Assembly (NCBI RefSeq): GCF_017483025.1
Contig: NZ_JAFUMA010000066.1
Coordinates: 1-64,000, forward strand
Reading direction: 5' to 3'
DNA from: Anaerotignum sp.
Lineage (GTDB): Bacteria; Bacillota; Clostridia; Lachnospirales; Anaerotignaceae
DNA length: 64,000 bases
Shown: positions 1 to 64,000 of the stretch, one piece after another
How the letters are laid out: each line of letters opens with the position of its first letter
Numbering within the stretch: the stretch's first letter is position 1
The notes under the pieces: generated by a model
Seen by the model: the letters and a program-made list of their open reading frames with translations, nothing else
The model's database searches: none
Told to the model about the DNA's origin: nothing
Made by a program: the position numbers and the translations under genes

Positions 1-210
1 TAACATAATCCAATTTATTTTTCTTGTCAATCATATTATTTCTTTATTTCCATTATCGAAAATTGTAGAAAAGATTTTGTACTTTTTCTAGCGAGCATTG
101 AAAACACCGAAAAACGAGCATTAAAAAAAGTCATTTTTGCGTACAAAAATGACTTTCCAAACTACATGATATTGTTATTTTATATAAACTTCAACCACTA
201 AATATGGTGT
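1..210. other. AT-rich intergenic stretch at window start
   Basis: No open frame with coding character is visible here. The only structure is the terminator of rlmD at 121-156. A short repeat, CGAGCATT, occurs twice just before it (around 91-98 and 115-122), with no clear role. Confidence 0.5.
121..156 (-). terminator. Intrinsic terminator of the yhaM-rlmD unit
   Basis: The arms at 127-139 and 144-156 are a perfect 13-bp inverted repeat with a 4-nt loop. Read on the minus strand it is followed by a run of seven T. It lies 55 bp beyond the rlmD stop. Confidence 0.85.
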
Positions 211-1575
211 TTACTTCGTTTTAGCGAGCATGCTCACTACCTCAACGTGGACGCTATGGCTGAACTGATCCACAGGCTGAACCTCCTTCAACTCATAGCC
301 ACCCTCTCTCAATACCACCAGGTCTCTCGCCCATGTGGCGGGGTTACAGGAAACATATACGATTTTTTCAGGACTGATCTGCAGGATGGTTTCCAAGAGC
401 TTCGCGTCGCAGCCCTTTCTGGGAGGGTCCACCACCACGATATCCGCCGTAATGCCTTCTTCTTCATACAGTCTGGGGATGACCTCCTCCGCCGCGCCCA
501 CGGCAAAGGTCGCATTGGTGATGCCATTTCTTGCAGCGTTTTTCTTCGCATCGGCAATGGCTTCAGGAACGATCTCTACGCCGAATACCTGCTTCGCCTT
601 TCTGGCAAAGAACAGCGAAATGGTGCCGATACCGCAATACAGGTCAAGGACAGTCTCATCGCCTTTCAGGTCTGCCAATTCCACCGCCTTACCATAGAGC
701 ACCTCCGTCTGGATGGGGTTCACCTGATAGAAAGACAGAGGGGAAATTTCAAATTCGATGCCATCGATAAAATCGGTGATGGTATCCTTGCCCCAGAGGG
801 TGATGATCTTCTGACCCAAAATCACGTTTGTTTTTTCCTTATTCACATTCAGCACGATGGAAACAACGCCCTCCACCGCTTTCAAGCGTTCCACCAGAAT
901 ATCGCTGTTGGGCAGTTTTTTCCCGTTGATGACAATGCAGACCATGATCTCGCCGCTGTTTCTGCCAATACGGGTCAGGATATGGCGCACCAACCCCTTA
1001 TGTTTTTCCTCATCATACAGAGGGATGTTATATTCATTCAGGAATGTACGAACAATGCCGATGATCTCATCATTACATTCATTCTGCAGGAAGCACTTCT
1101 CCGTATCCACGATACGGTGGCTGCGTTTCGCATAGAAGCCGATGGCACAGCCTTCTTTACCCTGCCCCACGGGGAACTGGGCTTTATTGCGGTAACGCCA
1201 AGGGTCTTCCATACCAAGCGCAGGTTTCACTTCCACATCCTTGATACCGCCAATGCGTTCCATCACATCTTTGACTTCTCTGGTCTTATAAGCAAGCTCT
1301 GCTTCATAGGACAGATGCTGCAGCTGGCAGCCGCCGCACTGCTTCGCCACGGGGCACATGGGTTCTCTGCGTTCAGAGGAAATCTCAAGAATCTCCATCA
1401 GCTTGCCATAGCCGTAGTTCTTTTTTACTTTTACGATCAGAACCCTGATTTTTTCACCGGGCAACGCGCCTTCCACAAAAACCGTATATCCATCGATACG
1501 ACCAATGCCTTCGCCGTTGCTGCCCAGCGCTTCTATCTGCATTTCATAAATTTTATTCTTTTCTACAGGAATCAT
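211..1575 (-). CDS. rlmD: 23S rRNA (uracil-5-)-methyltransferase, RlmD/TrmA family
   Basis: SAM-dependent enzyme that methylates C5 of a uridine in 23S rRNA. The 454 residues hold an N-terminal TRAM RNA-binding domain (about 1-60), an iron-sulfur Cys set (C74, C80, C83 in CPVAKQCGGC, plus a later Cys near DTEKC), a SAM-binding motif VLDLYCGIGTIS, the DPPRKGCD motif, and the catalytic Cys in VYVSCNPATWARD. Length matches the family. It is the last gene of a minus-strand unit and its ATG overlaps the upstream nuclease-half stop by 4 bp, suggesting translational coupling. Within the RlmD/RlmCD/TrmA group the exact target uridine cannot be fixed from sequence alone. Confidence 0.92.
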   Translation of the reverse strand: MIPVEKNKIYEMQIEALGSNGEGIGRIDGYTVFVEGALPGEKIRVLIVKVKKNYGYGKLMEILEISSERREPMCPVAKQCGGCQLQHLSYEAELAYKTREVKDVMERIGGIKDVEVKPALGMEDPWRYRNKAQFPVGQGKEGCAIGFYAKRSHRIVDTEKCFLQNECNDEIIGIVRTFLNEYNIPLYDEEKHKGLVRHILTRIGRNSGEIMVCIVINGKKLPNSDILVERLKAVEGVVSIVLNVNKEKTNVILGQKIITLWGKDTITDFIDGIEFEISPLSFYQVNPIQTEVLYGKAVELADLKGDETVLDLYCGIGTISLFFARKAKQVFGVEIVPEAIADAKKNAARNGITNATFAVGAAEEVIPRLYEEEGITADIVVVDPPRKGCDAKLLETILQISPEKIVYVSCNPATWARDLVVLREGGYELKEVQPVDQFSHSVHVEVVSMLAKTK

Positions 1576-2195
1576 TGTTCCTCGTCTCCTTTTACTATCT
1601 CTGTCTCAGAAAACTGACAAACTGTACCATTGCAAACACAGGGACGACAATGGGCAAAACTGGGCTTTGCTTTTCCGACACCATAGTGCAGCATATCTCG
1701 CATCTCCTTCATGGTCCCCAGCACTTCATTCCGCACCTTGGCTGTGTTTTTCACTTCGAACATATAGTCCTGATAAACGATGCGCCCAAAAGCAGGCTTT
1801 TTGCCGTAAACATCCTCTAAAATCAGGAAATAGGCCCCCAGTTGCAGCAAGTCACCATGATGGGGCAGCTCCTCTTCATCAATGCTGCCACTTTTCAGCT
1901 CCACAGGAACGATCTTCTTACTGAGTCTGCTTTGGAACACATAGTCCGGCTTGCCCTGCAATTCATACTTTGCAGAATAAAGCAGCTTGCCAAAGTCCTC
2001 TTCTCCTCTTCTTCCCTGCTTCTGGTCTGCATAGATAAGGGCGTAGCCCGCCACATCATCCCTCGCTGTCATTTTACGAATGGCAGGTTTTGCATACTTC
2101 ACCAGCAGAAGGACTGCTAACAGCAAAACCATTCCAAGAATCAGCCAGTCCGTCATTCCAAGGCTGCTCAAAAAACTTTTAAACCATTCCGCCAT
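1572..2195 (-). CDS. Membrane-anchored Cas4/RecB-like nuclease, C-terminal half
   Basis: 207 residues. A membrane segment at about 14-36 is followed by a PD-(D/E)XK nuclease core: GKPDYV (D84), VPVELKSG (E99, K101) and QLGAY (Q118, Y122). Three to four C-terminal cysteines (C183, C186, C188, C193) have the C-x2-C-x6-C spacing of the Cas4 iron-sulfur site. The elements missing from a complete Cas4 fold, the first Cys and the motif-I His, are in the 98-residue ORF immediately upstream, which overlaps by 17 bp in another frame. I infer that the two chains form one nuclease at the membrane, or that a frameshift divides one gene. No cas genes or CRISPR array lie nearby. The downstream overlap with rlmD places it in the same transcript. 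Confidence 0.75.
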   Translation of the reverse strand: MAEWFKSFLSSLGMTDWLILGMVLLLAVLLLVKYAKPAIRKMTARDDVAGYALIYADQKQGRRGEEDFGKLLYSAKYELQGKPDYVFQSRLSKKIVPVELKSGSIDEEELPHHGDLLQLGAYFLILEDVYGKKPAFGRIVYQDYMFEVKNTAKVRNEVLGTMKEMRDMLHYGVGKAKPSFAHCRPCVCNGTVCQFSETEIVKGDEEQ

Positions 2196-2475
2196 GATTC
2201 ATCCACAAATACCCCGCCACGGCTGCCGCTGCAAACAGCAGCACCGCCACTTTCCAAAGCATTCTTCTGATCTTTAACAAAAGATAACTTCTGCGGTGAT
2301 ATTTTTCTCCTTTCCGAAAGTCACTGGCCAGACTATCCTCCAGATTGAGCCGTTCATTTCGTTCTACGTACAGCCTTCTCAGTTCCTTTCGTCCGTATAA
2401 ACGTTCATAATACCACTGATAGGGACAATAATCATATTTACTTATTTCATGGGCAGAAAGTGTTTTTCTCTCCAT
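2179..2475 (-). CDS. Membrane-anchored Cas4/RecB-like nuclease, N-terminal half
   Basis: 98 residues. The N-terminus LSAHEISKYDYCPYQWYYE matches the start of Cas4/RecB-type nucleases (first iron-sulfur Cys C17 of a CPxxxYY motif), and FRKGEKYHRR (H60) matches the motif-I G-x2-H signature. The protein then enters a membrane segment (about 71-92) and stops, without any D/E-x-K core. That core lies in the next gene. The gap from yhaM is 11 bp, so it is in the same operon. Standing alone it should be catalytically incomplete. Confidence 0.72.
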   Translation of the reverse strand: MERKTLSAHEISKYDYCPYQWYYERLYGRKELRRLYVERNERLNLEDSLASDFRKGEKYHRRSYLLLKIRRMLWKVAVLLFAAAAVAGYLWMNHGGMV

Positions 2476-2486
2476 TTCAATTCCTC

Positions 2487-3431
2487 TTATTTATAATCGG
2501 AGCGGCGGATATTTCTTGCCAGCATGCGGTGATAACCCGCCCAGCTGCCCTGCGTATTATCCGCTGCAATCGTTTCTTCAAACATTTTTGTTTTTGCATC
2601 CATGTTATCTGCGCAATGCAGGATGAATGCTTCAATGGTTTCAGGCACCTTGGGGGAACCATATTCCAGTTCCCCATGGTGAGAAAGGATACAGTGCATC
2701 ATCAGTGTTGTCAGCTGTTTAGGGAAGCCTTCGATTTTTGCCGCTGTATCGCGAATCAATTCCGCGCCCATGAAGATATGGCCCAAAAGCTGACCTTCGT
2801 CTGTATAGTCATTTTCAGGAAAATCGGACAGTTCCATGATTTTGCCCACATCGTGCAGCATGGCGCAGGCAACCAGAATATCTCTATCCACATATTCATA
2901 TCTGGGTGCCATAAAGTCACAAATCTGTGTGACGGATAATGTATGTTCCACCAAGCCGCCACGGAAGCTATGATGCATGGTCTTTGCTGCGGAATGATAC
3001 TTGAAATCCTTGCTGATCACGGGATGCTTCAGGAAAATTTCTTCCAACAGCTTTTTGATATAGGGGCTCTGGATGGTCTTGATGTACGCGATCAGCTGAT
3101 TATACATTTCATCGATATTTTTATCTGTACTGGGGATAAAATCTGCGGGATCATATTCCCCTTCGCGGCTGCGGCGGATGCGTTTCACGTTCAGCTGCAA
3201 TTCGTTATTGAATGTGGTCACGAAAGCATCGATCTTGATAAAATCGTTTTCCTGGAAGCTCTGGATATCCTTATTCATATCCCATACCTTCGCATCCACA
3301 ATACCTGTTTTATCCTGTAATTTTAAAGAAAGATATGTTTTCCCATTTCGGGATTTCATACTGGTTCTGGATTTGCAGAGGTAATGCTCGATGACATTTT
3401 CGCCCTCTCTCAATTCATTGATATATTTCAT
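2487..3431 (-). CDS. yhaM: 3'-5' exoribonuclease YhaM family (OB fold plus HD domain)
   Basis: 314 residues. An N-terminal OB-fold nucleic-acid-binding domain (about 1-100, GIVDAKVWD) is followed by an HD phosphohydrolase domain with MHHSFRGGLVEHT, CAMLHDVGK and LSHHGELEYGSP metal-ligand motifs. This arrangement is characteristic of YhaM, a cytoplasmic 3'-5' exonuclease of Gram-positive bacteria that trims RNA and can act on DNA. It is the first gene of the unit yhaM, nuclease N-half, nuclease C-half, rlmD, so a nucleic-acid-processing theme runs through the operon. Confidence 0.9.
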   Translation of the reverse strand: MKYINELREGENVIEHYLCKSRTSMKSRNGKTYLSLKLQDKTGIVDAKVWDMNKDIQSFQENDFIKIDAFVTTFNNELQLNVKRIRRSREGEYDPADFIPSTDKNIDEMYNQLIAYIKTIQSPYIKKLLEEIFLKHPVISKDFKYHSAAKTMHHSFRGGLVEHTLSVTQICDFMAPRYEYVDRDILVACAMLHDVGKIMELSDFPENDYTDEGQLLGHIFMGAELIRDTAAKIEGFPKQLTTLMMHCILSHHGELEYGSPKVPETIEAFILHCADNMDAKTKMFEETIAADNTQGSWAGYHRMLARNIRRSDYK

Positions 3432-3631
3432 GCCAGTCCTCCGTTTCTATCCTTGCGGCATTGATTTTTTCTTTAAGCCATACTACGGCTAATTTTACAG
3501 TATAGTTCATTATACACGATTTCTATCCGATATACCAGTGGAACGCTTTCCTTTCTGCAAAAAATCCACGGGAACAAATCCGATTTTTTTCCGTCTAAAG
3601 AAACATTAAGAAAATCTTATGTTTCCCCGCC

Positions 3632-3660
3632 TTGGTTTTTTTGTCCGGGTATGGTATCAT
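3632..3660 (+). promoter_or_regulatory. Candidate sigma-A promoter for the stalk-domain protein
   Basis: TTGGTT at 3632-3637 and TATCAT at 3655-3660 are separated by 17 bp. The transcript would begin about 30 bp before the start codon. The stretch from 3432 to here shows nothing else recognisable. Confidence 0.5.
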
Positions 3661-3696
3661 AAAATGGATGAAATGTATATAAAAGGAGGAATCTCT

Positions 3697-4812
3697 ATGA
3701 ACAAGAAACTTCTCTGCGGCGTTCTTTCCACCGCTGTTCTCTTCGGCGCATGCCCCGCAACAGCTTTGGCAGAGGACCCCCTCAATGAATTAAGAGACAG
3801 CCTGGATTTCCGTAATGCAGAAGATGATCTGCAGGGCGACGGCTGGTATTGGGATGCCAACGACCTGACACTGACGCTGGAAGATTTCCGCTATTATGTG
3901 CCCCAGGACAGACTGGAGGAAAAAGCTGCCATCTATCTGCCCGATGAAAGCTATGTTGAGATCGAAGGCAACAACAACGTACTGGAGACCCGTTCCTATC
4001 ACTGCAACGCCTTCTACTGCGATGGTGAAGTGAATTTCTACGGTGACGGCGAACTGGAGATCAATACAAAAAGCAGTGGCGCCAGCGCATTTTATGTATA
4101 TGAAGGCCCTATCCTTTTCGATGATGAAGTTGTCATCAATGTAGAATCCGAACGAGGTTACATCATCTACCTGAAATATGCAAAAGGCGACAAGGCCCTC
4201 ATCAGTATCCAGGATGAAGCCAAAATCAGCTTCAATAAAGAAGACCACGATAACCACAATATTACCCTTGTGAAAAAATCCGGTGCGAAAACATATTCCA
4301 GCTGGCTGGATTATGCCGAAGAAAAGGATGAATGGGATGATGAATACATCAACCTGGTAGCAAGACCCGCCGTTGTAGAAAAGGAAGAAGAAGCAACGCA
4401 GGAACCCATCGAAACCACACCCGTAAATGAATATCAGATCACCATCGGCAAAACTGATATCGTGAAAAACGGCGAAGTTTCTTATACTGCAGACGTTTCC
4501 CCTTATCTGAAGAACGGCTACACTATGCTGCCCTTGCGTGCCCTTCTGGAAGTTTCCAATCCCGAACAGCAGGTAAACTGGAATAACGGCACAAAGAGCG
4601 CCCACACCTTCGTAAACAACAAGCTGGTAAGCATCAAGCCTGGTGAAGCAACATATACAAAAGCACTGGAAAACATTGCACTTTGCACACCTGCGGAAAC
4701 TGTAAACGGCAGACTCTTCGTTTCCCTGAGAGACTGGATGAGCATCATGGAAATCGATGGTTCTCAGCTAAGCTGGAATCCTGAAACAAAAACAGTAACA
4801 TTAAAGTATTGA
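3697..4812 (+). CDS. Secreted protein with C-terminal copper-amine-oxidase-like stalk domain
   Basis: The start is the ATG at 3697, preceded by AAAGGAGG at 3683-3690, rather than the longer frame from 3619. The 371-residue product has a Sec signal peptide ending near ATALAED. An acidic beta-rich middle region (about 30-230, with repeated short Tyr/Asp strands) resembles the carbohydrate-binding or right-handed-helix style of surface proteins but I could not name it. The C-terminal ~130 residues form the stalk domain (YTMLPLRALLE, GRLFVSLRDW, WNPETKTVTL). Related stalk domains end two other secreted proteins in this window. Monocistronic. Function unknown; a cell-surface role is inferred. Confidence 0.75.
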   Translation: MNKKLLCGVLSTAVLFGACPATALAEDPLNELRDSLDFRNAEDDLQGDGWYWDANDLTLTLEDFRYYVPQDRLEEKAAIYLPDESYVEIEGNNNVLETRSYHCNAFYCDGEVNFYGDGELEINTKSSGASAFYVYEGPILFDDEVVINVESERGYIIYLKYAKGDKALISIQDEAKISFNKEDHDNHNITLVKKSGAKTYSSWLDYAEEKDEWDDEYINLVARPAVVEKEEEATQEPIETTPVNEYQITIGKTDIVKNGEVSYTADVSPYLKNGYTMLPLRALLEVSNPEQQVNWNNGTKSAHTFVNNKLVSIKPGEATYTKALENIALCTPAETVNGRLFVSLRDWMSIMEIDGSQLSWNPETKTVTLKY

Positions 4813-4820
4813 TAAATTTT

Positions 4821-4848
4821 AAGCCCTTCTTCCCGAAGGGCTTTTTTA
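4821..4848 (+). terminator. Intrinsic terminator
   Basis: AAGCCCTTC-TTCCC-GAAGGGCTT followed by T-rich sequence, 8 bp after the stop of the stalk-domain gene. Confidence 0.85.
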
Positions 4849-4886
4849 TGTTATAATGGAAAAAAATCTTTGAAAGGATGATCTCC

Positions 4887-5537
4887 ATGAAAGAAGCAGC
4901 TTTCACTTTATATGATAGAAACACATGGCCTCGCAGCAGCCATTTCGATTATTACACCAAGGGGTTCGTCAAATCCGTCAACAGCATGACGGTGCGTCTG
5001 GATATGACCCATTTCCTGACGGAAACAAAGAAACTCGCATTGAAATTCTTCCCCGCCTTCGCCGCCCTGACGGGACAGGTCATTGCCAGCATGCCCGAAC
5101 TATGTACCAACATGGACAAAGACGGGAATCCAGGCTACTTTTCCTATCTGAACCCCAACTTTACCATCTTCCATGAAGACGACAAGACCTTTTCCGATGT
5201 TTGGAGCCCCTATGACGAAGATTTCGATACCTTCTACAATAATCTGCTGACAGACGCAGAAACATACAAAGACAAAAAAGGCATTAAAGTAAAAGAAGGA
5301 CAACCCATGAATTTCTTCTGCATCTCCTGCGTGCCATGGCTGGATTATGCGGCCTATTGTCCCGTCAATTACGGCGGTTCCCCCAATCTCTTCCCCATCA
5401 TCACCTTCGGGAAATATACAGAGGAAAACGGGAAATTTACAATGCCTTTCACCCTGACCATCAGCCATGCCTGCATGGACGGCTATCATCTGTCCAGGTT
5501 TTTCAATGACCTGCAGGCTACTCTGGACAAATTTTAA
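4887..5537 (+). CDS. Chloramphenicol acetyltransferase-like (CatA family) acyltransferase
   Basis: The ATG at 4887 is chosen because AAAGG at 4874-4878 sits 8 nt before it; the ATG at 4878 lies inside that site. The 216-residue length is typical of type-A CATs. The C-terminal motif HACMDGYHLSRFF aligns with the HHAVCDGFH active site, so the catalytic His and the structural Asp-Gly are kept. DYAAYCPVNYGGS and PIITFGKY fit the family trimer fold. The family transfers acetyl from acetyl-CoA to chloramphenicol, but chromosomal CAT-like members often have other or unknown acceptors. No mobile-element genes lie beside it. Followed after 12 bp by a DUF523 gene, likely cotranscribed. Confidence 0.82.
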   Translation: MKEAAFTLYDRNTWPRSSHFDYYTKGFVKSVNSMTVRLDMTHFLTETKKLALKFFPAFAALTGQVIASMPELCTNMDKDGNPGYFSYLNPNFTIFHEDDKTFSDVWSPYDEDFDTFYNNLLTDAETYKDKKGIKVKEGQPMNFFCISCVPWLDYAAYCPVNYGGSPNLFPIITFGKYTEENGKFTMPFTLTISHACMDGYHLSRFFNDLQATLDKF

Positions 5538-5549
5538 GGAGGCGTTTTT

Positions 5550-5975
5550 ATGAAAATCGCAGTCAGCGCGTGCCTGTTAGGGCACGACTGCAAATACAAC
5601 GGCGGCAACAACCACAGCCAGAAGGTTCTGGACTATATCGAAGGACATGAGGTCATCCCCGTTTGTCCGGAAGTGACAGGCGGCCTGCCTGTACCCCGCG
5701 TGCCTGTGGAATTGCGGGATGGCAAAGCCATCAACGCCGATGGAGAAGACGTAACGGAATTTTTCCGCCGCGGCGTGGAAAAAACCATGAAACGATTGGC
5801 GGGACAGGATATCGACCTTGCCATCCTGCAGCCCAGAAGTCCTTCCTGTGGGTGCAAGAAGATTTACGACGGCACATTCACCAAAACCCTCATCGATGGC
5901 AAGGGTATGTTTGCTCAGGCTCTGGCAGAGGCAGGTATTCCCTTAATAGATGAAACCGACGTTCCTGAAAAATAA
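5550..5975 (+). CDS. DUF523 family protein
   Basis: 141 residues, preceded by AAGGAGG. The N-terminus VSACLLGHDCKYNGG and the motifs VCPEVTGGLPVPR and LQPRSPSCGC are typical of DUF523 (YbbK-like) proteins. Conserved Cys residues (in SACLLG, VCPE and SCGC) suggest a metal or iron-sulfur site, though this is unproven. The family has no settled function; some members are fused to sulfur-relay domains. It lies just behind the CAT-like gene, probably in the same transcript. Confidence 0.85.
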   Translation: MKIAVSACLLGHDCKYNGGNNHSQKVLDYIEGHEVIPVCPEVTGGLPVPRVPVELRDGKAINADGEDVTEFFRRGVEKTMKRLAGQDIDLAILQPRSPSCGCKKIYDGTFTKTLIDGKGMFAQALAEAGIPLIDETDVPEK

Positions 5976-5978
5976 GAA

Positions 5979-6012
5979 AAAGCCTTGGAAAAATCCAGGG
6001 CTTTCTTTTTAT
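5979..6012. terminator. Bidirectional terminator
   Basis: AAAGCCTTGG and CCAGGGCTTT form an imperfect 10-bp stem with T-runs on both sides, so it can end the DUF523 transcript and that of the convergent membrane gene, whose stop it overlaps. Confidence 0.75.
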
Positions 6013-6467
6013 TCTTCTTTATTTTTCGTTCTGCCAACGAATTCATATGCAAGGATCGTAAAGACAGGAACAACCAAGAGATATACGACAATATTGAATG
6101 GGGTGAAATTATAGGTATTGGAGACTTCACCAAATTCAAGGAAATATCGGCAAACCATGCCGATGACTGTGAATAAAACCATTCTCGGATACAAACTCGG
6201 CCCTCTGTCCTCCCCATAAACACCATACAGCCCTGCCGCAATAATACCATAAGCACTAACAGTCGAAATAATATTTGTCCATTTTAGAGGAAAGTGTTCG
6301 TTCCAGAGAGGGAAACTAAAACAGGCAAAAAAGACAACAAATCCCCAGACGATGCCTTTCATAATTCCCTTTTTCTCATGCTTCTTTGCCCAGCCTGCCA
6401 AAAAGCCTGCCGCTCCGCCCAGCAAAGCAATCACCAGAATAAAAAACCAGAATCCATTCCAACGCAT
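6009..6467 (-). CDS. Small four-helix integral membrane protein, unknown function
   Basis: The start at 6467 is supported by GGAGGTGATCCT directly before the ATG; a longer frame to 6593 lacks such a site. The 152 residues contain four hydrophobic segments (roughly FWFFILVIALLGGAAGFLA, GIVWGFVVFFACFSF, a middle pair around YGIIAAGLYGVY and MVLFTVIGMVC, and VVYLLVVPVFTILAY). A charged GWAKKHEKKG loop follows the first helix. I do not recognise the family. It appears monocistronic. Confidence 0.6.
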   Translation of the reverse strand: MRWNGFWFFILVIALLGGAAGFLAGWAKKHEKKGIMKGIVWGFVVFFACFSFPLWNEHFPLKWTNIISTVSAYGIIAAGLYGVYGEDRGPSLYPRMVLFTVIGMVCRYFLEFGEVSNTYNFTPFNIVVYLLVVPVFTILAYEFVGRTKNKEE

Positions 6468-6576
6468 AGGATCACCTCCTCCTCTTTTTTCCATTGTATC
6501 CAACTTATCCACTGCTTTCAACAAAATATAAAAAGCGAAAGAAAATCTTAAGATATGCGCCACCCGAAGGATTCCA

Positions 6577-6605
6577 AACAAAAAAGCGTCCATACGGACG
6601 CTTTT
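6577..6605 (-). terminator. Intrinsic terminator of the amino-acid ABC operon
   Basis: AAAAGCGTCC-GTAT-GGACGCTTTT read on the minus strand, running into T-rich sequence, 8 bp after the ATPase stop. Confidence 0.88.
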
Positions 6606-6612
6606 ATTCTAA

Positions 6613-7359
6613 TTAAATTACCTTCGCAAGGAACTGCTGCAGACGGTCGCTCTTAGGGTGATCGAAGATCTCGTTGGGAGAGCCTTCTTCCACCTGTTTC
6701 CCGTCCGCCATAAACATCACACGAGTGCCAACTTCCTTGGCAAAGCCCATTTCATGGGTAACGACTACCATTGTCATGTTGTCATGAGCCAACTGTTTCA
6801 TTACTTCCAGAACTTCCCCTACCATTTCAGGGTCGAGGGCAGAAGTAGGTTCGTCGAACAGCATCACTTCTGGTTCCATACACAGGGCACGCACAATGGC
6901 GATACGCTGTTTCTGGCCGCCGGAAAGCTGAGAAGGGTACGCATTCGCTCTGTCTTCCAGACCAACACGTCTCAGCAGCTGCATTGCCTTTTCCGTCGCT
7001 TCCGCTTCGCTCTTTTTCAGCAGCTTCATGGGGGCAATGGTCATATTTTTCAGTATTGTCATATGGGGGAAGAGATTGAAATGCTGGAACACCATACCCA
7101 TTTTCTGACGATGGATATTGATGTCCGTTTTATCATCAGTGATATCTGTGTCTTCGAAGAAGATACTGCCGCCAGTGGGCACTTCCAGCAGATTCAGGCA
7201 GCGCAGGAACGTAGACTTACCGGAACCGGAGGGGCCGATAACAACGACTACTTCGCCTTTTTTGATCTCTGTATTGATACCGTCCAGAGCTTTGATCTCG
7301 CCGCCATTATAATATTTCTGCAAACCTTCTACTTTGATCAATGTTTCATTAGCGTTCAC
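6613..7359 (-). CDS. Polar amino-acid ABC transporter ATP-binding protein (GlnQ-like)
   Basis: 248 residues, the usual length. Walker [11 protein letters not shown]-loop region [10 protein letters not shown], signature LSGGQKQR, Walker [15 protein letters not shown] and switch His VVTHEMG are all present. It powers uptake of a polar amino acid together with the permease and binding protein encoded just upstream. Its start overlaps the permease stop by 11 bp. Substrate cannot be read from the ATPase. Confidence 0.93.
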
Positions 7360-8059
7360 TGTTTCTCAACCTCCTTTCAAGGATACTTACCAGATATGTG
7401 AAGAACATTACCATCGCCAAATAGATGATGGCAACGCCGATCAGAGGCATGAATGCATCGTAGGTACGGCTTCGGATGATGTCGCCGCCCTTTGTCAGGT
7501 CGTGGAGGGCAACGTAACCGGATACGGATGTTTCCTTCAGCAGTACGATGAATTCATTTGCCAGGGTAGGCAATACATTTTTGAATGCCTGAGGAATGAT
7601 GATATATTGCATGGTCTGCACATAATTGAAGCCCAGGCTGCGGCCTGCTTCGAACTGGCCATTATCAATGGACATGATGCCGCTTCGGAAAATTTCGGCA
7701 ACGTACGCACCGGAGTTCATACCGAAAGCCAGTGTTGCAACCAAGATCTTATTTGTGGAAGATACCATGACAACGTAGTACATAATCATCAGCTGTACAA
7801 CAACGGGCGTACCGCGGATAACGGTCAGGTATACTCTGCAAATGGCATTCAGGATGCTCAGGATGATCTTGCTGAACCCCTTCATGTCTTTACCGTTTTT
7901 ATCGTATGTGGAACGGATGATGGCGATGACAACACCGATGATAACACCAACGACCAATGCAAAGAATGTTACCTTCAGTGTAGCACCAAGGCCTTCCCAA
8001 AGGTATTTCCATCGATCCTGTTCAATGAAGTTGAATATGAATTTCTCTTTCAAACTCAT
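7349..8059 (-). CDS. Polar amino-acid ABC transporter permease (GlnP/HisM-like)
   Basis: 236 residues with five to six hydrophobic segments. The permease EAA loop is seen as [28 protein letters not shown], the part that docks on the ATPase. [13 protein letters not shown] and RGTPVVVQL are standard motifs of the His/Glu/Gln/Arg family. A GGGGGAG site precedes the ATG. It is the middle gene of binding protein, permease, ATPase, with a stem-loop between it and the binding-protein gene. Confidence 0.92.
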
Positions 8060-8102
8060 TCAGGAAACTCCCCCTTCTATTTTTTCTCATAACCGCAAAT
8101 CA

Positions 8103-8122
8103 GGGGTGACTTTCGTCACCCC
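8103..8122 (-). promoter_or_regulatory. Intercistronic stem-loop between binding protein and permease
   Basis: GGGGTGAC-TTTC-GTCACCCC is a perfect 8-bp stem with no T-run. Such hairpins commonly stabilise the upstream mRNA or cause partial termination, so that the binding protein is made in excess. That role is inferred. Confidence 0.6.
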
Positions 8123-8157
8123 CGAATGATTACTTTGTCAAAATTATGGCCTTTAAA

Positions 8158-8952
8158 TTATTCAGCGCTGATGTATTTGTCGATGATAGCCTGAACTGTG
8201 CCGTCAGCGATCAGTTCCTGCAGAGCGCCGTTTACCTGTGCTGTCAGTTCGCTGTCTTTTGCGAAGCAGATAGCGTAATCTTCTTCAGCGTATGCTGTTT
8301 CCAGAATTTTCAGGCCTTCGTTAGCTGCTACGAATTCTTTTGCGGGTTCGTTATCGATTACTACGCAGTCAACTTTATCCTGTGTCAGAGCCAGAACTGC
8401 GTCAGCGCCTTTGTTGAAGCGTTCTACTTTAGCCAGGCCAGCATCTTCCAGATCCCATGTTGTGTACAGGTCACCTGTTGTACCTGTCTGAACACCGATC
8501 ATGTGAGAAGCGCCTTCCGCGAACAGATCATCAACGGATGTAATAGCGGAATCTTCTTTTACGATAACAACCTGAACGCCTTTTGCGTAGGAATCAGAGA
8601 AGTCTACGGACTGCATACGTTCTTCTGTTACTGTCATACCAGCCATACCCATGCTTACTTTGCCGCTTGTTACAGCAGGGATGATTGCGTCGAATTCCAT
8701 ATCTTCGATTGCGAAATCCATACCCAGTTTGTCTGCGATTGCTTTTGCGATTTCAGCGTCGATACCAACGATTTCTTCGCCTTCGTAGTATTCGTAAGGA
8801 GGGAATGCTGCGTTAGTCGCCATTACCAGTGTGTTTTCTGTGCCAGCTGCTTCTTCTGCAGGTGCTTCTTCAGAGCCGCCGCAGCCAACCAGAGATGTCA
8901 TCATTGCGAATACCATTGTTGTAGCCAAAAGGCCTTTCATAAATTTTTTCAT
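8158..8952 (-). CDS. Amino-acid ABC transporter substrate-binding lipoprotein
   Basis: The start is the ATG at 8952 behind GGGAGGAAG. The 264-residue product begins with a lipoprotein signal peptide (lipobox LVGC, then GGSEE and an Ala/Glu linker). The SBP family-3 fold follows: NAAFPPYEY, GIDAEIAKAIADKLG, SGKVSMGMAGMTVTEER, DFSDSYAKG, GVQTGTTGD. This fits Glu/Gln/His/Arg-type receptors; the exact ligand is not predictable here. First gene of the three-gene importer, with a strong promoter upstream. Confidence 0.93.
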   Translation of the reverse strand: MKKFMKGLLATTMVFAMMTSLVGCGGSEEAPAEEAAGTENTLVMATNAAFPPYEYYEGEEIVGIDAEIAKAIADKLGMDFAIEDMEFDAIIPAVTSGKVSMGMAGMTVTEERMQSVDFSDSYAKGVQVVIVKEDSAITSVDDLFAEGASHMIGVQTGTTGDLYTTWDLEDAGLAKVERFNKGADAVLALTQDKVDCVVIDNEPAKEFVAANEGLKILETAYAEEDYAICFAKDSELTAQVNGALQELIADGTVQAIIDKYISAE

Positions 8953-9007
8953 TATAATCTTCCTCCCAAATTTTAATACACTATATACGTGCGTTATTAT
9001 CATATGC

Positions 9008-9036
9008 ATTATACTCGCAAAATGCATAAAATACAA
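9008..9036 (-). promoter_or_regulatory. Promoter of the amino-acid ABC operon
   Basis: On the minus strand TTGTAT (9031-9036) and TATAAT (9008-9013) are spaced by 17 bp, about 60 bp before the binding-protein start. Confidence 0.7.
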
Positions 9037-9111
9037 TAACCAAAATGAACTATAAATCCCGTTTTTGTCAGACTTTTTTCAGGAAAAATATCTATAAAAC
9101 CCAAGTTTACC

Positions 9112-9146
9112 ATAAAAAAACGGCCCATTTTCTATGAGCCGCTTTT
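9112..9146 (-). terminator. Terminator of the CLC gene
   Basis: On the minus strand an 8-bp stem with one mismatch (CGGCtCAT against ATGgGCCG) is followed by a run of T. It lies about 120 bp after the CLC stop. Confidence 0.65.
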
Positions 9147-9176
9147 GTATCCGGAAAATTGCATTGCATAAAATCA

Positions 9177-9197
9177 TGCATAAAATAATTTTATGCA
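9177..9197. repeat. 21-bp palindrome TGCATAAAAT-A-ATTTTATGCA
   Basis: A perfect 10-bp inverted repeat around one A. A further copy of the half-site lies just beside it (9165-9174) and another near 9022-9031. It could be an operator or a structured 3' end of the CLC transcript. Confidence 0.5.
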
Positions 9198-9264
9198 CAA
9201 AATCGATTCAATGTGCTTTATATATGCACATCCTTCCTGCCACCTCAGACATCGATCCCTGCTT

Positions 9265-10539
9265 TTAATGCACGTTTTTATTGATGAATTCCGGCTGTAC
9301 CTTGGAATACATGATCTTCTGTTCCGAATAGAGACCATAATAACCGGACAGCATGTAGCTGATACCGCAGCAGAGGGCATAATAGCCTGTGCCCTTGAAG
9401 CCGAAAAGCTCGATGCAGAGGATGATGGATGCCAGAGGGCAGTTGGTCACGCCACAGAAAACCGCCGCCATGCCCAGGGATGCCGCAAAGGTGGCAGGCA
9501 GCCCCAGCAAAGGCCCTGCGATACAGCCAAAGGTGGCCCCGATAAAGAAGGAAGGCACGATTTCACCGCCCTTGAAGCCTGCACCCAGGGTCAATGACGT
9601 AAACAAAATTTTCAGCAGGAAGGCCTCCGCCTTGGCGTCCCCATTCAGGGCTTTGATGATAATATCCATCCCTGCGCCGTTGTAATCCCTGCAGCCTACC
9701 AGATAGGTCAGTGCGATAATGATGCAGCCGCCGACAAAAACACGAACCATGGGATTTTTGATACGTTCCCGATAGGCATGCCCTGTATGCTCCATAACAA
9801 CACAGAAGAGGATACTCAACAGGGCGCAGAGGATGCCCAGCAGCCCTACGCTCCAGCCGGTTTCCATGGCGATCTTCGTAGGAATATCCGCCACAGTGAA
9901 GGCAGTTGGCGCAATGCCCATTGCCTGAGACATACTGGATGCCACCAGCGCCGCAACTGTACAGGGCACGATGGCAGAATAATGCATGACACCAACGGTG
10001 ATGACTTCCATAGCAAAGACCACAGAGGTCAGAGGTGTACCAAACAAAGCAGAAAAGCCCGCCGCCATACCACACATGGTCATGATGCGCTCCTCTTTTT
10101 CATCCAGCTCCATGGTGCGCCCGAAGCTGGAAGCAATGCTGCCGCCCAGCTGCAGCGCCGCCCCTTCCCTGCCGGCAGAACCGCCCAAGAGATGGGTCAC
10201 AACGGTGCTGAAAAAAATCAGCGGTGCCGTCTTGATGGTAACTGCTTCATTGGAACGGACAGCAACAAGGATAAAATTCGTTCCTCTATCCTTTTCCATG
10301 CCCGCCAGGCGATAGGCCAGCACGATGGCAAGGCCACCCAAAGGCAGCAGCCAGATCAGCATAGGATGTTCCGTGCGGAATTCCGTTGCCCATTCCAGCA
10401 TCAGATGGAAAGCAACACCCACCAGACCAACCACGAAGCCAATGCAAAGCCCGGCACACATCCAGGAAGCAAAATGAAGAAGATTGTCCTCACTTCTATT
10501 AAATTTATCTTCATATTTTCTGTAAAATCTTTTTATCAT
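9265..10539 (-). CDS. CLC-type anion channel/antiporter
   Basis: The ATG at 10539 has GGGAGG before it and is preferred over the longer frame to 10620. The 424-residue protein has about ten hydrophobic helices. CLC motifs are GGSAGREGAALQLGG (the gating-Glu region) and GAGFKGGEIVPSFFIGATFG. At the first ion-binding loop the canonical GSGIP is replaced by RGTNFIL, so the usual pore Ser is missing. That type of change is known from CLC-F fluoride exporters and from some bacterial CLCs of unknown selectivity. A fluoride riboswitch is not visible in the leader. Transcribed alone from its own promoter. Confidence 0.87.
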   Translation of the reverse strand: MIKRFYRKYEDKFNRSEDNLLHFASWMCAGLCIGFVVGLVGVAFHLMLEWATEFRTEHPMLIWLLPLGGLAIVLAYRLAGMEKDRGTNFILVAVRSNEAVTIKTAPLIFFSTVVTHLLGGSAGREGAALQLGGSIASSFGRTMELDEKEERIMTMCGMAAGFSALFGTPLTSVVFAMEVITVGVMHYSAIVPCTVAALVASSMSQAMGIAPTAFTVADIPTKIAMETGWSVGLLGILCALLSILFCVVMEHTGHAYRERIKNPMVRVFVGGCIIIALTYLVGCRDYNGAGMDIIIKALNGDAKAEAFLLKILFTSLTLGAGFKGGEIVPSFFIGATFGCIAGPLLGLPATFAASLGMAAVFCGVTNCPLASIILCIELFGFKGTGYYALCCGISYMLSGYYGLYSEQKIMYSKVQPEFINKNVH

Positions 10540-10577
10540 AAAGGGCGCTCCCTCCCTGTGCTTACATTTTCTACAGT

Positions 10578-10606
10578 AGTATACACCCCGAAAAACGCAT
10601 TCGCAA
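10578..10606 (-). promoter_or_regulatory. Promoter of the CLC gene
   Basis: Minus-strand TTGCGA (10601-10606) and TATACT (10578-10583) with exactly 17 bp between them. Confidence 0.7.
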
Positions 10607-10619
10607 CCATTTTTCAACA

Positions 10620-10654
10620 TAAAAAGTGCCTGATATTTCGGATATCAGACACTT
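10620..10654 (-). terminator. Terminator of the regulator-kinase-DUF6440 operon
   Basis: AAGTGTCTGATAT-CCGAA-ATATCAGGCACTT on the minus strand, followed by T-rich sequence. It starts 5 bp after the DUF6440 stop. Confidence 0.82.
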
Positions 10655-10659
10655 ATTTT

Positions 10660-10860
10660 TTACAGTTTATATGGATCATGGAGCAGAGGCTTGCCATCCT
10701 TATCAATCAGCGGGGTCATGCCTCCGGCATACCCGCTGGCATGGAACAGATACTGAACGCCTGTTTCCTTATCCACCCAAATTTCTGTTACATTAGATAC
10801 GCCTTGGACATAAATTTTTTCGAATCTGTCCTCTACTTTATCGCCCATATATTTTGCCAT
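10660..10860 (-). CDS. DUF6440 family small protein
   Basis: 66 residues, soluble. RFEKIYVQGVSN, WVDKETGVQYLF and GYAGGMTPLIDKDGKPL match the short DUF6440 family as I remember it. It starts 3 bp after the histidine-kinase stop, so it is the third gene of the regulator-kinase operon. Its function is unknown; the position suggests a link to the signal or output of that two-component system. Confidence 0.75.
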   Translation of the reverse strand: MAKYMGDKVEDRFEKIYVQGVSNVTEIWVDKETGVQYLFHASGYAGGMTPLIDKDGKPLLHDPYKL

Positions 10861-10863
10861 AGC

Positions 10864-13098
10864 TTATTCCCCCTCTTTTTCTTCCATTTCTTCTTCCTCC
10901 GGCCAAAGCGGGATGCTGACGATAGCCTTGAACAGATCGCCGTCCACCTGGATACCAAAGGTACCATCCTGAATTTCCGCCAGGCTCTGGGTGATGGAAA
11001 GGCCCAGGCCCGAGCCCTCCGTCGTTCTGGCTTCATCCCCCCGGACAAAACGCTCCGTCAGTCTTGTTTCATCAAAATCGATAGGTGCTGCTGAGATATT
11101 TTTCATCACCAGCACGCCATAGCCGTCCAACTTGAAAATATCCACATAAACGCGGGAATGGGGCATGGAATATTTGATAGCATTAGAAAGAATATTCTCC
11201 AGGATGCGCCACATATGCCCGCCATCGGCATCGATGAAAACAGGCTCGCTGCTGCTGAGCTTGACCGTCAGCCCTGCCGCTTCCATCTTATCTTCCATTT
11301 CGCCCATGGCCTGCAGCAGCAGCTGCTTATAATCCACCCGCATCTTTGTCACGGTCAGGTTGCCGCTGGAAGCCTTGCTAGCCTCGATCAAGTCTTCAAT
11401 GAGCTGCTTCAGGCGGTAGGATTTTTCATGGAGGATATCCACATAACCCTCGGCTCTTTCGTTTTCCAGATCCTCTTTTTCCAGCAGATCCACATAAGAA
11501 ATGATGGAGGTCAGAGGTGTTTTCAGGTCATGGGAAACGTTGGTGATCAGTTCTGCCTTCATCCTCTCTCCTTTGACCGCATCATCCACGGCATTTTTGA
11601 AGCCCTCCTGAATATTCGCCACATCCTCCGCGAAATTCAGGAAGGACGGGGAGATTTTATTCAAGTCCAGGGGATAGGAGAAATTCCCCTTGGAGCTTTC
11701 CTTGGCAGAGACCATGATCTCTTTCAGGGAACGCAGGGCACGGATAAACCAATACATACACAAAACATTGAACAAGACCAGGAAGATGCCCGCCAGCATG
11801 GCAAATTCCACATAGCCATAATAGGGTGCCATAACCGCCACGCCCATGATGGCGCAGTTTCCCAGGCCATAGCAGAGCATGACGATGACCATCCAGCCGC
11901 GGAAAGTCTTGCCTGTGAAAAGCTCACTCATCCTGCGGATGGATGCGGAGATCCATGTATTGCGGAAAAAACTCTTATCCTTGATCTGTCTGGATACGGA
12001 AAGGAGATAACTAAGCCCGACGCCAACAGCCGCCAAATAGAGCGCACCTAACATCGTTGCGAAAACATAGCTCCAGAAAGCAACTGTCCCCTGCATGACG
12101 GTCTCCATCAGAGCCGACGCCGCAAGAAAGGCTGCCACGAAAAACAGAAACACCAGCAGAAAATGGACTTCATTATAAATGCGGTCTGCCATAGTCAGCT
12201 GCACTTTGCCATAGCGTTCCTTCTGCCCCGTTACCCGCATCAAGTGGACAAGGCAGACCAGAAGCCCCAGCAAAGAAACAGCAAAGACGCCGAATAAAAT
12301 GGGAAGGCTCTGCTTCGCATAGCTGAAATCCTGCCACATATCATAAAAGGCATCCCCCGGCAGCAGAGGGTCACGGATAGCACCAAAAAACTTATAATTG
12401 CTCTGCTCCAAAATAGGATTGTCATAAGCATCAAAATAGTAAGGATTTTTTCCCAAATAGTCGCTGCTGAAGCCCGCAGAAAGCACCAGGGTACGTTCTG
12501 CTTCGCCGATCTCACTTTTGGAAGCATTACCGCCCATGATATTCCCATTTTCGTCCTCTACATAATAAAGGAAGTTTTTCATTCCCTCCAGATAACGAAC
12601 ACAATTTTTATATTCATCCAGCTGTCGCTGAAGGTACATCTGATAATAGGAAGGCAACCGACTTTCCACCAGCCCCTCATATTCCGCCAGATTTTCCTGC
12701 AGGCTGTCGGGGATGCTGCCATAAATATTCAGTCCATCATAGGTATCATTGATCTCCGTATTGCCAGTGATGACTCCATCCACAATGCCGTAATACCGCT
12801 TGAAGCCGCTGATGAGTTTGTCCCTGTCCACGACTTCCCCGGCTGCAATACGTTCTTCGCTGCGATAATAGATATCCGCCTGGACAGCCTGATCCAAAGT
12901 CTCACCGAAAAATTCATGGAACTCCTGGGTATCATAGACCGTATCAGCATTGATGACATCTCTGCTCCAGTCCTTGAAGATATTCGTAGCCACCACGCCG
13001 CAGAAAAAAATGGAAATGGCACAGACGAAGAAAAGAAGTGTCCCGATGACCTTCCATTTCATTTGAAATGCTTTAGATTTTTTCGATTTTATAGCCAA
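10864..13098 (-). CDS. Multi-pass sensor histidine kinase
   Basis: 744 residues. TM1 lies at about 14-38. A ~230-residue extracellular domain follows (to about 265), with no named sensor fold that I recognise. Then come about five further membrane helices (275-460), a short HAMP-like linker, a HisKA dimerisation domain with NVSHDLKTP (phospho-His H523), and a HATPase domain (ENILSNAIKYS, GSGLGLSITQSLAE). The catalytic part resembles VanS/PhoR-type kinases. It overlaps the upstream regulator by 26 bp and surely pairs with it. The combination of a large exo-domain with a six-helix membrane unit is unusual. Confidence 0.88.
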   Translation of the reverse strand: MAIKSKKSKAFQMKWKVIGTLLFFVCAISIFFCGVVATNIFKDWSRDVINADTVYDTQEFHEFFGETLDQAVQADIYYRSEERIAAGEVVDRDKLISGFKRYYGIVDGVITGNTEINDTYDGLNIYGSIPDSLQENLAEYEGLVESRLPSYYQMYLQRQLDEYKNCVRYLEGMKNFLYYVEDENGNIMGGNASKSEIGEAERTLVLSAGFSSDYLGKNPYYFDAYDNPILEQSNYKFFGAIRDPLLPGDAFYDMWQDFSYAKQSLPILFGVFAVSLLGLLVCLVHLMRVTGQKERYGKVQLTMADRIYNEVHFLLVFLFFVAAFLAASALMETVMQGTVAFWSYVFATMLGALYLAAVGVGLSYLLSVSRQIKDKSFFRNTWISASIRRMSELFTGKTFRGWMVIVMLCYGLGNCAIMGVAVMAPYYGYVEFAMLAGIFLVLFNVLCMYWFIRALRSLKEIMVSAKESSKGNFSYPLDLNKISPSFLNFAEDVANIQEGFKNAVDDAVKGERMKAELITNVSHDLKTPLTSIISYVDLLEKEDLENERAEGYVDILHEKSYRLKQLIEDLIEASKASSGNLTVTKMRVDYKQLLLQAMGEMEDKMEAAGLTVKLSSSEPVFIDADGGHMWRILENILSNAIKYSMPHSRVYVDIFKLDGYGVLVMKNISAAPIDFDETRLTERFVRGDEARTTEGSGLGLSITQSLAEIQDGTFGIQVDGDLFKAIVSIPLWPEEEEMEEKEGE

Positions 13099-13768
13099 TC
13101 CCCCACACCACCTTCAGATATCTTGGTTCCTTTGGATTGATCTCGATCTTTTCACGGATACGTCGAATATGTACGGAAACAGTATTTTCCGGAGCAAAGG
13201 AGGTCTCGTTCCATACCTTTTCATAAATTTCATCGATAGAAAAGACCTTGCCCGCATTTTCCATCAAAAGCTGCAGAATGCCGTATTCCGTGGCGGTCAT
13301 TTTGACAGGCTCGCCCTCTACCCTCACCTGCTTGGCGTCTTTATCCAGCTCAATGCCGCCGATACGGATGATATTATTTTTTTCTGCGATGCTGCCCAGA
13401 GCCGTATAACGGCGCATGTGGCTTTTCACACGAGCCATCAGCTCCAGCGGATTGAAGGGCTTGGTGATATAATCATCGGCGCCGAAATTCAGCCCCAGGA
13501 TCTTGTCCGTATCCTCCGATTTGGCAGAAAGGATGATGATGGGGATATTCAGATTTTCCCTGATCTTCACCGTTGCCTGCAGCCCATCCAGTTCCGGCAT
13601 CATGATATCCAGCAGGATCAGATGCACCTCGTTTTCCTCCAATGCCTGCAGGGCTTCCAGACCGTTGTAGGCCTTAATAACGTTGTAGTCCTCCTGCTTC
13701 AGATAAATTTCAATGGCATCCACGATGCTCTTATCATCATCACAAACCAGTATATTGAACTGTTCCAT
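13073..13768 (-). CDS. OmpR/VanR-family response regulator
   Basis: 231 residues. Receiver domain: acidic pocket CDDDK, phospho-acceptor D54 in LILLDIMMPELDG, and Lys in DDYITKPF. A winged-helix C-terminal domain (MTATEYGILQLLMENAG, TVSVHIRRIREKIE) binds DNA. It is the first gene of a three-gene operon with the kinase and the DUF6440 protein. Target genes cannot be told; the CLC and MATE transporters are neighbours but have separate promoters. Confidence 0.93.
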   Translation of the reverse strand: MEQFNILVCDDDKSIVDAIEIYLKQEDYNVIKAYNGLEALQALEENEVHLILLDIMMPELDGLQATVKIRENLNIPIIILSAKSEDTDKILGLNFGADDYITKPFNPLELMARVKSHMRRYTALGSIAEKNNIIRIGGIELDKDAKQVRVEGEPVKMTATEYGILQLLMENAGKVFSIDEIYEKVWNETSFAPENTVSVHIRRIREKIEINPKEPRYLKVVWGIGYKIEKI

Positions 13769-13918
13769 GTTGTTTGCCCCCTTTTTTCATCACATTACTT
13801 CCTGATTATATCATATCATTGTTTGATTACAAAAAAACACTTTTTTCCTTACGATTTTCTTAAGGATTTCCGTAAAACACCTTTTTTGAATGTATTTAAA
13901 AAAATACAAAGAAATATG

Positions 13919-13947
13919 TTGACAAAAAAAGCATTCTGCTATATACT
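13919..13947 (+). promoter_or_regulatory. Promoter of tRNA-Lys
   Basis: TTGACA (13919-13924), 17 bp, TATACT (13942-13947). This is near consensus, 12 bp before the mature tRNA. Confidence 0.85.
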
Positions 13948-13959
13948 AGTCTTCGTTGC

Positions 13960-14032
13960 GGGTCATTAGCTCAGTCGGTAGAGCACTGGACTTTTAATCC
14001 AGGTGTCCCGGGTTCGAGTCCCGGATGACTCA
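13960..14032 (+). tRNA. tRNA-Lys (anticodon TTT)
   Basis: The 73-nt cloverleaf has acceptor stem GGGTCAT/ATGACTC, D-loop AGCTCAGTCGGTAGAGC, anticodon loop CTTTTAA (anticodon TTT), T-arm CCGGGTTCGAGTCCCGG and discriminator A. CCA is not encoded and must be added afterwards. It stands alone with its own promoter and terminator. Confidence 0.96.
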
Positions 14033-14040
14033 CTTTCAAG

Positions 14041-14073
14041 CCCAAGGTATTTTGCCTTGGGTTTCTTTTTTTC
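14041..14073 (+). terminator. Terminator of tRNA-Lys
   Basis: CCCAAGG-TATTTTG-CCTTGGG followed by TTTCTTTTTTT, 8 bp after the tRNA. Confidence 0.85.
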
Positions 14074-14108
14074 TACAAAAGAAATGTTCATCGAAAGTTG
14101 GTGTTTTT

Positions 14109-15452
14109 ATGGCAAAAGATATGACCATTGGCTCTCCTGCCAAGCAAATTTTATATTTCTCCGTTCCCCTGCTCATCGGGAACCTGTTCCAGCAATTTTA
14201 TAATATGGCAGACGCCTTCATCGTGGGGCGCACCCTGGGCAGCAACGCTCTGGCAGCCGTTGGCTGCACCGGCGGCCTCTCCTTCCTGATCCTGGGCTTT
14301 GCCACAGGGGCCACCTCCGGCATGTCCATCGTGACAGCCCAACGCTTTGGGGCCCAGGATGAAGAAGGAGTGAAGCGCAGCTTTGCCGTTTCCTGCCTCA
14401 TCAGCATCATCCTCACCGTTCTGCTGACTGTGGTGGGCGTTCTGGCGACCCGCCCCCTGCTGACACTGCTGCGTACCCCTGCGGAAATTTACGAAGATGC
14501 CTATCGGTATTTTATTTTCATTGTCGGCGGCACAGTCGCCGCCATGCTGTTCAATCTGATGAGCAACGTCATGCGTGCCGTTGGGGACAGCCTCAGCCCC
14601 CTGATCTTCCTGATCATCGCCTGCGTCCTGAATATCATGCTGGACTATGCCTTCATCCTTGGCATCGGCATGGGCACAGAAGGGGCAGGCATCGCCACCG
14701 TCGTGGCACAGCTCCTTTCCGGCATCCTCTGTGTCCTTTATATCAAATGGAAGGTGCCCGTCCTGCGCATCGGTGTCCGCCATTTCAAATGCACCGCAGA
14801 GGACTGGAAGCTGCATTTCCGACTGGGGCTGCCCATGGGGTTCCAATCCTCCATCATTGCCCTGGGCACTATCGTCATTCAGTTTGCCCTGAATACCCTG
14901 GGCACCACGGAAATCGCCGCCTATACGGCTGCCCTGAAACTGGATAACCTGGGCGTTCTGCCCCTGATGAGCTTCGGCATCGCCATGGCGACTTACGTAG
15001 GCCAGAACCATGGAGCAAACAAACCCCACCGCATCCGACAGGGCATCTTTCAATGCAGTATGATCTCCATTGCCTTTGCCATTCTCATCGGCATCATCGA
15101 TGTCTGCTTCGGTGACAGCCTTTCCGCCCTTTTCCTGGCGGGGAATGACATGGCCATTGCCCTTTCCCATGAATTCCTGATCATTAATGGGGTCTGCTAC
15201 CCCATACTGGCGCTCTTGTTCGTCTTCCGCTATTCCCTGCAGGGGCTGGGACACAGCTTCGTGCCCACGGTGGCAGGCATTGCGGAGCTGGTGATGCGCA
15301 GCATCTGCGCCATTGCCCTTACCTCCGTTATCGGCTATACGGGTACCTGCATCGCTAACCCTCTGGCCTGGATCGGTTCCCTGACGCCCCTTTCCCTGGC
15401 GCTGATCCCCATTTTACGGAAAATGCCGAAAAAAAGCCCTTCGGAAACATGA
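14109..15452 (+). CDS. MATE family multidrug/cation antiporter
   Basis: A start at 14109 gives a normal 447-residue MATE protein; earlier in-frame codons fall within the tRNA terminator. Twelve hydrophobic helices are apparent in two halves. The N-terminal pattern SPAKQILYFSVPLLIGNLFQQFYNM-ADAFIVGR is the MATE signature of the NorM/DinF-like subgroup of Firmicutes. The ribosome site is weak (GAAAGTTGGTG). No separate promoter is obvious between the tRNA terminator and the gene, so expression may depend on read-through. Substrate not predictable. Confidence 0.9.
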   Translation: MAKDMTIGSPAKQILYFSVPLLIGNLFQQFYNMADAFIVGRTLGSNALAAVGCTGGLSFLILGFATGATSGMSIVTAQRFGAQDEEGVKRSFAVSCLISIILTVLLTVVGVLATRPLLTLLRTPAEIYEDAYRYFIFIVGGTVAAMLFNLMSNVMRAVGDSLSPLIFLIIACVLNIMLDYAFILGIGMGTEGAGIATVVAQLLSGILCVLYIKWKVPVLRIGVRHFKCTAEDWKLHFRLGLPMGFQSSIIALGTIVIQFALNTLGTTEIAAYTAALKLDNLGVLPLMSFGIAMATYVGQNHGANKPHRIRQGIFQCSMISIAFAILIGIIDVCFGDSLSALFLAGNDMAIALSHEFLIINGVCYPILALLFVFRYSLQGLGHSFVPTVAGIAELVMRSICAIALTSVIGYTGTCIANPLAWIGSLTPLSLALIPILRKMPKKSPSET

Positions 15453-15464
15453 AAAGCATAAGAA

Positions 15465-15525
15465 AAGCCTGAACCACTGGAGGAGTCCGATAAGGATCTC
15501 CTCCGACAGTTCAGGCCTTTTTTTA
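15465..15525. terminator. Long bidirectional terminator hairpin
   Basis: GCCTGAAC (15467-15474) pairs with GTTCAGGC (15509-15516), and inside it GGAGGAG pairs with CTCCTCC. A T-run follows on the plus strand, and an A/T-rich edge on the other side allows minus-strand use. It separates the MATE gene from the convergent hydrogenase gene. Confidence 0.8.
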
Positions 15526-17172
15526 TTCAGCTATTTCTTCTTTCTTTTTCGCAGTCGTTCTTTTTCTCTTTGGTTTTTCTTCTTTTGCCGCTTCTGCCGC
15601 CTTGGCTGCTTCTTCCGCTGCCTTGGCTGCTTCTTCTGCCGCCTTAGCTGCTGCTGCTTTGGCTGCCTCTTCTTCCGCCCTTGCTGCCAGGATGGCTTCC
15701 AGCTCAGGATATTCCCTTTCCATATCGATCGTCTTCAGATCGTAGCCGCGGACGCCTTCTGTAGGGTCATCCGTCAGGGCTTCTCTGCTGAAGCTGTTGA
15801 CACGTTCGATACCTCTCTGGTCATGGAAGATAGATGCCGCGCCGTTAGTACAGCCGCTCTTACATGCCATACCTTCGATCAGATTGCCTTCCAGTCTGCC
15901 AAAGGCTGCCAGCCTCAGGGTCTTGATACATTCCTCGATACCATTGCAGCGAACAGGGGTGATCTCTGTTTCCACGCCCTCCAGCTTTGCCACACGGCGC
16001 ACGCTTTCTGCCACGCCGCCGGTTCTTGCGAAGATGCGGCCATAGGAGGAAGGTTCCCCTGCGTTCAGTTCGGGCAGGTTGGTCAGATCCAGGCCCTTGC
16101 CGTCAAACATGGCTCTCAGTTCTTCGAAGGTCAGCACATAATCCACAGCGCCTCTTACCTCAGGCTGCTTGATCTCTACTTTTTTCGCTGTGCAGGGGCC
16201 GATGAAGACCACTCTTGCCTTGGGGTCTTTTGCATGGATGGCTCTGCCCATGGCGATCATAGGAGAAACAGTGGTGGATACATGATCCAGCAAATTGGGA
16301 TGATTCTTTCTCACATAATCCACAAAGGCAGGGCAGCAAGATGTAGTCTTCCATTTCTTTTCTTCGATGGTATGTACGAATTCCTCTGTTTCCGTCAAAG
16401 ATACCATATCGCCGCCGACGGCCGCTTCCACAACAGAATGGAAGCCCAGTTCCTTGATACCCGCAAATACCTGACCCACCTTTACATCGCCAAACTGGCT
16501 GGCAACGGCAGGGGCAACCACAGCATATACATGATATGTTGTATTATTGAAGGAATCTCTCAGGAGATTCAGCACATTCATAACGAAGGATTTATCCACG
16601 ATGGCACCGAAAGGACACTGATGGACGCAGGAACCACAGGAGATGCATTTTTCGTGGTCGATGACTGCTTTTCTGTTTTCATCCATCTTTACCGCGCCAA
16701 CGGCACAGGCACGCATGCAGGGACGCATAACTTCACTGATAGCACCGAAGGGACAGTTCTGCTTGCATTTACCACATTCGATACACAGATCCTGATTGAT
16801 ATAGGCTCTGTGGTTTACGATGGAAATAGCACCTTTGGGGCAGTTTTCCTGACATTTATGACCCAGACAGCCGCGGCAGGAGTCGCTGACTACAAAACGG
16901 TCGATGGGACATTCATCGCAGGCAGAGTCCAGCACGTTGATGATACGGTCGTCCTTTGTAGGCTCCAGCACCAGATGCACACGGTCTTCGATGATATGAC
17001 GTTCTTTATAGATACAGCAGCGGAAAGATGCCTTGGGGCCGGGGATGATGGCTTCTGCAATATTCCTTTCCAGGAAAGGATCCTTCACCAGGGTGCCCTG
17101 GAAAAAACGGCTTGCGACCTCTTTATTTACCAGATATTTGATATACTGTACATTACTTTCAAAATTGCTCAT
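15523..17172 (-). CDS. [FeFe] hydrogenase, group-B-like, with Lys/Ala-rich tail
   Basis: 549 residues; reversible H2 production or uptake with ferredoxin-type electron transfer, probably cytoplasmic. Several [4Fe-4S] Cys sets lie at about 85-205 (CRGCLGHKCQENCP, CIECGKCKQNCP, CMRACAVG, CISCGSCVHQCP). H-cluster motifs: L1 TSCCPAF (C279/C280), L2 GPCTAKKVE and L3 GMACKSGCTNGA. L2 reads GPC instead of the MPC of group A enzymes, and L3 lacks the GGC form, as in group-B-like hydrogenases. The last ~50 residues are almost only Ala, Lys and Glu, ending KPKRKRTTAKKK, an unusual basic tail. No maturase genes are nearby. Confidence 0.87.
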   Translation of the reverse strand: MSNFESNVQYIKYLVNKEVASRFFQGTLVKDPFLERNIAEAIIPGPKASFRCCIYKERHIIEDRVHLVLEPTKDDRIINVLDSACDECPIDRFVVSDSCRGCLGHKCQENCPKGAISIVNHRAYINQDLCIECGKCKQNCPFGAISEVMRPCMRACAVGAVKMDENRKAVIDHEKCISCGSCVHQCPFGAIVDKSFVMNVLNLLRDSFNNTTYHVYAVVAPAVASQFGDVKVGQVFAGIKELGFHSVVEAAVGGDMVSLTETEEFVHTIEEKKWKTTSCCPAFVDYVRKNHPNLLDHVSTTVSPMIAMGRAIHAKDPKARVVFIGPCTAKKVEIKQPEVRGAVDYVLTFEELRAMFDGKGLDLTNLPELNAGEPSSYGRIFARTGGVAESVRRVAKLEGVETEITPVRCNGIEECIKTLRLAAFGRLEGNLIEGMACKSGCTNGAASIFHDQRGIERVNSFSREALTDDPTEGVRGYDLKTIDMEREYPELEAILAARAEEEAAKAAAAKAAEEAAKAAEEAAKAAEAAKEEKPKRKRTTAKKKEEIAE

Positions 17173-17532
17173 AGTTTCCTACCCTCTTTTCCTATAAAAA
17201 AGCTTCTCACAACAAAAGCGCACGCCCAAAATATCACTCTATTGGAAACATACGCTCTTTTTCACAAATTTATAAACTCATACTGCTTCTCTTTGCCCCA
17301 TTCTAACATGAATTTGTTTCGCATGCAAGTTAATTCCCCCGATTCGCTGTGCAAAATTAAACATATTTTATCAATAATTTTGTGCATTTCTTCAGCTGTC
17401 TTTCCGAAAAAAAATAATATAAATTCCCTGTTTTTTACATATGGACAGCTTTTTTCTCTGCCAACTTTTCCCCAAAGAAAAAAAGACCCTCTTCGCAGGA
17501 CAACAAAGAGGGCCTTTTATATCATTTTTCCA
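17173..17532. other. Intergenic region between hydrogenase and phoR-like gene
   Basis: 360 bp, AT-rich. It contains the terminator of the phosphate operon near the phoR end. A loose inverted repeat, CAAAATT and AATTTTG (about 17352-17388), lies in the upstream part of the hydrogenase leader. I found no convincing minus-35/minus-10 pair and no coding frame. Confidence 0.5.
17478..17515 (-). terminator. Terminator of the phosphate operon
   Basis: CCCTCTT and AAGAGGG form the stem; on the minus strand a long T-run follows. It lies about 20 bp after the PhoR-like kinase stop. Confidence 0.85.
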
Positions 17533-19206
17533 TTATTTTTCATTTTTCTGCTGCAAAGGGCAAACCACCCGCATAGTCGTCCCTTTCCCCGGCTGGCTTT
17601 CGATGGAAACCTTCCCGCCATGCAAAGCCGCACCATGCTTCACGATGGAAAGCCCCAGCCCCGTTCCGCCGTTTTCCGCAGAGCGGCTGGAATCTACCCG
17701 ATAAAACCTCTCGAAAATACGACTCTGATCTTCTTTAGCGATACCAATGCCCGTATCCGCCACCTCCAGAAGGAGCTTTTCCTTCTCTCTGCGCAGAGTC
17801 AGGCGCACTTCTCCGTCGGGCTTATTATAACGGATGGCATTATCACAAAGATTATAAACCATTTCCGTCAGCACCTGCTTCACACCAAAGAACTGTAAGG
17901 GCTCGGTCTGGGCAATCAGGGTCACATTTTTCTTCTCCGCAGTGGGAAGAAGTCTTTCCCTCACCTCCAGGACAAGGGCATCCATAGACACCCATTCCTT
18001 TTCCAGAATGCCGTCCTTTTCATCCAGCTTGGAAAGCTTGATGATATCCTGTACCATTTCGATGAGACGCTGGGCTTCATCGTAGATCTTCCCTGCAAAG
18101 TTGCCCATATCCTCAGGGCGGACCATGCCGCTTTTCATGATCTCCGCAAAGCCGGAGATGGATGTCAGGGGCGTTTTCAGTTCATGGGAAACATTTGCGG
18201 TGAATTCCCGTCTGAGCTTCTCTCTTTCCTCTTTTTCCGTTGCATCGAAGAGAATGATGATGACGCCGGCATTTTCTCCGTCTCTAAAGACAGGATTGGC
18301 AATGATCTCGCAGATCTTCCCATTTACCTCTAATCGTTCTTCCCGATGTTCCCCCTTCAGGGCACCTTCTACGCCACGGCGGAAGGCTTCGCTGCGGTTC
18401 AGAGCGAAAACATTTTTCCCCTCTTCCACCTGACTGATGCCCAGCAGGTTCTGCACACCTTCATTATAGGAAAGGACATCCCCCTCCGCATCCAGCACCA
18501 GGAGCCCCTCCTGCATATTGGATGTGATGGTATCGAATTCCTCTTTTCTGCGCTTTAACTCCGCCATCTGGCGATGGATCTCCCGATTCTGCACGGCGAT
18601 ACGCCGTAAAAGGGGCGTCAGTTCTTCATAGACCACAGCCCGATCAGGATTCTCCAAATCGATCTCATTGATGGGATTGGTAATATTTTTTGCTGTCTGG
18701 AAGGCCAGGAACAGGGACACCCCTACCATGACCGCCAAAATCAGCATCAAGGGGAAGGTCACCGTCATAAACAACGCCAAAACACTCATGATTTCCACGG
18801 ACATACGAAGGATACTGCCATCCCTGAGCTGTGTGGCATAATATAAGGTTCTTTTGGAAAGAGTGGTGGATCTTCTCTCACTTTCCCCCGCCCCCTCTTC
18901 CAGGGCTTCCTGCACTTCCTCGCGATTGCCGTGATTGTCCATTTCGGAAACATCCGCCACAGAGTCATACAAAACCGTGCCGTTTTTATGGATCCAGGTG
19001 ATACGGGTATCGGAATGATCGACCCCTTCCAGATATTCGATGCCCTCTATTTCAATACCGCGGGCAACATAGCCCGCTTCCCGCTGCAGCTCTTCCATCA
19101 TTTCAAAAGAGGAATAGCTGTACATGACCCCCATAATGAGGGTAGAAACGGCAAGCATGACTGCAAGAGCCACCAGGAAGATGGCACGAAAAATACGATT
19201 GGTCAT
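17533..19206 (-). CDS. phoR: PhoR-like sensor histidine kinase
   Basis: 557 residues. Two membrane segments (about 8-30 and 140-168) flank a ~110-residue extracytoplasmic domain. A HAMP-like linker, a PAS domain (about 215-325, EGLLVLDAEGDVLSYNEG), a HisKA domain with ANVSHELKTPLTS (H341) and a HATPase domain (DNAIRYNKPDGE, GTGLGLSIVKHGA) follow. This is the PhoR layout. Its start overlaps the regulator stop by 4 bp, and the operon carries pst and phoU genes, so phosphate sensing through PstSCAB-PhoU is the likely job. Confidence 0.88.
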   Translation of the reverse strand: MTNRIFRAIFLVALAVMLAVSTLIMGVMYSYSSFEMMEELQREAGYVARGIEIEGIEYLEGVDHSDTRITWIHKNGTVLYDSVADVSEMDNHGNREEVQEALEEGAGESERRSTTLSKRTLYYATQLRDGSILRMSVEIMSVLALFMTVTFPLMLILAVMVGVSLFLAFQTAKNITNPINEIDLENPDRAVVYEELTPLLRRIAVQNREIHRQMAELKRRKEEFDTITSNMQEGLLVLDAEGDVLSYNEGVQNLLGISQVEEGKNVFALNRSEAFRRGVEGALKGEHREERLEVNGKICEIIANPVFRDGENAGVIIILFDATEKEEREKLRREFTANVSHELKTPLTSISGFAEIMKSGMVRPEDMGNFAGKIYDEAQRLIEMVQDIIKLSKLDEKDGILEKEWVSMDALVLEVRERLLPTAEKKNVTLIAQTEPLQFFGVKQVLTEMVYNLCDNAIRYNKPDGEVRLTLRREKEKLLLEVADTGIGIAKEDQSRIFERFYRVDSSRSAENGGTGLGLSIVKHGAALHGGKVSIESQPGKGTTMRVVCPLQQKNEK

Positions 19207-19880
19207 ACGTTTCCACCTACTTTATAGCCAACACCGCGGACGGTCTCGATATATTCCCCGCAGCTGCCCAGCTTCTGACGCAGCGTACGGATATGTACGT
19301 CTACGGTACGGTTTTCCCCGTCGAAGCCATAGCCCCAAATGCTGTTGAGGAGCTGATCTCGGGTCAGCACGCGTCCTCTGTTTTCCATCAGGAGGCAAAG
19401 CAGATCGAATTCCTTCAAGGTCAGGGTCACTTCTGTGCCACTTGCTTTTACCTCATGACGGGTCTTATTCACAGTCAGATCGCCTAGCTGATAGACCACT
19501 TCTGTTTCATCCTTTTCTGCCCGGCGCAGCAGCGCTTTCACCCTTGCCAGCAGTTCCATCATGCTGAAAGGCTTCGCCACATAATCATCGGCGCCGCTGT
19601 CCAGACCCATGACCTTATCATACTCGCTGCTTTTTGCAGTCAGCAGGATGATGGGCATTTTTTTTGTCTGAGGGGCCTGTCTCAGTTTTTTCAAAATGCT
19701 GATGCCGTCCTCTTCGGGAAGCATCAGGTCTAATAGCACCAGATCCGGCAGCTGGGTTTCGCAGGCATGCCAGAAAGCAGAGGGCTTTTCGAAGCCCTCC
19801 GCACGGAAGCCGGCACTATGCAGCGTATACGCCACCAGTTCACGGATGCTGTTATCGTCTTCTACTAAATAAATCAGCAT
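19203..19880 (-). CDS. PhoB/PhoP-like response regulator
   Basis: 225 residues. Receiver domain with VEDD, phospho-acceptor D51 in LVLLDLMLPEEDG and the Lys of DDYVAKPF; the DNA-binding winged helix (LTLKEFDLLCLLMENRG, RTVDVHIRTLRQKLG) is OmpR-type. It is paired with the PhoR-like kinase and follows pst-phoU. The repeated ATTTAAC elements before both pstS genes are candidate binding sites for it. Confidence 0.9.
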   Translation of the reverse strand: MLIYLVEDDNSIRELVAYTLHSAGFRAEGFEKPSAFWHACETQLPDLVLLDLMLPEEDGISILKKLRQAPQTKKMPIILLTAKSSEYDKVMGLDSGADDYVAKPFSMMELLARVKALLRRAEKDETEVVYQLGDLTVNKTRHEVKASGTEVTLTLKEFDLLCLLMENRGRVLTRDQLLNSIWGYGFDGENRTVDVHIRTLRQKLGSCGEYIETVRGVGYKVGGNV

Positions 19881-19892
19881 GAAAACACCACC

Positions 19893-20552
19893 TTAAATGA
19901 GGGACTGTTCATTGATCATCAGCTTGAATTGCAGTCCCAGTTTTTCTGCCGCCTTGCGGCACATGATCATACGTTCCAGGAAGATCTCGAAATAATCCAT
20001 GACAGAGCCATAATGGGTGTCAACGGACAGTTTCAGTTTGATGAGGCTATGCTCCTGGTTGATCTTCAAAACGGATTTTTCTACGGAATAATTGACCCTA
20101 TCGTGGATATCGAAGGTCTTTTTATCCTGATTGCGGACACGGCTGCGGCGTACATCGCTCTTATCCGCCAGGATCAGGGCTGCCGCAATGGCATTGACAG
20201 GCACGCCTGTGCCTTCGTCATGGTTGCCGATGGCTGTCACCACTGTGGCGATATCCTCGGGGGACATATCCATCCTATCCAGGATACGGAAGGCCATGAC
20301 TGCCCCGCTCTGGGAATGTTCGGAACGATTCACCAGATTGCCGATATCGTGCAGATAGGCAGCGATCATGCCCAACTCCACTTCATGATGGGAAAAACCC
20401 AGGGTTTCCAGAATATATTTCACATTTTCCGCAACCTTTGTCACATGGGCAAAGGAATGTTCAGTAAAGCCCAGAGCCGCCAGAGATTCGTCGGCCTTCT
20501 GGATATAGGTACGAATGGCATCATTTTTCTTGATTTGTTCGTATGTGATCAT
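19893..20552 (-). CDS. HD-domain phosphohydrolase embedded in the phosphate operon
   Basis: The start ATG at 20552 overlaps the phoU stop as ATGA, so translation is likely coupled; GAGGAGAG precedes it. The 219-residue soluble protein has HD metal motifs: HSFAHVTKV, AAYLHDIGN, SEHSQSG and NHDEG. The domain hydrolyses phosphate esters, often of nucleotides or signalling nucleotides, but the substrate is not predictable. Its position between phoU and the response-regulator gene is not the usual pho operon content, and suggests a role in phosphate signalling or nucleotide turnover during phosphate limitation. Confidence 0.82.
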   Translation of the reverse strand: MITYEQIKKNDAIRTYIQKADESLAALGFTEHSFAHVTKVAENVKYILETLGFSHHEVELGMIAAYLHDIGNLVNRSEHSQSGAVMAFRILDRMDMSPEDIATVVTAIGNHDEGTGVPVNAIAAALILADKSDVRRSRVRNQDKKTFDIHDRVNYSVEKSVLKINQEHSLIKLKLSVDTHYGSVMDYFEIFLERMIMCRKAAEKLGLQFKLMINEQSLI

Positions 20553-21211
20553 TTTCTCTCCTCTTCTGCAATTACATGCTGTCCTGTGATGGAGAATTCG
20601 ACCCATTCCGCAATATTTGTCGCATGGTCGCCGATACGTTCCAGATATTTGGCGATCATCAGAAGATCGATACAGAATTCACCGTTTTTCTGGTCTTCAC
20701 TGATCAGGCTGATGATCTCTGCTTTTACCTTGTCGAACAGTTCATCCACCACATCATCATACTTCATAACGGAACGAGCCAGATTCAGGTCTTTCTTTAC
20801 GAAGGAATCTACGGAATCTGTTACCATTTTTACCGCTGCCCTTGCCATATCCTGGATATGCAGCTTACTTTCTGTGTCATGGTCTTTCATTACGGCCATG
20901 ATCTCTGCAATATCCCCCGCCTGGTCGCCGATACGTTCCATATCAGAGATCATTTTCAGGGCAGAAGAGATGGCTCTGAGGTCTTTTGCCACAGGCTGCT
21001 GCTGCAGCAGAAGGCGCATGCAGAAGGTCTCGATATCCCGTTCCATTCTGTCAATTTCATTATCCTTTTCAAAAACAGTCTGTACCACAGACTTATCATA
21101 TTTGATGAGAGCAGACATAGAAGCTGTAATGGCTTCTTCACACAATGCCCCCATCTTGATCAGTTCCACATTCAGCTGTTCCAGCTGGGAATCAAAACGA
21201 CTACGTACCAT
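20549..21211 (-). CDS. phoU: Phosphate transport/signalling regulator PhoU
   Basis: 220 residues made of two three-helix PhoU repeats. The motifs MERDIETFCMRLL, RDLRAISSALKMISDMERIGDQ in the first repeat, and MIAKYLERIGDHATNIAEWV in the second are the E/D-rich metal-binding signatures. It links the Pst transporter to the PhoR-like kinase. It begins 3 bp after pstB and overlaps the HD gene. Confidence 0.95.
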   Translation of the reverse strand: MVRSRFDSQLEQLNVELIKMGALCEEAITASMSALIKYDKSVVQTVFEKDNEIDRMERDIETFCMRLLLQQQPVAKDLRAISSALKMISDMERIGDQAGDIAEIMAVMKDHDTESKLHIQDMARAAVKMVTDSVDSFVKKDLNLARSVMKYDDVVDELFDKVKAEIISLISEDQKNGEFCIDLLMIAKYLERIGDHATNIAEWVEFSITGQHVIAEEERK

Positions 21212-21214
21212 AAA

Positions 21215-21970
21215 TCAACCAAACCTCCCTGTAATATAATCCTCTGTTCTCTGATCTTTAGGCATAGAGAACAATGTTTCTGTTTTATCGTATTCAACCA
21301 CTTCGCCCAGAAGGAAAAAGGCCGTATTATCGGAGATACGAGTCGCCTGCTGCATATTATGTGTTACCATAATAATAGTGTAATCTTTTTTCAGCTCCAG
21401 CGCAAGTTCTTCGATGCGGGAAGTGGAAATAGGGTCCAGCGCAGATGTAGGCTCATCCATCAGCAGGACTTCAGGCTGTACCGCCAGGGCTCTGGCAATA
21501 CAAAGTCTCTGCTGCTGACCGCCGGACATACCCAATGCATTTTTCTTCAGTCTGTCCTTTACTTCATCCCAGATAGCCGCATCACGCAATGCTTTTTCCA
21601 CGATCTCATCCAGCTGTACCTTGGAGCGGATGCCGTGAGTTCTGGGGCCATAGGCGATGTTATCGTAAATGCTCATGGGGAAGGGATTGGGCTTCTGGAA
21701 CACCATGCCCACTCTTTTTCTCAGCAGGTTGATATCCATGCCTTTATAGATATCCTCCCCGTCTAATAATACCTGCCCTGTGATCTTGCAGCCTTCCACC
21801 AGGTCGTTCATACGGTTCAGGCTTTTCAGAAGTGTGGATTTACCACAGCCGGAAGGGCCGATGAAGGCAGTGATCTCCTTTTCGGGCAGTTCCAGATTGA
21901 TGTTTTTCAGGGCCTTGAAATCGCCATAATATAAATCTAAATTTGATACGGAAATTTTACTTTTATCCAT
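21215..21970 (-). CDS. pstB: Phosphate ABC transporter ATP-binding protein
   Basis: 251 residues, typical of PstB. Walker [10 protein letters not shown], PstB-specific LNRMNDL region, [15 protein letters not shown], signature [15 protein letters not shown], Walker [14 protein letters not shown], and VTHNMQQA. Drives high-affinity phosphate uptake with PstA and PstC. Its start touches the pstA stop. Confidence 0.96.
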
Positions 21971-22848
21971 TATGCTTTTACACCAGCTTTCTTTGCAATG
22001 AAAGAGGACAATGCGTTAATGCAGACAACCATTACCAGCAGAACGACTGCTGTCGCATAGGCCTGATCCATATATAAACCTTCATTCAACAATGCGTACA
22101 TGTGTACCGCCAGGGTACGGCCGGAGGAGAAGAAGCCATCTGCCACCTGTGCCGCTGTGCCTGCAGGGTAGAGCAGCGCCGCCGTTTCGCCGACGATACG
22201 GCCCACCGCCAGGATGACACCCGCCAGGATACCGGGCACCGCAGAAGGCAGAACCACGCGAAATACGGTACGCAATTTACCTGCGCCCAGGCCAAAGCTG
22301 CCTTCTCTGTAGGCATCAGGAACGGACTGCAGAGCTTCTTCTGTGGTTCTCATGATAAGGGGAAGAACCATGATGGCCAAGGTCAAAGAACCGCCCAGAA
22401 TGGAATAGCCCCAGCCCAAATAGATATTGAAGAACAGATACCCAAACAGACCGAATACAATGGAAGGGATACCGGACAGGGTCTCTGTTGTCATTCTTAC
22501 GACGGAAACGAATTTATTCCCTCTCTTCGCATATTCCACCAGATAGATGGCGGAGCAGATGCCCGCGGGCACTGCGAAGATCAGCGTCATGGCTGTGATG
22601 GTCAGCGTATTGATGATGGCAGGCATCATGGAAACGTTGGTGGTATTGTATTCCCATTCGAACAGTTCGGGCTTCAGATTGGGGATGCCCTTTGCCAGAA
22701 TATATACGATCAGCGCCACCAGAACCGTCAGGGTGATGACTGCCGAAAGGATGACCAGCACCGCCAGGAACAGGGACAAGGGACTTCTTTTATAGGATGC
22801 CAGTCTTTCTTTGAATGATTGCGTATTAATGGCTTCGATGTGTTCCAT
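21970..22848 (-). CDS. pstA: Phosphate ABC transporter permease PstA
   Basis: 292 residues with six hydrophobic helices. The permease motif [19 protein letters not shown] and [21 protein letters not shown] are typical of PstA. The ATG overlaps the pstC stop by 1 bp. Forms the membrane channel with PstC. Confidence 0.94.
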
Positions 22849-23690
22849 CAGTCAGCCCTCCTTTTCAGTACAGAGAAGCACAGGTTAATAATCAGGATAA
22901 AGATGAACAGTACTACCGCAGTGCCCAGCAATGCTTCTCTGTGCAGATCGGCAGCGTAGCCCATTTCCATAACGATATTGGCTGTCATCGTTCTGACGCC
23001 GCCGAAGATGCTGTTGGGCACTACAGGCTGATTGCCCGCGATCATAACAACTGCCATAGTTTCACCGATAGCTCTGCCGATGCCCAGAATAACGCCTGCC
23101 AAGATGCCCTGCTTTGCCGCAGGCAGCACAGCGAAAAATACGCTTCTTTCATGGGTAGCGCCCAGGCCGAGGGAGCCTTCATAGTAGCTCATAGGAACTG
23201 CACGGATATTACTTTCCGCAACGCCGATAATGGTAGGCAGAATCATGATCCCCAACAGGATGGAGGCTGTTAAGACGCCCTTACCGCTGCCGCCGAAGAG
23301 ATTCTGCATGATAGGCACCAGAACCACCAGACCGAAGAAGCCGTATACGATGGAAGGGATACCCGCCAGAAGTTCTACTGCGGGTTTGATTACTTTGTAA
23401 AGTTTTTTGGGGCAGAACCACGCCAGAAAAACAGCGCAAAGGATGCCCAGGGGCACGCCCACGATGATAGCACCTGCTGTGACATATACACTGCCGACGA
23501 TCATGGGGAAGATGCCGTAAATGTTATTGGAAGGCTTCCAGGTGTCGCCCAACAGGAAATCCGCTACGCCGATCTCCTCGATGGCAGGCACACCATTGGC
23601 TAACAGGAACACGCAGATAAGCGCAACCGCCAGAATGGACAGGGCTGCTGCCGCCATGAAGACCCCTTTCATTACTTTTTCTTTCATCAT
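22848..23690 (-). CDS. pstC: Phosphate ABC transporter permease PstC
   Basis: 280 residues, six hydrophobic helices. LLAGIPSIVYGFFGLVVL and VPMSYYEGSLGLGATHERS are family motifs, as is IGRAIGETMAVVMIAGN. AAGGAGG lies 7 nt before the start. The gap from pstS is 114 bp with no clear terminator. Confidence 0.94.
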   Translation of the reverse strand: MMKEKVMKGVFMAAAALSILAVALICVFLLANGVPAIEEIGVADFLLGDTWKPSNNIYGIFPMIVGSVYVTAGAIIVGVPLGILCAVFLAWFCPKKLYKVIKPAVELLAGIPSIVYGFFGLVVLVPIMQNLFGGSGKGVLTASILLGIMILPTIIGVAESNIRAVPMSYYEGSLGLGATHERSVFFAVLPAAKQGILAGVILGIGRAIGETMAVVMIAGNQPVVPNSIFGGVRTMTANIVMEMGYAADLHREALLGTAVVLFIFILIINLCFSVLKRRAD

Positions 23691-23804
23691 TTTCTTTCCT
23701 CCTTTTTAAAAGGACCGCTTTTCTTGTTGTTTTGTAATCTTTTGTACTTTTCCGAGTTTCTTTTGCACATTTATATGGTTATCTCTTTTTCAGAAGTTAT
23801 TTTC

Positions 23805-24656
23805 TTATAATTCTGCCCATTCCTTGATTTCACCCTTGAAGATATTCTTTACTTCTTCGCTGGACATGTCATCCAAAGGATTTTCATGATTCACGATGAT
23901 GGCAATGCCATCCATGGCAATGACCGTAGGGATAAGGCCTGCTTCCAGTTCGCTTTCCTTCAGTTCACGGGAGGCCATGCCGATATCGCACATATCCTCC
24001 TTCAGGGAATTCATGCCGATGGTGGAATCAGACTGCTGCATTTCAATGGAGACATTAGGATTTACCGCTTCATAGGCTTCCTTGATCTTTTCCATGACAG
24101 GAGCTACGGAAGAAGAACCGGATACCACCACATTGCCCTTAGCTTCGGAAGGCGTATATACGCCTGTATTGCCGCGGCTGATATAGCCGCTTTCCTCAAC
24201 GACTGCCTGCCCTTCCTGGCTGAGAATAAAATTAATGAAATCCTGCGTAGCCGGGCTGGCGTCTGCCTTTGTGGCAATGTTGAAGGGTCTGGCGATTTTG
24301 TAGCTGCCATTTTTGATATTTTCAAAAGTAGCTTCCACGCCGTCGATCTCCAGTGTTTTCACAGCATCATTCATGGAACCCATGGAGATATAGCCAATGG
24401 CATTTTTATTGCCTGTTACCGTCATCAGCATGACTGCTGTGCTGTTGGTGATCTCTGCCATGTCTGTAGTCATATCCAGCTTATCGCCGGCTTCATTTTT
24501 TTCCTGGATGCCGAAAAGCTCTACGAAAGCGCCCCTTGTGCCGGAGCCATCCTCACGGGAAACGGGGGTGATGCTAACGTGGGAAATATCACCGCAGCCT
24601 GTCATCATGGCTGCACACAGGAACGCCGCCAGAGCCGCTGTGCATTTTCTTTTCAT
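23805..24656 (-). CDS. pstS: Phosphate-binding lipoprotein PstS (second copy)
   Basis: 283 residues. Lipoprotein signal peptide with lipobox MTGC. The N-terminal phosphate-loop motif SREDGSGTRGAF and a central VSGSSSVAPVMEKI are typical of the class of Clostridial PstS proteins; CDIGMASRELKESE follows. It closely resembles the PstS just upstream (same motifs in the same order). Being next to pstC with its own promoter, it is probably the main receptor of the transporter. Confidence 0.92.
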   Translation of the reverse strand: MKRKCTAALAAFLCAAMMTGCGDISHVSITPVSREDGSGTRGAFVELFGIQEKNEAGDKLDMTTDMAEITNSTAVMLMTVTGNKNAIGYISMGSMNDAVKTLEIDGVEATFENIKNGSYKIARPFNIATKADASPATQDFINFILSQEGQAVVEESGYISRGNTGVYTPSEAKGNVVVSGSSSVAPVMEKIKEAYEAVNPNVSIEMQQSDSTIGMNSLKEDMCDIGMASRELKESELEAGLIPTVIAMDGIAIIVNHENPLDDMSSEEVKNIFKGEIKEWAEL

Positions 24657-24711
24657 TTAACATACACTCCTTTGAGTTTTCTTTTTCTTTTAACTTATTC
24701 TTTACAAAAGA

Positions 24712-24757
24712 AGTATAAGAAATGAACGTTAAATGGATTACCATGATTTTGTTAAAT
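24712..24757 (-). promoter_or_regulatory. Pho-box-like repeats and promoter of the second pstS
   Basis: Minus-strand ATTTAAC occurs at 24751-24757 and 24728-24734, 23 bp apart, and TATACT lies at 24712-24717, 10 bp after the second copy. No good minus-35 hexamer is present. The upstream pstS has the identical spacing. Likely the binding site of the PhoB/PhoP-like regulator. Confidence 0.65.
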
Positions 24758-24774
24758 CTATGTAAAACCGCAAA

Positions 24775-24833
24775 ACAGGGCCCGGGGGCGAATACAGAGC
24801 CTGCTTTGCTTCCGTTTGCCCTCCGGACCCTGT
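24775..24833 (-). terminator. Long stem-loop after the first pstS
   Basis: ACAGGG at 24775-24780 pairs with CCCTGT at 24828-24833, extended by CCGG and GGGC pairings. The T-run is short on the minus strand and longer on the plus strand. It probably ends or attenuates the first pstS transcript before the promoter of the second. Confidence 0.55.
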
Positions 24834-24907
24834 CTTCTTTTTTATAACTTGTATATGGGGTGGGAGATTGTTACTATGAAAAAGTTTCTTTTATTTAGGA
24901 TATCTGC

Positions 24908-25795
24908 TTACTGCACTTCTGCCCAGTCTGTTACTGCGCCTGTGAAGATATCTTTTACCTGTGCGCTTGTCAGACCGCTTACTGCGTTTTCATGGTTTAC
25001 TACCACTGCAATACCATCCATTGCGATGACTGTAGGTGTCAGGCCAGCTTCCAGTTCGCTGTCTTTCAGTTCTCTGGATGCCATACCGATGTCGCACATA
25101 CCTTCCATTGTGGAAGTCATACCTGTTGTAGAGTCAGACTGCTGTACTTCGATGGAAGCGTTTGTGTTGATGGCCAGGTAAGCTTCTTTCAGCTTTTCCA
25201 TAACGGGTGTTACGGAAGAGGAGCCTGCTACGATGATCTTACCTTCTGCCATTGTGCTTTCGAATGCACCGTTGTTGCCCTGGCTGATGTAGCCATTTTC
25301 TTCTACCACTGCCTGGCCTTCTTCACTCAGGATAAAGTTGATGAAATCCTGTGTTACTTCGCTTACTTCTGCGCCTGTTGCGATGTTGAAGGGTCTTGCT
25401 ACGGAGTATGTACCGTTTTTGATGTTATCTACTGTTGCTTCTACGCCATCAATGGACAGAACCTTTACGGAATCATCCAGGGAGCCCAGGGAAACATAAC
25501 CGATGGCATTTGTGTTGCCTGCAACCGTTGTCATCATAACAGCTGTGCTGTTTGTGATTTCAGCCATATCTGTTGTCATGTCGATCTTTTCGCCTGCGTC
25601 GTTCTTTTCTTCAATGCCGAACAGTTCGATGAAAGCGCCTCTTGTGCCGGAGCCATCTTCACGGGATACTACTGTGATGGCGCCGCCTGCTGCTGTGTCT
25701 TCTTCTGCTGCAGGTTCGCTGCCGCCGCAGCCTGTCAGTGCGCCTGCCAGCATTGCCATTGTCAAGCCGAATGTCAAAAATTTCTTCATGTTCAT
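24908..25795 (-). CDS. pstS: Phosphate-binding lipoprotein PstS (first copy)
   Basis: 295 residues. Lipoprotein signal with lipobox LTGC, then GGSEPAAEE linker. Motifs SREDGSGTRGAF, AGSSSVTPVMEKL and CDIGMASRELKDSE place it with PstS. Its codons are more biased (frequent GTT, TCT and ACT-type codons) than those of the second copy, so it may be the highly expressed form. It lies at the head of the whole phosphate unit with its own promoter. Confidence 0.92.
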   Translation of the reverse strand: MNMKKFLTFGLTMAMLAGALTGCGGSEPAAEEDTAAGGAITVVSREDGSGTRGAFIELFGIEEKNDAGEKIDMTTDMAEITNSTAVMMTTVAGNTNAIGYVSLGSLDDSVKVLSIDGVEATVDNIKNGTYSVARPFNIATGAEVSEVTQDFINFILSEEGQAVVEENGYISQGNNGAFESTMAEGKIIVAGSSSVTPVMEKLKEAYLAINTNASIEVQQSDSTTGMTSTMEGMCDIGMASRELKDSELEAGLTPTVIAMDGIAVVVNHENAVSGLTSAQVKDIFTGAVTDWAEVQ

Positions 25796-25860
25796 TACTC
25801 TCCTTTTTTACTACTCTTGTTTCCTTTTTTACATTTCCTTTGTTTTTTGCTTACAAGGAA

Positions 25861-25906
25861 AGTATATGCGCCGAAAGTTAAATGAAAAATCATACTTCTG
25901 TTAAAT
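25861..25906 (-). promoter_or_regulatory. Pho-box-like repeats and promoter of the first pstS
   Basis: Minus-strand ATTTAAC at 25900-25906 and 25877-25883 (23 bp apart), then 10 bp, then TATACT at 25861-25866. Architecture identical to that before the second pstS. Confidence 0.65.
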
Positions 25907-26049
25907 TTGCGAAAAGTTTCCCATTACTTTTTTTAATGGGTACGTTCATTGATTTGCAATTTGCCCATGATTGACTTTTTTATATAGAGGTGATAGCATT
26001 AGTTTGGTTTTATATAGTTATCGTACATATTATAATGAGGTTTTTACAT

Positions 26050-26976
26050 ATGCGTATCAAAAATAAAGTACTGATGGGGTCTGTTTTCTGCATTGCTGCG
26101 GCCTGCTTCTGGGGGCTTTCCGGCGCAACGGGCCAATATCTTTTTCGCAATACGGGCATGACGCCGGAATGGCTGGTGGCCACCCGCATGCTCATCAGCG
26201 GCATTTTCCTGCTGACGGTATATCAGGTGAAGCATGGCGGCATCTTCGAGATCTGGCTCCATAAACAGGATCGCATCGATATCCTGCTGTTCAGCCTGGT
26301 GGGCCTTCTGTTCACCCAGTATGGCTATTTCGCCTCCATCAACTACTGCAACCCGGCAACTGCTACCATTTTGCAGTATCTTGCCCCTGTCATGATCGTT
26401 GTTTATCTGAGCATCCGTTATCGCAGGATGCCTACAAAAATAGAAGCCATCGCCGTGGCAGGCGCACTGATTGGCACCTTCCTTCTGGCAACCCATGGCA
26501 ACATCCACAGTCTGAGCATTTCTCCCCTGGCGCTGTTCTGGGGGCTGCTGAGCGGTGTTGCCCTGGCCTTTTACACGGTATACCCCGTGCGCTTGCTGAC
26601 CAGATATAACACCATGCTCCTGATCGGCTGGGCCATGCTCCTTGGCAGCATCGCCATGAATTTTGTCCACCCCGTGTGGGAATGTCAGGGCAACTGGGAC
26701 GTTCCCTCCTATCTTTGTCTGGCATTTACCATCATTTTCGGCACCATGCTGGCCTATCTGATTTATCTGGACGGCATCCGCTATATCGGCCCAACCAAAA
26801 GCAGTCTCTACGCCGCCACAGAGCCCTTGGCCTCCACCATCGTTTCTGTCATCTGGCTGAAAACAAAGCTTGAGCTGGTGGATTATATCGGCTTTATCTT
26901 TATCGTCGGCACCGTGCTGATGCTTTCCCTGGTTCCCGCGAAAAAAGAACAGAAAAAAGAAAGCCCTCAAAACTGA
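26050..26976 (+). CDS. EamA/DMT-superfamily transporter
   Basis: The ATG at 26050 is preferred (GAGG 10 nt before it); an earlier GTG at 25990 would add 20 hydrophobic residues. 308 residues, ten hydrophobic helices in two EamA repeats (FCIAAACFWGLSGATG at the start; GTMLAYLIYLDGIRYIGPTKSSLYAATEPLAS near the end of the second repeat). Likely a metabolite or amino-acid exporter or importer; substrate unknown. Monocistronic with its own terminator. Confidence 0.87.
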   Translation: MRIKNKVLMGSVFCIAAACFWGLSGATGQYLFRNTGMTPEWLVATRMLISGIFLLTVYQVKHGGIFEIWLHKQDRIDILLFSLVGLLFTQYGYFASINYCNPATATILQYLAPVMIVVYLSIRYRRMPTKIEAIAVAGALIGTFLLATHGNIHSLSISPLALFWGLLSGVALAFYTVYPVRLLTRYNTMLLIGWAMLLGSIAMNFVHPVWECQGNWDVPSYLCLAFTIIFGTMLAYLIYLDGIRYIGPTKSSLYAATEPLASTIVSVIWLKTKLELVDYIGFIFIVGTVLMLSLVPAKKEQKKESPQN

Positions 26977-26990
26977 GGGCTTATTTTTTT
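26961..26990 (+). terminator. Terminator of the EamA gene
   Basis: AAGCCCTCA-AAAC-TGAGGGCTT followed by ATTTTTTT, overlapping the stop codon region. Confidence 0.85.
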
Positions 26991-27000
26991 ACATACAATA

Positions 27001-27030
27001 AAAAACTCCAAGTATACACTTGGAGTTTTT
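27001..27030. terminator. Bidirectional terminator between EamA gene and ftsZ
   Basis: AAAAACTCCAAG-TATACA-CTTGGAGTTTTT, a perfect 12-bp stem with A/T flanks on both sides. It can end the ftsZ transcript, whose stop is 78 bp away. Confidence 0.75.
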
Positions 27031-27107
27031 ATGTATCATTGATTATTTTTTCCAGTCGGCGTTGGGAACAAGTCCCTCTGCCCTCGAAACACTTCGAATT
27101 TCGTTAA

Positions 27108-28271
27108 TTAAAATTTCTTTCTTGTCAGGAAATCAGGAATTTTGATTTCGGATTCATAATCATAGTCCAAATCTGCAAATCTTCTTGCAGCGGGGCGTGC
27201 TTCATCCAGCACCTTTTCTTCCACGGGTGCTTCTTCTTTGGGTGCCACTCTTTCTTCTGCTCTTGCAGCGGGTTCAGCTACAGCTCTTCTGGGCACTTCT
27301 GTATGGGATGCAGGCGCATCGTCTTCCAGACCTGTTGCGATAACTGTAACAACAACTTCGTCTTCCAGTTCTTCGTTCAGGGTTGTACCGAAGATGATTT
27401 CTGCTTCGGGATCGATTGCTTCTCTGATCAGTTCTGCTGCTTCTTCTGTTTCCATCAGGCCCAGGTTCATATCACCACTGAAGTTGATCAGGATATGTTT
27501 TGCACCTTCGATGGTTGTTTCCAGCAGAGGGCTCTGGATCGCCATTTTTGCAGCGATCTCTGCTTTATTTTCACCGCTGGCACGGCCAATGCCCATGTGA
27601 GCAATGCCTCTGTTTGCCATAATTGTGCGCACGTCAGCAAAGTCCAGATTGATCACGCCGGGTTTGGAGATCAGGTCTGCAATGCCCTGTACGCCCTGCA
27701 GCAGGATTTCATCTGCTTTACGGAAGGCTTCTGTCAGAGTTGTTTTCTTATCGATGATGGACAGCAGTCTCTGGTTAGGGATGATAACCAGTGTATCCAC
27801 GTTCTTTTTCAGTTCAGCAATACCTTTTTCTGCATTGCCCATTCTCTTTTTGCCTTCGAAATTGAAGGGTTTTGTCACAACGCCCACTGTCAGGATGCCC
27901 AGTTCCTTGGAAATTGCAGCAATGCGGGGAGCTGCGCCTGTGCCTGTGCCGCCGCCCATACCAGCTGTGATGAATACCATATCGGAGCCACGCAGCGCCT
28001 GGGCGATGTCGTCCTGTGTTTCATCAACGGAGCGCTGACCGATCTCAGGGTTGCCGCCTGCGCCAAGGCCCTTTGTCAGCTTTTCGCCGATCTGGATCTT
28101 TGTTGCAGATTTAGATTTTGCCAGTGCCTGACCGTCTGTATTGATGGAAATGAAATCCACGCCGTCCAGACCGTCTTCGATCATTCTATCTACAGCGTTA
28201 TTGCCGCCGCCGCCAACGCCGATTACCTTAATCTGTGCCATATTGCTCATAGGGATATCGAATTCAAGCAT
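27108..28271 (-). CDS. ftsZ: Cell division GTPase FtsZ
   Basis: The ATG at 28271 has AGGAGGAG in front. 387 residues. Tubulin-type signature GGGTGTG, N-terminal nucleotide motif [13 protein letters not shown] and T7-loop region NLDFADVR are present. After an Ala/Glu-rich linker (about 315-365) the C-terminal peptide [13 protein letters not shown] binds FtsA/ZipA/SepF-type partners. Last gene of the murA-ftsQ-DUF881-sbp-ftsZ cluster, with a candidate promoter of its own. Confidence 0.97.
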
Positions 28272-28318
28272 TATATATTCTCCTCCTAAAAAGTTATCTA
28301 CAAAATTAATCAACCTAT

Positions 28319-28324
28319 ATTATA
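28319..28324 (-). promoter_or_regulatory. Candidate minus-10 of an ftsZ promoter
   Basis: TATAAT on the minus strand, 48 bp before the ftsZ start. No strong minus-35 is seen at 17 bp. Confidence 0.35.
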
Positions 28325-28387
28325 CATGAAAAAAAGCACGATTTCCATAGGAAATTGCAAGTTTTCATAACAAATTTTCTTAAAATT

Positions 28388-28747
28388 TCATTCAGAATCT
28401 ATCATAATCTCTTTTTTCTCTTTATTCAAGAGGAAAATGCGGATGCGGCTGAAATTATTGAACATGCGGGAGCCATAGACCACCACTGCCGCCAGGGAAA
28501 GATCGATGGAAAGCTGATTACCCAGCCAGATGAGGGCCATGGCGAAAATGCCGTTAAAAAACAAGCCCGTGGAAAAGATCTTCCCTTGGAATTTTCCCTG
28601 CAGATTGGCATAGACACCGCCGATAACAGAATCCAGGCAAGCCAGGATGCCCATGGCAACATAGGCTGAATAGCCCGCAGGGAACACCATGCCGCTGACG
28701 ATGCCCACCACAACGCCAATGGCAAGGCCGATAATGGGTATCAACAT
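28388..28747 (-). CDS. sbp: Small basic protein family (Sbp, DUF1290)
   Basis: 119 residues with three to four hydrophobic segments (LIPIIGLAIGVVVGIVSG, YVAMGILACLDSVIGG). YANLQGKFQ and GSRMFNNFSRIR are typical of Sbp. It sits in the usual place between the DUF881 gene and ftsZ. A role in division or envelope assembly is assumed from position. Start at 28747 has AGGAGG 7 nt upstream. Confidence 0.88.
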   Translation of the reverse strand: MLIPIIGLAIGVVVGIVSGMVFPAGYSAYVAMGILACLDSVIGGVYANLQGKFQGKIFSTGLFFNGIFAMALIWLGNQLSIDLSLAAVVVYGSRMFNNFSRIRIFLLNKEKKEIMIDSE

Positions 28748-28749
28748 AG

Positions 28750-29433
28750 TCATTCCTCCTCTTCCATATCTTTATACAGGGCCGTCTGGGTATAGGCGGG
28801 GACTGTCACAACAGACTGTTGGCTGACGCTGATCTCGATGCCCCAGGGGGAGAGGTTGTCCACCACGCCGCCGGGGAAATGCAATGCAGAATCCAGCACA
28901 GCGGGGTCGCCCACGGCTTTTATTTCGAAGGGAGCCGCCACACGGACACCATTGACCATGACGATGGAGCCTGCGCAGGTGATGGCGCTTTTGCCCACCA
29001 TGCGCTGCCCATTGATAGAAACGGCCTCCGCCCCTGCGCCGTTCAGTTCATTGACCACGGCAAGCAGGTCTTCCGCATGGACGAGATAGGCATTTCGGTC
29101 GCCGCCCAGGTTGGTGCTGCTGTCATTCATGGTGACGATAACGCCCTCTCCGCTGATGCTGGTCAGCCCTGCAAAAGCCCACAACTCTTCCATATCCGCG
29201 CCGCCATAGGTGCCCTCTTCATACTCCTTCAATGTTTTTTCCAGTTTCTCATTCTGCTTCTGCAGGGCGTCCCGTTCCTGCTGAGCCTGATTCAGGGCCA
29301 GAGTCACTTCGGAAAGTCGCTGATTGTCCGTAGAAAGACGCTGCTGCTTTACCGTATTATACTGCACGCCGATGATGACCCCCAGCAGGACGCAGGTGGC
29401 CGTCAGGGCGATGGAATACTGATGCTTTGTCAT
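28750..29433 (-). CDS. DUF881 family membrane-anchored protein (YlxW/YlxX-like)
   Basis: 227 residues. One N-terminal membrane anchor (about 7-25), a coiled-coil (about 30-75, heptads rich in Gln, Leu, Lys and Glu), and an extracytoplasmic DUF881 domain (GEGVIVTMNDSS, NELNGAGAEAVSINGQRM, GDPAVLDSAL). It is conserved beside ftsQ/sbp/ftsZ in Firmicutes. Exact role unknown. Confidence 0.88.
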   Translation of the reverse strand: MTKHQYSIALTATCVLLGVIIGVQYNTVKQQRLSTDNQRLSEVTLALNQAQQERDALQKQNEKLEKTLKEYEEGTYGGADMEELWAFAGLTSISGEGVIVTMNDSSTNLGGDRNAYLVHAEDLLAVVNELNGAGAEAVSINGQRMVGKSAITCAGSIVMVNGVRVAAPFEIKAVGDPAVLDSALHFPGGVVDNLSPWGIEISVSQQSVVTVPAYTQTALYKDMEEEE

Positions 29434-29446
29434 CTTTTCGCCTTCT

Positions 29447-30268
29447 TTACATTAAATATTGGAAAACCACGTTGGCCTTGGGGTCGTCCAATGCGCTCAG
29501 ATCTAAAATGCCGCGGTCTTCCTTGGGGATGGTCTTCATGATCTCCGCCATATATTTGATCTTCATATCGCCGTTTTCCATATTGCCCAGGTGGATCTGC
29601 ACCTGATTCACATAGGCATAGATATCCTCAGGGTTGGAAACATCGATCTCCACCACCAGATCCAGCACTTCATATTTTTCCATCATCTGGGAGATCTGGA
29701 GCACCACATTCAGGGCTTCGGAGTTGTCCACAGGGATGACCTCCCCTTCCGTGAAACTGCTGAACTGCAGTCCCTTTACCAGGGGCAAGGCTTCCTGATA
29801 GGCTTCCTGCACCTCCAGCACGCGGCCTTCCTCATCTATGTAAAGGTAGGAGCCCATATAGGGCACATACCCTCTTACCTTTCTTTCCTGCACAGAAATG
29901 ACCATGGTATCAGGCAGCTTGGCGGAAAGCTTTGCGTCAGCGATATAGGGGCTTTCCTCCAGTATCTTTTCCGCCTTGCTCTTGCCGAAGAGGAAAAGAT
30001 GATCCCCCGCAGAAAGACCGATCATTTCGCTCAGCTCCGATGTGGTAAAATGACTTGCCCCCTCCGCCTTGATCTCCTTCACGGAAAAAATGGGAGAAAA
30101 CAAGAGGCACGCGATGACAACCACCAGCAGCACCCCGCCGATGACAAGCTTCTGATCAATGCCTTTCTTTTTTACAGGCGCTTTCTGGTAATATTCCAGT
30201 TCCTCCATCAGGTCGATGTCGATCATTTCCTGTTTCTTTTTCGTTTGTTTCTTCTTTTTCCCAAACAT
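29447..30268 (-). CDS. ftsQ: Cell division protein FtsQ/DivIB
   Basis: 273 residues. A Lys-rich cytoplasmic tail (1-40), one membrane helix (about 42-60), a POTRA domain (FSVKEIKAEGASHFTTSEL) and the FtsQ/DivIB domain (VSVQERKVRGYVPYMGSYLYIDEEGRVLE). Part of the divisome scaffold with FtsB/FtsL. The start overlaps the 3' end of murA by 113 bp; using internal Met15 or Met21 would shorten but not remove that overlap. Confidence 0.88.
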   Translation of the reverse strand: MFGKKKKQTKKKQEMIDIDLMEELEYYQKAPVKKKGIDQKLVIGGVLLVVVIACLLFSPIFSVKEIKAEGASHFTTSELSEMIGLSAGDHLFLFGKSKAEKILEESPYIADAKLSAKLPDTMVISVQERKVRGYVPYMGSYLYIDEEGRVLEVQEAYQEALPLVKGLQFSSFTEGEVIPVDNSEALNVVLQISQMMEKYEVLDLVVEIDVSNPEDIYAYVNQVQIHLGNMENGDMKIKYMAEIMKTIPKEDRGILDLSALDDPKANVVFQYLM

Positions 30269-31553
30269 AGTTTTTCCTTTCCAGCTCGATGCTCTGTGTC
30301 AGCCTGATATCGCCGCCTAAAAAAGAAAAGGCATCCTCAAGCTTTTCATAGCCCCGCTCCACGTATGCCGAGCCATGGACACGGCTTTCCCCTTCCGCCG
30401 CCAGGGCCGCCACGATGAGGGCCGCGCCACAGCGCAGATCTTTAGCGAAGACCTCTGCCCCATGGAGCTTCTCCACGCCAAAAACCGAAGCATTTCGCCC
30501 AGAAACGCGGATATCCGCCCCCATGCGACAAAGTTCTTTTCCCCGAGAATAGCGGGCTTCGAACACTGTTTCACTAATCATACAATTTCCTTTTGCCAAT
30601 GTCAATAAACTCATCATCAAAGGCTGCATATCCGTAGGAAAGGCAGGAAAAGGGCCTGTGACAATGGTGAAATCCGACAATAATCGCTTTGGCGGGCGCA
30701 TCCATAGGATGTCACTGTCCTCCCAGAGAAAACGACAGCCCGTGTGACGCAGGGCTTCCAAGGTAGCCCCCATCTGTTCCCGCTCCAGCCCCTTCAAGAG
30801 CAGTTCTCCCCCCGTCATAGCGGCGGCGCAGAGGAAGGTGCCCCCCTCGATGCGGTCGGCAGGAATGGAATAATAGGCGCCGTGAAGCTTTTTCACCCCT
30901 TCCACCATGATGCTGCCCGTGCCTTCCCCGTAAATTTCTGCTCCGCAGGCCCGCAGGAAACGCACAAGCGCCACGATCTCCGGCTCCCTTGCCGCGTTGT
31001 AAATGACAGTGACGCCTTCCGCCTTTGCTGCCAGCAGCAGGATATTTTCTGTGGCACCCACGCTGGGGAAATCCAGATAGATATGATAGCCCAGAATATG
31101 GTCTGCTTTGCAATTCAGCACGCAGTCCTCCTCTTCGATTTTTATGCCCATTTTTTTGAAGGCGGAAAGATGCAGGTCAATGGGACGCTTGCCAATGGCA
31201 CAGCCCCCAGGATAGGCCAGCTTTGCCCGTTTCTCCCGTCCCAGCAGCGCCCCCAGAAAAAGGATGGAGGAGCGCATCTTCCGCACGGTCTCGTTGCCAA
31301 TTTCTGTCCCAGTCAGCCGGCGGCTGTCGATGGCGACGGTCCGTGTTTCTTCTGAAAGAGAAATCTTGCAGCCCAGTTCCCGCAGGATATCCAGAGTCTG
31401 CAGCACATCGCGGATGAGAGGGATATTTTCCAGCACCACCTCATCCTCTGCCAACAGGCACGCCGCCAGAATGGGTAGGGCTGCGTTCTTGCTGCCCCGC
31501 ACGGCAAATTCGCCCTCTATCTTCCTCCCGCCCCGCACCAGAAATGTCCCCAT
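30156..31553 (-). CDS. murA: UDP-N-acetylglucosamine 1-carboxyvinyltransferase MurA
   Basis: 465 residues, first committed step of peptidoglycan synthesis. KNAALPILAACLLA near the N-terminus, catalytic Cys in YPGGCAIGKRPIDLHL, and the EPT-fold repeats are present. GGAGG lies 8 nt upstream. The family is usually 415-435 residues; the normal end falls near GGDIRLTQ, and the additional ~40 hydrophilic residues are encoded in the frame that overlaps ftsQ. The real protein may carry this tail, or the stop may have been lost by a small indel. Confidence 0.93.
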   Translation of the reverse strand: MGTFLVRGGRKIEGEFAVRGSKNAALPILAACLLAEDEVVLENIPLIRDVLQTLDILRELGCKISLSEETRTVAIDSRRLTGTEIGNETVRKMRSSILFLGALLGREKRAKLAYPGGCAIGKRPIDLHLSAFKKMGIKIEEEDCVLNCKADHILGYHIYLDFPSVGATENILLLAAKAEGVTVIYNAAREPEIVALVRFLRACGAEIYGEGTGSIMVEGVKKLHGAYYSIPADRIEGGTFLCAAAMTGGELLLKGLEREQMGATLEALRHTGCRFLWEDSDILWMRPPKRLLSDFTIVTGPFPAFPTDMQPLMMSLLTLAKGNCMISETVFEARYSRGKELCRMGADIRVSGRNASVFGVEKLHGAEVFAKDLRCGAALIVAALAAEGESRVHGSAYVERGYEKLEDAFSFLGGDIRLTQSIELERKNYVWEKEETNEKETGNDRHRPDGGTGILPESACKKERH

Positions 31554-31695
31554 GCTTTCCCCTCCAAAATTAAAATCTTACACTCATCTTATCAGGAGAC
31601 AAATTCTTTTGTGTCTGTCTTTCTTATTTACAAAAAGGATAGATACAGGTATATTTTTATAAAGAAACTCTCATCAAAAGGAGGTTAAATTTGAT

Positions 31696-32625
31696 ATGGA
31701 ATTAAAAAGAAATATTCTTGATATTAAAGGATTAAAGGTCGGCCAGGCGGAAAATGCAGAAGCGAAAACAGGCGTGACTGTTGTCCTGGCAGAAAACAGT
31801 GCAGTCTGCGGCGTGGATGTCCGCGGCGCTGCTCCCGGCACAAGAGAAACCGATTTGCTCGACCCTGTCAATGCCATGGAAAAGGTGCAGGCGGTCGTTC
31901 TTTCCGGCGGTTCTGCTTTTGGTCTGGAAGCTGCCAGCGGTGTGATGGACTGGCTGGAAGAAAAAGGCCTTGGCTTTGATGTTGGTGTGACGAAAGTGCC
32001 TATCGTCCCCTCCGCCGTTCTTTTCGACCTGGGCTATGGCGATGCCTTCACCCGCCCCGATAAGGCCATGGGAAGACAGGCATGCGAAAACGCCTCCGAT
32101 TCCGTCCTGCTGGAAGGCAACCACGGCGCTGGCTGCGGCGCAACAGTCGGCAAATTGAGGGGGATGGATTTCTGCACCAACAGCGGCATCGGCAGCTGGT
32201 GCGAGGCAACGGAAAACGGAATCAAGGTGGCTGCTTTGATTGCAGTAAACGCTTTCGGCGACGTTTACGAGGATGGGAAAATCATCGCAGGCACCAAGGA
32301 CGACGACAGCAACTTTATTTCCACAGAAGAAGGCGTCATCCAAATGGCCTCTTCCCTTTCCTTCAGCGGCAAAAATACAACCATTGGCATCATTGCTACA
32401 AACGTAAAGCTGACAAAGGCCCAGGCGAAAAAGGTGGCAGGTATGGCTCACGATGGTCTGGCAAGATGCATCCGCCCCATCCATACCACCATGGACGGCG
32501 ATACCCTCTTCTGCCTTTCCACAGAGGAAATGGAACTTCCAACGGCCCCCGTAGATGTAGTCGGCATCCTTGCGGCAAAAGCGACAGAAATGGCAGTGCT
32601 GAGAGCTGTAAAGGCAGCAAACTAA
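31696..32625 (+). CDS. P1 family (S58) peptidase, DmpA-like
   Basis: 309 residues. Members are N-terminal-nucleophile hydrolases that self-cleave and act as aminopeptidases or amidases. Seen here: VGQAENAEAKTGVTVVLAE at the N-terminus, DVRGAAPGTRETDLL, VVLSGGSAFGLEAASGVM and GNHGAGCGATVGK. The internal cleavage/nucleophile region lies around ALIAVNAFGDV. Monocistronic. A weak inverted repeat (AAGAGCT near 32633, AGCTCTT near 32695) follows the stop and may end it. Confidence 0.88.
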   Translation: MELKRNILDIKGLKVGQAENAEAKTGVTVVLAENSAVCGVDVRGAAPGTRETDLLDPVNAMEKVQAVVLSGGSAFGLEAASGVMDWLEEKGLGFDVGVTKVPIVPSAVLFDLGYGDAFTRPDKAMGRQACENASDSVLLEGNHGAGCGATVGKLRGMDFCTNSGIGSWCEATENGIKVAALIAVNAFGDVYEDGKIIAGTKDDDSNFISTEEGVIQMASSLSFSGKNTTIGIIATNVKLTKAQAKKVAGMAHDGLARCIRPIHTTMDGDTLFCLSTEEMELPTAPVDVVGILAAKATEMAVLRAVKAAN

Positions 32626-32853
32626 GGCAAACGAAGAGCTGGCGAACCCCCCAAAACCCGAAAACCCTAATTCAGAAAAATTTATCAAGATATAGCTCTT
32701 TATAAATAACACTTATATTGCCACGTTAGAATTTTTATCCAAAAACAGGCAAAAAATGCAATTTTCTATTTTCCTAGGGAAATGATTATGATAAAATAAA
32801 TCCAGCTAGAAACACGTAACCAACATTTTTATCAATAAAAACGGGAGGTACAT

Positions 32854-34143
32854 ATGAAACAGGACATGATTTTGATTCTGGATCTGGGCAGCGAAGAAAA
32901 CCCTAAGATTGCCCGCGAGATTCGTGCACTGGGTGTTTACACAGAGATCCACCCCCACGATATTACTGCTGAAGAACTGGCAGCTCTGCCCGGCGTAAAA
33001 GGCATCATCTTGAACGGCGGCCCCAATCGCGTTGTGGATGGCGTTGAAATCGACGCAAGTGAAGCTGTTTACGGCGCAGGTTTCCCCATTCTGAAAGCAG
33101 ACCACAAAGGCGGCAACGCTTTCCCCGCAGATGATGCAGAAAGAGAAGCTGTTCTGAAAAATTTCGTATTTGATACATGTAAAGCAGAAGCAAACTGGAA
33201 CATGGAAAACTTCATCGCCGACCAGATCGAACTGATCAAGCGTCAGGTAGGCGACAAAAAAGTTCTGCTGGCTCTTTCCGGCGGCGTTGACTCCTCCGTT
33301 GTTGCAGCTCTGCTGATTCGTGCCATTGGCAAACAGCTGACATGCGTTCATGTAAACCACGGCCTGCTGCGCAAAGGCGAACCTGAACAGGTTGTAAAAG
33401 TATTCCGTGATGAAATGGATGCAAACCTGGTTTATGTTGATGCAGTTGATCGTTTCCTGGACAAACTGGCTGGCGTTGCTGACCCCGAACAGAAACGTAA
33501 GATCATCGGCGCTGAATTTATTCGTGTATTTGAAGAAGAAGCAAGAAAACTGGAAGGCATCGAATTCCTGGGTCAGGGTACAATTTACCCCGATATCATC
33601 GAATCCGGCACAAAGACAGTAAAGGTTATCAAATCTCACCACAACGTTGGCGGTCTGCCTGAAGACCTGAACTTCGCATTGGTAGAACCCCTGAAAATGC
33701 TGTTCAAAGACGAAGTTCGTGCATGTGGTAAAGCTCTGGGCCTGCCCGATTCCATGGTATATAGACAGCCCTTCCCCGGCCCCGGTCTGGGCGTGCGTTG
33801 TCTGGGTGCCATCACAAGAGACAGACTGGAAGCGGTTCGCGAATCCGACGCTATCCTGCGTGAAGAATTTGCGAAAAACGGTCTGGAAGGCAAGGTATGG
33901 CAGTACTTCACAGCTATCCCCGATCTGAAATCCGTTGGCGTGAAGGATAACAAACGTGCCGATGAATGGTGCGTCATCATCCGTGCCGTAAATACGATCG
34001 ATGCTATGACAGCAACGGTAGAAAACGTTCCCTTTGAACTGCTGCAGCACATCACAGCTCGTATCACAAGCGAAGTGGCTGGCGTAAACCGCGTGCTGTT
34101 CGACCTGACTCCCAAGCCCACAGGTACAATTGAATGGGAATAA
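32854..34143 (+). CDS. guaA: GMP synthase with degenerate, shortened glutaminase domain
   Basis: 429 residues against about 510-525 for normal GuaA. The ATP-pyrophosphatase part (LLALSGGVDSSVV, S142) and the C-terminal dimerisation domain (PFPGPGLGVRCLG, DLTPKPTGTIEWE) are complete. The N-terminal class-I amidotransferase starts normally (ILILDLGSEENPKIAREIR, ILNGGPN) but jumps from GFPILKAD to FVFDTCKAEANWNMENF, skipping about 85 residues that hold the nucleophile Cys (GICYG) and the HPE dyad. Glutamine hydrolysis should be impossible; amination would need free ammonia or another glutaminase. GGGAGG precedes the start. Confidence 0.92.
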   Translation: MKQDMILILDLGSEENPKIAREIRALGVYTEIHPHDITAEELAALPGVKGIILNGGPNRVVDGVEIDASEAVYGAGFPILKADHKGGNAFPADDAEREAVLKNFVFDTCKAEANWNMENFIADQIELIKRQVGDKKVLLALSGGVDSSVVAALLIRAIGKQLTCVHVNHGLLRKGEPEQVVKVFRDEMDANLVYVDAVDRFLDKLAGVADPEQKRKIIGAEFIRVFEEEARKLEGIEFLGQGTIYPDIIESGTKTVKVIKSHHNVGGLPEDLNFALVEPLKMLFKDEVRACGKALGLPDSMVYRQPFPGPGLGVRCLGAITRDRLEAVRESDAILREEFAKNGLEGKVWQYFTAIPDLKSVGVKDNKRADEWCVIIRAVNTIDAMTATVENVPFELLQHITARITSEVAGVNRVLFDLTPKPTGTIEWE

Positions 34144-34155
34144 TTTAAGACAACC

Positions 34156-34187
34156 AAAGGACGGCTTTGCCGTCCTTTTTCTTTTTT
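34156..34187 (+). terminator. Terminator of guaA
   Basis: GGACGGC-TTT-GCCGTCC followed by a T-run, 15 bp after the stop. Confidence 0.88.
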
Positions 34188-34210
34188 GTCACGAAAATCT
34201 CCATACTTAT

Positions 34211-34240
34211 ATAAAAAAGGCTCCCATTCGGGAGCCCTTT
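34211..34240 (-). terminator. Terminator of the large stalk-domain protein
   Basis: On the minus strand GGCTCCC-GAAT-GGGAGCC followed by TTTTTT. Confidence 0.86.
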
Positions 34241-34287
34241 ATATTTAAGAAAGGTAGGTAATTTCATTCAAATCTATGATTTTGGTG

Positions 34288-36663
34288 TTACTGATTGCCG
34301 TTCAGTGTTGCTGTTCTGTTCACAGAATCCCATGTGATATCTGTCACGCCCAGGGCTGTTGCCAGGTCTCTCATGGGCAGGAATGTTCTGCCGTCTGTGA
34401 TTTCCACTGCGGAAGAAGCAGGGATAGCGGAACCGTTCACGTAGATCACCTTCTGGCCCAGTGTCATTGTGATGATTCTCTGACCGTGCATGATCGTTAC
34501 AGTTCTGCTAGGCTGATCCCACAGCACTGCATTGTTATCGATACCCAGGGCCTTCGCCACTGCTCTTACAGGTAGCATGGTGTAGCCGTCATTGTTGATG
34601 TATGCGGGCACATCCAGTTCAATGCGTGTATCGCCGGAAAGGATGTAGCTTTCGCCTACAGGAACCACTACTTTTGTTGTAAAGCCTTCTGTATCTTTAC
34701 CGGGTGTAATGATATTGATGAAGCCTTCTTTCGCAACCTCTTCGTAATCCGCTACATCGCCTACATAGTAGTCGCCGCTTTCCTTACCGCCAAACAGTAC
34801 TGTATCCAGATAGCCTGTGCCGGAACCCATACCGCTGAATGTTGCCATATCGGAACCCTGTTCCATGGATGTTGTCAGCAGCAAATCATAGAAGCCGTTA
34901 GGAATATCTCTGGACAGGTACAGTTCCATATCAGAAATCGTTACCACTGCCGCTTCGTCCTCGGATGCTTCTTTTACCTGGAATGCCAGTGTACCATTAT
35001 TTTTTGTTGTGGAATCGTTCAGTTTCATTTCAGATTCCTCATTTACTGCAAATGTTGCGTCCTTTTCGAACTGCATCACATCGCCTTTTTCAATATTCAG
35101 CGCGAATACAGCTTCTTTTTCTTCCCACAGGCCAGCTTCCGCTTCTGTTACTGTGATGGATGTGGGAACCTTTGTATAACGATAGTCGATTTTCAGGTCG
35201 TTCTGTTCTGCTTTTACTTCGTAGGGCTTCGCAAATTCCGCGATAGTCACTGTCTGTTCGTCCATATCATCGCCTGTCAATGTCAGGTCAACTTCACCTT
35301 CAAAAGTGGGGTCAGCCACCAGAGCCAGTGTGAATGTCAGCTTCGCGGGGTCGTTCTGGTCGCTTACGTCATCGAAAGTTCTTCTCTTGAATTCAAATTC
35401 CAGATAATCGCCGTCCTGATATGCTTTCAGGAATTTTGCTTCCACATCATCAGCAGATGCTTCCTTGCCGCCAATGTACAGACCTTCTACTTCTGTTACT
35501 TCTACGCCGCTTACACCGCTTTCATTTGCTTCCGCAACATAAACGCCTTCGGGCAGTTTGAAGGAGAACGCTTTCTTCATGTTCCATGCGCCGGGGAAGG
35601 ATTCTTCCACTGTTACTTCCAGAGACAGGTGGTCGGAATCATCTGTCAGGCCATAGTTGTCTACGCCTGTGCCGCTGTAGATCAGGGGCAGGTCCTCATC
35701 CTCGTCTACGGACATTTCTACAAAATAATCTACTACTTCCATAACCTCTACAGATGTGGAATCGTAATTTTTCGCAGATACCTTGATGGAAGCAATGTCG
35801 CCTACCTTGGCTGTTGTAGCTTCGATTTCGATGCCCTTCAGTGTGATTTCTTCCATCTTTTCGTCTACAGTTACTGTCAGCTCGTTGTCGCCTTTTCTTT
35901 CGATGCTGTAGCCGGTGCCGCTCAGGTCATCAGCGCTGCCTGTGAATTCAAAGCCTTTGGACAGCTTCAGTGTCAGTTCGTTAGGCAGATAGCCTACCGC
36001 TGCTTCGATAGTCAGACCCTTAGAAGAAATTTCTGCAATTTCCTCTAAGGCTACTGTTTCCATCTTTTTGATGCTTGCCTTCAGGCCTTTGCTCATAACA
36101 GATACATATGTCAGGTCATCCACGCTTACCATTTCGGAATCCACGGAAACTGTAGCTGTTCTGCCCTCCGCAGTCTTATCCATAACGGAATACAGGTCGA
36201 TCACAATGACGTCATCCTTTTCGAAGTTGCCGTTGAAGGTAAATGTCACTTCATCTTCCTCCACATCACTTTCATCCACGGAAACGGTCAGTCTCTCCTT
36301 CTTGCTTTCACCGCCGGAGATGACCCATGTATTGTCGTCATCCATAACGTGGATCAGGTCTGTCATATCCTGACCTTCCATAAATTTTGCATTATCCAGA
36401 GAGACGGTCATTTCCAGCTCCTCAGGCTGTACCCCCGTGCCTATGTGTTTATAGGTCGTCTCCTGCACCTTGATCTGCAGTTCAGGCATGCTGCCCAGAA
36501 CCTCATTGATGATTTTGTTGTTGGCTTCGACAGCGGCTTTGGTTACCTCCATCGCGCCGATGATCTTTGCTGTTGCAGTAACGTTGTTCTTTGCGAATGC
36601 CGTCACGGGCATCGCGGAAACGGCCATTACCCCAGCCAGTACCAAAGAAAGTACTCTTTTCAT
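34288..36663 (-). CDS. Large secreted surface protein with C-terminal stalk domain
   Basis: 791 residues from the ATG at 36663 (AGGAGG 7 nt before it). A signal peptide ends near AFAKNN. A long acidic beta-rich body (about 35-660) has repeating short strands with Val/Thr alternation and no domain that I can name. The C-terminal ~120 residues are a copper-amine-oxidase-like stalk domain (YTMLPVRAVAKALG, RTFLPMRDLATALG, WDSVNRTATL). A large surface or cell-wall role is inferred. No LPXTG or S-layer-homology motif is evident. Confidence 0.78.
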   Translation of the reverse strand: MKRVLSLVLAGVMAVSAMPVTAFAKNNVTATAKIIGAMEVTKAAVEANNKIINEVLGSMPELQIKVQETTYKHIGTGVQPEELEMTVSLDNAKFMEGQDMTDLIHVMDDDNTWVISGGESKKERLTVSVDESDVEEDEVTFTFNGNFEKDDVIVIDLYSVMDKTAEGRTATVSVDSEMVSVDDLTYVSVMSKGLKASIKKMETVALEEIAEISSKGLTIEAAVGYLPNELTLKLSKGFEFTGSADDLSGTGYSIERKGDNELTVTVDEKMEEITLKGIEIEATTAKVGDIASIKVSAKNYDSTSVEVMEVVDYFVEMSVDEDEDLPLIYSGTGVDNYGLTDDSDHLSLEVTVEESFPGAWNMKKAFSFKLPEGVYVAEANESGVSGVEVTEVEGLYIGGKEASADDVEAKFLKAYQDGDYLEFEFKRRTFDDVSDQNDPAKLTFTLALVADPTFEGEVDLTLTGDDMDEQTVTIAEFAKPYEVKAEQNDLKIDYRYTKVPTSITVTEAEAGLWEEKEAVFALNIEKGDVMQFEKDATFAVNEESEMKLNDSTTKNNGTLAFQVKEASEDEAAVVTISDMELYLSRDIPNGFYDLLLTTSMEQGSDMATFSGMGSGTGYLDTVLFGGKESGDYYVGDVADYEEVAKEGFINIITPGKDTEGFTTKVVVPVGESYILSGDTRIELDVPAYINNDGYTMLPVRAVAKALGIDNNAVLWDQPSRTVTIMHGQRIITMTLGQKVIYVNGSAIPASSAVEITDGRTFLPMRDLATALGVTDITWDSVNRTATLNGNQ

Positions 36664-36927
36664 GGTCATTCCTCCTTGTTTGTTCATCTCTTTTCTTCTT
36701 GTCGTTGCATCCAGCTGTTTGCAAGGCTATATTAACATCTACTTAATACTTTTAGCAATACTTTTTCATATTTTGTAATATTTTCGTAATTTTTTAGAAA
36801 TAATTACGTAAATTTTACAGTTTCATAAGAATCTTGAAATAAAGGGAACAAAAGAGGAATTTTTCCGTAAAAGAGCATGAAAAAAGAGCCCTCATGGGCT
36901 CCTTTCCAGTTCCGAAAGCTCCGATTC

Positions 36928-36964
36928 GTATGGCTCCGCCATACTCATCTCGTTGCTCCGCAAC
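36928..36964. repeat. Two adjacent hairpins with TCC loops
   Basis: Stems of 7 bp and 5 bp each close a TCC triloop and lie 7 bp apart. They resemble short interspersed palindromes common in Clostridial intergenic DNA. Confidence 0.45.
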
Positions 36965-36979
36965 CTTTCCGCAAAATAA

Positions 36980-37023
36980 AAAACCGAGCATTCCTGCAAG
37001 CAGGCACTCGGTTTTTTATTTTT
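36980..37023. terminator. Terminator of the LTA-synthase-like gene
   Basis: AAAACCGAG and CTCGGTTTT arms with an inner CCTGC/GCAGG pairing, and T-runs on both sides. It is able to act in both directions. Confidence 0.8.
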
Positions 37024-37039
37024 GCGCAGCTTCCTCCGC

Positions 37040-38566
37040 TTAATCGAAGAAGAAATTTCTCGTATAATAATCCGACGTCATCGCCAGCTGGGCATCAAAT
37101 GCCTCATACCCCATCTCCTCCACCAGCGTGGGTTTTTCAGAGAAAAGGTTCGTTCCCAGACCCAATCTGTCGCCCTCGATGGTGCAGCCCATGGCCGCCA
37201 GGGTAGTCGGGAACATATCCGCTGCCACGAACTGTCGGTTCTTATTGTTTGCCGTATCGACGGCGCTGTTCATAAAGCAGTTATACACCGTTCTGGTGTA
37301 ATCCTCCGGCACAGCTCTGGAAATATAGTTTTCATCCATAGTCACGTGGTCTCCGGCGATGATAACGGTGGTATTTTCATAGAAATCCTGCTGTTTCAGC
37401 CATTCGATGAAATCGTACACCTGCTTGCTGGAGCAGCTCATGACGTTTTCATACTGTTCGCCCCAAAGGCCCACGCATTTTTCGCAGACATAGCCATTGG
37501 GTCTGTGGGTATCCACCGTCAGCAGGGTAAAGGCGAAGGGTTCTTCCTGCGCCGCAATGCGAGGCAGTTCCTGCTTGGCAAAATCGAAGAGGTGGAAATC
37601 CTCCATCCCCCAGAAAACATAGTACCCCGGGGGCACAATGCCCACTTCTCTGGCATCGAAAATGTCCAGCACCTCATCCAATCCATGCTGGGTATAATAG
37701 GGGGCACGTCCACCAAAATTGGCGTCGGAGCCCACCATCAAAGCCTGATAATAGCCGTTTTCATCCAATATATCAGACAGAACCGTCGCCCCCGGCAGGA
37801 AGGAATCCTGTCCATATTCATTTCTATCCACACCAATAGGCACTTTCAAAGGGATACCAGAAGTTTGGGAAACCATGGCACCAATGGTCCAGCTGGCCCC
37901 TGTCATGTTGTAAAAGCCGCCAATACCATCGGTGTGGGAAAAGTTGATATTCTCCCCCTCCTCCGCCAGAGCCGTCAGCTCAGGGATGGGATTATGGTCC
38001 AAAGCACCGCCATTTTCCTGGGACATAAAGCTGTTTTCCATAGATTCCAGATAAATATAAATCAGGTTGCGCTTTTCTTCGGGGAAGGTGATATCAGCTT
38101 TGGCAGGATCGATATATTCATCCTGATAGATGGTGGACTGCTGGCTCACATAGCTGATATAGGCGGGCAGATCTACGGTCACTGCTGCATTTACCAGCAG
38201 ACATACGCTCAAAACCACGGAAACAACCACGGAAGCCCTGTTAGAAAATGGATACAGTCCCCCTTTAATCTTTGCAAAGAGTTCCTCCAGAAAGCTGAAA
38301 CGATTCCAGATCACCAGAACCGCCACCAGCAGGCACACCGCCGTGGGCAATGCCGCCGTTTTCATATAGTTGGCGATGACCTGGGGGTCTGTACCGCCCA
38401 TCTCGGAAAAAAGCGTATAGAGAACAGAATCGAAGCCCGTATCCCCGAATTCGCGGATATACCATTTTGCCGAAAAGAAGCCCAGAAATCCCAGAAAAAC
38501 AAGGATGGTGCAGAGGACGGCCGCCAGGATGCTCTTATGTATTTTTTTCTTGTTATTTTCTTCCAT
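37040..38566 (-). CDS. LTA synthase/MdoB-like sulfatase-fold membrane enzyme
   Basis: 508 residues. Three N-terminal hydrophobic segments (about 14-32, 70-87, 108-128) are followed by an extracellular alkaline-phosphatase/sulfatase-fold domain. YIYLESMENSFM holds the metal-binding Glu, and GGFYNMTGASWT holds the expected catalytic Thr region; AGDHVTMDENY supplies the Asp-His metal pair. Members transfer glycerol phosphate or phosphoethanolamine to lipids or glycans. There are fewer helices than the five of classical LtaS, so the product may be a phosphoglycerol-type modification rather than polymeric LTA. AAGGAG precedes the start. Confidence 0.83.
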   Translation of the reverse strand: MEENNKKKIHKSILAAVLCTILVFLGFLGFFSAKWYIREFGDTGFDSVLYTLFSEMGGTDPQVIANYMKTAALPTAVCLLVAVLVIWNRFSFLEELFAKIKGGLYPFSNRASVVVSVVLSVCLLVNAAVTVDLPAYISYVSQQSTIYQDEYIDPAKADITFPEEKRNLIYIYLESMENSFMSQENGGALDHNPIPELTALAEEGENINFSHTDGIGGFYNMTGASWTIGAMVSQTSGIPLKVPIGVDRNEYGQDSFLPGATVLSDILDENGYYQALMVGSDANFGGRAPYYTQHGLDEVLDIFDAREVGIVPPGYYVFWGMEDFHLFDFAKQELPRIAAQEEPFAFTLLTVDTHRPNGYVCEKCVGLWGEQYENVMSCSSKQVYDFIEWLKQQDFYENTTVIIAGDHVTMDENYISRAVPEDYTRTVYNCFMNSAVDTANNKNRQFVAADMFPTTLAAMGCTIEGDRLGLGTNLFSEKPTLVEEMGYEAFDAQLAMTSDYYTRNFFFD

Positions 38567-38587
38567 TGTTTGCTCCTTAAAAGCCTG

Positions 38588-39454
38588 TTACCGAGGCTCT
38601 CTTCCTTCCTCAAACACCCTGATCATTTCTCTCGTCAGGCTGATGCCATCATCATGGGCGGGCAGGTCATTTCTGGGGTAAAATTCTGCCATAGCCAGTT
38701 CGTCCTTGTCCAGAGTGATGGTATCGTCTCCGTCCACGTCGCAGTAATAGCCTAGCAGAAGACCGCCTGTCACGCCCCAGGGCTGGGTCTTATAATATCG
38801 GATATTTTTTACCTTCAGGCCCACTTCCTCCATGACCTCGCGGGCTACGGTCTCTTCCACTGTTTCGCCGATCTCCGTGAAGCCAGCGATCATGCCGTAG
38901 CGGGTGTAGTTTCGGTTGGCGTATTTGCTCAGGAGGAGTTTGTCCCCATTGGTCACCCCAACAATAACAGAAGGCGCGATCTTAGGGAAAATCATATTAT
39001 TACATTCAGGGCAGCGCATCATGCGTTCTTTCGCATCGTGGTGGGTTTTGCTGCCGCAGCGTCCGCAAAAGCGATTGCTTCTGTACCAGTCAAAGAGATG
39101 CCACGCCGTCATGATGCCATAAGCAATATTTTTGGAAATGACCTGGCGCAGGGTCATGGTGCTTTCGTAGGCATAGGAAGGGTCAGCGGGCTCCCCTGCT
39201 TCCCCCCACCAGATGAAATAATTCACATCCTGCATGCGGAAGACATACTGGGTCTTGTTTTCATTCCAGCTTTCCCAGTTATTGACCGCCGCCCAGGCCA
39301 GAACTTCTTTGTAGGCAGGCAGGCGCAGCTCGTTCGCTTCGTTTCTATGGATGAGCGCCATATTTCCTTTGAAGCAGACCACGATATCCTCCTCAGAAGG
39401 GTATACGTTGCGGAATTCATTTTCCAGTCTGCCATATTCCAAATCCTGTAACAT
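38588..39454 (-). CDS. nudC: NAD+/NADH diphosphatase NudC (Nudix)
   Basis: 288 residues. Zinc ribbon CGRCGSKT and CPECNNMIFPKIAPS, then a Nudix box GFTEIGETVEETVAREVMEEVG, then the NudC-type SQPWPFP-like region in the form KTQPWGVTGGLLLG. Cleaves NAD(H) to NMN and AMP and can remove NAD caps from RNA. Lies between an LTA-synthase-like gene and a LysR gene on the same strand, with gaps of 21 and 16 bp. Confidence 0.9.
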   Translation of the reverse strand: MLQDLEYGRLENEFRNVYPSEEDIVVCFKGNMALIHRNEANELRLPAYKEVLAWAAVNNWESWNENKTQYVFRMQDVNYFIWWGEAGEPADPSYAYESTMTLRQVISKNIAYGIMTAWHLFDWYRSNRFCGRCGSKTHHDAKERMMRCPECNNMIFPKIAPSVIVGVTNGDKLLLSKYANRNYTRYGMIAGFTEIGETVEETVAREVMEEVGLKVKNIRYYKTQPWGVTGGLLLGYYCDVDGDDTITLDKDELAMAEFYPRNDLPAHDDGISLTREMIRVFEEGREPR

Positions 39455-39470
39455 ATCTTTACTACCTTTC

Positions 39471-40361
39471 TTACTTCTTTTCTTTTGTCCGCTGGATGGT
39501 GTAATCTTTGAATTTTTCCACCGCAGGGGGCAGATATCTATTCAGCACATAGGCCAGATAAACCATACGGCGGGAATAGGGCGTATCCAATTCCAGCTTC
39601 GTCACGTTGTAATTATCCAGCGTGGCGCCGTCCGTTACGATGGCAATGCCCTGATTTGCCGCCACCAGCCCTGCCATGGAATTGACGTCCTCAAACTGGC
39701 AGAGGATATTGGGCATGATCTGAGCCTTGGTGAACATATCATCGATGATACGGCGCATGCCGCTTTCCTTCGTATAGGAGATCAGGGGATAGGGGCAGAT
39801 ATCCTGAATGGTGACCTTTTTCTTATTTTCCAAGGGGTGCCCCTGGGGTACGATCACCACAAGGCTCTGCTCATAGACAGGAATAAATTCCACATCCGTC
39901 TCCTCCTCCACCTTGGAGCAGAAGATCAGGTCATATTTTTCCCGTTTCAGATTATAGAGCAATGTTTTCGTATTGCCCTCATAGCAGGAGAAGGAGATGT
40001 TTTTATTCTGGGGATCATCCAGAAAACCTGCGATCAGCCCGGGCACAAAATTGGTGCCGACGGAGGTCATATAAGCCAAGCCCACATGGCCGCCCCCTTC
40101 AGAAACGAGACGCTCGATCTGGTTTTTGCCCAGTTCCAGCTGGGTCAGGGCATTTTCCACGTAGAACATATAGATGCGGCCATATTTGGTCAGCACAACG
40201 TTTCTGCCCTGTTTTTCGAAGAGATTCGCCCCCAGTTCCTTTTCCATGGAAGAGATGGAATGGCTCAGGGTGGGCTGGGAAATATTCAGTTTTTCCGCCG
40301 CTTTGGTGTAATGCTCCAGTTCTGCCAGTGTTTTAAAATAATACAGCTGGTTCAAATTCAT
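39471..40361 (-). CDS. LysR family transcriptional regulator
   Basis: 296 residues from the ATG at 40361, which has AGGAGGG before it. HTH domain at about 1-60 (YYFKTLAELEHYTKAAEKL, ISQPTLSHSISSMEKELG), then a substrate-binding effector domain (about 90-290). Heads the likely unit LysR, nudC, LTA-synthase-like. Co-inducer and targets are unknown. Confidence 0.9.
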   Translation of the reverse strand: MNLNQLYYFKTLAELEHYTKAAEKLNISQPTLSHSISSMEKELGANLFEKQGRNVVLTKYGRIYMFYVENALTQLELGKNQIERLVSEGGGHVGLAYMTSVGTNFVPGLIAGFLDDPQNKNISFSCYEGNTKTLLYNLKREKYDLIFCSKVEEETDVEFIPVYEQSLVVIVPQGHPLENKKKVTIQDICPYPLISYTKESGMRRIIDDMFTKAQIMPNILCQFEDVNSMAGLVAANQGIAIVTDGATLDNYNVTKLELDTPYSRRMVYLAYVLNRYLPPAVEKFKDYTIQRTKEKK

Positions 40362-40524
40362 ATTTGTCCCTCCTACTCCCGTGCAAAAGCGCACAAGAAA
40401 ACAGCTTATCAGAAAACTGATGGCTGTCATTAAAATAATTGATACACTTGCTTCGAGTATAGCAAAACATATAGAAAAAATCTATGGTTCTTTTGACGAA
40501 AAAGACCCCAGTTTCTTGTTTCTT

Positions 40525-40558
40525 CTGCCAAAAGAAAGGCGGCCTGTTCAGCCGCCAA
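40525..40558 (-). terminator. Terminator of the yerC-pcrA-ligA unit
   Basis: On the minus strand GGCGGC-TGAACAG-GCCGCC followed by TTTCTTTT, 5 bp after the ligA stop. Confidence 0.83.
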
Positions 40559-40562
40559 ATCA

Positions 40563-42524
40563 TTATTTCAGGAATCTTTCTATAAAATCATTTTCACTCA
40601 AAATAGGGATGCCCAGTTCCGCCGCCTTCTTATTCTTGCTGGATACAGAATGGATGTCGTTGTTGATGAGGAAATTGGTCTTCTTCGTCACACTTCCCGT
40701 CACCTTGCCGCCGCCCTTCTCGATGAGAGCCTGCAGTTCCTTTCGGTTGGCAAAATGCTCCAGGTCTCCTGTCACAACGAAGGTCAGCCCATTGAGCGGG
40801 CTTTCTTCCCCTTCTGCCGCCTGCTCTGGAAGAAGGATACTCAGGTATTGCAATGCATCTTCCAGTAATTTCAGATGCTCTTCTTCCTTAAAATATGCAC
40901 AAATGCTGTGGGCAATGATGCCGCCGAAACCTTCCACCTGCACCAGTTCTTCCTCCGTAGCCTGCTTGATTTTCTCCAGGTCGAACTCAAAATTGGCACA
41001 AAGGAGCTTCGCGTTTCTCAGGCCCACATGGTTGATGCCCAAAGCGTAGATAAAATTGGGTAATTCCACATTTTTAGCCTTTTCGATGGATGCGATGAGG
41101 TTGTTGTAAGATTTTTCCCCGAAGCCATCCATCTGCGTGATTTCTTCCTTATGCTGCTCCAGTCGGAAAATATCGGGATAGTTTGCCACGAAGCCCTTTT
41201 CCAGGAATTTTTTCAGGGTTTCCTCAGAAAGCCCCTCCATATTCATGGCATCACGGGAAACAAAATGGCTCAATGCCTGTATCCGCTGGGCAGAACAGTT
41301 GGGATTGGTGCAGTAAAGGGCTTCGCCATCCCTCAATTTTCGCACCTCCGTTTCCCCGCCGCAAACGAAGCAGTTCTTGGGAATTTCCGCCGTGCTGACT
41401 TCCCCCGTCAGGTTTTCTGCGATCTGGGGAATGATCATGTTGGCTTTATAAACCTTGATTTTATCGCCGATAGACAGCTTCAGTTCCTTCAAAATGCTGA
41501 CGTTATGGACGCTGGCGCGGCTCACGGTAGAGCCTTCCAGCTCCACAGGGTCGAAGATAGCCACGGGGTTCATCAGACCCGTTCTGGATGTGTTCCATTC
41601 GATTTCCCGCAAAGTCGTTTCCGCCATTTCGTCCGCCCATTTGAAAGCAATGGAATCCTTGGGGAATTTCGCCGTTCTGCCCAGGCTCTGGCTATAGCTG
41701 ATGCTGTCGAATGTCAGCACCAGGCCATCGCTGGCAATGTCGTTTTCTTCTATCTTATTACGGAAGTTTTCCACTTCATTTGCTACTGTTTCTGCCGTCA
41801 CCATGACATGTTCCACCACGTCAAAGCCCAGAGAAGCCAGCCAATCCATATTTACAGATTTGCTGTCGGAAATTTCTTCTCCTTCTGCGCTCACCAGAGT
41901 AAAGGCGATGAATTTCACATTTCGCTTGGCTGCAATTTCGCTGTTCAGCTGTCGCACCGTGCCACTGCAAAGGTTTCTGGGGTTTTTATATTGCTCGTCC
42001 TCCCCCAGTTCCTCATTGATGCGATAAAATGCGCTGTAGGGGATGACACCTTCGCCGCGAAGCACCAGTTCCCCCTTGAAAGGGATGGAAACAGGGAGGT
42101 TGCTGAACACCTTGGCATTGTGGGTAATATCCTCGCCAACCTCGCCGTTGCCGCGGGTAATAGCCTGTTCCAGTGTGCCGTTCTTATATTTCAGAACGAT
42201 GGTCAGGCCATCCAGTTTCCAGCTCAAAATACCTTTTTTATCCGCCAAAAAGCTCGCCAGCTTCGCCGTTTCCTTCGTTTTGTCTAAGGAAAGGATGGGG
42301 CTTTCATGGCGCACCTTCGTCAGATTGCTCAGGACGGTGTAGCCCACCTTCTGGGTGGGGCTGTTGGCCAAAATCATGCCTGTTTTTTCTTCCAGAGCGA
42401 CCAGTTCATCGTAGAGAGCGTCGTATTCCTGATTGGAAAGAATCTCCCTGTCCTCCTGATAATAGGCTTTCGCCGCTTCATTCAGTTTTTCAACTAAATC
42501 TTTCATTCTATTCATATCATTCAC
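40563..42524 (-). CDS. ligA: NAD+-dependent DNA ligase LigA
   Basis: 653 residues, the usual length. Adenylation Lys in LSWKLDGLT (KxDG), OB domain, four-Cys zinc finger CFVCGG...CTNPNC, helix-hairpin-helix region (FGGIIAHSICAYF) and C-terminal BRCT domain (GLTFVVTGDLEHFANRKEL). Seals nicks in replication and repair. Overlaps the pcrA stop by 8 bp. Confidence 0.96.
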   Translation of the reverse strand: MNDMNRMKDLVEKLNEAAKAYYQEDREILSNQEYDALYDELVALEEKTGMILANSPTQKVGYTVLSNLTKVRHESPILSLDKTKETAKLASFLADKKGILSWKLDGLTIVLKYKNGTLEQAITRGNGEVGEDITHNAKVFSNLPVSIPFKGELVLRGEGVIPYSAFYRINEELGEDEQYKNPRNLCSGTVRQLNSEIAAKRNVKFIAFTLVSAEGEEISDSKSVNMDWLASLGFDVVEHVMVTAETVANEVENFRNKIEENDIASDGLVLTFDSISYSQSLGRTAKFPKDSIAFKWADEMAETTLREIEWNTSRTGLMNPVAIFDPVELEGSTVSRASVHNVSILKELKLSIGDKIKVYKANMIIPQIAENLTGEVSTAEIPKNCFVCGGETEVRKLRDGEALYCTNPNCSAQRIQALSHFVSRDAMNMEGLSEETLKKFLEKGFVANYPDIFRLEQHKEEITQMDGFGEKSYNNLIASIEKAKNVELPNFIYALGINHVGLRNAKLLCANFEFDLEKIKQATEEELVQVEGFGGIIAHSICAYFKEEEHLKLLEDALQYLSILLPEQAAEGEESPLNGLTFVVTGDLEHFANRKELQALIEKGGGKVTGSVTKKTNFLINNDIHSVSSKNKKAAELGIPILSENDFIERFLK

Positions 42525-44760
42525 TCACTTTGATAAGTTTAGACAAACGTGCCATGAATTTCTTTGTTCCCTTGGCTCCGAAAGAGACCTCTACCTCGAA
42601 ATCCGCGCCGCCGTTATTGATGGAGACTACAGTGCCGATGCCGTATTTGGGCGCGCGCACCTTATCGCCCACGCCGTAATTCAACTGGAAATCCTTGGGG
42701 GCTGGCATTTCCTTCTTTGCCCCCATGCCGAATTTTGCCGCAGGGGAAATGACGTTCTTTCTGCCCATGGTGATGGTCTTGTTCTGGGTCATGGCGTCAT
42801 ATTTCTTCGCCATTTCGGAAACCTGTCTGGTGGGCATATCCACCAAGTCGGCGGGGATTTCCTTCAGGAAACGGGAAGGAGGGTTATACTGGGTGATGCC
42901 GTGCTGCATGCGGCTTTTCGCATGGGTCAGGAAAAGCTCCTCCTTGGCGCGGGTAATGCCCACGTAACAAAGGCGGCGTTCCTCTTCAATTTCTTTTTCC
43001 CCGCCATACATCACTGCGCGGAAACCAGGGAACATGCCCTCTTCCATGCCGATGATGAAGACATAGGGGAATTCCAGCCCCTTGGCGCTGTGGAGCGTCA
43101 TCAGAGCCACGGTTTCTTCTCCCTCCTCATAGCTGTCGATATCCGCTACCAGAGCAACTTCTTCCAAAAAACCCTCCAGATTGCCTTCGGGGTTAGCTTT
43201 GTCATATTCCGCCGCTTTATTCACGAATTCATCGATATTCTGGATGCGGTTCAGGGTTTCATCGGTGCCCTCTTCCATCAGAAGCTGTAAATAGCCTGTC
43301 CTCTTCACGATGGCATCGATGAGTTCCGCCACGTTCAGACCATCGGAATCCTCTCTCAGATGCTTAAATAACTCATAGAAATCCTTGAATTTTGCTACTC
43401 TTGTTTTCAAAGTCGTGATTTCATCCAGGCGGCTCAGCGCAGCATACAGAGGGATATTCTGTTCCTCCGCAAAAGCCGCCAGCTTATCCAGAGAGGTCTC
43501 GCCGATGCCTCTTTTGGGCACATTGATGATGCGGCGCAGAGCGATGGTATCCGCAGGGTTCGCCAGCACCTTCAGATAGGAAAGGATATCTCTGATTTCC
43601 TTTCTTTCGTAGAAACGCACGCCGCCGAAGAGGCGATAAGGGATACCCTTGCGCACCATCATATCTTCCACAGCGCGGCTCTGGGCATTGGTGCGGTAGA
43701 GGACAGCCATTTGATTTCTGGTCTTTCCCGCCTTTTCCAACTCCTGAATCTTTTCCGCCACAAAACGACATTCATCATATTCATTGTCCGCTTTATAGAT
43801 ATGCAGGATGGAGCCTGCGTCGTTTTCCGTCCAGAGGGTCTTGTCCTTTCTGGTCTGGTTATGATGAATCACAGCATTTGCCGCTTCCAGAATCTTTTTC
43901 GTGGACCGGTAATTCTGTTCCAGCTTGATGACTGTCGTTTCAGGGAAATCCTTTTCAAAATCCAGGATATTACGGATATTCGCCCCGCGCCAGCCATAGA
44001 TGCTCTGGTCATCGTCGCCAACGACGCAGAGGTTTTTATATTTATTTGCCAGCATAGCAACCAATTCATACTGGCTTGTGTTGGTATCCTGATATTCGTC
44101 CACCATGATGTAACGGAATCTGTCCTGATATTTTTCCAGAACCTCAGGGAACTGACGGAACAGCAGGACAGTTTTATAAATCAGATCATCGAAGTCCAAT
44201 GCGTTGTTTTCCTTCAGCATCTTCTGATAGGTTTCATAGACCTTCGCCACTTTCACTGCCTTCAGGTCGTTTTTATCCACAGATTTTGCGTAGTCCTCCC
44301 AGCTGGTCATTTCCTCCTTCAGATGGCTGATGATAGCCATGGCCCCCTTCACAGAAAAGCTCTTATCGGTGGTGCTCATGTTCAGGCGCTTGAAGGCCTC
44401 ACGCATGATTTTTTCCTGGTCGTCGCTGTCGTAGATGGAAAACTGATTTTCATAGTCCAGATGGTGAATTTCTCTGCGCAAAATACGCACGCAGGTGGAG
44501 TGGAAGGTGCTGATCCACATATCCCTTGCGCCGTCCCCCACCAGCTTTTCCACACGTTCTCGCATTTCTCTGGCCGCCTTGTTGGTAAAGGTGATGGCAA
44601 GGATGTTCCAGGGCTTCACCCCCGTTTCCAGAAGATGGGCGATGCGCACCGTCAGGGCCCCCGTCTTACCGCTGCCCGCCCCCGCCAGGATGAGCACAGG
44701 GCCTTCCGTCTGCAAAACGGCTTTTTTCTGCATATCGTTGAGTTGTTCAAATCCAATCAT
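42517..44760 (-). CDS. pcrA: ATP-dependent DNA helicase PcrA/UvrD
   Basis: 747 residues. Superfamily-1 motifs in order: Q motif LNDMQKKAV, Walker A AGAGSGKTGAL, VDEYQDTN, GDDDQSIYGWRGA, EQNYRST, MTLHSAKGLEFPYVFIIGMEEGMFP and GITRAKEEL. The C-terminal tail has the PcrA-type RNA-polymerase-interacting Tudor-like domain (GDKVRAPKYGIGTVVSI). Acts in repair and in clearing blocked replication and transcription. Coupled to ligA. Confidence 0.96.
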   Translation of the reverse strand: MIGFEQLNDMQKKAVLQTEGPVLILAGAGSGKTGALTVRIAHLLETGVKPWNILAITFTNKAAREMRERVEKLVGDGARDMWISTFHSTCVRILRREIHHLDYENQFSIYDSDDQEKIMREAFKRLNMSTTDKSFSVKGAMAIISHLKEEMTSWEDYAKSVDKNDLKAVKVAKVYETYQKMLKENNALDFDDLIYKTVLLFRQFPEVLEKYQDRFRYIMVDEYQDTNTSQYELVAMLANKYKNLCVVGDDDQSIYGWRGANIRNILDFEKDFPETTVIKLEQNYRSTKKILEAANAVIHHNQTRKDKTLWTENDAGSILHIYKADNEYDECRFVAEKIQELEKAGKTRNQMAVLYRTNAQSRAVEDMMVRKGIPYRLFGGVRFYERKEIRDILSYLKVLANPADTIALRRIINVPKRGIGETSLDKLAAFAEEQNIPLYAALSRLDEITTLKTRVAKFKDFYELFKHLREDSDGLNVAELIDAIVKRTGYLQLLMEEGTDETLNRIQNIDEFVNKAAEYDKANPEGNLEGFLEEVALVADIDSYEEGEETVALMTLHSAKGLEFPYVFIIGMEEGMFPGFRAVMYGGEKEIEEERRLCYVGITRAKEELFLTHAKSRMQHGITQYNPPSRFLKEIPADLVDMPTRQVSEMAKKYDAMTQNKTITMGRKNVISPAAKFGMGAKKEMPAPKDFQLNYGVGDKVRAPKYGIGTVVSINNGGADFEVEVSFGAKGTKKFMARLSKLIKVSE

Positions 44761-44795
44761 GGTTTTTACTCCTGTTCTTCACTTTATAGCCTAAG

Positions 44796-44829
44796 AAGGG
44801 CTGATTCGGTGTTCACCAAACCAGCCCTT
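44796..44829 (-). promoter_or_regulatory. Stem-loop between yerC and pcrA
   Basis: AAGGGCTG and CAGCCCTT arms with further imperfect pairing inside (GGTG with CACC), no T-run. It probably acts as an mRNA processing or attenuation structure rather than a full terminator. Confidence 0.5.
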
Positions 44830-44858
44830 ATAATCTCTTCCAAAATCTGTCAAAAAGA

Positions 44859-45170
44859 TTATTCCTGTTCTTCTTTTTCTCTCTTCGCTTTCACACGGTC
44901 GATCGCCAGCTTGTAGCCATCTGTGCCATAATGCAGGCAACGGTTGACACGGCTGATGGTCGCTGTGGAAGCCCCTGTTTTTTCCGCGATCTCCACGTAT
45001 GTTCTCTTTGCATCCAACATAGCCGCCACTTCCATTCTCTGGGCAATAGCCTGGATCTCGTTCACGGTGCAAAGGTCTTCAAAGAGCTGATAGCACTCGT
45101 CAATGGTCTCCATGCAGAGGATGCTCTCAAACAATTTATCGGTCAATTCAGTTTTGATCTTTTTATTCAT
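44859..45170 (-). CDS. yerC: TrpR-related protein YerC/YecD
   Basis: 103 residues. A TrpR-like helix-turn-helix: IQAIAQRMEVAAML, then TYVEIAEKTGASTATISRVNRCL. The family is linked to pcrA-ligA in Firmicutes and is thought to bind DNA, though it lacks a known effector. GGAGAAGGTGG precedes the start. Confidence 0.9.
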   Translation of the reverse strand: MNKKIKTELTDKLFESILCMETIDECYQLFEDLCTVNEIQAIAQRMEVAAMLDAKRTYVEIAEKTGASTATISRVNRCLHYGTDGYKLAIDRVKAKREKEEQE

Positions 45171-45284
45171 ATTGGGAACGCCACCTTCTCCTTAAAAATT
45201 CTCATTAAATATTAACATACTAAAGTGTTAAAGTAAAGGATTTTTCATGGTATTTTCACGTTCTTTTCTGTAAACAATCCGTGT

Positions 45285-46004
45285 TTATCTTTTGTGCTTC
45301 AGGGCCCCAAGGAATTTCGCGGGGTCATTGTTGAAAATCAATTCTTCAGGAAAATCCACCTCCGCCAAAAGGCTTTCCGCATAGGAAAAATCGCCGATGC
45401 CCGTATAAAAATGGGCGTCACTGCCCAGCACCACAGACTGTCCCGCTTCTGCACTCATCAAAAGCAATTCTTTGATATTTTCCCTGCTGCCATCCCGAAA
45501 GCCGCCGGGGATCAGGGAGGCGTTGTTGATCTCCAAAATCGTACCCGTTTCCTTCGCCTGACGGAAGACCTCCTTATAATCCACATCATAGCGGGGGTCG
45601 CCAGGGTGCCCGATGATATCCACAAAAGGATTTTCCATCACCTTCAGGAAGGCGCGGGTATTTTCCGCCCTTGTGCCGGGCTTGATGCAGGGCATGTGCA
45701 GGCTGGCGATAGCGATATCCAGACGGGCCAGGATAGCTTCGTCCATATCGATCTTCCCATCAAAATCCAGGATATTCAGTTCAATGCCCCTTAACAGGCG
45801 CACGCCGTGAAGCTCCTTCGGCAATACGTGCAGATTGGCAAAATAGGCATGGCAGGTCGTATCCTTCATGGCGGGGGCATGGTCGGTCAAAGCCAACAGC
45901 TGGAGCCCCTTTTCTGCCGCCCATCTTAAGTTTTCATCCACCGTGCTATAAGCATGTCCGCTGGCAACAGAGTGGGTGTGGGTATCCATCAATCTTTTGA
46001 TCAT
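45285..46004 (-). CDS. PHP-domain phosphatase (YcdX-like)
   Basis: 239 residues from the ATG at 46004 (AAAGGA before it). PHP metal-binding motifs: DTHTHSVASGHAYST, LTDHAP, SLHMPC, GHPGDPRYDVDY and GSDAHF. This set fits trinuclear-metal YcdX/PolX-like phosphatases or phosphodiesterases. Substrate unknown. No operon partners. Confidence 0.87.
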   Translation of the reverse strand: MIKRLMDTHTHSVASGHAYSTVDENLRWAAEKGLQLLALTDHAPAMKDTTCHAYFANLHVLPKELHGVRLLRGIELNILDFDGKIDMDEAILARLDIAIASLHMPCIKPGTRAENTRAFLKVMENPFVDIIGHPGDPRYDVDYKEVFRQAKETGTILEINNASLIPGGFRDGSRENIKELLLMSAEAGQSVVLGSDAHFYTGIGDFSYAESLLAEVDFPEELIFNNDPAKFLGALKHKR

Positions 46005-46100
46005 GATGTTTTCCTTTCTGATAGAAATGACGTCATTCACTAAATCTAAGTATATCATTGTTTACGCTGAAATACAAGCAGAAGGGTATGGGAAGCGGTC

Positions 46101-46127
46101 ACGCTTTCGCTTTCTTTCCATAGTATA
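46101..46127 (+). promoter_or_regulatory. Candidate sigma-K promoter
   Basis: AC at 46101-46102, 16 bp, then CATAGTATA at 46119-46127, which matches the AC-N16/17-CATANNNTA pattern of sigma-K promoters. It lies 36 bp before the coat-like gene. No sigma-A promoter competes. Confidence 0.6.
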
Positions 46128-46162
46128 GGAAAGAACAAACAAACTTTTAAGGAGGCTGTCTT

Positions 46163-47161
46163 ATGGGAGCTTTTGAATTTGAACACAAGCCCGACCTGAG
46201 CGCAAGAAACTGCTGTTTCTGCGGCAGCAGCAACGAAAACAACGAAGACAACAACGAGCGGGAGGAAACCTGCATCATCGCCCAGAAGATCTTCGATCAG
46301 TGCCGCATCCAGAAATGCCTGAACAGCGACATCCTGGGCCCTGCACGGGCTGCAAGGGGCAGCGGCAACAGCTGCAACGACATGCTCTGCGAAGGGGATA
46401 TCATCATTCCCCCCTGCAATGCCGCCGATGTCACCATCCGCGATCTGGAGCTGAAGCGCATCGAAATTTTACGAAAAAAACCTAATCCTCTGCAGAGAGG
46501 CTGCTGGGATCTGGAGCTGAAATATGTCTTTGAATATACTCTGGAATTCCGCCGTGCCGATGGCTGTTTTATTGGAACCATTGATGCCACCAACACCTAC
46601 CACCTGCGGGTGACCCTCTTCGGCTCCACGGAAGCCGATGTGACCACCGTGACAGACCAGTTTGAAAAAGGCACTTCCAGCGGCGGGCCCTTCGTCATTG
46701 CAGAAGGCAAGGCTGTTGCCCTGGCGGCAGACCTGCGCTTCCCTTCCTGCAATTCCTGCAGCCCTTGCAGCTGTGGCTGTGATTCCTGCAATTCTGTCAG
46801 AAATAATGGCGACGCTGCTTTGGGCGCGCCCATCGCTGTCAATGTGACCATCGGTCTGTTTACCATCGTGAAGCTCTTCCGCACAGTGAATATCGTGGTA
46901 AATTCTCTGGGCAGCTGCGTTCCCGAACGCTGCACCTCTTCCGCTACCAACTGTGACCCCTGCGCAGGCTTTGATGATATCCGCTTCCCCATGGATCTCT
47001 TCTCCCCCACAGCGGAACCTCGCTCCTGCTGCGGCTTTGGTCCCATTTTCGGTGACCCCGACTGTGATTGCAGAGAACGGGATAGAGATAGAGACAGAAA
47101 CCGTGACAGAGACAGAGACCGCGATCGGGACAAAGATAACGACCGCTGCAATTGCAGATAA
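46163..47161 (+). CDS. Cys-rich coat-like protein with Arg-Asp repeat tail
   Basis: 332 residues, AAGGAGG upstream. Clusters of Cys occur at the N-terminus (ARNCCFCGSS), in the middle (CNSCSPCSCGCDSCNS) and near the end (CCGFGP, CDCRE). A central beta-rich part (about 85-175, LELKYVFEYTLEFRRADGCFIG, TYHLRVTLFGS) is repeated in outline at 205-240. The C-terminus is a run of Arg-Asp dipeptides ending CNCR. I do not recognise a named family; Cys richness, charged repeats and a sigma-K-type promoter point to a spore coat or exosporium protein. This is an inference. Confidence 0.65.
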   Translation: MGAFEFEHKPDLSARNCCFCGSSNENNEDNNEREETCIIAQKIFDQCRIQKCLNSDILGPARAARGSGNSCNDMLCEGDIIIPPCNAADVTIRDLELKRIEILRKKPNPLQRGCWDLELKYVFEYTLEFRRADGCFIGTIDATNTYHLRVTLFGSTEADVTTVTDQFEKGTSSGGPFVIAEGKAVALAADLRFPSCNSCSPCSCGCDSCNSVRNNGDAALGAPIAVNVTIGLFTIVKLFRTVNIVVNSLGSCVPERCTSSATNCDPCAGFDDIRFPMDLFSPTAEPRSCCGFGPIFGDPDCDCRERDRDRDRNRDRDRDRDRDKDNDRCNCR

Positions 47162-47202
47162 ACCAACACAAACCAACCCAGACCAAATCGACATGTCATT
47201 TT

Positions 47203-47230
47203 CCCCGGCATTCTGCCGGGGTTTTCTTTA
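47203..47230 (+). terminator. Terminator of the coat-like gene
   Basis: CCCCGGCA-TTC-TGCCGGGG followed by TTTTCTTT. Confidence 0.88.
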
Positions 47231-47235
47231 TATAA

Positions 47236-47260
47236 AGAAAAGCGCCCGGTTGGGCGCATA
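47236..47260 (-). terminator. Terminator of the small Cys protein gene
   Basis: GCGCCC-AACC-GGGCGC on the minus strand, followed by TTTTCTTT. Confidence 0.85.
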
Positions 47261-47270
47261 TTTTCTGTCG

Positions 47271-47489
47271 TCATTTCAGTTTTACGGCAAAACTTTCCGT
47301 CAGTTTATGATAACAGTCCTCACAAAGGTCAAAGCAATCCTGTCTGACGTCCTGTTCGGAAAAATACCCCCATGTTTTTTCTCCATGGAAATAATCGGCA
47401 CTATCCAAGGGGATCTCCCTGCCGCAGCCGTTGCAAATAACTTTACACAGAACCTTTTCTTCCTGCATGGTTACGCTGTATTCTCTCAT
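47271..47489 (-). CDS. Small Cys-pair protein, probable zinc ribbon
   Basis: 72 residues. Two Cys pairs, CNGCGREI and CEDCYHKL, about 35 residues apart, suggest a four-Cys zinc ribbon. A further Cys precedes each (KVIC, DCFDLC). No family is recognised. It stands alone, with its own terminator, convergent to the coat-like gene. Confidence 0.68.
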   Translation of the reverse strand: MREYSVTMQEEKVLCKVICNGCGREIPLDSADYFHGEKTWGYFSEQDVRQDCFDLCEDCYHKLTESFAVKLK

Positions 47490-47653
47490 GTTTCTTCCCC
47501 CTTTTTCCTCTCTTCTTTACAGCCAGAATCATACCATCCTTTTGTCGAAAAAGCAAAGGGGAATCAATGGTTCTTCTGGAAACAGAAGAAACGGTTGTCT
47601 TCTGTTAGAGAAATGTGGTAATATCCTCTTAGAAAGACAGAGGTGTTTCAAAT

Positions 47654-48604
47654 ATGGAAAAAATGAAAACAGCCTTGTCTCAGTGTCGGGTCTGCCCCAG
47701 AAGCTGCGGCATCGACCGCACCGCAGGCAGGCTTGGGTGGTGCCGTGCCCCCTATCTGCCGAAGGTGGCTCTCGTCAGCCGCCACGACTGGGAAGAACCC
47801 CCTATCAGCGGCACAAAGGGCAGCGGAACGGTGTTTTTCAGTCATTGTAATCTGGGTTGTGTCTTCTGCCAGAATCACGATATCAGCCAGGAAGGCTTCG
47901 GGCAGGAAATTTCTGTGGAACGTCTGGCGGAAATCTTTCTGGAACAGCAGGCGCGGGGCTTCCATAATGTCAATCTGGTATCGGCAGCGCAGTTCATCCC
48001 CCAGGCAGCAAAGGCTTTAGAAATGGCAAAGGTAAACGGCCTTCATATTCCCGTGGTCTACAATTCCAACGGCTATGAATCTTTGGAAGGACTTCGCATG
48101 CTGGAGGGGCTGGTGGATGTCTATCTTCCCGATTTCAAATACTGGAATGATGATTTGGGCTTGGAATATTCCAAAGTCCCCCATTACAGAGAAACAGCTT
48201 CCCAAGCCATTTTAGAAATGCGCCGACAGACAAGGAAGGATGTTTTCGATTCCGAAGGTATCCTGCAAAAGGGCATCATCCTCCGCCATCTGGTATTGCC
48301 CGGGCAATATAAAGACAGTTTCAAAGTGTTGGATTGGGTACGGGAAAACCTGGGGGAAAACGCTTATGTTTCTCTTATGAGCCAGTATACTCCCATGCAC
48401 AAAGCAAAGGAAATAAAGACCCTTTCCCGCAGGCTGACCACCTTTGAATATGATAAAGTCGTAGACCATTTCTTCGAAATCGGTCTGAAAAACGGATTCA
48501 TGCAGAAACGTTCCTCGGCAACCAGTGAATATACGCCTTCTTTTGATTTGACAGGCGTTTTGGATGCAGAGAGTTTTATAAAAAGAGAGGAGAATCAATC
48601 ATGA
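47654..48604 (+). CDS. Radical SAM protein (PflA-like activating-enzyme family)
   Basis: 316 residues. Radical SAM motif CNLGCVFC (C-x3-C-x2-C) near residue 65-72, preceded by a Cys-rich N-terminus (CRVCPRSCGIDR, GWC) that may bind a metal. Motifs SGTKGSGTVFFSHC, VNLVSAAQF and LPDFKYW are typical of the PflA/YjjW-related group found without a nearby glycyl radical enzyme. GAGGTG precedes the start. It overlaps the cupin gene by 4 bp (ATGA), so the two are coupled. Substrate unknown. Confidence 0.86.
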   Translation: MEKMKTALSQCRVCPRSCGIDRTAGRLGWCRAPYLPKVALVSRHDWEEPPISGTKGSGTVFFSHCNLGCVFCQNHDISQEGFGQEISVERLAEIFLEQQARGFHNVNLVSAAQFIPQAAKALEMAKVNGLHIPVVYNSNGYESLEGLRMLEGLVDVYLPDFKYWNDDLGLEYSKVPHYRETASQAILEMRRQTRKDVFDSEGILQKGIILRHLVLPGQYKDSFKVLDWVRENLGENAYVSLMSQYTPMHKAKEIKTLSRRLTTFEYDKVVDHFFEIGLKNGFMQKRSSATSEYTPSFDLTGVLDAESFIKREENQS

Positions 48605-48951
48605 TTAAAAAAGAAAGAGTTGTTACTGTAGAAAGCCTGAGAGACGGCAAAGGCAGCGTAGAGATCCACCACATCCTGGAAGCAAATGAACTGATGGGCC
48701 ACGGCACCATGTATGCCCGTGTCATCGTACACCCCCACAGCTCCATCGGCTGGCATCAGCATGTGGGCAACACAGAACCCTACTACATCCTGAAGGGCGT
48801 TGGCACATTCGTGGATAACGATGGCACAAAAACAGACGTATATCCCGGCGATGTTTGCACCATCGAAGTTGGCCAGTGGCACTCCATGGAAAACAACACT
48901 GATGAAGATATGGAAATGATCGCGATCATCATCAACGAGGAAGCAAAATAA
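48601..48951 (+). CDS. Cupin-domain protein
   Basis: 116 residues, a single cupin barrel. Motif 1 HPHSSIGWHQHVGNTEPYYILKG (His, His, Glu) and motif 2 YPGDVCTIEVGQWHSMEN (His) provide the metal ligands. Translationally coupled to the radical SAM gene. Could be an isomerase, dioxygenase or binding protein; not predictable. Confidence 0.87.
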   Translation: MIKKERVVTVESLRDGKGSVEIHHILEANELMGHGTMYARVIVHPHSSIGWHQHVGNTEPYYILKGVGTFVDNDGTKTDVYPGDVCTIEVGQWHSMENNTDEDMEMIAIIINEEAK

Positions 48952-48961
48952 TTTACATAAG

Positions 48962-48992
48962 AAAAGCGGATACAAACGTATCCGCCTTTTTT
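48962..48992. terminator. Bidirectional terminator
   Basis: GCGGATAC-AAAC-GTATCCGC followed by CTTTTTT on the plus strand, and by an A/T-rich side for the convergent DUF4085 gene. Confidence 0.86.
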
Positions 48993-48995
48993 ATA

Positions 48996-49715
48996 TCATT
49001 TTATAAATTCAATTTCTTCCGCAAACACAGTCAGATAGCCCAACTTGCCGCCCTGTTTCCACAGCAGGCCGTGGTATTCATTGCCGCCTTCCACAGGGTG
49101 CACTTCCTGATACAGCCATTCTGCCCCCAGCAGGAAACCCTCCTGTTCCAGAATCTGATAATTCTTGAAGATGACCTTTTTCACATCGGAGAAACAGGGA
49201 TCCATCTTGAACGCCAGTGTTTTGTCGTTCTTTTCCATGGAGAGGATCTTGCTGTCGTGGAAGGAAAATTCCTTCTGAATTTCCTCGCCAACGGCATCCT
49301 TTACGGAAGGGCAATATTCTTCATAATACTGCTTCAGCACAGCGTCCATTTCCTTTTTATTGCCTTCGCACCATGCTTTCAGCTGCTGGCGTACTTCCTT
49401 CGTCGCGATATCCAGTGCCAGCACACGCATATCCGCCACTTCCGCCTTGATTTCGATGGGCAGGCTTTCTTCCATACGCTTTACCGTATCCTCATGCAGC
49501 TGCATGAACCATACCTCCGCTGCCACCTTATCAAAGGCTTCGCCTTTTGCTTCCGCTGCTTCCTTCTGCAGCTTTACAAAGGCACGGCGGCGGCGTGTAT
49601 ACAGGTCTTTATAATAATCTTCGGAAAATTCCTCCGCATTTTTGGAAACCTGCATATTCAAATGCCAGCTGGAATTCTGGCATGTATCATACCATTCTTT
49701 TGTAAAATACTTCAT
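48996..49715 (-). CDS. DUF4085-like hypothetical protein
   Basis: The start at 49715 is supported by GGGGGAAAT upstream; the frame runs open to 49799. 239 residues, mostly helical and acidic. The beginning MKYFTKEWYDTCQ and the internal FHDSKILSMEKN region resemble the DUF4085 family as I remember it, where the C-terminal part recalls a small beta barrel. No catalytic motif is evident. Monocistronic, convergent to the cupin gene. Confidence 0.6.
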   Translation of the reverse strand: MKYFTKEWYDTCQNSSWHLNMQVSKNAEEFSEDYYKDLYTRRRRAFVKLQKEAAEAKGEAFDKVAAEVWFMQLHEDTVKRMEESLPIEIKAEVADMRVLALDIATKEVRQQLKAWCEGNKKEMDAVLKQYYEEYCPSVKDAVGEEIQKEFSFHDSKILSMEKNDKTLAFKMDPCFSDVKKVIFKNYQILEQEGFLLGAEWLYQEVHPVEGGNEYHGLLWKQGGKLGYLTVFAEEIEFIK

Positions 49716-49799
49716 TTCAATATTTCCCCCTTTTTCTTCATCGTATATCATACCACCCCCGTCAGAGAAATGCCATTCACCATTCTTAACAAATTCCAA

Positions 49800-49830
49800 A
49801 CAAAAAAGGCGACTTATTTAGCCGCCTTTC
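49800..49830 (-). terminator. Terminator of hom
   Basis: AAAGGCG and CGCCTTT arms with a T-run on the minus strand. Confidence 0.7.
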
Positions 49831-49848
49831 CCAATCTTTTTCCTTTTT

Positions 49849-51147
49849 TTACTGGTTTCCCAGTTCATACACACGAATGATGGAGCAGATCTCTTTCACC
49901 ATCGCCATGGAAGAAAGCACCGTGATGGCATCCTGGAATCTCTTTTCCTCTACTTCATGAGTTACCACAACGATTTCCGCCGCATCACCGATCTTCGCCT
50001 TCTGCAACAGGATGGCAATGCTTACATTATTGCTGCCGAACACACTGGCCATAGATGCAAGCGTTCCAGCCCTGTCCTCCAGTTTCATGCGGATATAGTA
50101 GCTGCTTGTAGTATCGCCGATATCCTTGATGGGCGTATCCTTATAGCAGCTGCAGCCGATGCGCCCGTTGGCACCAAAGAGCATATTTCTGGCCACATCC
50201 ATGATGTCACCCACAACGGCACTGCCGGTAGGCAGGGCGCCCGCACCTCGTCCATAGAACATAGCGTCATCCACAGCGTCCCCATGAACAAAGACCGCAT
50301 TGAAGGCATCGTTTACCGTTGCCAGGGGATGATCTTCAGGGATCAGCGTAGGATGTACCTTCACTTCGATGCCGCCTTCTGTATTCTTTGCGATGCCCAG
50401 CAGCTTGATGGTGCAGCCCAGTTCCTTGGCATAGCGCATATCCTTTGCTGTGATCTTTGTGATACCTTCTGTGAAAACATCATCGAAGGTAACAGGTGTA
50501 TGGAAGGCAATGGAAGCCATAATTGCAAGCTTTCTGCCTGCGTCATAGCCTTCGATATCTGCCGTAGGATCCGCCTCCGCATAGCCCAGATCTGTCGCCA
50601 GCTGCAGCGCTTCACCAAAATCCATGCCTTCTTCCTTCATTTTTGTCAGGATGAAGTTTGTGGTACCATTGATGATGCCCATGATCTCTGTGATATTGTT
50701 GCCCGCCAGGCACTGTTTCAGGGGGCGGATGATGGGGATACCGCCTGCAACGGCCGCTTCAAAGAGCAGGTCGCAATGATTCTGCCCCGCAACTTCCAGC
50801 AGCTCATGCCCATGCATCGCCATCAGGTCTTTATTGGCTGTCACCACATGCTTGCCCTTCTGCAATGCCTCCTTGATATATGTACGGGCAGGCTCAATGC
50901 CGCCCATCACTTCCACCACCATATCAATGCTGTCATCATTGATGATATCTGCCCACTGGTCTGTCAGTTTTTCCGCAGGCACCGCGTCGGCATATTTCGC
51001 CTTATTGCGCACCAGCACCTTCGCCACTTCCAGCCCAGCGCCGATCTTGAAAGGCATTTCTTCCTTCTGGTTTTCAATGATTTTATATACACCGCCGCCA
51101 ACTGTGCCCATGCCCAGCAGGGCGATTTTTCTTACAATCTGATCCAT
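49849..51147 (-). CDS. hom: Homoserine dehydrogenase
   Basis: 432 residues. NAD(P)-binding motif GMGTVGGGVYKII, substrate motif EAAVAGGIPIIRPL, NGTTNFIL, catalytic Lys/Asp region DIEGYDAGRKLAI and a C-terminal ACT regulatory domain (SYYIRMKLEDRAGTLASMASVF). Reduces aspartate semialdehyde to homoserine on the way to Thr and Met; the ACT domain suggests feedback control. Monocistronic with a strong promoter. Confidence 0.96.
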   Translation of the reverse strand: MDQIVRKIALLGMGTVGGGVYKIIENQKEEMPFKIGAGLEVAKVLVRNKAKYADAVPAEKLTDQWADIINDDSIDMVVEVMGGIEPARTYIKEALQKGKHVVTANKDLMAMHGHELLEVAGQNHCDLLFEAAVAGGIPIIRPLKQCLAGNNITEIMGIINGTTNFILTKMKEEGMDFGEALQLATDLGYAEADPTADIEGYDAGRKLAIMASIAFHTPVTFDDVFTEGITKITAKDMRYAKELGCTIKLLGIAKNTEGGIEVKVHPTLIPEDHPLATVNDAFNAVFVHGDAVDDAMFYGRGAGALPTGSAVVGDIMDVARNMLFGANGRIGCSCYKDTPIKDIGDTTSSYYIRMKLEDRAGTLASMASVFGSNNVSIAILLQKAKIGDAAEIVVVTHEVEEKRFQDAITVLSSMAMVKEICSIIRVYELGNQ

Positions 51148-51199
51148 GTTTTATCCTCCATATATCTGTTTTTTATTTCAATAAACACAAATGTCTTTC

Positions 51200-51242
51200 A
51201 CAAGTGATATTAAGATTTTATCATGAAAATTTCACTTGTCAA
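51200..51242 (-). promoter_or_regulatory. hom promoter with flanking inverted repeat
   Basis: On the minus strand TTGACA (51237-51242) and TAAAAT are spaced by about 16 bp. The arms ACAAGTGA/TCACTTGT (51200-51207 and 51232-51239) enclose the minus-10 and overlap the minus-35, a position fit for a repressor operator. Confidence 0.55.
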
Positions 51243-51408
51243 TAGTTTTTGTCTTTTTTCCAAAAACATTTTTCCGCGTCAGACAAACATTTTGCGTGCA
51301 AAGGAATAATCTGCTTTCTTTTTGCCATACTCTATGCAGAAATCCTCCTGCCTCATTCACTTGTATGGCAAGATTTCGTTATTTTTCCTAAAATCATTTG
51401 ACGAAACC

Positions 51409-51435
51409 TGTCCTTTCCTATAATATATTGAATGG
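51409..51435 (+). promoter_or_regulatory. Candidate promoter of the AGCS symporter
   Basis: TTGACG followed after 15 bp by TATAAT. The spacing is short, but the hexamers are good and lie about 55 bp before the start. Confidence 0.45.
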
Positions 51436-51482
51436 TATGCATTCAAATGATATGAAAAAAATATAAAAAAGGAGAAAAAAAC

Positions 51483-52904
51483 ATGGAAACTTTTGCAAGC
51501 ATCGTCAGCTCAATCAGCGGCTTTTTATACAGCTATATCCTGATCGCCCTGCTGATCGCAGCAGGACTTTACTTCACCGTTCGGACAGGCTTCGTGCAAT
51601 TCCGCCTCTTCGGTGAATCCATTCGCGTCATTAAAGAACCCAGCAAGGATAAGGAAGCCATTTCCTCCTTCCAGGCTTTGATGGTATCTACAGCTTCCCG
51701 TGTCGGCACAGGCAACGTGGTCGGTGTCACAGGTGCCATCATCGCAGGCGGCCCCGGCGCCGTTTTCTGGATGTGGCTCATCGCCATCATCGGCAGTGCT
51801 TCCGCCTTCGTGGAATCCACGCTGGCGCAGATTTATAAGAAAAAAGGCAACAATGGCTCCTACGGCGGCCCCGCTTACTACATCAAGCAGGCCATCGGCT
51901 CCCCCGCTCTGGGCGGTGCCTTTGCCATCGCTCTGATTTTGACTTACATGGGCGGCTTCAACGCTTTGGCATCCTTCAATATGACAGACTTCGTAAAGGT
52001 ATACGTGCCCGGTGAAAATGCTTCTCTTTATATCGGCGCAGCCATCGCTGTTCTGGCAGGCATCGTCATCCTGGGCGGCGGCAAACGTATCTCCAATGTA
52101 ACAAAGGTTCTGGTTCCTATCATGGCAGGCACATATATCCTGGCTGCCCTGGTGGTAGTCATCCTGAATATCGAAAACCTGCCCATAGTATTCACAAGCA
52201 TCTTCTCCGAAGCCTTCAGCACCACTTCCGTTTTCGGTGGCCTTTTGGGTGCGGCTATGATGAATGGTATCAAGAGAGGTCTGTATTCCAACGAAGCAGG
52301 TATCGGTTCTGCCCCCAACGCAGCCGCTTCTGCTGATGTTTCCCACCCCGTAAAGCAGGGACTGGTGCAGATGCTTTCCGTATTCATCGATACCCTTCTG
52401 ATCTGCTCCGCAACAGCCTTCATGATCCTGTGTACCGATCTGGACGCTTCCGCTTACATCGATGCCGCAGGCAACACCATGAACGCAGCCTATATTCAGG
52501 ATTCCCTGATCGCAAACTTCGGCCCCGCCGGCAGCGTATTCATCACGCTGGCTCTGGTGCTGTTTGCCTTCACCACACTGGTGGGCAACTATTTCTACGC
52601 AGAAATGAACATCAGTTATCTGTATAAAAACGCCACAAAGAACAAGGGCTTCATGATGTTCTATCGTCTCCTGGCGGTAGCTATCATCTTCATCGGTGCT
52701 CAGTTCAGCGCAGGTCTGGCATGGGACCTGGCGGACGTTCTGATGGGCGTGATGGCGCTGATCAACGTACCTGTCTGCCTGATTTTGGGCAAAACAGCCT
52801 ATAAGGCCCTGGCAGATTATATTTCCCAGAAAAAAGCGGGTAAAAACCCTGTTTTCCGCGCTTCCGATATCGGCGTAAGCGGCACAGATTACTGGAACGA
52901 ATAA
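51483..52904 (+). CDS. Alanine/glycine:cation symporter (AGCS family)
   Basis: 473 residues, about eleven helices. Family motifs: SRVGTGNVVGVTGAI, GGPGAVFWMW, NGSYGGPAYY and GIKRGLYSNEAGIGSAPNAAA. Takes up alanine or glycine with sodium or protons. GGAG upstream of the start; monocistronic with a terminator. Confidence 0.93.
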   Translation: METFASIVSSISGFLYSYILIALLIAAGLYFTVRTGFVQFRLFGESIRVIKEPSKDKEAISSFQALMVSTASRVGTGNVVGVTGAIIAGGPGAVFWMWLIAIIGSASAFVESTLAQIYKKKGNNGSYGGPAYYIKQAIGSPALGGAFAIALILTYMGGFNALASFNMTDFVKVYVPGENASLYIGAAIAVLAGIVILGGGKRISNVTKVLVPIMAGTYILAALVVVILNIENLPIVFTSIFSEAFSTTSVFGGLLGAAMMNGIKRGLYSNEAGIGSAPNAAASADVSHPVKQGLVQMLSVFIDTLLICSATAFMILCTDLDASAYIDAAGNTMNAAYIQDSLIANFGPAGSVFITLALVLFAFTTLVGNYFYAEMNISYLYKNATKNKGFMMFYRLLAVAIIFIGAQFSAGLAWDLADVLMGVMALINVPVCLILGKTAYKALADYISQKKAGKNPVFRASDIGVSGTDYWNE

Positions 52905-52912
52905 TATATTGA

Positions 52913-52943
52913 AAAGAAACCTCAGTTTTGGGGTTTCTTTTTT
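52913..52943 (+). terminator. Terminator of the AGCS gene
   Basis: AAAGAAACC and GGTTTCTTT arms with a T-run, 9 bp after the stop. Confidence 0.8.
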
Positions 52944-53047
52944 GTTTCAGGTTTGACAAAGCAATCACAGGTGGTTTAAAATAAGCAAAGAATATCCCCA
53001 GAAGCAAAAAGGCCGCGGCCTTTGACAGAGATAGAGGTGAAAACAGG

Positions 53048-53578
53048 ATGAACGGCGCAGAAAGACGCAAGCAAATTTTAACATTGATAAAAGGATCTTC
53101 CACGCCACTTTCCGGCGGCACACTGGGCAGTGCCCTTGGGGTCAGCCGTCAGGTGATCGTGCAGGATATCGCCCTGCTGCGCACGGAAGGCCATTCTATC
53201 CTGGCCACCGCCCGGGGCTATCTTTTGGATGCACCGACGGAAACCGTGCGTCTCTTCAAGGTATGCCATGATGAAAAGCGTACGGAAGAAGAACTGACCA
53301 CTATCGTCGATCTGGGCGGGTGCATCCTGGATGTCATGGTGAATCACAGAGTATACGGCAAGGTGTCCGCTCCCCTCAATATCAAAAATCGCAGAGATGT
53401 CCAGGCCTTCCTGAAGCATCTGAAAAGCGGAAAATCCTCTCCCCTTTTGAATGTGACTTCCGGCTATCATTTCCACCGTGTCTCCGCCGAAAGCGAAGAA
53501 ATCCTGGATGAGATCGAAGAAGCTCTGCGTCAGAAAAATTTCCTGACGGAGGTTTTCCCCTACGAAAAAGAAGAATAA
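53048..53578 (+). CDS. niaR: NiaR-type transcription repressor of NAD synthesis
   Basis: 176 residues. HTH (LGSALGVSRQVIVQDIALLRTEGHSI) at about 20-50, then a 3H domain with its three His groups (VNHRVYGKV, AFLKHLKSG, TSGYHFHRV). NiaR senses nicotinate and represses niacin uptake and NAD genes. GAGGTG upstream. No NAD genes are adjacent. It ends at the border of a short decayed gene on the opposite strand. Confidence 0.9.
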   Translation: MNGAERRKQILTLIKGSSTPLSGGTLGSALGVSRQVIVQDIALLRTEGHSILATARGYLLDAPTETVRLFKVCHDEKRTEEELTTIVDLGGCILDVMVNHRVYGKVSAPLNIKNRRDVQAFLKHLKSGKSSPLLNVTSGYHFHRVSAESEEILDEIEEALRQKNFLTEVFPYEKEE

Positions 53579-53664
53579 AAAATAATCATCAGGGAAGCCC
53601 TCCGCAGAGCAGATGCCCACTTTGCTGTATCCCAGACTATAGCCGTATTCTTTGATTTCTTTCA
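53579..53664 (-). pseudogene. 5' remnant resembling an epoxyqueuosine-reductase-like iron-sulfur protein
   Basis: On the minus strand, about 29 codons after an alternative start (TTG) give LKEIKEYGYSLGYSKVGICS then AEGFPDDYF, a good match in style to the N-terminus of QueG-like double [4Fe-4S] proteins (KEIKEYA-LGFDKVGI pattern). The frame then enters the antisense of niaR and loses coding sense. I read it as the leftover of a gene whose main part was deleted. Confidence 0.4.
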
Positions 53665-53861
53665 ATGTTATAAAGGTTCATTTTCGTGTATACACACATT
53701 TTTATTGATTTTATTATTTCGCAGCATGTCCTTTTATCAAGGGATCCTCTCCAAAATGGAAGATTTTCGGGAAAAATAGCCGGAATATAGCGATTTTCCT
53801 TGAATTTGACGCAAAATAATGATAAAATATTTTGGTGAAATTTTATGGAGGAGGGTTCCTA

Positions 53862-54590
53862 ATGTCAGGACATTCTAAGTTTGCAAATATCAAACATAAA
53901 AAAGAAAAAAACGACGCTAAGAAGGGTAAGATCTTCACAATGCTGGGCAGAGAAATCCAGGTAGCCGTAAAAGCCGGCGGCCCTGATCCTGCTGTAAACG
54001 GCAAACTGCGTGACGTTATCGCAAAATGTAAATCCAACAACATGCCCAACGATACCATCGACAGAAGTATCAAAAAAGCGGCTGGTAATGAAGAAGGCGT
54101 AGAATATGAAATGGTAACATACGAAGGCTATGGCCCCAACGGCGTAGCTGTTATCGTTGAAGTGCTGACAGATAACAGAAACCGTGCAGCAGCCAACGTA
54201 AGAAACGCATTCAACAAAGGCGGCGGCAACATGGGCAACAGCGGCTGTGTATCCTTCATGTTCGACGAAAAAGGCCTGATCGTGATCGATAAAGAAGAAA
54301 TCGAAATGGACGAAGAAGAACTGATGATGGTTGCTCTGGACGCTGGTGCAGATGATTTCGCAGCAGAAGAAGACAGCTATGAAATCACAACAGCTCCCGA
54401 TGATTTCTCCGCAGTGCGCGAAGCTCTGGAAGCAGCAGGCATTCCCATGGCAAGTGCAGAAGTAACAATGATCCCTCAGACATACACAGAACTGACATCT
54501 GAAGAAGATATCAAGAAGATGAACAAGCTGCTGGATCTGCTGGATGACGATGACGACGTTCAGAATACTTATCACAACTGGGATGAATAA
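53862..54590 (+). CDS. yebC: YebC/PmpR family transcriptional/translational regulator
   Basis: 242 residues from the ATG at 53862 (GGAGGAGGG upstream). [38 protein letters not shown] and [15 protein letters not shown] are YebC/TACO1 signatures. Members act as DNA-binding regulators or assist translation of proline stretches. The strong codon bias suggests high expression. Monocistronic. Confidence 0.95.
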
Positions 54591-54605
54591 CTTCAAAGAA
54601 ACAAC

Positions 54606-54631
54606 AAAAAGAGTCCTTTCGGACTCTTTTT
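54606..54631. terminator. Bidirectional terminator
   Basis: AAAAGAGTCC-TTTC-GGACTCTTTT with A/T runs on both sides, between convergent yebC and the IMPACT-family gene. Confidence 0.85.
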
Positions 54632-54645
54632 TATTTTCGCATTTT

Positions 54646-55299
54646 TTACTCCTGCAGGGAAAGCACCCCATCCTGCCACACGCCATAAATTTCTTCCAGC
54701 ATGGTAAAGGGCTGCTGTCCGCGGAAAATTTCCGTCATTTTCTTTTCAAAAGCCTCTGCCGCATCTGTTTCCACCAGCACAATAAACTCCACCTTATCGG
54801 TATAAACCGTATCGAACAGTTCATGGCCATCCTGCAAAATCTCATACTGCACCTTACCGGAATCCGTATAATCCGCAATGACAGAATATTTGCGATAGAG
54901 CACCAACTCTGCAATACCTGCTGCCAGCAGACCTTCCTTGGCGGACTTGCCATAGGCCCGCACCAGACCGCCTGTGCCCAGCAGCGTGCCGCCGAAATAA
55001 CGGGTCACCACGATGGCTGTATCCTTCACATCCTCGCCCTTTAGCACGCTCAAAACGGGCATGCCTGCCGTACCCTGGGGCTCGCCGTCGTCGCTGAAAC
55101 GCTGCAGCTCATTTCTCTCCCCGATCTGGTAGGCAAATACGTTATGGGTGGCATTCCAGTATTTCTTTTTCATTTCTTCAATAAAAGCGCGGGCTTCTTC
55201 CTCTGTTTTCACAGGGCGCACCGTGGCGATGAAGCGGGATTTCTTTTCCACGATCTCCGCTTCCGCCTGCTCCAAAATCGTTCTATATTTTTTCAGCAT
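54646..55299 (-). CDS. YigZ/IMPACT family protein
   Basis: Starts at one of two adjacent ATGs; 55299 has GGTG at the better distance, giving 217 residues. Signature DDGEPQGTAGMPVL, RYFGGTLLGTGGLVRAY, and a C-terminal DUF1949-like domain. Members bind nucleic acids or ribosomes and relate to translation control; the bacterial role is unclear. Confidence 0.9.
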   Translation of the reverse strand: MLKKYRTILEQAEAEIVEKKSRFIATVRPVKTEEEARAFIEEMKKKYWNATHNVFAYQIGERNELQRFSDDGEPQGTAGMPVLSVLKGEDVKDTAIVVTRYFGGTLLGTGGLVRAYGKSAKEGLLAAGIAELVLYRKYSVIADYTDSGKVQYEILQDGHELFDTVYTDKVEFIVLVETDAAEAFEKKMTEIFRGQQPFTMLEEIYGVWQDGVLSLQE

Positions 55300-55409
55300 C
55301 ATAATCACCATTTTCAAAAATTCTTTATCCGTTTTTTCAGTATATCATAAATCATTTTTGCATGGAATACCGTTTTTTCGTCCATCCTAACAGCGAGGTG
55401 ATAAAATTG

Positions 55410-55583
55410 ATGAGAAAATATGAAAACCTCTGTGATCTGTTGGAACAAAACCCTGCGGCCCGCCGTTTCTTCGATACCCTGCCCGACTATGTGCAGGAAA
55501 GTATTCAGGAACGGGGCGACAATATCCGCTACGACAGAGACCTGAGGGGCTATGCTGAAAAACTGCTGAGAGGAGACGATTGA
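55410..55583 (+). CDS. Tandem mini-protein A, unknown family
   Basis: 57 residues from the ATG at 55410 (GAGGTGATAAA before it); the frame is open to 55362. Helical and acidic: LCDLLEQNPAARRFFDTLPD and QESIQERGDNIRYDRDLRGY. It is paralogous to the next ORF (shared D-L-L, N, A, F, LP, V, G-N-x-I-R and LR-x-x-A positions). The pair looks like a tandem duplication. Function unknown. Confidence 0.65.
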   Translation: MRKYENLCDLLEQNPAARRFFDTLPDYVQESIQERGDNIRYDRDLRGYAEKLLRGDD

Positions 55584-55584
55584 T

Positions 55585-55764
55585 ATGTTTGGGAGACAAT
55601 ATCGGGATCTGGCAGACCTGCTGCTGAATAACCAAAGGGCAAAAAATTTCTACAAAGACCTGCCTCAGGATGTAAAGCAGATCATCACCGATAATGGCAA
55701 CGAGATCCGCACCATGAGCGCCCTGCGCCATTTTGCAAAAACAGCCACAAAAACCGACGATTGA
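55585..55764 (+). CDS. Tandem mini-protein B, paralogue of A
   Basis: 59 residues, too short for many ORF callers. AGGAG lies 9 nt before the ATG, which comes 1 bp after the stop of gene A. The protein reads MFGRQYRDLADLLLNNQRAK at the start, then FYKDLPQDVKQIITDNGNEI. Roughly one third of positions are identical to A in a gapless alignment of about 50 residues. Ends at a terminator. Function unknown. Confidence 0.65.
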   Translation: MFGRQYRDLADLLLNNQRAKNFYKDLPQDVKQIITDNGNEIRTMSALRHFAKTATKTDD

Positions 55765-55766
55765 AG

Positions 55767-55800
55767 AAAAGGCTATCTGAATCATCAGATAGCCTTTTTA
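55767..55800. terminator. Bidirectional terminator
   Basis: GGCTATCTGA-ATCA-TCAGATAGCC followed by TTTTTATTATTT, between the mini-genes and the convergent amidohydrolase gene. Confidence 0.87.
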
Positions 55801-56541
55801 TTATTTCTGAAAACCCATCAGCTTTGCACAGTTATTGTAGAATACATCTTCCATCTGCTTTTCCGTCAGGCCGCTGGTCATCACCTTCATGGCTTCCACC
55901 ACCGCGGGATGATAAGGGGCATCCGTGCCGAACATGATGCGGTCGGGGCCAACTTCTTCATAAGCCTCTTTGATCTTGGAAGGCATGGGCATGCCGCTCA
56001 TCTCCAGATACAGATTGGGGTAACGCTTTGCCATTTTCAAAGACGCATCTATGTATACCCCGTGTCCGTGCCCCATATGGATCATCACCAGTTTTACATC
56101 AGGGTGTCTTTCCGCCAGGAGAGCGATGCTCCAGGGCAGAGAATAGGGAGGATGTCCGCAGTGCATGAAAACAGGGATATCCAGATCCTTCGCTGCTTCC
56201 ATGATGGGATCCATCAGCTCTGCATCGGCAACATAGGCATGCTTCAAGGGGTTGGCCTTGATGCCTTTGAAGCCTTTATTCTGTACATAATCATAAATCA
56301 TATCAACAGCCTTCTGACCATCCAGAGGATTTGGATATACCATACCCACAAAACGATCCGGATATTTTTGCACCGCATCCAGACAAATTTCATTCGGCTG
56401 AGAACAGAGCAATGTTTTTTCAATGTTATATTCATCCATCTGGGCAATCAGTTCTTCCGCATTGATGGCCAGCTTCGCCCAGCCGCCAAATTCACCAATA
56501 TGGGCATGGGCATCTATTTTTTTGAATTCCTTTACGTCCAT
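55801..56541 (-). CDS. Amidohydrolase (metal-dependent hydrolase, Amidohydro_2 type)
   Basis: 246 residues. Metal motif DAHAHIGEF at the N-terminus, Lys in GFKGIKANPL, then FMHCGHPP, IHMGHGHG and FGTDAPYH, which fit a TIM-barrel amidohydrolase/decarboxylase. Follows the ECF S component by 3 bp, so a coupled uptake and catabolism step is plausible; substrate unknown. Confidence 0.85.
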   Translation of the reverse strand: MDVKEFKKIDAHAHIGEFGGWAKLAINAEELIAQMDEYNIEKTLLCSQPNEICLDAVQKYPDRFVGMVYPNPLDGQKAVDMIYDYVQNKGFKGIKANPLKHAYVADAELMDPIMEAAKDLDIPVFMHCGHPPYSLPWSIALLAERHPDVKLVMIHMGHGHGVYIDASLKMAKRYPNLYLEMSGMPMPSKIKEAYEEVGPDRIMFGTDAPYHPAVVEAMKVMTSGLTEKQMEDVFYNNCAKLMGFQK

Positions 56542-56544
56542 TTT

Positions 56545-57057
56545 TTACATCTCCTTCAATCTTTCCATAACGCCTGCTTTGCTGAATAATGTGACCAGAA
56601 CTGCCCCTAAAACAATGCCTGTGATAGTCTGGGAGGTCAGCCCGGGCACGCTGGTGATGGCATAGGCCCAGTCGAACAAAGCGACCTTCGCCATTGTATA
56701 CAGGAAGATCTGCACGATACCGCCCACTACAGAACCGATAAACCAGTTCCATTTCGCATTGGGCATGATCTTATCAATAAAGAGACCCATGATGCATGCC
56801 ATGATATACTTGATAAAAAATGTAGGGAACACCCACTGCATATAGCCCCCCAACAAATCGGATAAAGCCGCCCCGATGCCGCCCGCCAGGGCTCCCTTCC
56901 TTGTACCCAGAAGCAAAACGCTCAGGAAGATCATGCAATCCCCCATATGGGAATAGCCATGGGGAGAAGGAATTTTGACCGCATAGACCCCGATGAATGT
57001 GATCGCCGCCATCATTGCCATTTTTGTCAGTTCTCTGTTGGAATAGGAATTTTTCAT
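56545..57057 (-). CDS. ECF transporter S component
   Basis: 170 residues from the ATG at 57057 (AGGTGAG upstream). Six hydrophobic helices. An early MAMMAAITFIGVYAVKIPSP and LLGTRKGALAGGIGAALSDLLGGY are the features of ECF S subunits that dock on EcfT. It would recruit the shared energising module encoded elsewhere. Ligand unknown; no TPP, FMN or other vitamin riboswitch core was seen upstream. Cotranscribed with the amidohydrolase. Confidence 0.83.
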   Translation of the reverse strand: MKNSYSNRELTKMAMMAAITFIGVYAVKIPSPHGYSHMGDCMIFLSVLLLGTRKGALAGGIGAALSDLLGGYMQWVFPTFFIKYIMACIMGLFIDKIMPNAKWNWFIGSVVGGIVQIFLYTMAKVALFDWAYAITSVPGLTSQTITGIVLGAVLVTLFSKAGVMERLKEM

Positions 57058-57191
57058 TTGTATCTCACCTTCTTTTGTAAATTTCAATTTTTATTTTACC
57101 ATGGCAAAAAATAACTTCCTACCCTTTTACTATGTTTTATCAGGATTGTATGGGTTCAAATTTCAGATTTGTTTCGATACAATTTCATTAA

Positions 57192-57220
57192 TTGATTTTC
57201 TTTACCTTTTTTGCTAGTAT
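57192..57220 (+). promoter_or_regulatory. Promoter of the MFS gene
   Basis: TTGATT (57192-57197), 17 bp, TAGTAT (57215-57220). Confidence 0.55.
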
Positions 57221-57267
57221 GTAAAATAGAAGATTATATGTAAAAATTTGAATATGGAGGAAAAACA

Positions 57268-58425
57268 ATGTTAAACCGAAGAAATCTGACCCTGCTTGCC
57301 ATCGGCATCGTACTTCTTTCCTGCTGTTTGCGCGGGCCTTTCACCAGCGTAGGCTCTATGGCCAGCATCGTACAGGAAAGCACAGGCCTTTCCAGCAGCA
57401 GCACCGGTATGCTGACCACCATCCCCCTGCTGGCTTTTGCGGTCGTTTCCCCCTTTGTGGGCACTCTCTGCAAGAAATTCGGCGCAGGGTATGTATTACT
57501 AGGCAGCTTACTTGTTCTTGTCCTTGGTACCCTCATTCGTCATTTCGGCGGCAACAGCTGTCTGTACATCGGTACTGCCATTGTCGGGGTCGGCATCGCC
57601 GTTGGCAACGTTCTGCCTCCTGCCATCATCAAAGTATATTTCCCTAATAAAATCGGTCTGATGACCTCTCTTTACAGCACTTGCATCTCCTTAGGTGCCA
57701 GCATCGCCAGCGCCATCGCTATCCCCATCGCCGTATCCTTCGGCTGGAAGGCTTCTCTTTTCGTCTGGCTGGTGCTGATCGTCCCTACTTTCCTGGTATG
57801 CCTGCCCAGCAAAAATATTCAGCTTGCGGACGAAAGCAACGGTAGCAGCAGCCATATCTATCGCCATCCCCTGACCTGGTGGATCACCCTTTATACAGGG
57901 GTACAGTCTCTGATGTTTTATTGCTTTGCCGCATGGCTGGCAAGCATCATTCAGGCAAAAGGCTTCGATTCCGCAATTGCAGGTCTTCTCGTTTCCGCCT
58001 TTATGCTGCTGTGCATCCCTACATCTTTCCTGACTCCTATTCTGGCGGCAAAAATGAAAAGTCAATCTTTTCTGGGGGCCGGTATCGGTCTGGCTTATGC
58101 TTTCGGAGTAACCTTCCTGCTTCTGGCAGATTCCGTTCCAATGATGATGATTGCCATCGTATGCGCCTCCCTTGCATCCGGCGGTACCTTCAGCTTCATC
58201 CTGTCTGCCTTTGGTATGCGTACCCAAAATGGCCAAGATGCCTCCAATCTTTCCGGTATCGCTCAGTGTGTAGGCTATATTCTGGCGGCGACAGGCCCCG
58301 TCCTCTTCGGTAAACTTTATGACACTACGCAGAGCTGGACGATTTCCATGTTCATTCTCATTGGCTCTGCCCTCTTCCTCGCTGTAGCAGGCTGGGTCAT
58401 TGGGAAAGACTGCATCATCGAATAA
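57268..58425 (+). CDS. MFS transporter, CynX/NimT-like
   Basis: 385 residues with twelve hydrophobic helices. The N-terminus CCLRGPFTSVGSMASIVQ and the loop VGTLCKKFGAGYVLLGS resemble the cyanate/nitroimidazole (CynX/YeaN) subfamily. Substrate not predictable. GGAGG upstream. Monocistronic, with promoter and terminator. Confidence 0.87.
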   Translation: MLNRRNLTLLAIGIVLLSCCLRGPFTSVGSMASIVQESTGLSSSSTGMLTTIPLLAFAVVSPFVGTLCKKFGAGYVLLGSLLVLVLGTLIRHFGGNSCLYIGTAIVGVGIAVGNVLPPAIIKVYFPNKIGLMTSLYSTCISLGASIASAIAIPIAVSFGWKASLFVWLVLIVPTFLVCLPSKNIQLADESNGSSSHIYRHPLTWWITLYTGVQSLMFYCFAAWLASIIQAKGFDSAIAGLLVSAFMLLCIPTSFLTPILAAKMKSQSFLGAGIGLAYAFGVTFLLLADSVPMMMIAIVCASLASGGTFSFILSAFGMRTQNGQDASNLSGIAQCVGYILAATGPVLFGKLYDTTQSWTISMFILIGSALFLAVAGWVIGKDCIIE

Positions 58426-58440
58426 CCATCTGCATGAAAA

Positions 58441-58470
58441 AAAGCCGTGCTTTCGCACGGCTCTTTTTTT
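58441..58470. terminator. Bidirectional terminator
   Basis: AGCCGTGC-TTTC-GCACGGCT followed by CTTTTTTT, between the MFS gene and convergent clpB. Confidence 0.88.
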
Positions 58471-58472
58471 GA

Positions 58473-61055
58473 TCAAATCACAATATAATTTTCGTTTTCA
58501 TCCACGTCTACAGTCAAAGTTGCACCGGGCTCTACCTGATCAGCAATGATCTTTCTTGCCAGCAGGGTTTCCACATGACGCTGCACCAGTCGTTTCAGAG
58601 GTCTTGCGCCAAAGGCAGGGTCATAGCCTGTTTCGATAATATGTTCCTTGGCACGTTCTGTCAGTTCGCATTTCAGCTGTTTATCTGCCAGTCTGCCGTT
58701 CAGATCTTTCAGGATCAGATCAATGATATGAGTGATATTATCCTTTGTCAGAGGTTTATAGAATACGATTTCATCCAGTCTGTTCAGGAATTCAGGACGG
58801 AAGGACTGTTTCAGCATACCTTCCACCGCCGTTCTTGCGCTGTCTGTGATTTCACCGTTTTCATCGATGCCATCCAGCAGATAAGAAGAACCCAGGTTGG
58901 ATGTCAGGATAATAACGGTATTTTTGAAATCTACCGTTCTGCCCTGAGAATCTGTGATACGACCATCATTCAGCACCTGCAGCAGAATATTGAATACATC
59001 TGGATGTGCCTTTTCCACTTCATCAAAGAGGATGACGGAATAAGGTTTGCGGCGTACGGCTTCTGTCAGCTGGCCGCCTTCTTCATAGCCCACATATCCG
59101 GGAGGCGCACCGATCAGACGGGACACGCTGAATTTTTCCATATATTCGGTCATGTCGATACGAACCATGTTCTTTTCATCATCAAAGAGACATTCCGCCA
59201 AGGTCTTCGCCAGTTCTGTCTTACCAACGCCCGTAGGGCCCAGGAACAGGAAGGAACCGATGGGTCTGTTAGGGCTTTGGATGCCCGCACGGCTTCTCAG
59301 AATGGCTTCGGAAACCTTTGTTACCGCTTCTTCCTGCCCTACTACTCTTTCGTGGAGGATATCTTCCATGTGGAGCAGTTTATCTCTTTCCCCTTCCATC
59401 AGCTTGGAAACAGGGATACCTGTCCAACGTTCGATGATGCGGGCGATTTCTTCGTCTGTCACCTTATCACGCAGCAAGGTGTTGCGCTCGCTGTTTTCGG
59501 CGATGCGTTCCTTTTCTTCCAGTTCCTTCTGCAGCTGAGGCAGTTTGCCATATTTCAGTTCCGCCGCCTTGTTCAAGTCATATTTGCGTTCTGCCGCTTC
59601 AATTTCGGCGTTTACATCTTCGATTTCTTCACGCAGTTTCTGCACTACGCCGATGGCATCCTTTTCATTCTGCCATTTTGCCTGCAGGGCTGCAAATTCA
59701 TCACGCATTTCTGCCAGTTCGCGCTGAATTTCCTGCAGATGTTCTTTGGAAAGCTTATCATCTTCTTTTTTCAGAGCCGCTTCCTCAATTTCATGCTGGA
59801 TGATCTTTCTCTGGATAATATCCAGTTCTGTAGGCATGGAATCCATTTCTGTACGGATCATGGCACAGGCTTCATCCACCAGGTCGATGGCCTTATCGGG
59901 CAGGAAACGGTCGGAGATATATCTGTTGGACAATGTCGCTGCCGCAATGATAGCCTGATCCTGAATTTTTACGCCATGGTAAACTTCATATCTTTCTTTC
60001 AGACCACGGAGGATGGCAATCGTGTCCTCAACAGTAGGTTCATTTACCAATACAGGCTGGAAACGACGTTCCAGTGCGGGGTCTTTTTCCACATACTGTC
60101 TGTATTCGTTCAGCGTTGTTGCGCCGATGCAGTGCAGTTCGCCTCTCGCCAGCATGGGTTTCAGCAGGTTGCCTGCGTCCATAGCACCTTCACTTTTGCC
60201 TGCGCCAACGATGGTATGCAGTTCATCGATGAAGAGGATAATCTTGCCTTCACTCTTCTTCACTTCGTTCAGGACTGCTTTCAATCTTTCTTCAAATTCC
60301 CCACGGAATTTCGCACCTGCGATCAGGGAACCCATATCCAGAGAGAAGATGGTCTTATCTTTCAGGCTGTTAGGCACATCCTCTTTTACAATACGCTGTG
60401 CCAGACCTTCGGCAATGGCTGTTTTACCAACGCCGGGTTCGCCGATCAGAACAGGGTTATTTTTTGTCTTTCTGGACAGGATACGGATGACGTTTCTGAT
60501 TTCATCATCACGGCCGATGACAGGGTCAAGCTTTTTGCTTCTGGCTTTTTCCACCAGGTCTGTGCCGTATTTTTTCAGAGCATCATAAGTGGCTTCGGGG
60601 GAATCACTGGTCACGCGGGTATTGCCGCGAACAGTTGCCAGCATCTTCATGAAATCTTCTTTATTGACGTTATACTGACGGAACATTTCCTTCAGCACGC
60701 TATTAGGTGCGTTCACCATCGCCATAAAGATATGCTCCACGGAAACATATTCGTCTGTCATATTTTCCGCCAGCTTTTCTGCTGCGGTCAGGGTCTTTTC
60801 CAAATCTGCCGCAACTCTTGTCTGCCCGCCGCTGACACGAGGCATCCGCTTCACTTCATTTTCTACTGCCTGGGTCAGGCCGTTGACATTCACTTCCATT
60901 TTCTGCAGCAGCTGAGGAATTAGACCATCCTCTTGCTGCAGCAATGCCAACAGCAGATGCTGCTGATCCAGCATGGGGTTGCCGTATTCAATGGCGCTGG
61001 ACTGGGCATTCTGGATGGCTTCCAGAGATTTCTGTGTAAATTTCTGCATATTCAT
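58473..61055 (-). CDS. clpB: ATP-dependent disaggregase ClpB
   Basis: 860 residues; start at 61055 has AAAGGTGG 7 nt upstream. N-domain (1-150), two AAA+ modules ([18 protein letters not shown]), and the ClpB-specific coiled-coil middle domain (about 400-530, rich in Glu/Lys/Arg) between them. No IGF/ClpP-binding loop is seen, in line with a disaggregase that works with DnaK. A CIRCE operator lies in its promoter. Confidence 0.96.
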
Positions 61056-61138
61056 ATCCATTCCACCTTTCAAAAGGGATTGTTTTACCTAGTTCTTTCT
61101 ATATTAACCAATGGTTTCTTCTCCTAACCACAGGACTT

Positions 61139-61167
61139 ATTATACATTGTTAGCACTCAGTTGTAAA
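61139..61167 (-). promoter_or_regulatory. clpB promoter
   Basis: On the minus strand TTTACA (61162-61167), 17 bp, TATAAT (61139-61144). The minus-35 falls inside the CIRCE spacer. Confidence 0.75.
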
Positions 61168-61176
61168 GAGTGCTAA
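61150..61176. promoter_or_regulatory. CIRCE operator (HrcA site)
   Basis: TTAGCACTC, nine bases, GAGTGCTAA: an exact match to the CIRCE consensus. HrcA bound here would block the clpB promoter until heat shock. Confidence 0.96.
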
Positions 61177-61200
61177 CAAAACTTTTTTGTAAAAGTTTTG
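61177..61200. repeat. Palindrome beside CIRCE
   Basis: CAAAACTTTT-TTGT-AAAAGTTTTG, a perfect 10-bp inverted repeat directly next to the CIRCE element, upstream of the minus-35. Confidence 0.55.
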
Positions 61201-61203
61201 TGA

Positions 61204-61236
61204 ATAAAAAAAGGTATCCCCTTTCGGGGATACCTT
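61204..61236 (-). terminator. Terminator of the small hypothetical gene
   Basis: AAGGTATCCCC-GAAA-GGGGATACCTT on the minus strand, followed by TTTTTT. Confidence 0.88.
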
Positions 61237-61240
61237 GATT

Positions 61241-61480
61241 TCATCCTAAATACATGGAAAGCTCTGCAAATCTTGCGCTGCTATTTTCCGTTTCTTCCTC
61301 TTTTTTCTTGCCGCTGGCGTATTCCACCAGGAATTTCGTTTTCTCCCCATCGCCTTCCAGCATCTGTACGCTGACGATAGTCGCGCTCAGTTCCGCCTGC
61401 ATGGTAAAGCCCTGCATCATTTCAGATTTACGGATGCGCTCTGCATTACGCTTTTCCTGCATCTTTTTGAAAATAGACAT
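61241..61480 (-). CDS. Small hypothetical protein
   Basis: 79 residues from the ATG at 61480, with GAGGAG before it. A basic helical N-terminus (MSIFKKMQEKRNAERIRKSE) is followed by a short beta-type stretch (FTMQAELSATIVSVQML) and a charged end. No family recognised. It begins 13 bp after the GH10-like gene and is probably cotranscribed with it. Confidence 0.6.
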   Translation of the reverse strand: MSIFKKMQEKRNAERIRKSEMMQGFTMQAELSATIVSVQMLEGDGEKTKFLVEYASGKKKEEETENSSARFAELSMYLG

Positions 61481-61493
61481 ATTTCTACTCCTC

Positions 61494-63110
61494 TTATTTA
61501 TAAGACTGTGTCGTCTCGATACCGATGGTGAATGTACTTTCATTCCATGTCACACCCATATCCAGCAGCTGTGCCAGGTCGCGCAGCTTATAATAGGTAT
61601 AGTCGTTGATGGTAAAGGCGCTGACGCTCTTTTTCACCCCATCGCAGTAGAGCTTCGCGGTGGATGTGGTGGCATAGGTATCCCCGTATCTGCCAGCAGA
61701 AGAACTGCCGGAGGAAGAATAGGGAACGCCTTTGAACAGATGAATCGCCAGATTGCTTTCATCCCAGAAGGTCTGGAACTGCTTGCTTGTGCCATTGACC
61801 GCCCCGGCAATATCTCTCAGCTTGAAGTATGTATAATCGTCGATGGTATAGACCTGGAAATCCACCGCCCTGCCATCTACTGTCACCTTAGCACGGCCTG
61901 CATATGCCCATTTTTTCTCTACATTTACGGGCTTTTCAGGTTCAGGTTCGGGAACGACAACAGGCTTGTCCACTTCTGCATAATATGCCTGCAAAGCATC
62001 GGCACAGCCCTGTCTGTTGTTCAGCAGATCACGCAGGCTGAAAAAGAAGCTGCCATTTACGTTATAGTCTTCGTTGACTTCCAGCTGCTCTGTCACTTCC
62101 GCCGCAACAACATCTTTATAAATACCGTGGCCAATATACAGCTTTACGCCTGTCCCTTCCACAACGTCGCTCCACCATTCTACCAACGTTTCATAATCGG
62201 CGTAGGCATTGCCCTGTTCCCAGTAGATCTGGGGCACGATATAATCCACCCAGCCTTTTTCTACCCATTTTTTCGCATCGCCAAAAACGGAATAATAGCC
62301 TTCTGTGCCCCTTGTGGCTGAACCTTCGTCATCAGAAGTGCTGTTTTTCCAGATACCCATGGGGCTGATGCCGAATTCTACAGAGGAATCGGCGTTTTTG
62401 ATGGTCTTGTAAACCTTTTTGATCAGATCATCCACATTTCCGCGGCGTTCATTTGCCACCACGCCGTCCCTGTCCTCTCCCTCGGGCAGAGGATAATTGG
62501 AAGGATAGAAATAGTCGTCAAAATGGATGGCATCCACATCGTAGTTTTCCACGATTTCTTCCACTGTATCGCAGATGTACTCCTGCACGTCCCCATTGGC
62601 AGGGTCGTAATACATAGCCCCATTATAGGTCAGGATCCAATCGGGGTGCTGTCTCGCCATATTATCAGCAGAAAGAGCCGTCAGGTCTGTGCCGGAAGTA
62701 GTGATGCGGTAGGGGTTCATCCATGCATGGAATTCCATGCCCCTCTTATGGGTCTCTTCGATCATAAATTCCATCGGATCATAACCGGGGTCCATGCCCT
62801 GCACTCCCGTCAGTACGGCACTCCAGGGGTTCAAGTCGGATTCATAGAAGGCATCGCCCTTAGGGCGCACCTGAACCACAACCGTATTCAGCCCCAATTC
62901 CTGGGCCTTCTCCAGCTTCTGGATAAATTCGTTCTTCTGGGCATCCTCATTATTCGTGGTAGAGGGATAATCGGCACTGTAGACCGTAGAGATCCAGACT
63001 GCCCGCATATCCGTTGCGTCCGCCGCATAAACCTCCTGGGCGCCGATGCTCACCACGCTGATCACACCACAAAGGACACCTGTACAAAGTTTTTTCAAAT
63101 ATTTATTCAT
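61494..63110 (-). CDS. Secreted GH10-like glycosyl hydrolase with two stalk-type domains
   Basis: 538 residues from the ATG at 63110 (AGGTGAT upstream). Signal peptide to about VYAAD. The GHL10/DUF187 TIM-barrel (about 30-380) shows MRAVWISTVYSADYPS, VVVQVRPKGDAFYESDLNPW, MEFHAWMNPYRI, AIHFDDYFYP and GISPMGIW. The C-terminal part carries two copper-amine-oxidase-like segments (YTIDDYTYFKLRDIAGAV and FTINDYTYYKLRDLAQLL). Likely acts on cell-wall or environmental glycans at the surface; the substrate of this family is not settled. Confidence 0.87.
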   Translation of the reverse strand: MNKYLKKLCTGVLCGVISVVSIGAQEVYAADATDMRAVWISTVYSADYPSTTNNEDAQKNEFIQKLEKAQELGLNTVVVQVRPKGDAFYESDLNPWSAVLTGVQGMDPGYDPMEFMIEETHKRGMEFHAWMNPYRITTSGTDLTALSADNMARQHPDWILTYNGAMYYDPANGDVQEYICDTVEEIVENYDVDAIHFDDYFYPSNYPLPEGEDRDGVVANERRGNVDDLIKKVYKTIKNADSSVEFGISPMGIWKNSTSDDEGSATRGTEGYYSVFGDAKKWVEKGWVDYIVPQIYWEQGNAYADYETLVEWWSDVVEGTGVKLYIGHGIYKDVVAAEVTEQLEVNEDYNVNGSFFFSLRDLLNNRQGCADALQAYYAEVDKPVVVPEPEPEKPVNVEKKWAYAGRAKVTVDGRAVDFQVYTIDDYTYFKLRDIAGAVNGTSKQFQTFWDESNLAIHLFKGVPYSSSGSSSAGRYGDTYATTSTAKLYCDGVKKSVSAFTINDYTYYKLRDLAQLLDMGVTWNESTFTIGIETTQSYK

Positions 63111-63311
63111 ATGTATCACCTGATTTCTTCTGATTTTAAAATTATGTCTTTTCCCCTAATGGTATCAGTTTATCATAGAATCCCCGGAAAAAACATTACA
63201 AAAACCTTAAACTTCTTCCCGAAAAAGAGATTGCATAAATTTTCTATTTGCATTAAGATAGATACATCCTATCCTTTGATAGAAAAAACGAAAGATATGA
63301 GGTGGATTCCC

Positions 63312-64000
63312 ATGAGATACGGCCTGATCGGCGAAAAATTAGGACACAGCTTTTCCAAGATCATCCATGAACAGCTGGCGGACTATACATACGACCTGAT
63401 TCCCTTAACGAGAGAAGAACTGGATACCTTTATGACGGAAAAGAAATTCTCCGCTCTGAATGTGACCATTCCCTATAAAGAAACTGTCATCCCCTATCTG
63501 GATGAAGTGGATGCCCACGCACAGAAGATCGGCGCGGTCAATACCATCGTCAACAGAGGCGGCAAGCTCAAAGGCTATAACACAGACTTTTACGGCTTCC
63601 GCTATATGCTGCAGAATAACGGCATCGACGTGGCAGGAAAAAAAGCCCTGGTGCTGGGCAAAGGCGGCGCATCCAAGGCAATCATCGCTGTTTTGGAAGA
63701 GCTGGGCGCATCTGAAATTTTAACGGTATATTATAAGGAAAACCCCGCTACTATCACATACGAAGAATGTTATAAAAACCATTCCGACGCAGAGATCATT
63801 GTCAACACAACACCTGTGGGCATGTATCCCAAATCCGATGACTGCCCCATCGATTTGAGCAGATTCCCCAATCTGAGCGGTATTGCAGATGTAGTATATA
63901 ATCCCTTGCGCACACAGCTCATTTTAGAGGCAGAAAAAAGAGGCATCAACGCGGCGGGTGGCCTGGAAATGCTGGTGGCTCAGGCAAAATATGCTGTGGA
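63312..64000 (+). CDS. aroE: Shikimate dehydrogenase, 5' part (runs off the window)
   Basis: ATG at 63312 with GAGGTGG upstream; about 229 residues are visible and the frame is still open at the window end. Substrate-binding start GLIGEKLGHSFSKIIHE, catalytic Lys in NVTIPYKETV, Asp in NTDFYGF, NADP motif LGKGGASKAI and VVYNPLRT. Reduces 3-dehydroshikimate to shikimate in aromatic amino-acid synthesis. Confidence 0.94.
   Translation, partial: MRYGLIGEKLGHSFSKIIHEQLADYTYDLIPLTREELDTFMTEKKFSALNVTIPYKETVIPYLDEVDAHAQKIGAVNTIVNRGGKLKGYNTDFYGFRYMLQNNGIDVAGKKALVLGKGGASKAIIAVLEELGASEILTVYYKENPATITYEECYKNHSDAEIIVNTTPVGMYPKSDDCPIDLSRFPNLSGIADVVYNPLRTQLILEAEKRGINAAGGLEMLVAQAKYAV

Follow-up and report, generated by a model that had tools for sequence, protein, structure and literature searches.

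Two overlapping ORFs between yhaM and rlmD

The window, that is, the whole stretch of 64,000 nucleotides analyzed here (Anaerotignum sp., contig NZ_JAFUMA010000066.1, positions 1 to 64,000), carries two short ORFs on the reverse strand. ORF-A (2179..2475, 98 aa) corresponds to the N-terminal half of a Cas4/RecB-like nuclease and has a C-terminal membrane helix, and ORF-B (1572..2195, 207 aa) begins with a membrane helix followed by the remaining part of such a nuclease. They overlap by 17 bp (2179..2195, reverse strand) in different frames, and the overlap contains no conserved slippery site. Upstream lies the gene of a yhaM-like 3'-5' exonuclease with an OB fold and an HD domain (2487..3431, reverse strand), a neighbor conserved in 38 of 40 loci. 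The conserved downstream neighbor is rlmD (211..1575, reverse strand), encoding a 23S rRNA methyltransferase (TIGR00479, 518.6 bits). The four genes yhaM, A, B, and rlmD are tightly packed on one strand, with a gap of 11 nt between yhaM and A and an overlap of 4 nt between B and rlmD. The original prediction, made from this DNA alone, had described two ORFs overlapping by 17 bp in different frames and flanked by the YhaM exonuclease and rlmD; the same coordinates and frames were found again, and the profile matches of the two neighbors agreed. Elsewhere, the window encodes a protein that has a signal-peptide-like start and contains a copper amine oxidase N-terminal-like domain (3697–4812; PF07833), as well as a chloramphenicol acetyltransferase-family protein (4878–5537; PF00302, E 1.4e-44).

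The Cas4 motifs are divided between the two halves

In A, both C17 (2425..2427, reverse strand, as for all residues given here), the first iron-sulfur ligand of Cas4, and H60 (2296..2298), the metal ligand of motif I, were invariant and aligned with the Cas4 Cys and the Cas4 GxxxH motif, respectively. In B, the motif-II metal ligand D84 (1944..1946; GKPD) was invariant and aligned with one-chain Cas4, the E and K of motif III (E99-L-K101, 1893..1901) were invariant, and so was the QhxxY motif (Q118xxxY122, 1830..1844). The C-terminal Cys cluster of B (C183, C186, and C193, plus C188; 1617..1649) was likewise invariant in 25 relatives. The full set of invariant residues of A in these relatives was E10, Y16, C17, W21, Y22, Y27, G56, and H60, and that of B included G81-K-P-D84, E99, K101, Q118, Y122, C183, C186, C188, and C193. 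Two members of the wider set, L124 and L129, had lost C188, so that C17, C183, C186, and C193 are left as the canonical Cas4 four-Cys set. The RecB-fold motif set is therefore complete only across the pair, with the His of motif I in A and the Asp of motif II, the ExK of motif III, and QhxxY in B. The four-Cys pattern of Cas4 (one N-terminal and three C-terminal) is also found across A and B, and from this pattern a cluster is predicted.

Profile searches pointed in the same direction. B matched the TIGR00372 cas4 profile with an E value of 1.2e-15, although the match covered only the part after motif I and its 57.8 bits lay below the 65-bit NCBI equivalog cut-off; the read-through A+B chain of a relative, G018, reached 64.7 bits, whereas a B from a second class (see below; L180, 7612–8184) alone scored 99.0 bits, above the cut-off. 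B also matched PDDEXK_1 (E 4e-5). The A of the window alone gave a weak match to the first 28 positions of PDDEXK_1 and a weak one to the PADLOC Cas4d profile; with a threshold of E < 0.05, the latter was matched by 23 of 25 A homologues, the best of them at 9e-6. When profiles were compared with one-chain Cas4, B matched at 98.3% (E 2e-14) and A, more modestly, at 66.6% (E 5e-5), and the two matches were colinear: A covered the start through motif I, B covered motif II to the end, and the membrane helices appeared as an insertion at the A/B junction. The best PDB sequence matches of B were the Cas4 structures 8d3l, 4r5q, and 4ic1; when A alone was searched against PDB sequences, only chance matches were returned.

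The order of motifs, namely the N-terminal Cys, GxxxH, GxxD, ExK, QhxxY, and the C-terminal Cys cluster, is shared with solo-Cas4 and CRISPR Cas4 (TIGR00372, PF01930). All residues named in the original prediction (C17 and H60; D84, E99, K101, Q118, Y122, and the Cys cluster) thus exist and are invariant in 25 relatives, and its view that neither half is complete, but that together they supply every Cas4 element, is borne out by the colinear motif order. Judged by homology and motif order, the label "split Cas4" is correct.

Predicted fold of the joined halves

AlphaFold2 was run on an A+B read-through chain (P0001, from G018), with no templates and no one-chain Cas4 rows in the alignment. Such chains were made from relatives in which A and B are in frame, the stops being read through. 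The G018 chain, modeled as a single chain and not as two, gave a pLDDT of 81 and a pTM of 0.73. The best Foldseek match was the Cas4 structure 8d3l (E 1.7e-6, TM 0.48 by target), followed by Dna2, MGME1, and RecE. B alone matched 8d3l at E 8.7e-6, nearly as well, indicating that A adds little to the fold score. The predicted fold supports the kinship with Cas4 and is no proof of assembly.

A predicted membrane helix on each half

By hydropathy, the membrane helix of A comprises residues 72–90 (2206..2262, reverse strand) and is preceded by a K/R-rich stretch on the predicted cytoplasmic side, and that of B comprises residues 14–32 (2100..2156, reverse strand) and is followed by one. A hydrophobic helix with a mean hydropathy above 1.6 was predicted in 46 of 48 A homologues and 44 of 48 B homologues. 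The helix of A had a mean of 5.1 K/R residues on its N-terminal side and 0.9 on its C-terminal side, and for the helix of B the means were 1.1 and 5.1, respectively. This positive-inside pattern predicts that the helices are antiparallel and that both catalytic parts are cytoplasmic. The original prediction had placed a helix at the end of A and another at the beginning of B, forming a two-helix hairpin between motifs I and II; strongly hydrophobic stretches were present at both places, and they are inserted at that very point of the Cas4 alignment. In a few members, one helix was missing while that of the partner was kept: B lacked it in L114 and L124, and A lacked it in L130, where its ORF is cut short by an early stop.

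The split is conserved in the order of the window's genome

Both halves were carried by 24 of 60 sampled relatives, in every case as two ORFs next to each other. A profile search across 393 genomes of the order gave matches in 60 genomes for B and 61 for A, and the same 59 genomes contained the two together once two weak matches to other proteins were set aside, along with one A located at the edge of a contig. This A was the single case of A without B, the other unpaired matches being weak. No ORF containing both halves was found in the 393 genomes, nor was a one-ORF intermediate with the membrane hairpin found in the samples of the order, the class, or the phylum.

The junction itself varied freely. 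Among 38 pairs, the A-to-B spacing varied between −74 and +206 nt; relative to A, B was in the +1 frame in 18 pairs, in the +2 frame in 16, and in the identical frame in 4. The in-frame pairs had one or two stops between A and B, including tandem TGA TGA or two TAA in some, and no common slippery or recoding site was found across the relatives. A frame and spacing that drift in this way are incompatible with a single gene, a frameshift error, and a recoding signal alike.

The gene order yhaM-A-B-rlmD was kept in most of the 40 loci, which come from about ten families. In relatives without A and B, yhaM directly adjoined rlmD in 10 of 11, indicating that A and B were gained or lost as a unit, as is expected if neither half works alone. 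Both ORFs had dN/dS values of 0.04–0.2, indicating purifying selection.

In one genome, G182, the break in the operon falls precisely between the two halves: yhaM and A are on one contig (A at 3877–4200 of L128), and B and rlmD are on another (B at 7988–8572 of L127). Neither half is at a contig end, both keep all motifs, and B has its own Shine-Dalgarno-like aggaagg and an ATG. As G182 is a draft with about 5% contamination, this single unlinked case needs confirmation.

A second lineage carries the pair in a different setting

A phylum-wide search revealed the A-B pair in a second class as well, in families f166 and f147. B was carried by 21 of 37 sampled genomes of this class, including all but one of f166, and the pair was split in 15 of 15 loci examined, usually with a 4-nt overlap. 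The other matches examined in the class and phylum samples were ordinary one-ORF Cas4. In one member, G1004, the open frame of A (L178, 8425–8649) does not include the N-terminal Cys region, as would fit either a decaying copy or a frameshift in this draft genome.

In the second class, the neighbors of the pair differ from yhaM and rlmD. There, a flippase-like membrane protein is encoded near the pair, and in L177–L182 a PdaA-type delta-lactam de-N-acetylase lipoprotein directly follows A-B (TIGR02884, 330 and 314 bits). As no neighbor besides A and B themselves is common to both lineages, the role of the pair is not readable from its context. A sporulation role, prompted by the pdaA-type neighbor, was considered and is not supported, since the presence of spoIVA does not tell carriers apart from non-carriers: it was matched in 18 of 18 high-quality carriers but also in 21 of 25 non-carriers, and in the second class nearly all non-carriers have it too. 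A phage origin was rejected as well; no relative was found among viral contigs, and PHROG was unmatched by either half alone.

In a tree of the B half, built from 63 split forms and 19 one-chain Cas4 sequences, all split forms fell on one side of a branch with a support of 100/99, apart from one-chain Cas4, although the tool warned that long branches meet at this dividing join. The tree is consistent with a single old fission.

Alternative explanations of the pair

The original prediction had left two options, a split nuclease at the membrane or one gene broken by a frameshift. The second option supposes that a single cas4-like gene of the window's genome was recently disrupted, either by a frameshift or by a sequencing error, which would account for two ORFs that overlap in different frames and jointly resemble one protein. 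This is almost certainly wrong: the identical split occurs in all pair-carrying relatives, from many families and two classes, and each half has a membrane helix and a start codon of its own and is under purifying selection. With the pair present as two ORFs in all carriers found, the broken gene is refuted; the split is real and is kept in about 80 sampled species of two classes. Very unlikely, too, is that programmed ribosomal frameshifting or stop read-through joins A and B into one protein. Recoding would allow for the short overlaps seen in many relatives and for the 4 of 38 pairs that share one frame interrupted by one or two stops, but the remaining pairs are divided between the other two frames, their spacing is far from fixed, and tandem stops stand between some of the in-frame pairs. 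Moreover, a common slippery site is lacking, B has its own start, and the halves of G182 lie on different contigs. The conserved split with its free frame and spacing instead supports the first option, a split membrane nuclease with putative activity.

Two further explanations accept the split and concern the function. The halves might no longer form a nuclease, each being exapted as a membrane-associated DNA-binding protein, a fate proposed for the split Cas4 that Thermoproteus tenax virus 1 (TTV1) encodes. An inactivated split Cas4 is a precedent for this (PMC4625639), and the similarity of A to Cas4 is modest. We nevertheless regard it as unlikely, because 25 highly diverged relatives all keep the His, Asp, Glu, Lys, Gln, and Tyr residues unchanged, as well as the four Cys, whereas the catalytic residues are lost in TTV1, and because the halves are gained or lost together. 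A Cas4 of CRISPR adaptation, engaged in prespacer processing and relocated to the membrane, would fit the matches of B to Cas4 profiles, including the 99 bits with which a second-class B passes the NCBI cas4 cut-off. It is highly improbable, since the neighbors are yhaM/rlmD or pdaA and not cas genes, and since a search for Cas1 in the window's genome found none, as in many other carriers. Cas1 was present in some carriers and absent from others, with no consistent co-occurrence with the pair. Positions 1–12000 of the window contained no CRISPR-like direct repeats, which, together with the lack of Cas1 in the genome, agrees with the earlier statement that no CRISPR is nearby.

Comparison with known nucleases

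Cas4-type nucleases are, to our knowledge, known as single chains. A single polypeptide, one of the traits of the Cas4 family, is not what the pair-carrying genomes encode: they have two ORFs, each half with a helix where the protein is divided between motifs I and II, and no nearby cas genes. Like solo-Cas4, the pair lies outside CRISPR loci (PMC5704561), and neither split nor transmembrane forms appear in the main text of that survey, the main one on Cas4. The only split Cas4 found in our literature search was that of TTV1, in which the gene is divided into the adjacent ORFs TP1 and gp7, with Cys1 in one ORF and Cys2–4 in the other (PMC4625639). In that virus, the cut is within QhxxY, the catalytic residues are lost, and TP1 is now a nucleocapsid protein (PMC4625639). 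In the pair described here, the cut is instead between motifs I and II with no loss of catalytic residues, both halves have a helix, and the genes are chromosomal and conserved. In the open-access literature, with most subscription journals outside the search, no active, conserved, or membrane-anchored split Cas4 was reported, and the two-part enzyme is apparently undescribed so far.

More distant comparisons concern nucleases of the Dna2, MGME1, Exo5, and AddB type. These RecB-fold enzymes cut single-stranded DNA ends, and those we know of consist of one chain, soluble or helicase-fused, unsplit and without membrane anchors. They have the PD-(D/E)XK RecB fold predicted for the pair and were among its neighbors in the fold search (5eax, 5zyt, 7lw7, and 4ceh).

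A proposed two-chain nuclease at the membrane

Taking the whole of the evidence, we consider it likely that two distinct genes, A and B, are translationally coupled and that their products assemble into one heterodimeric, membrane-tethered Fe-S nuclease of the Cas4/RecB type, which is the best explanation overall. The heterodimer, the Fe-S cluster, the nuclease activity, the DNA substrate, and the membrane location are all inferred from the features above. In such an enzyme, A would give the motif-I His and the first Cys of the cluster, and B would give the Asp, Glu, Lys, Gln, and Tyr residues and the other three Cys. The A/B interface would then contain both the metal site and the Fe-S cluster, and either chain alone would be inactive. 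The C-terminal helix of A and the N-terminal helix of B would cross the membrane antiparallel to each other, with the catalytic parts facing the cytoplasm, and the enzyme would trim DNA ends, most likely single-stranded ones, on the inner surface of the membrane. The most economical proposal is an Fe-S RecB-fold nuclease that is located at the membrane and acts on the ends of DNA. As for its role, our guess is membrane-associated DNA repair, or the clearance of incoming or damaged DNA, perhaps together with YhaM in one lineage. A broader and more tentative reading is that the pair may belong to a so far undescribed family of membrane-embedded Fe-S nucleases, obligately two-chain and present in two classes, in which the active site and the cluster are each built from two polypeptides and which is dedicated to DNA processing at the inner membrane face.

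The split also bears on annotation. B alone can pass the NCBI cut-off for "CRISPR-associated Cas4" despite the motif-I His being encoded by another gene, and A is too short to be recognized. If the proposed reading is true, the pair would represent a rare old fission through the active site of an enzyme in bacteria and a natural split nuclease that is active only once both pieces meet, and it would point to CRISPR-independent processing of DNA at the bacterial membrane.
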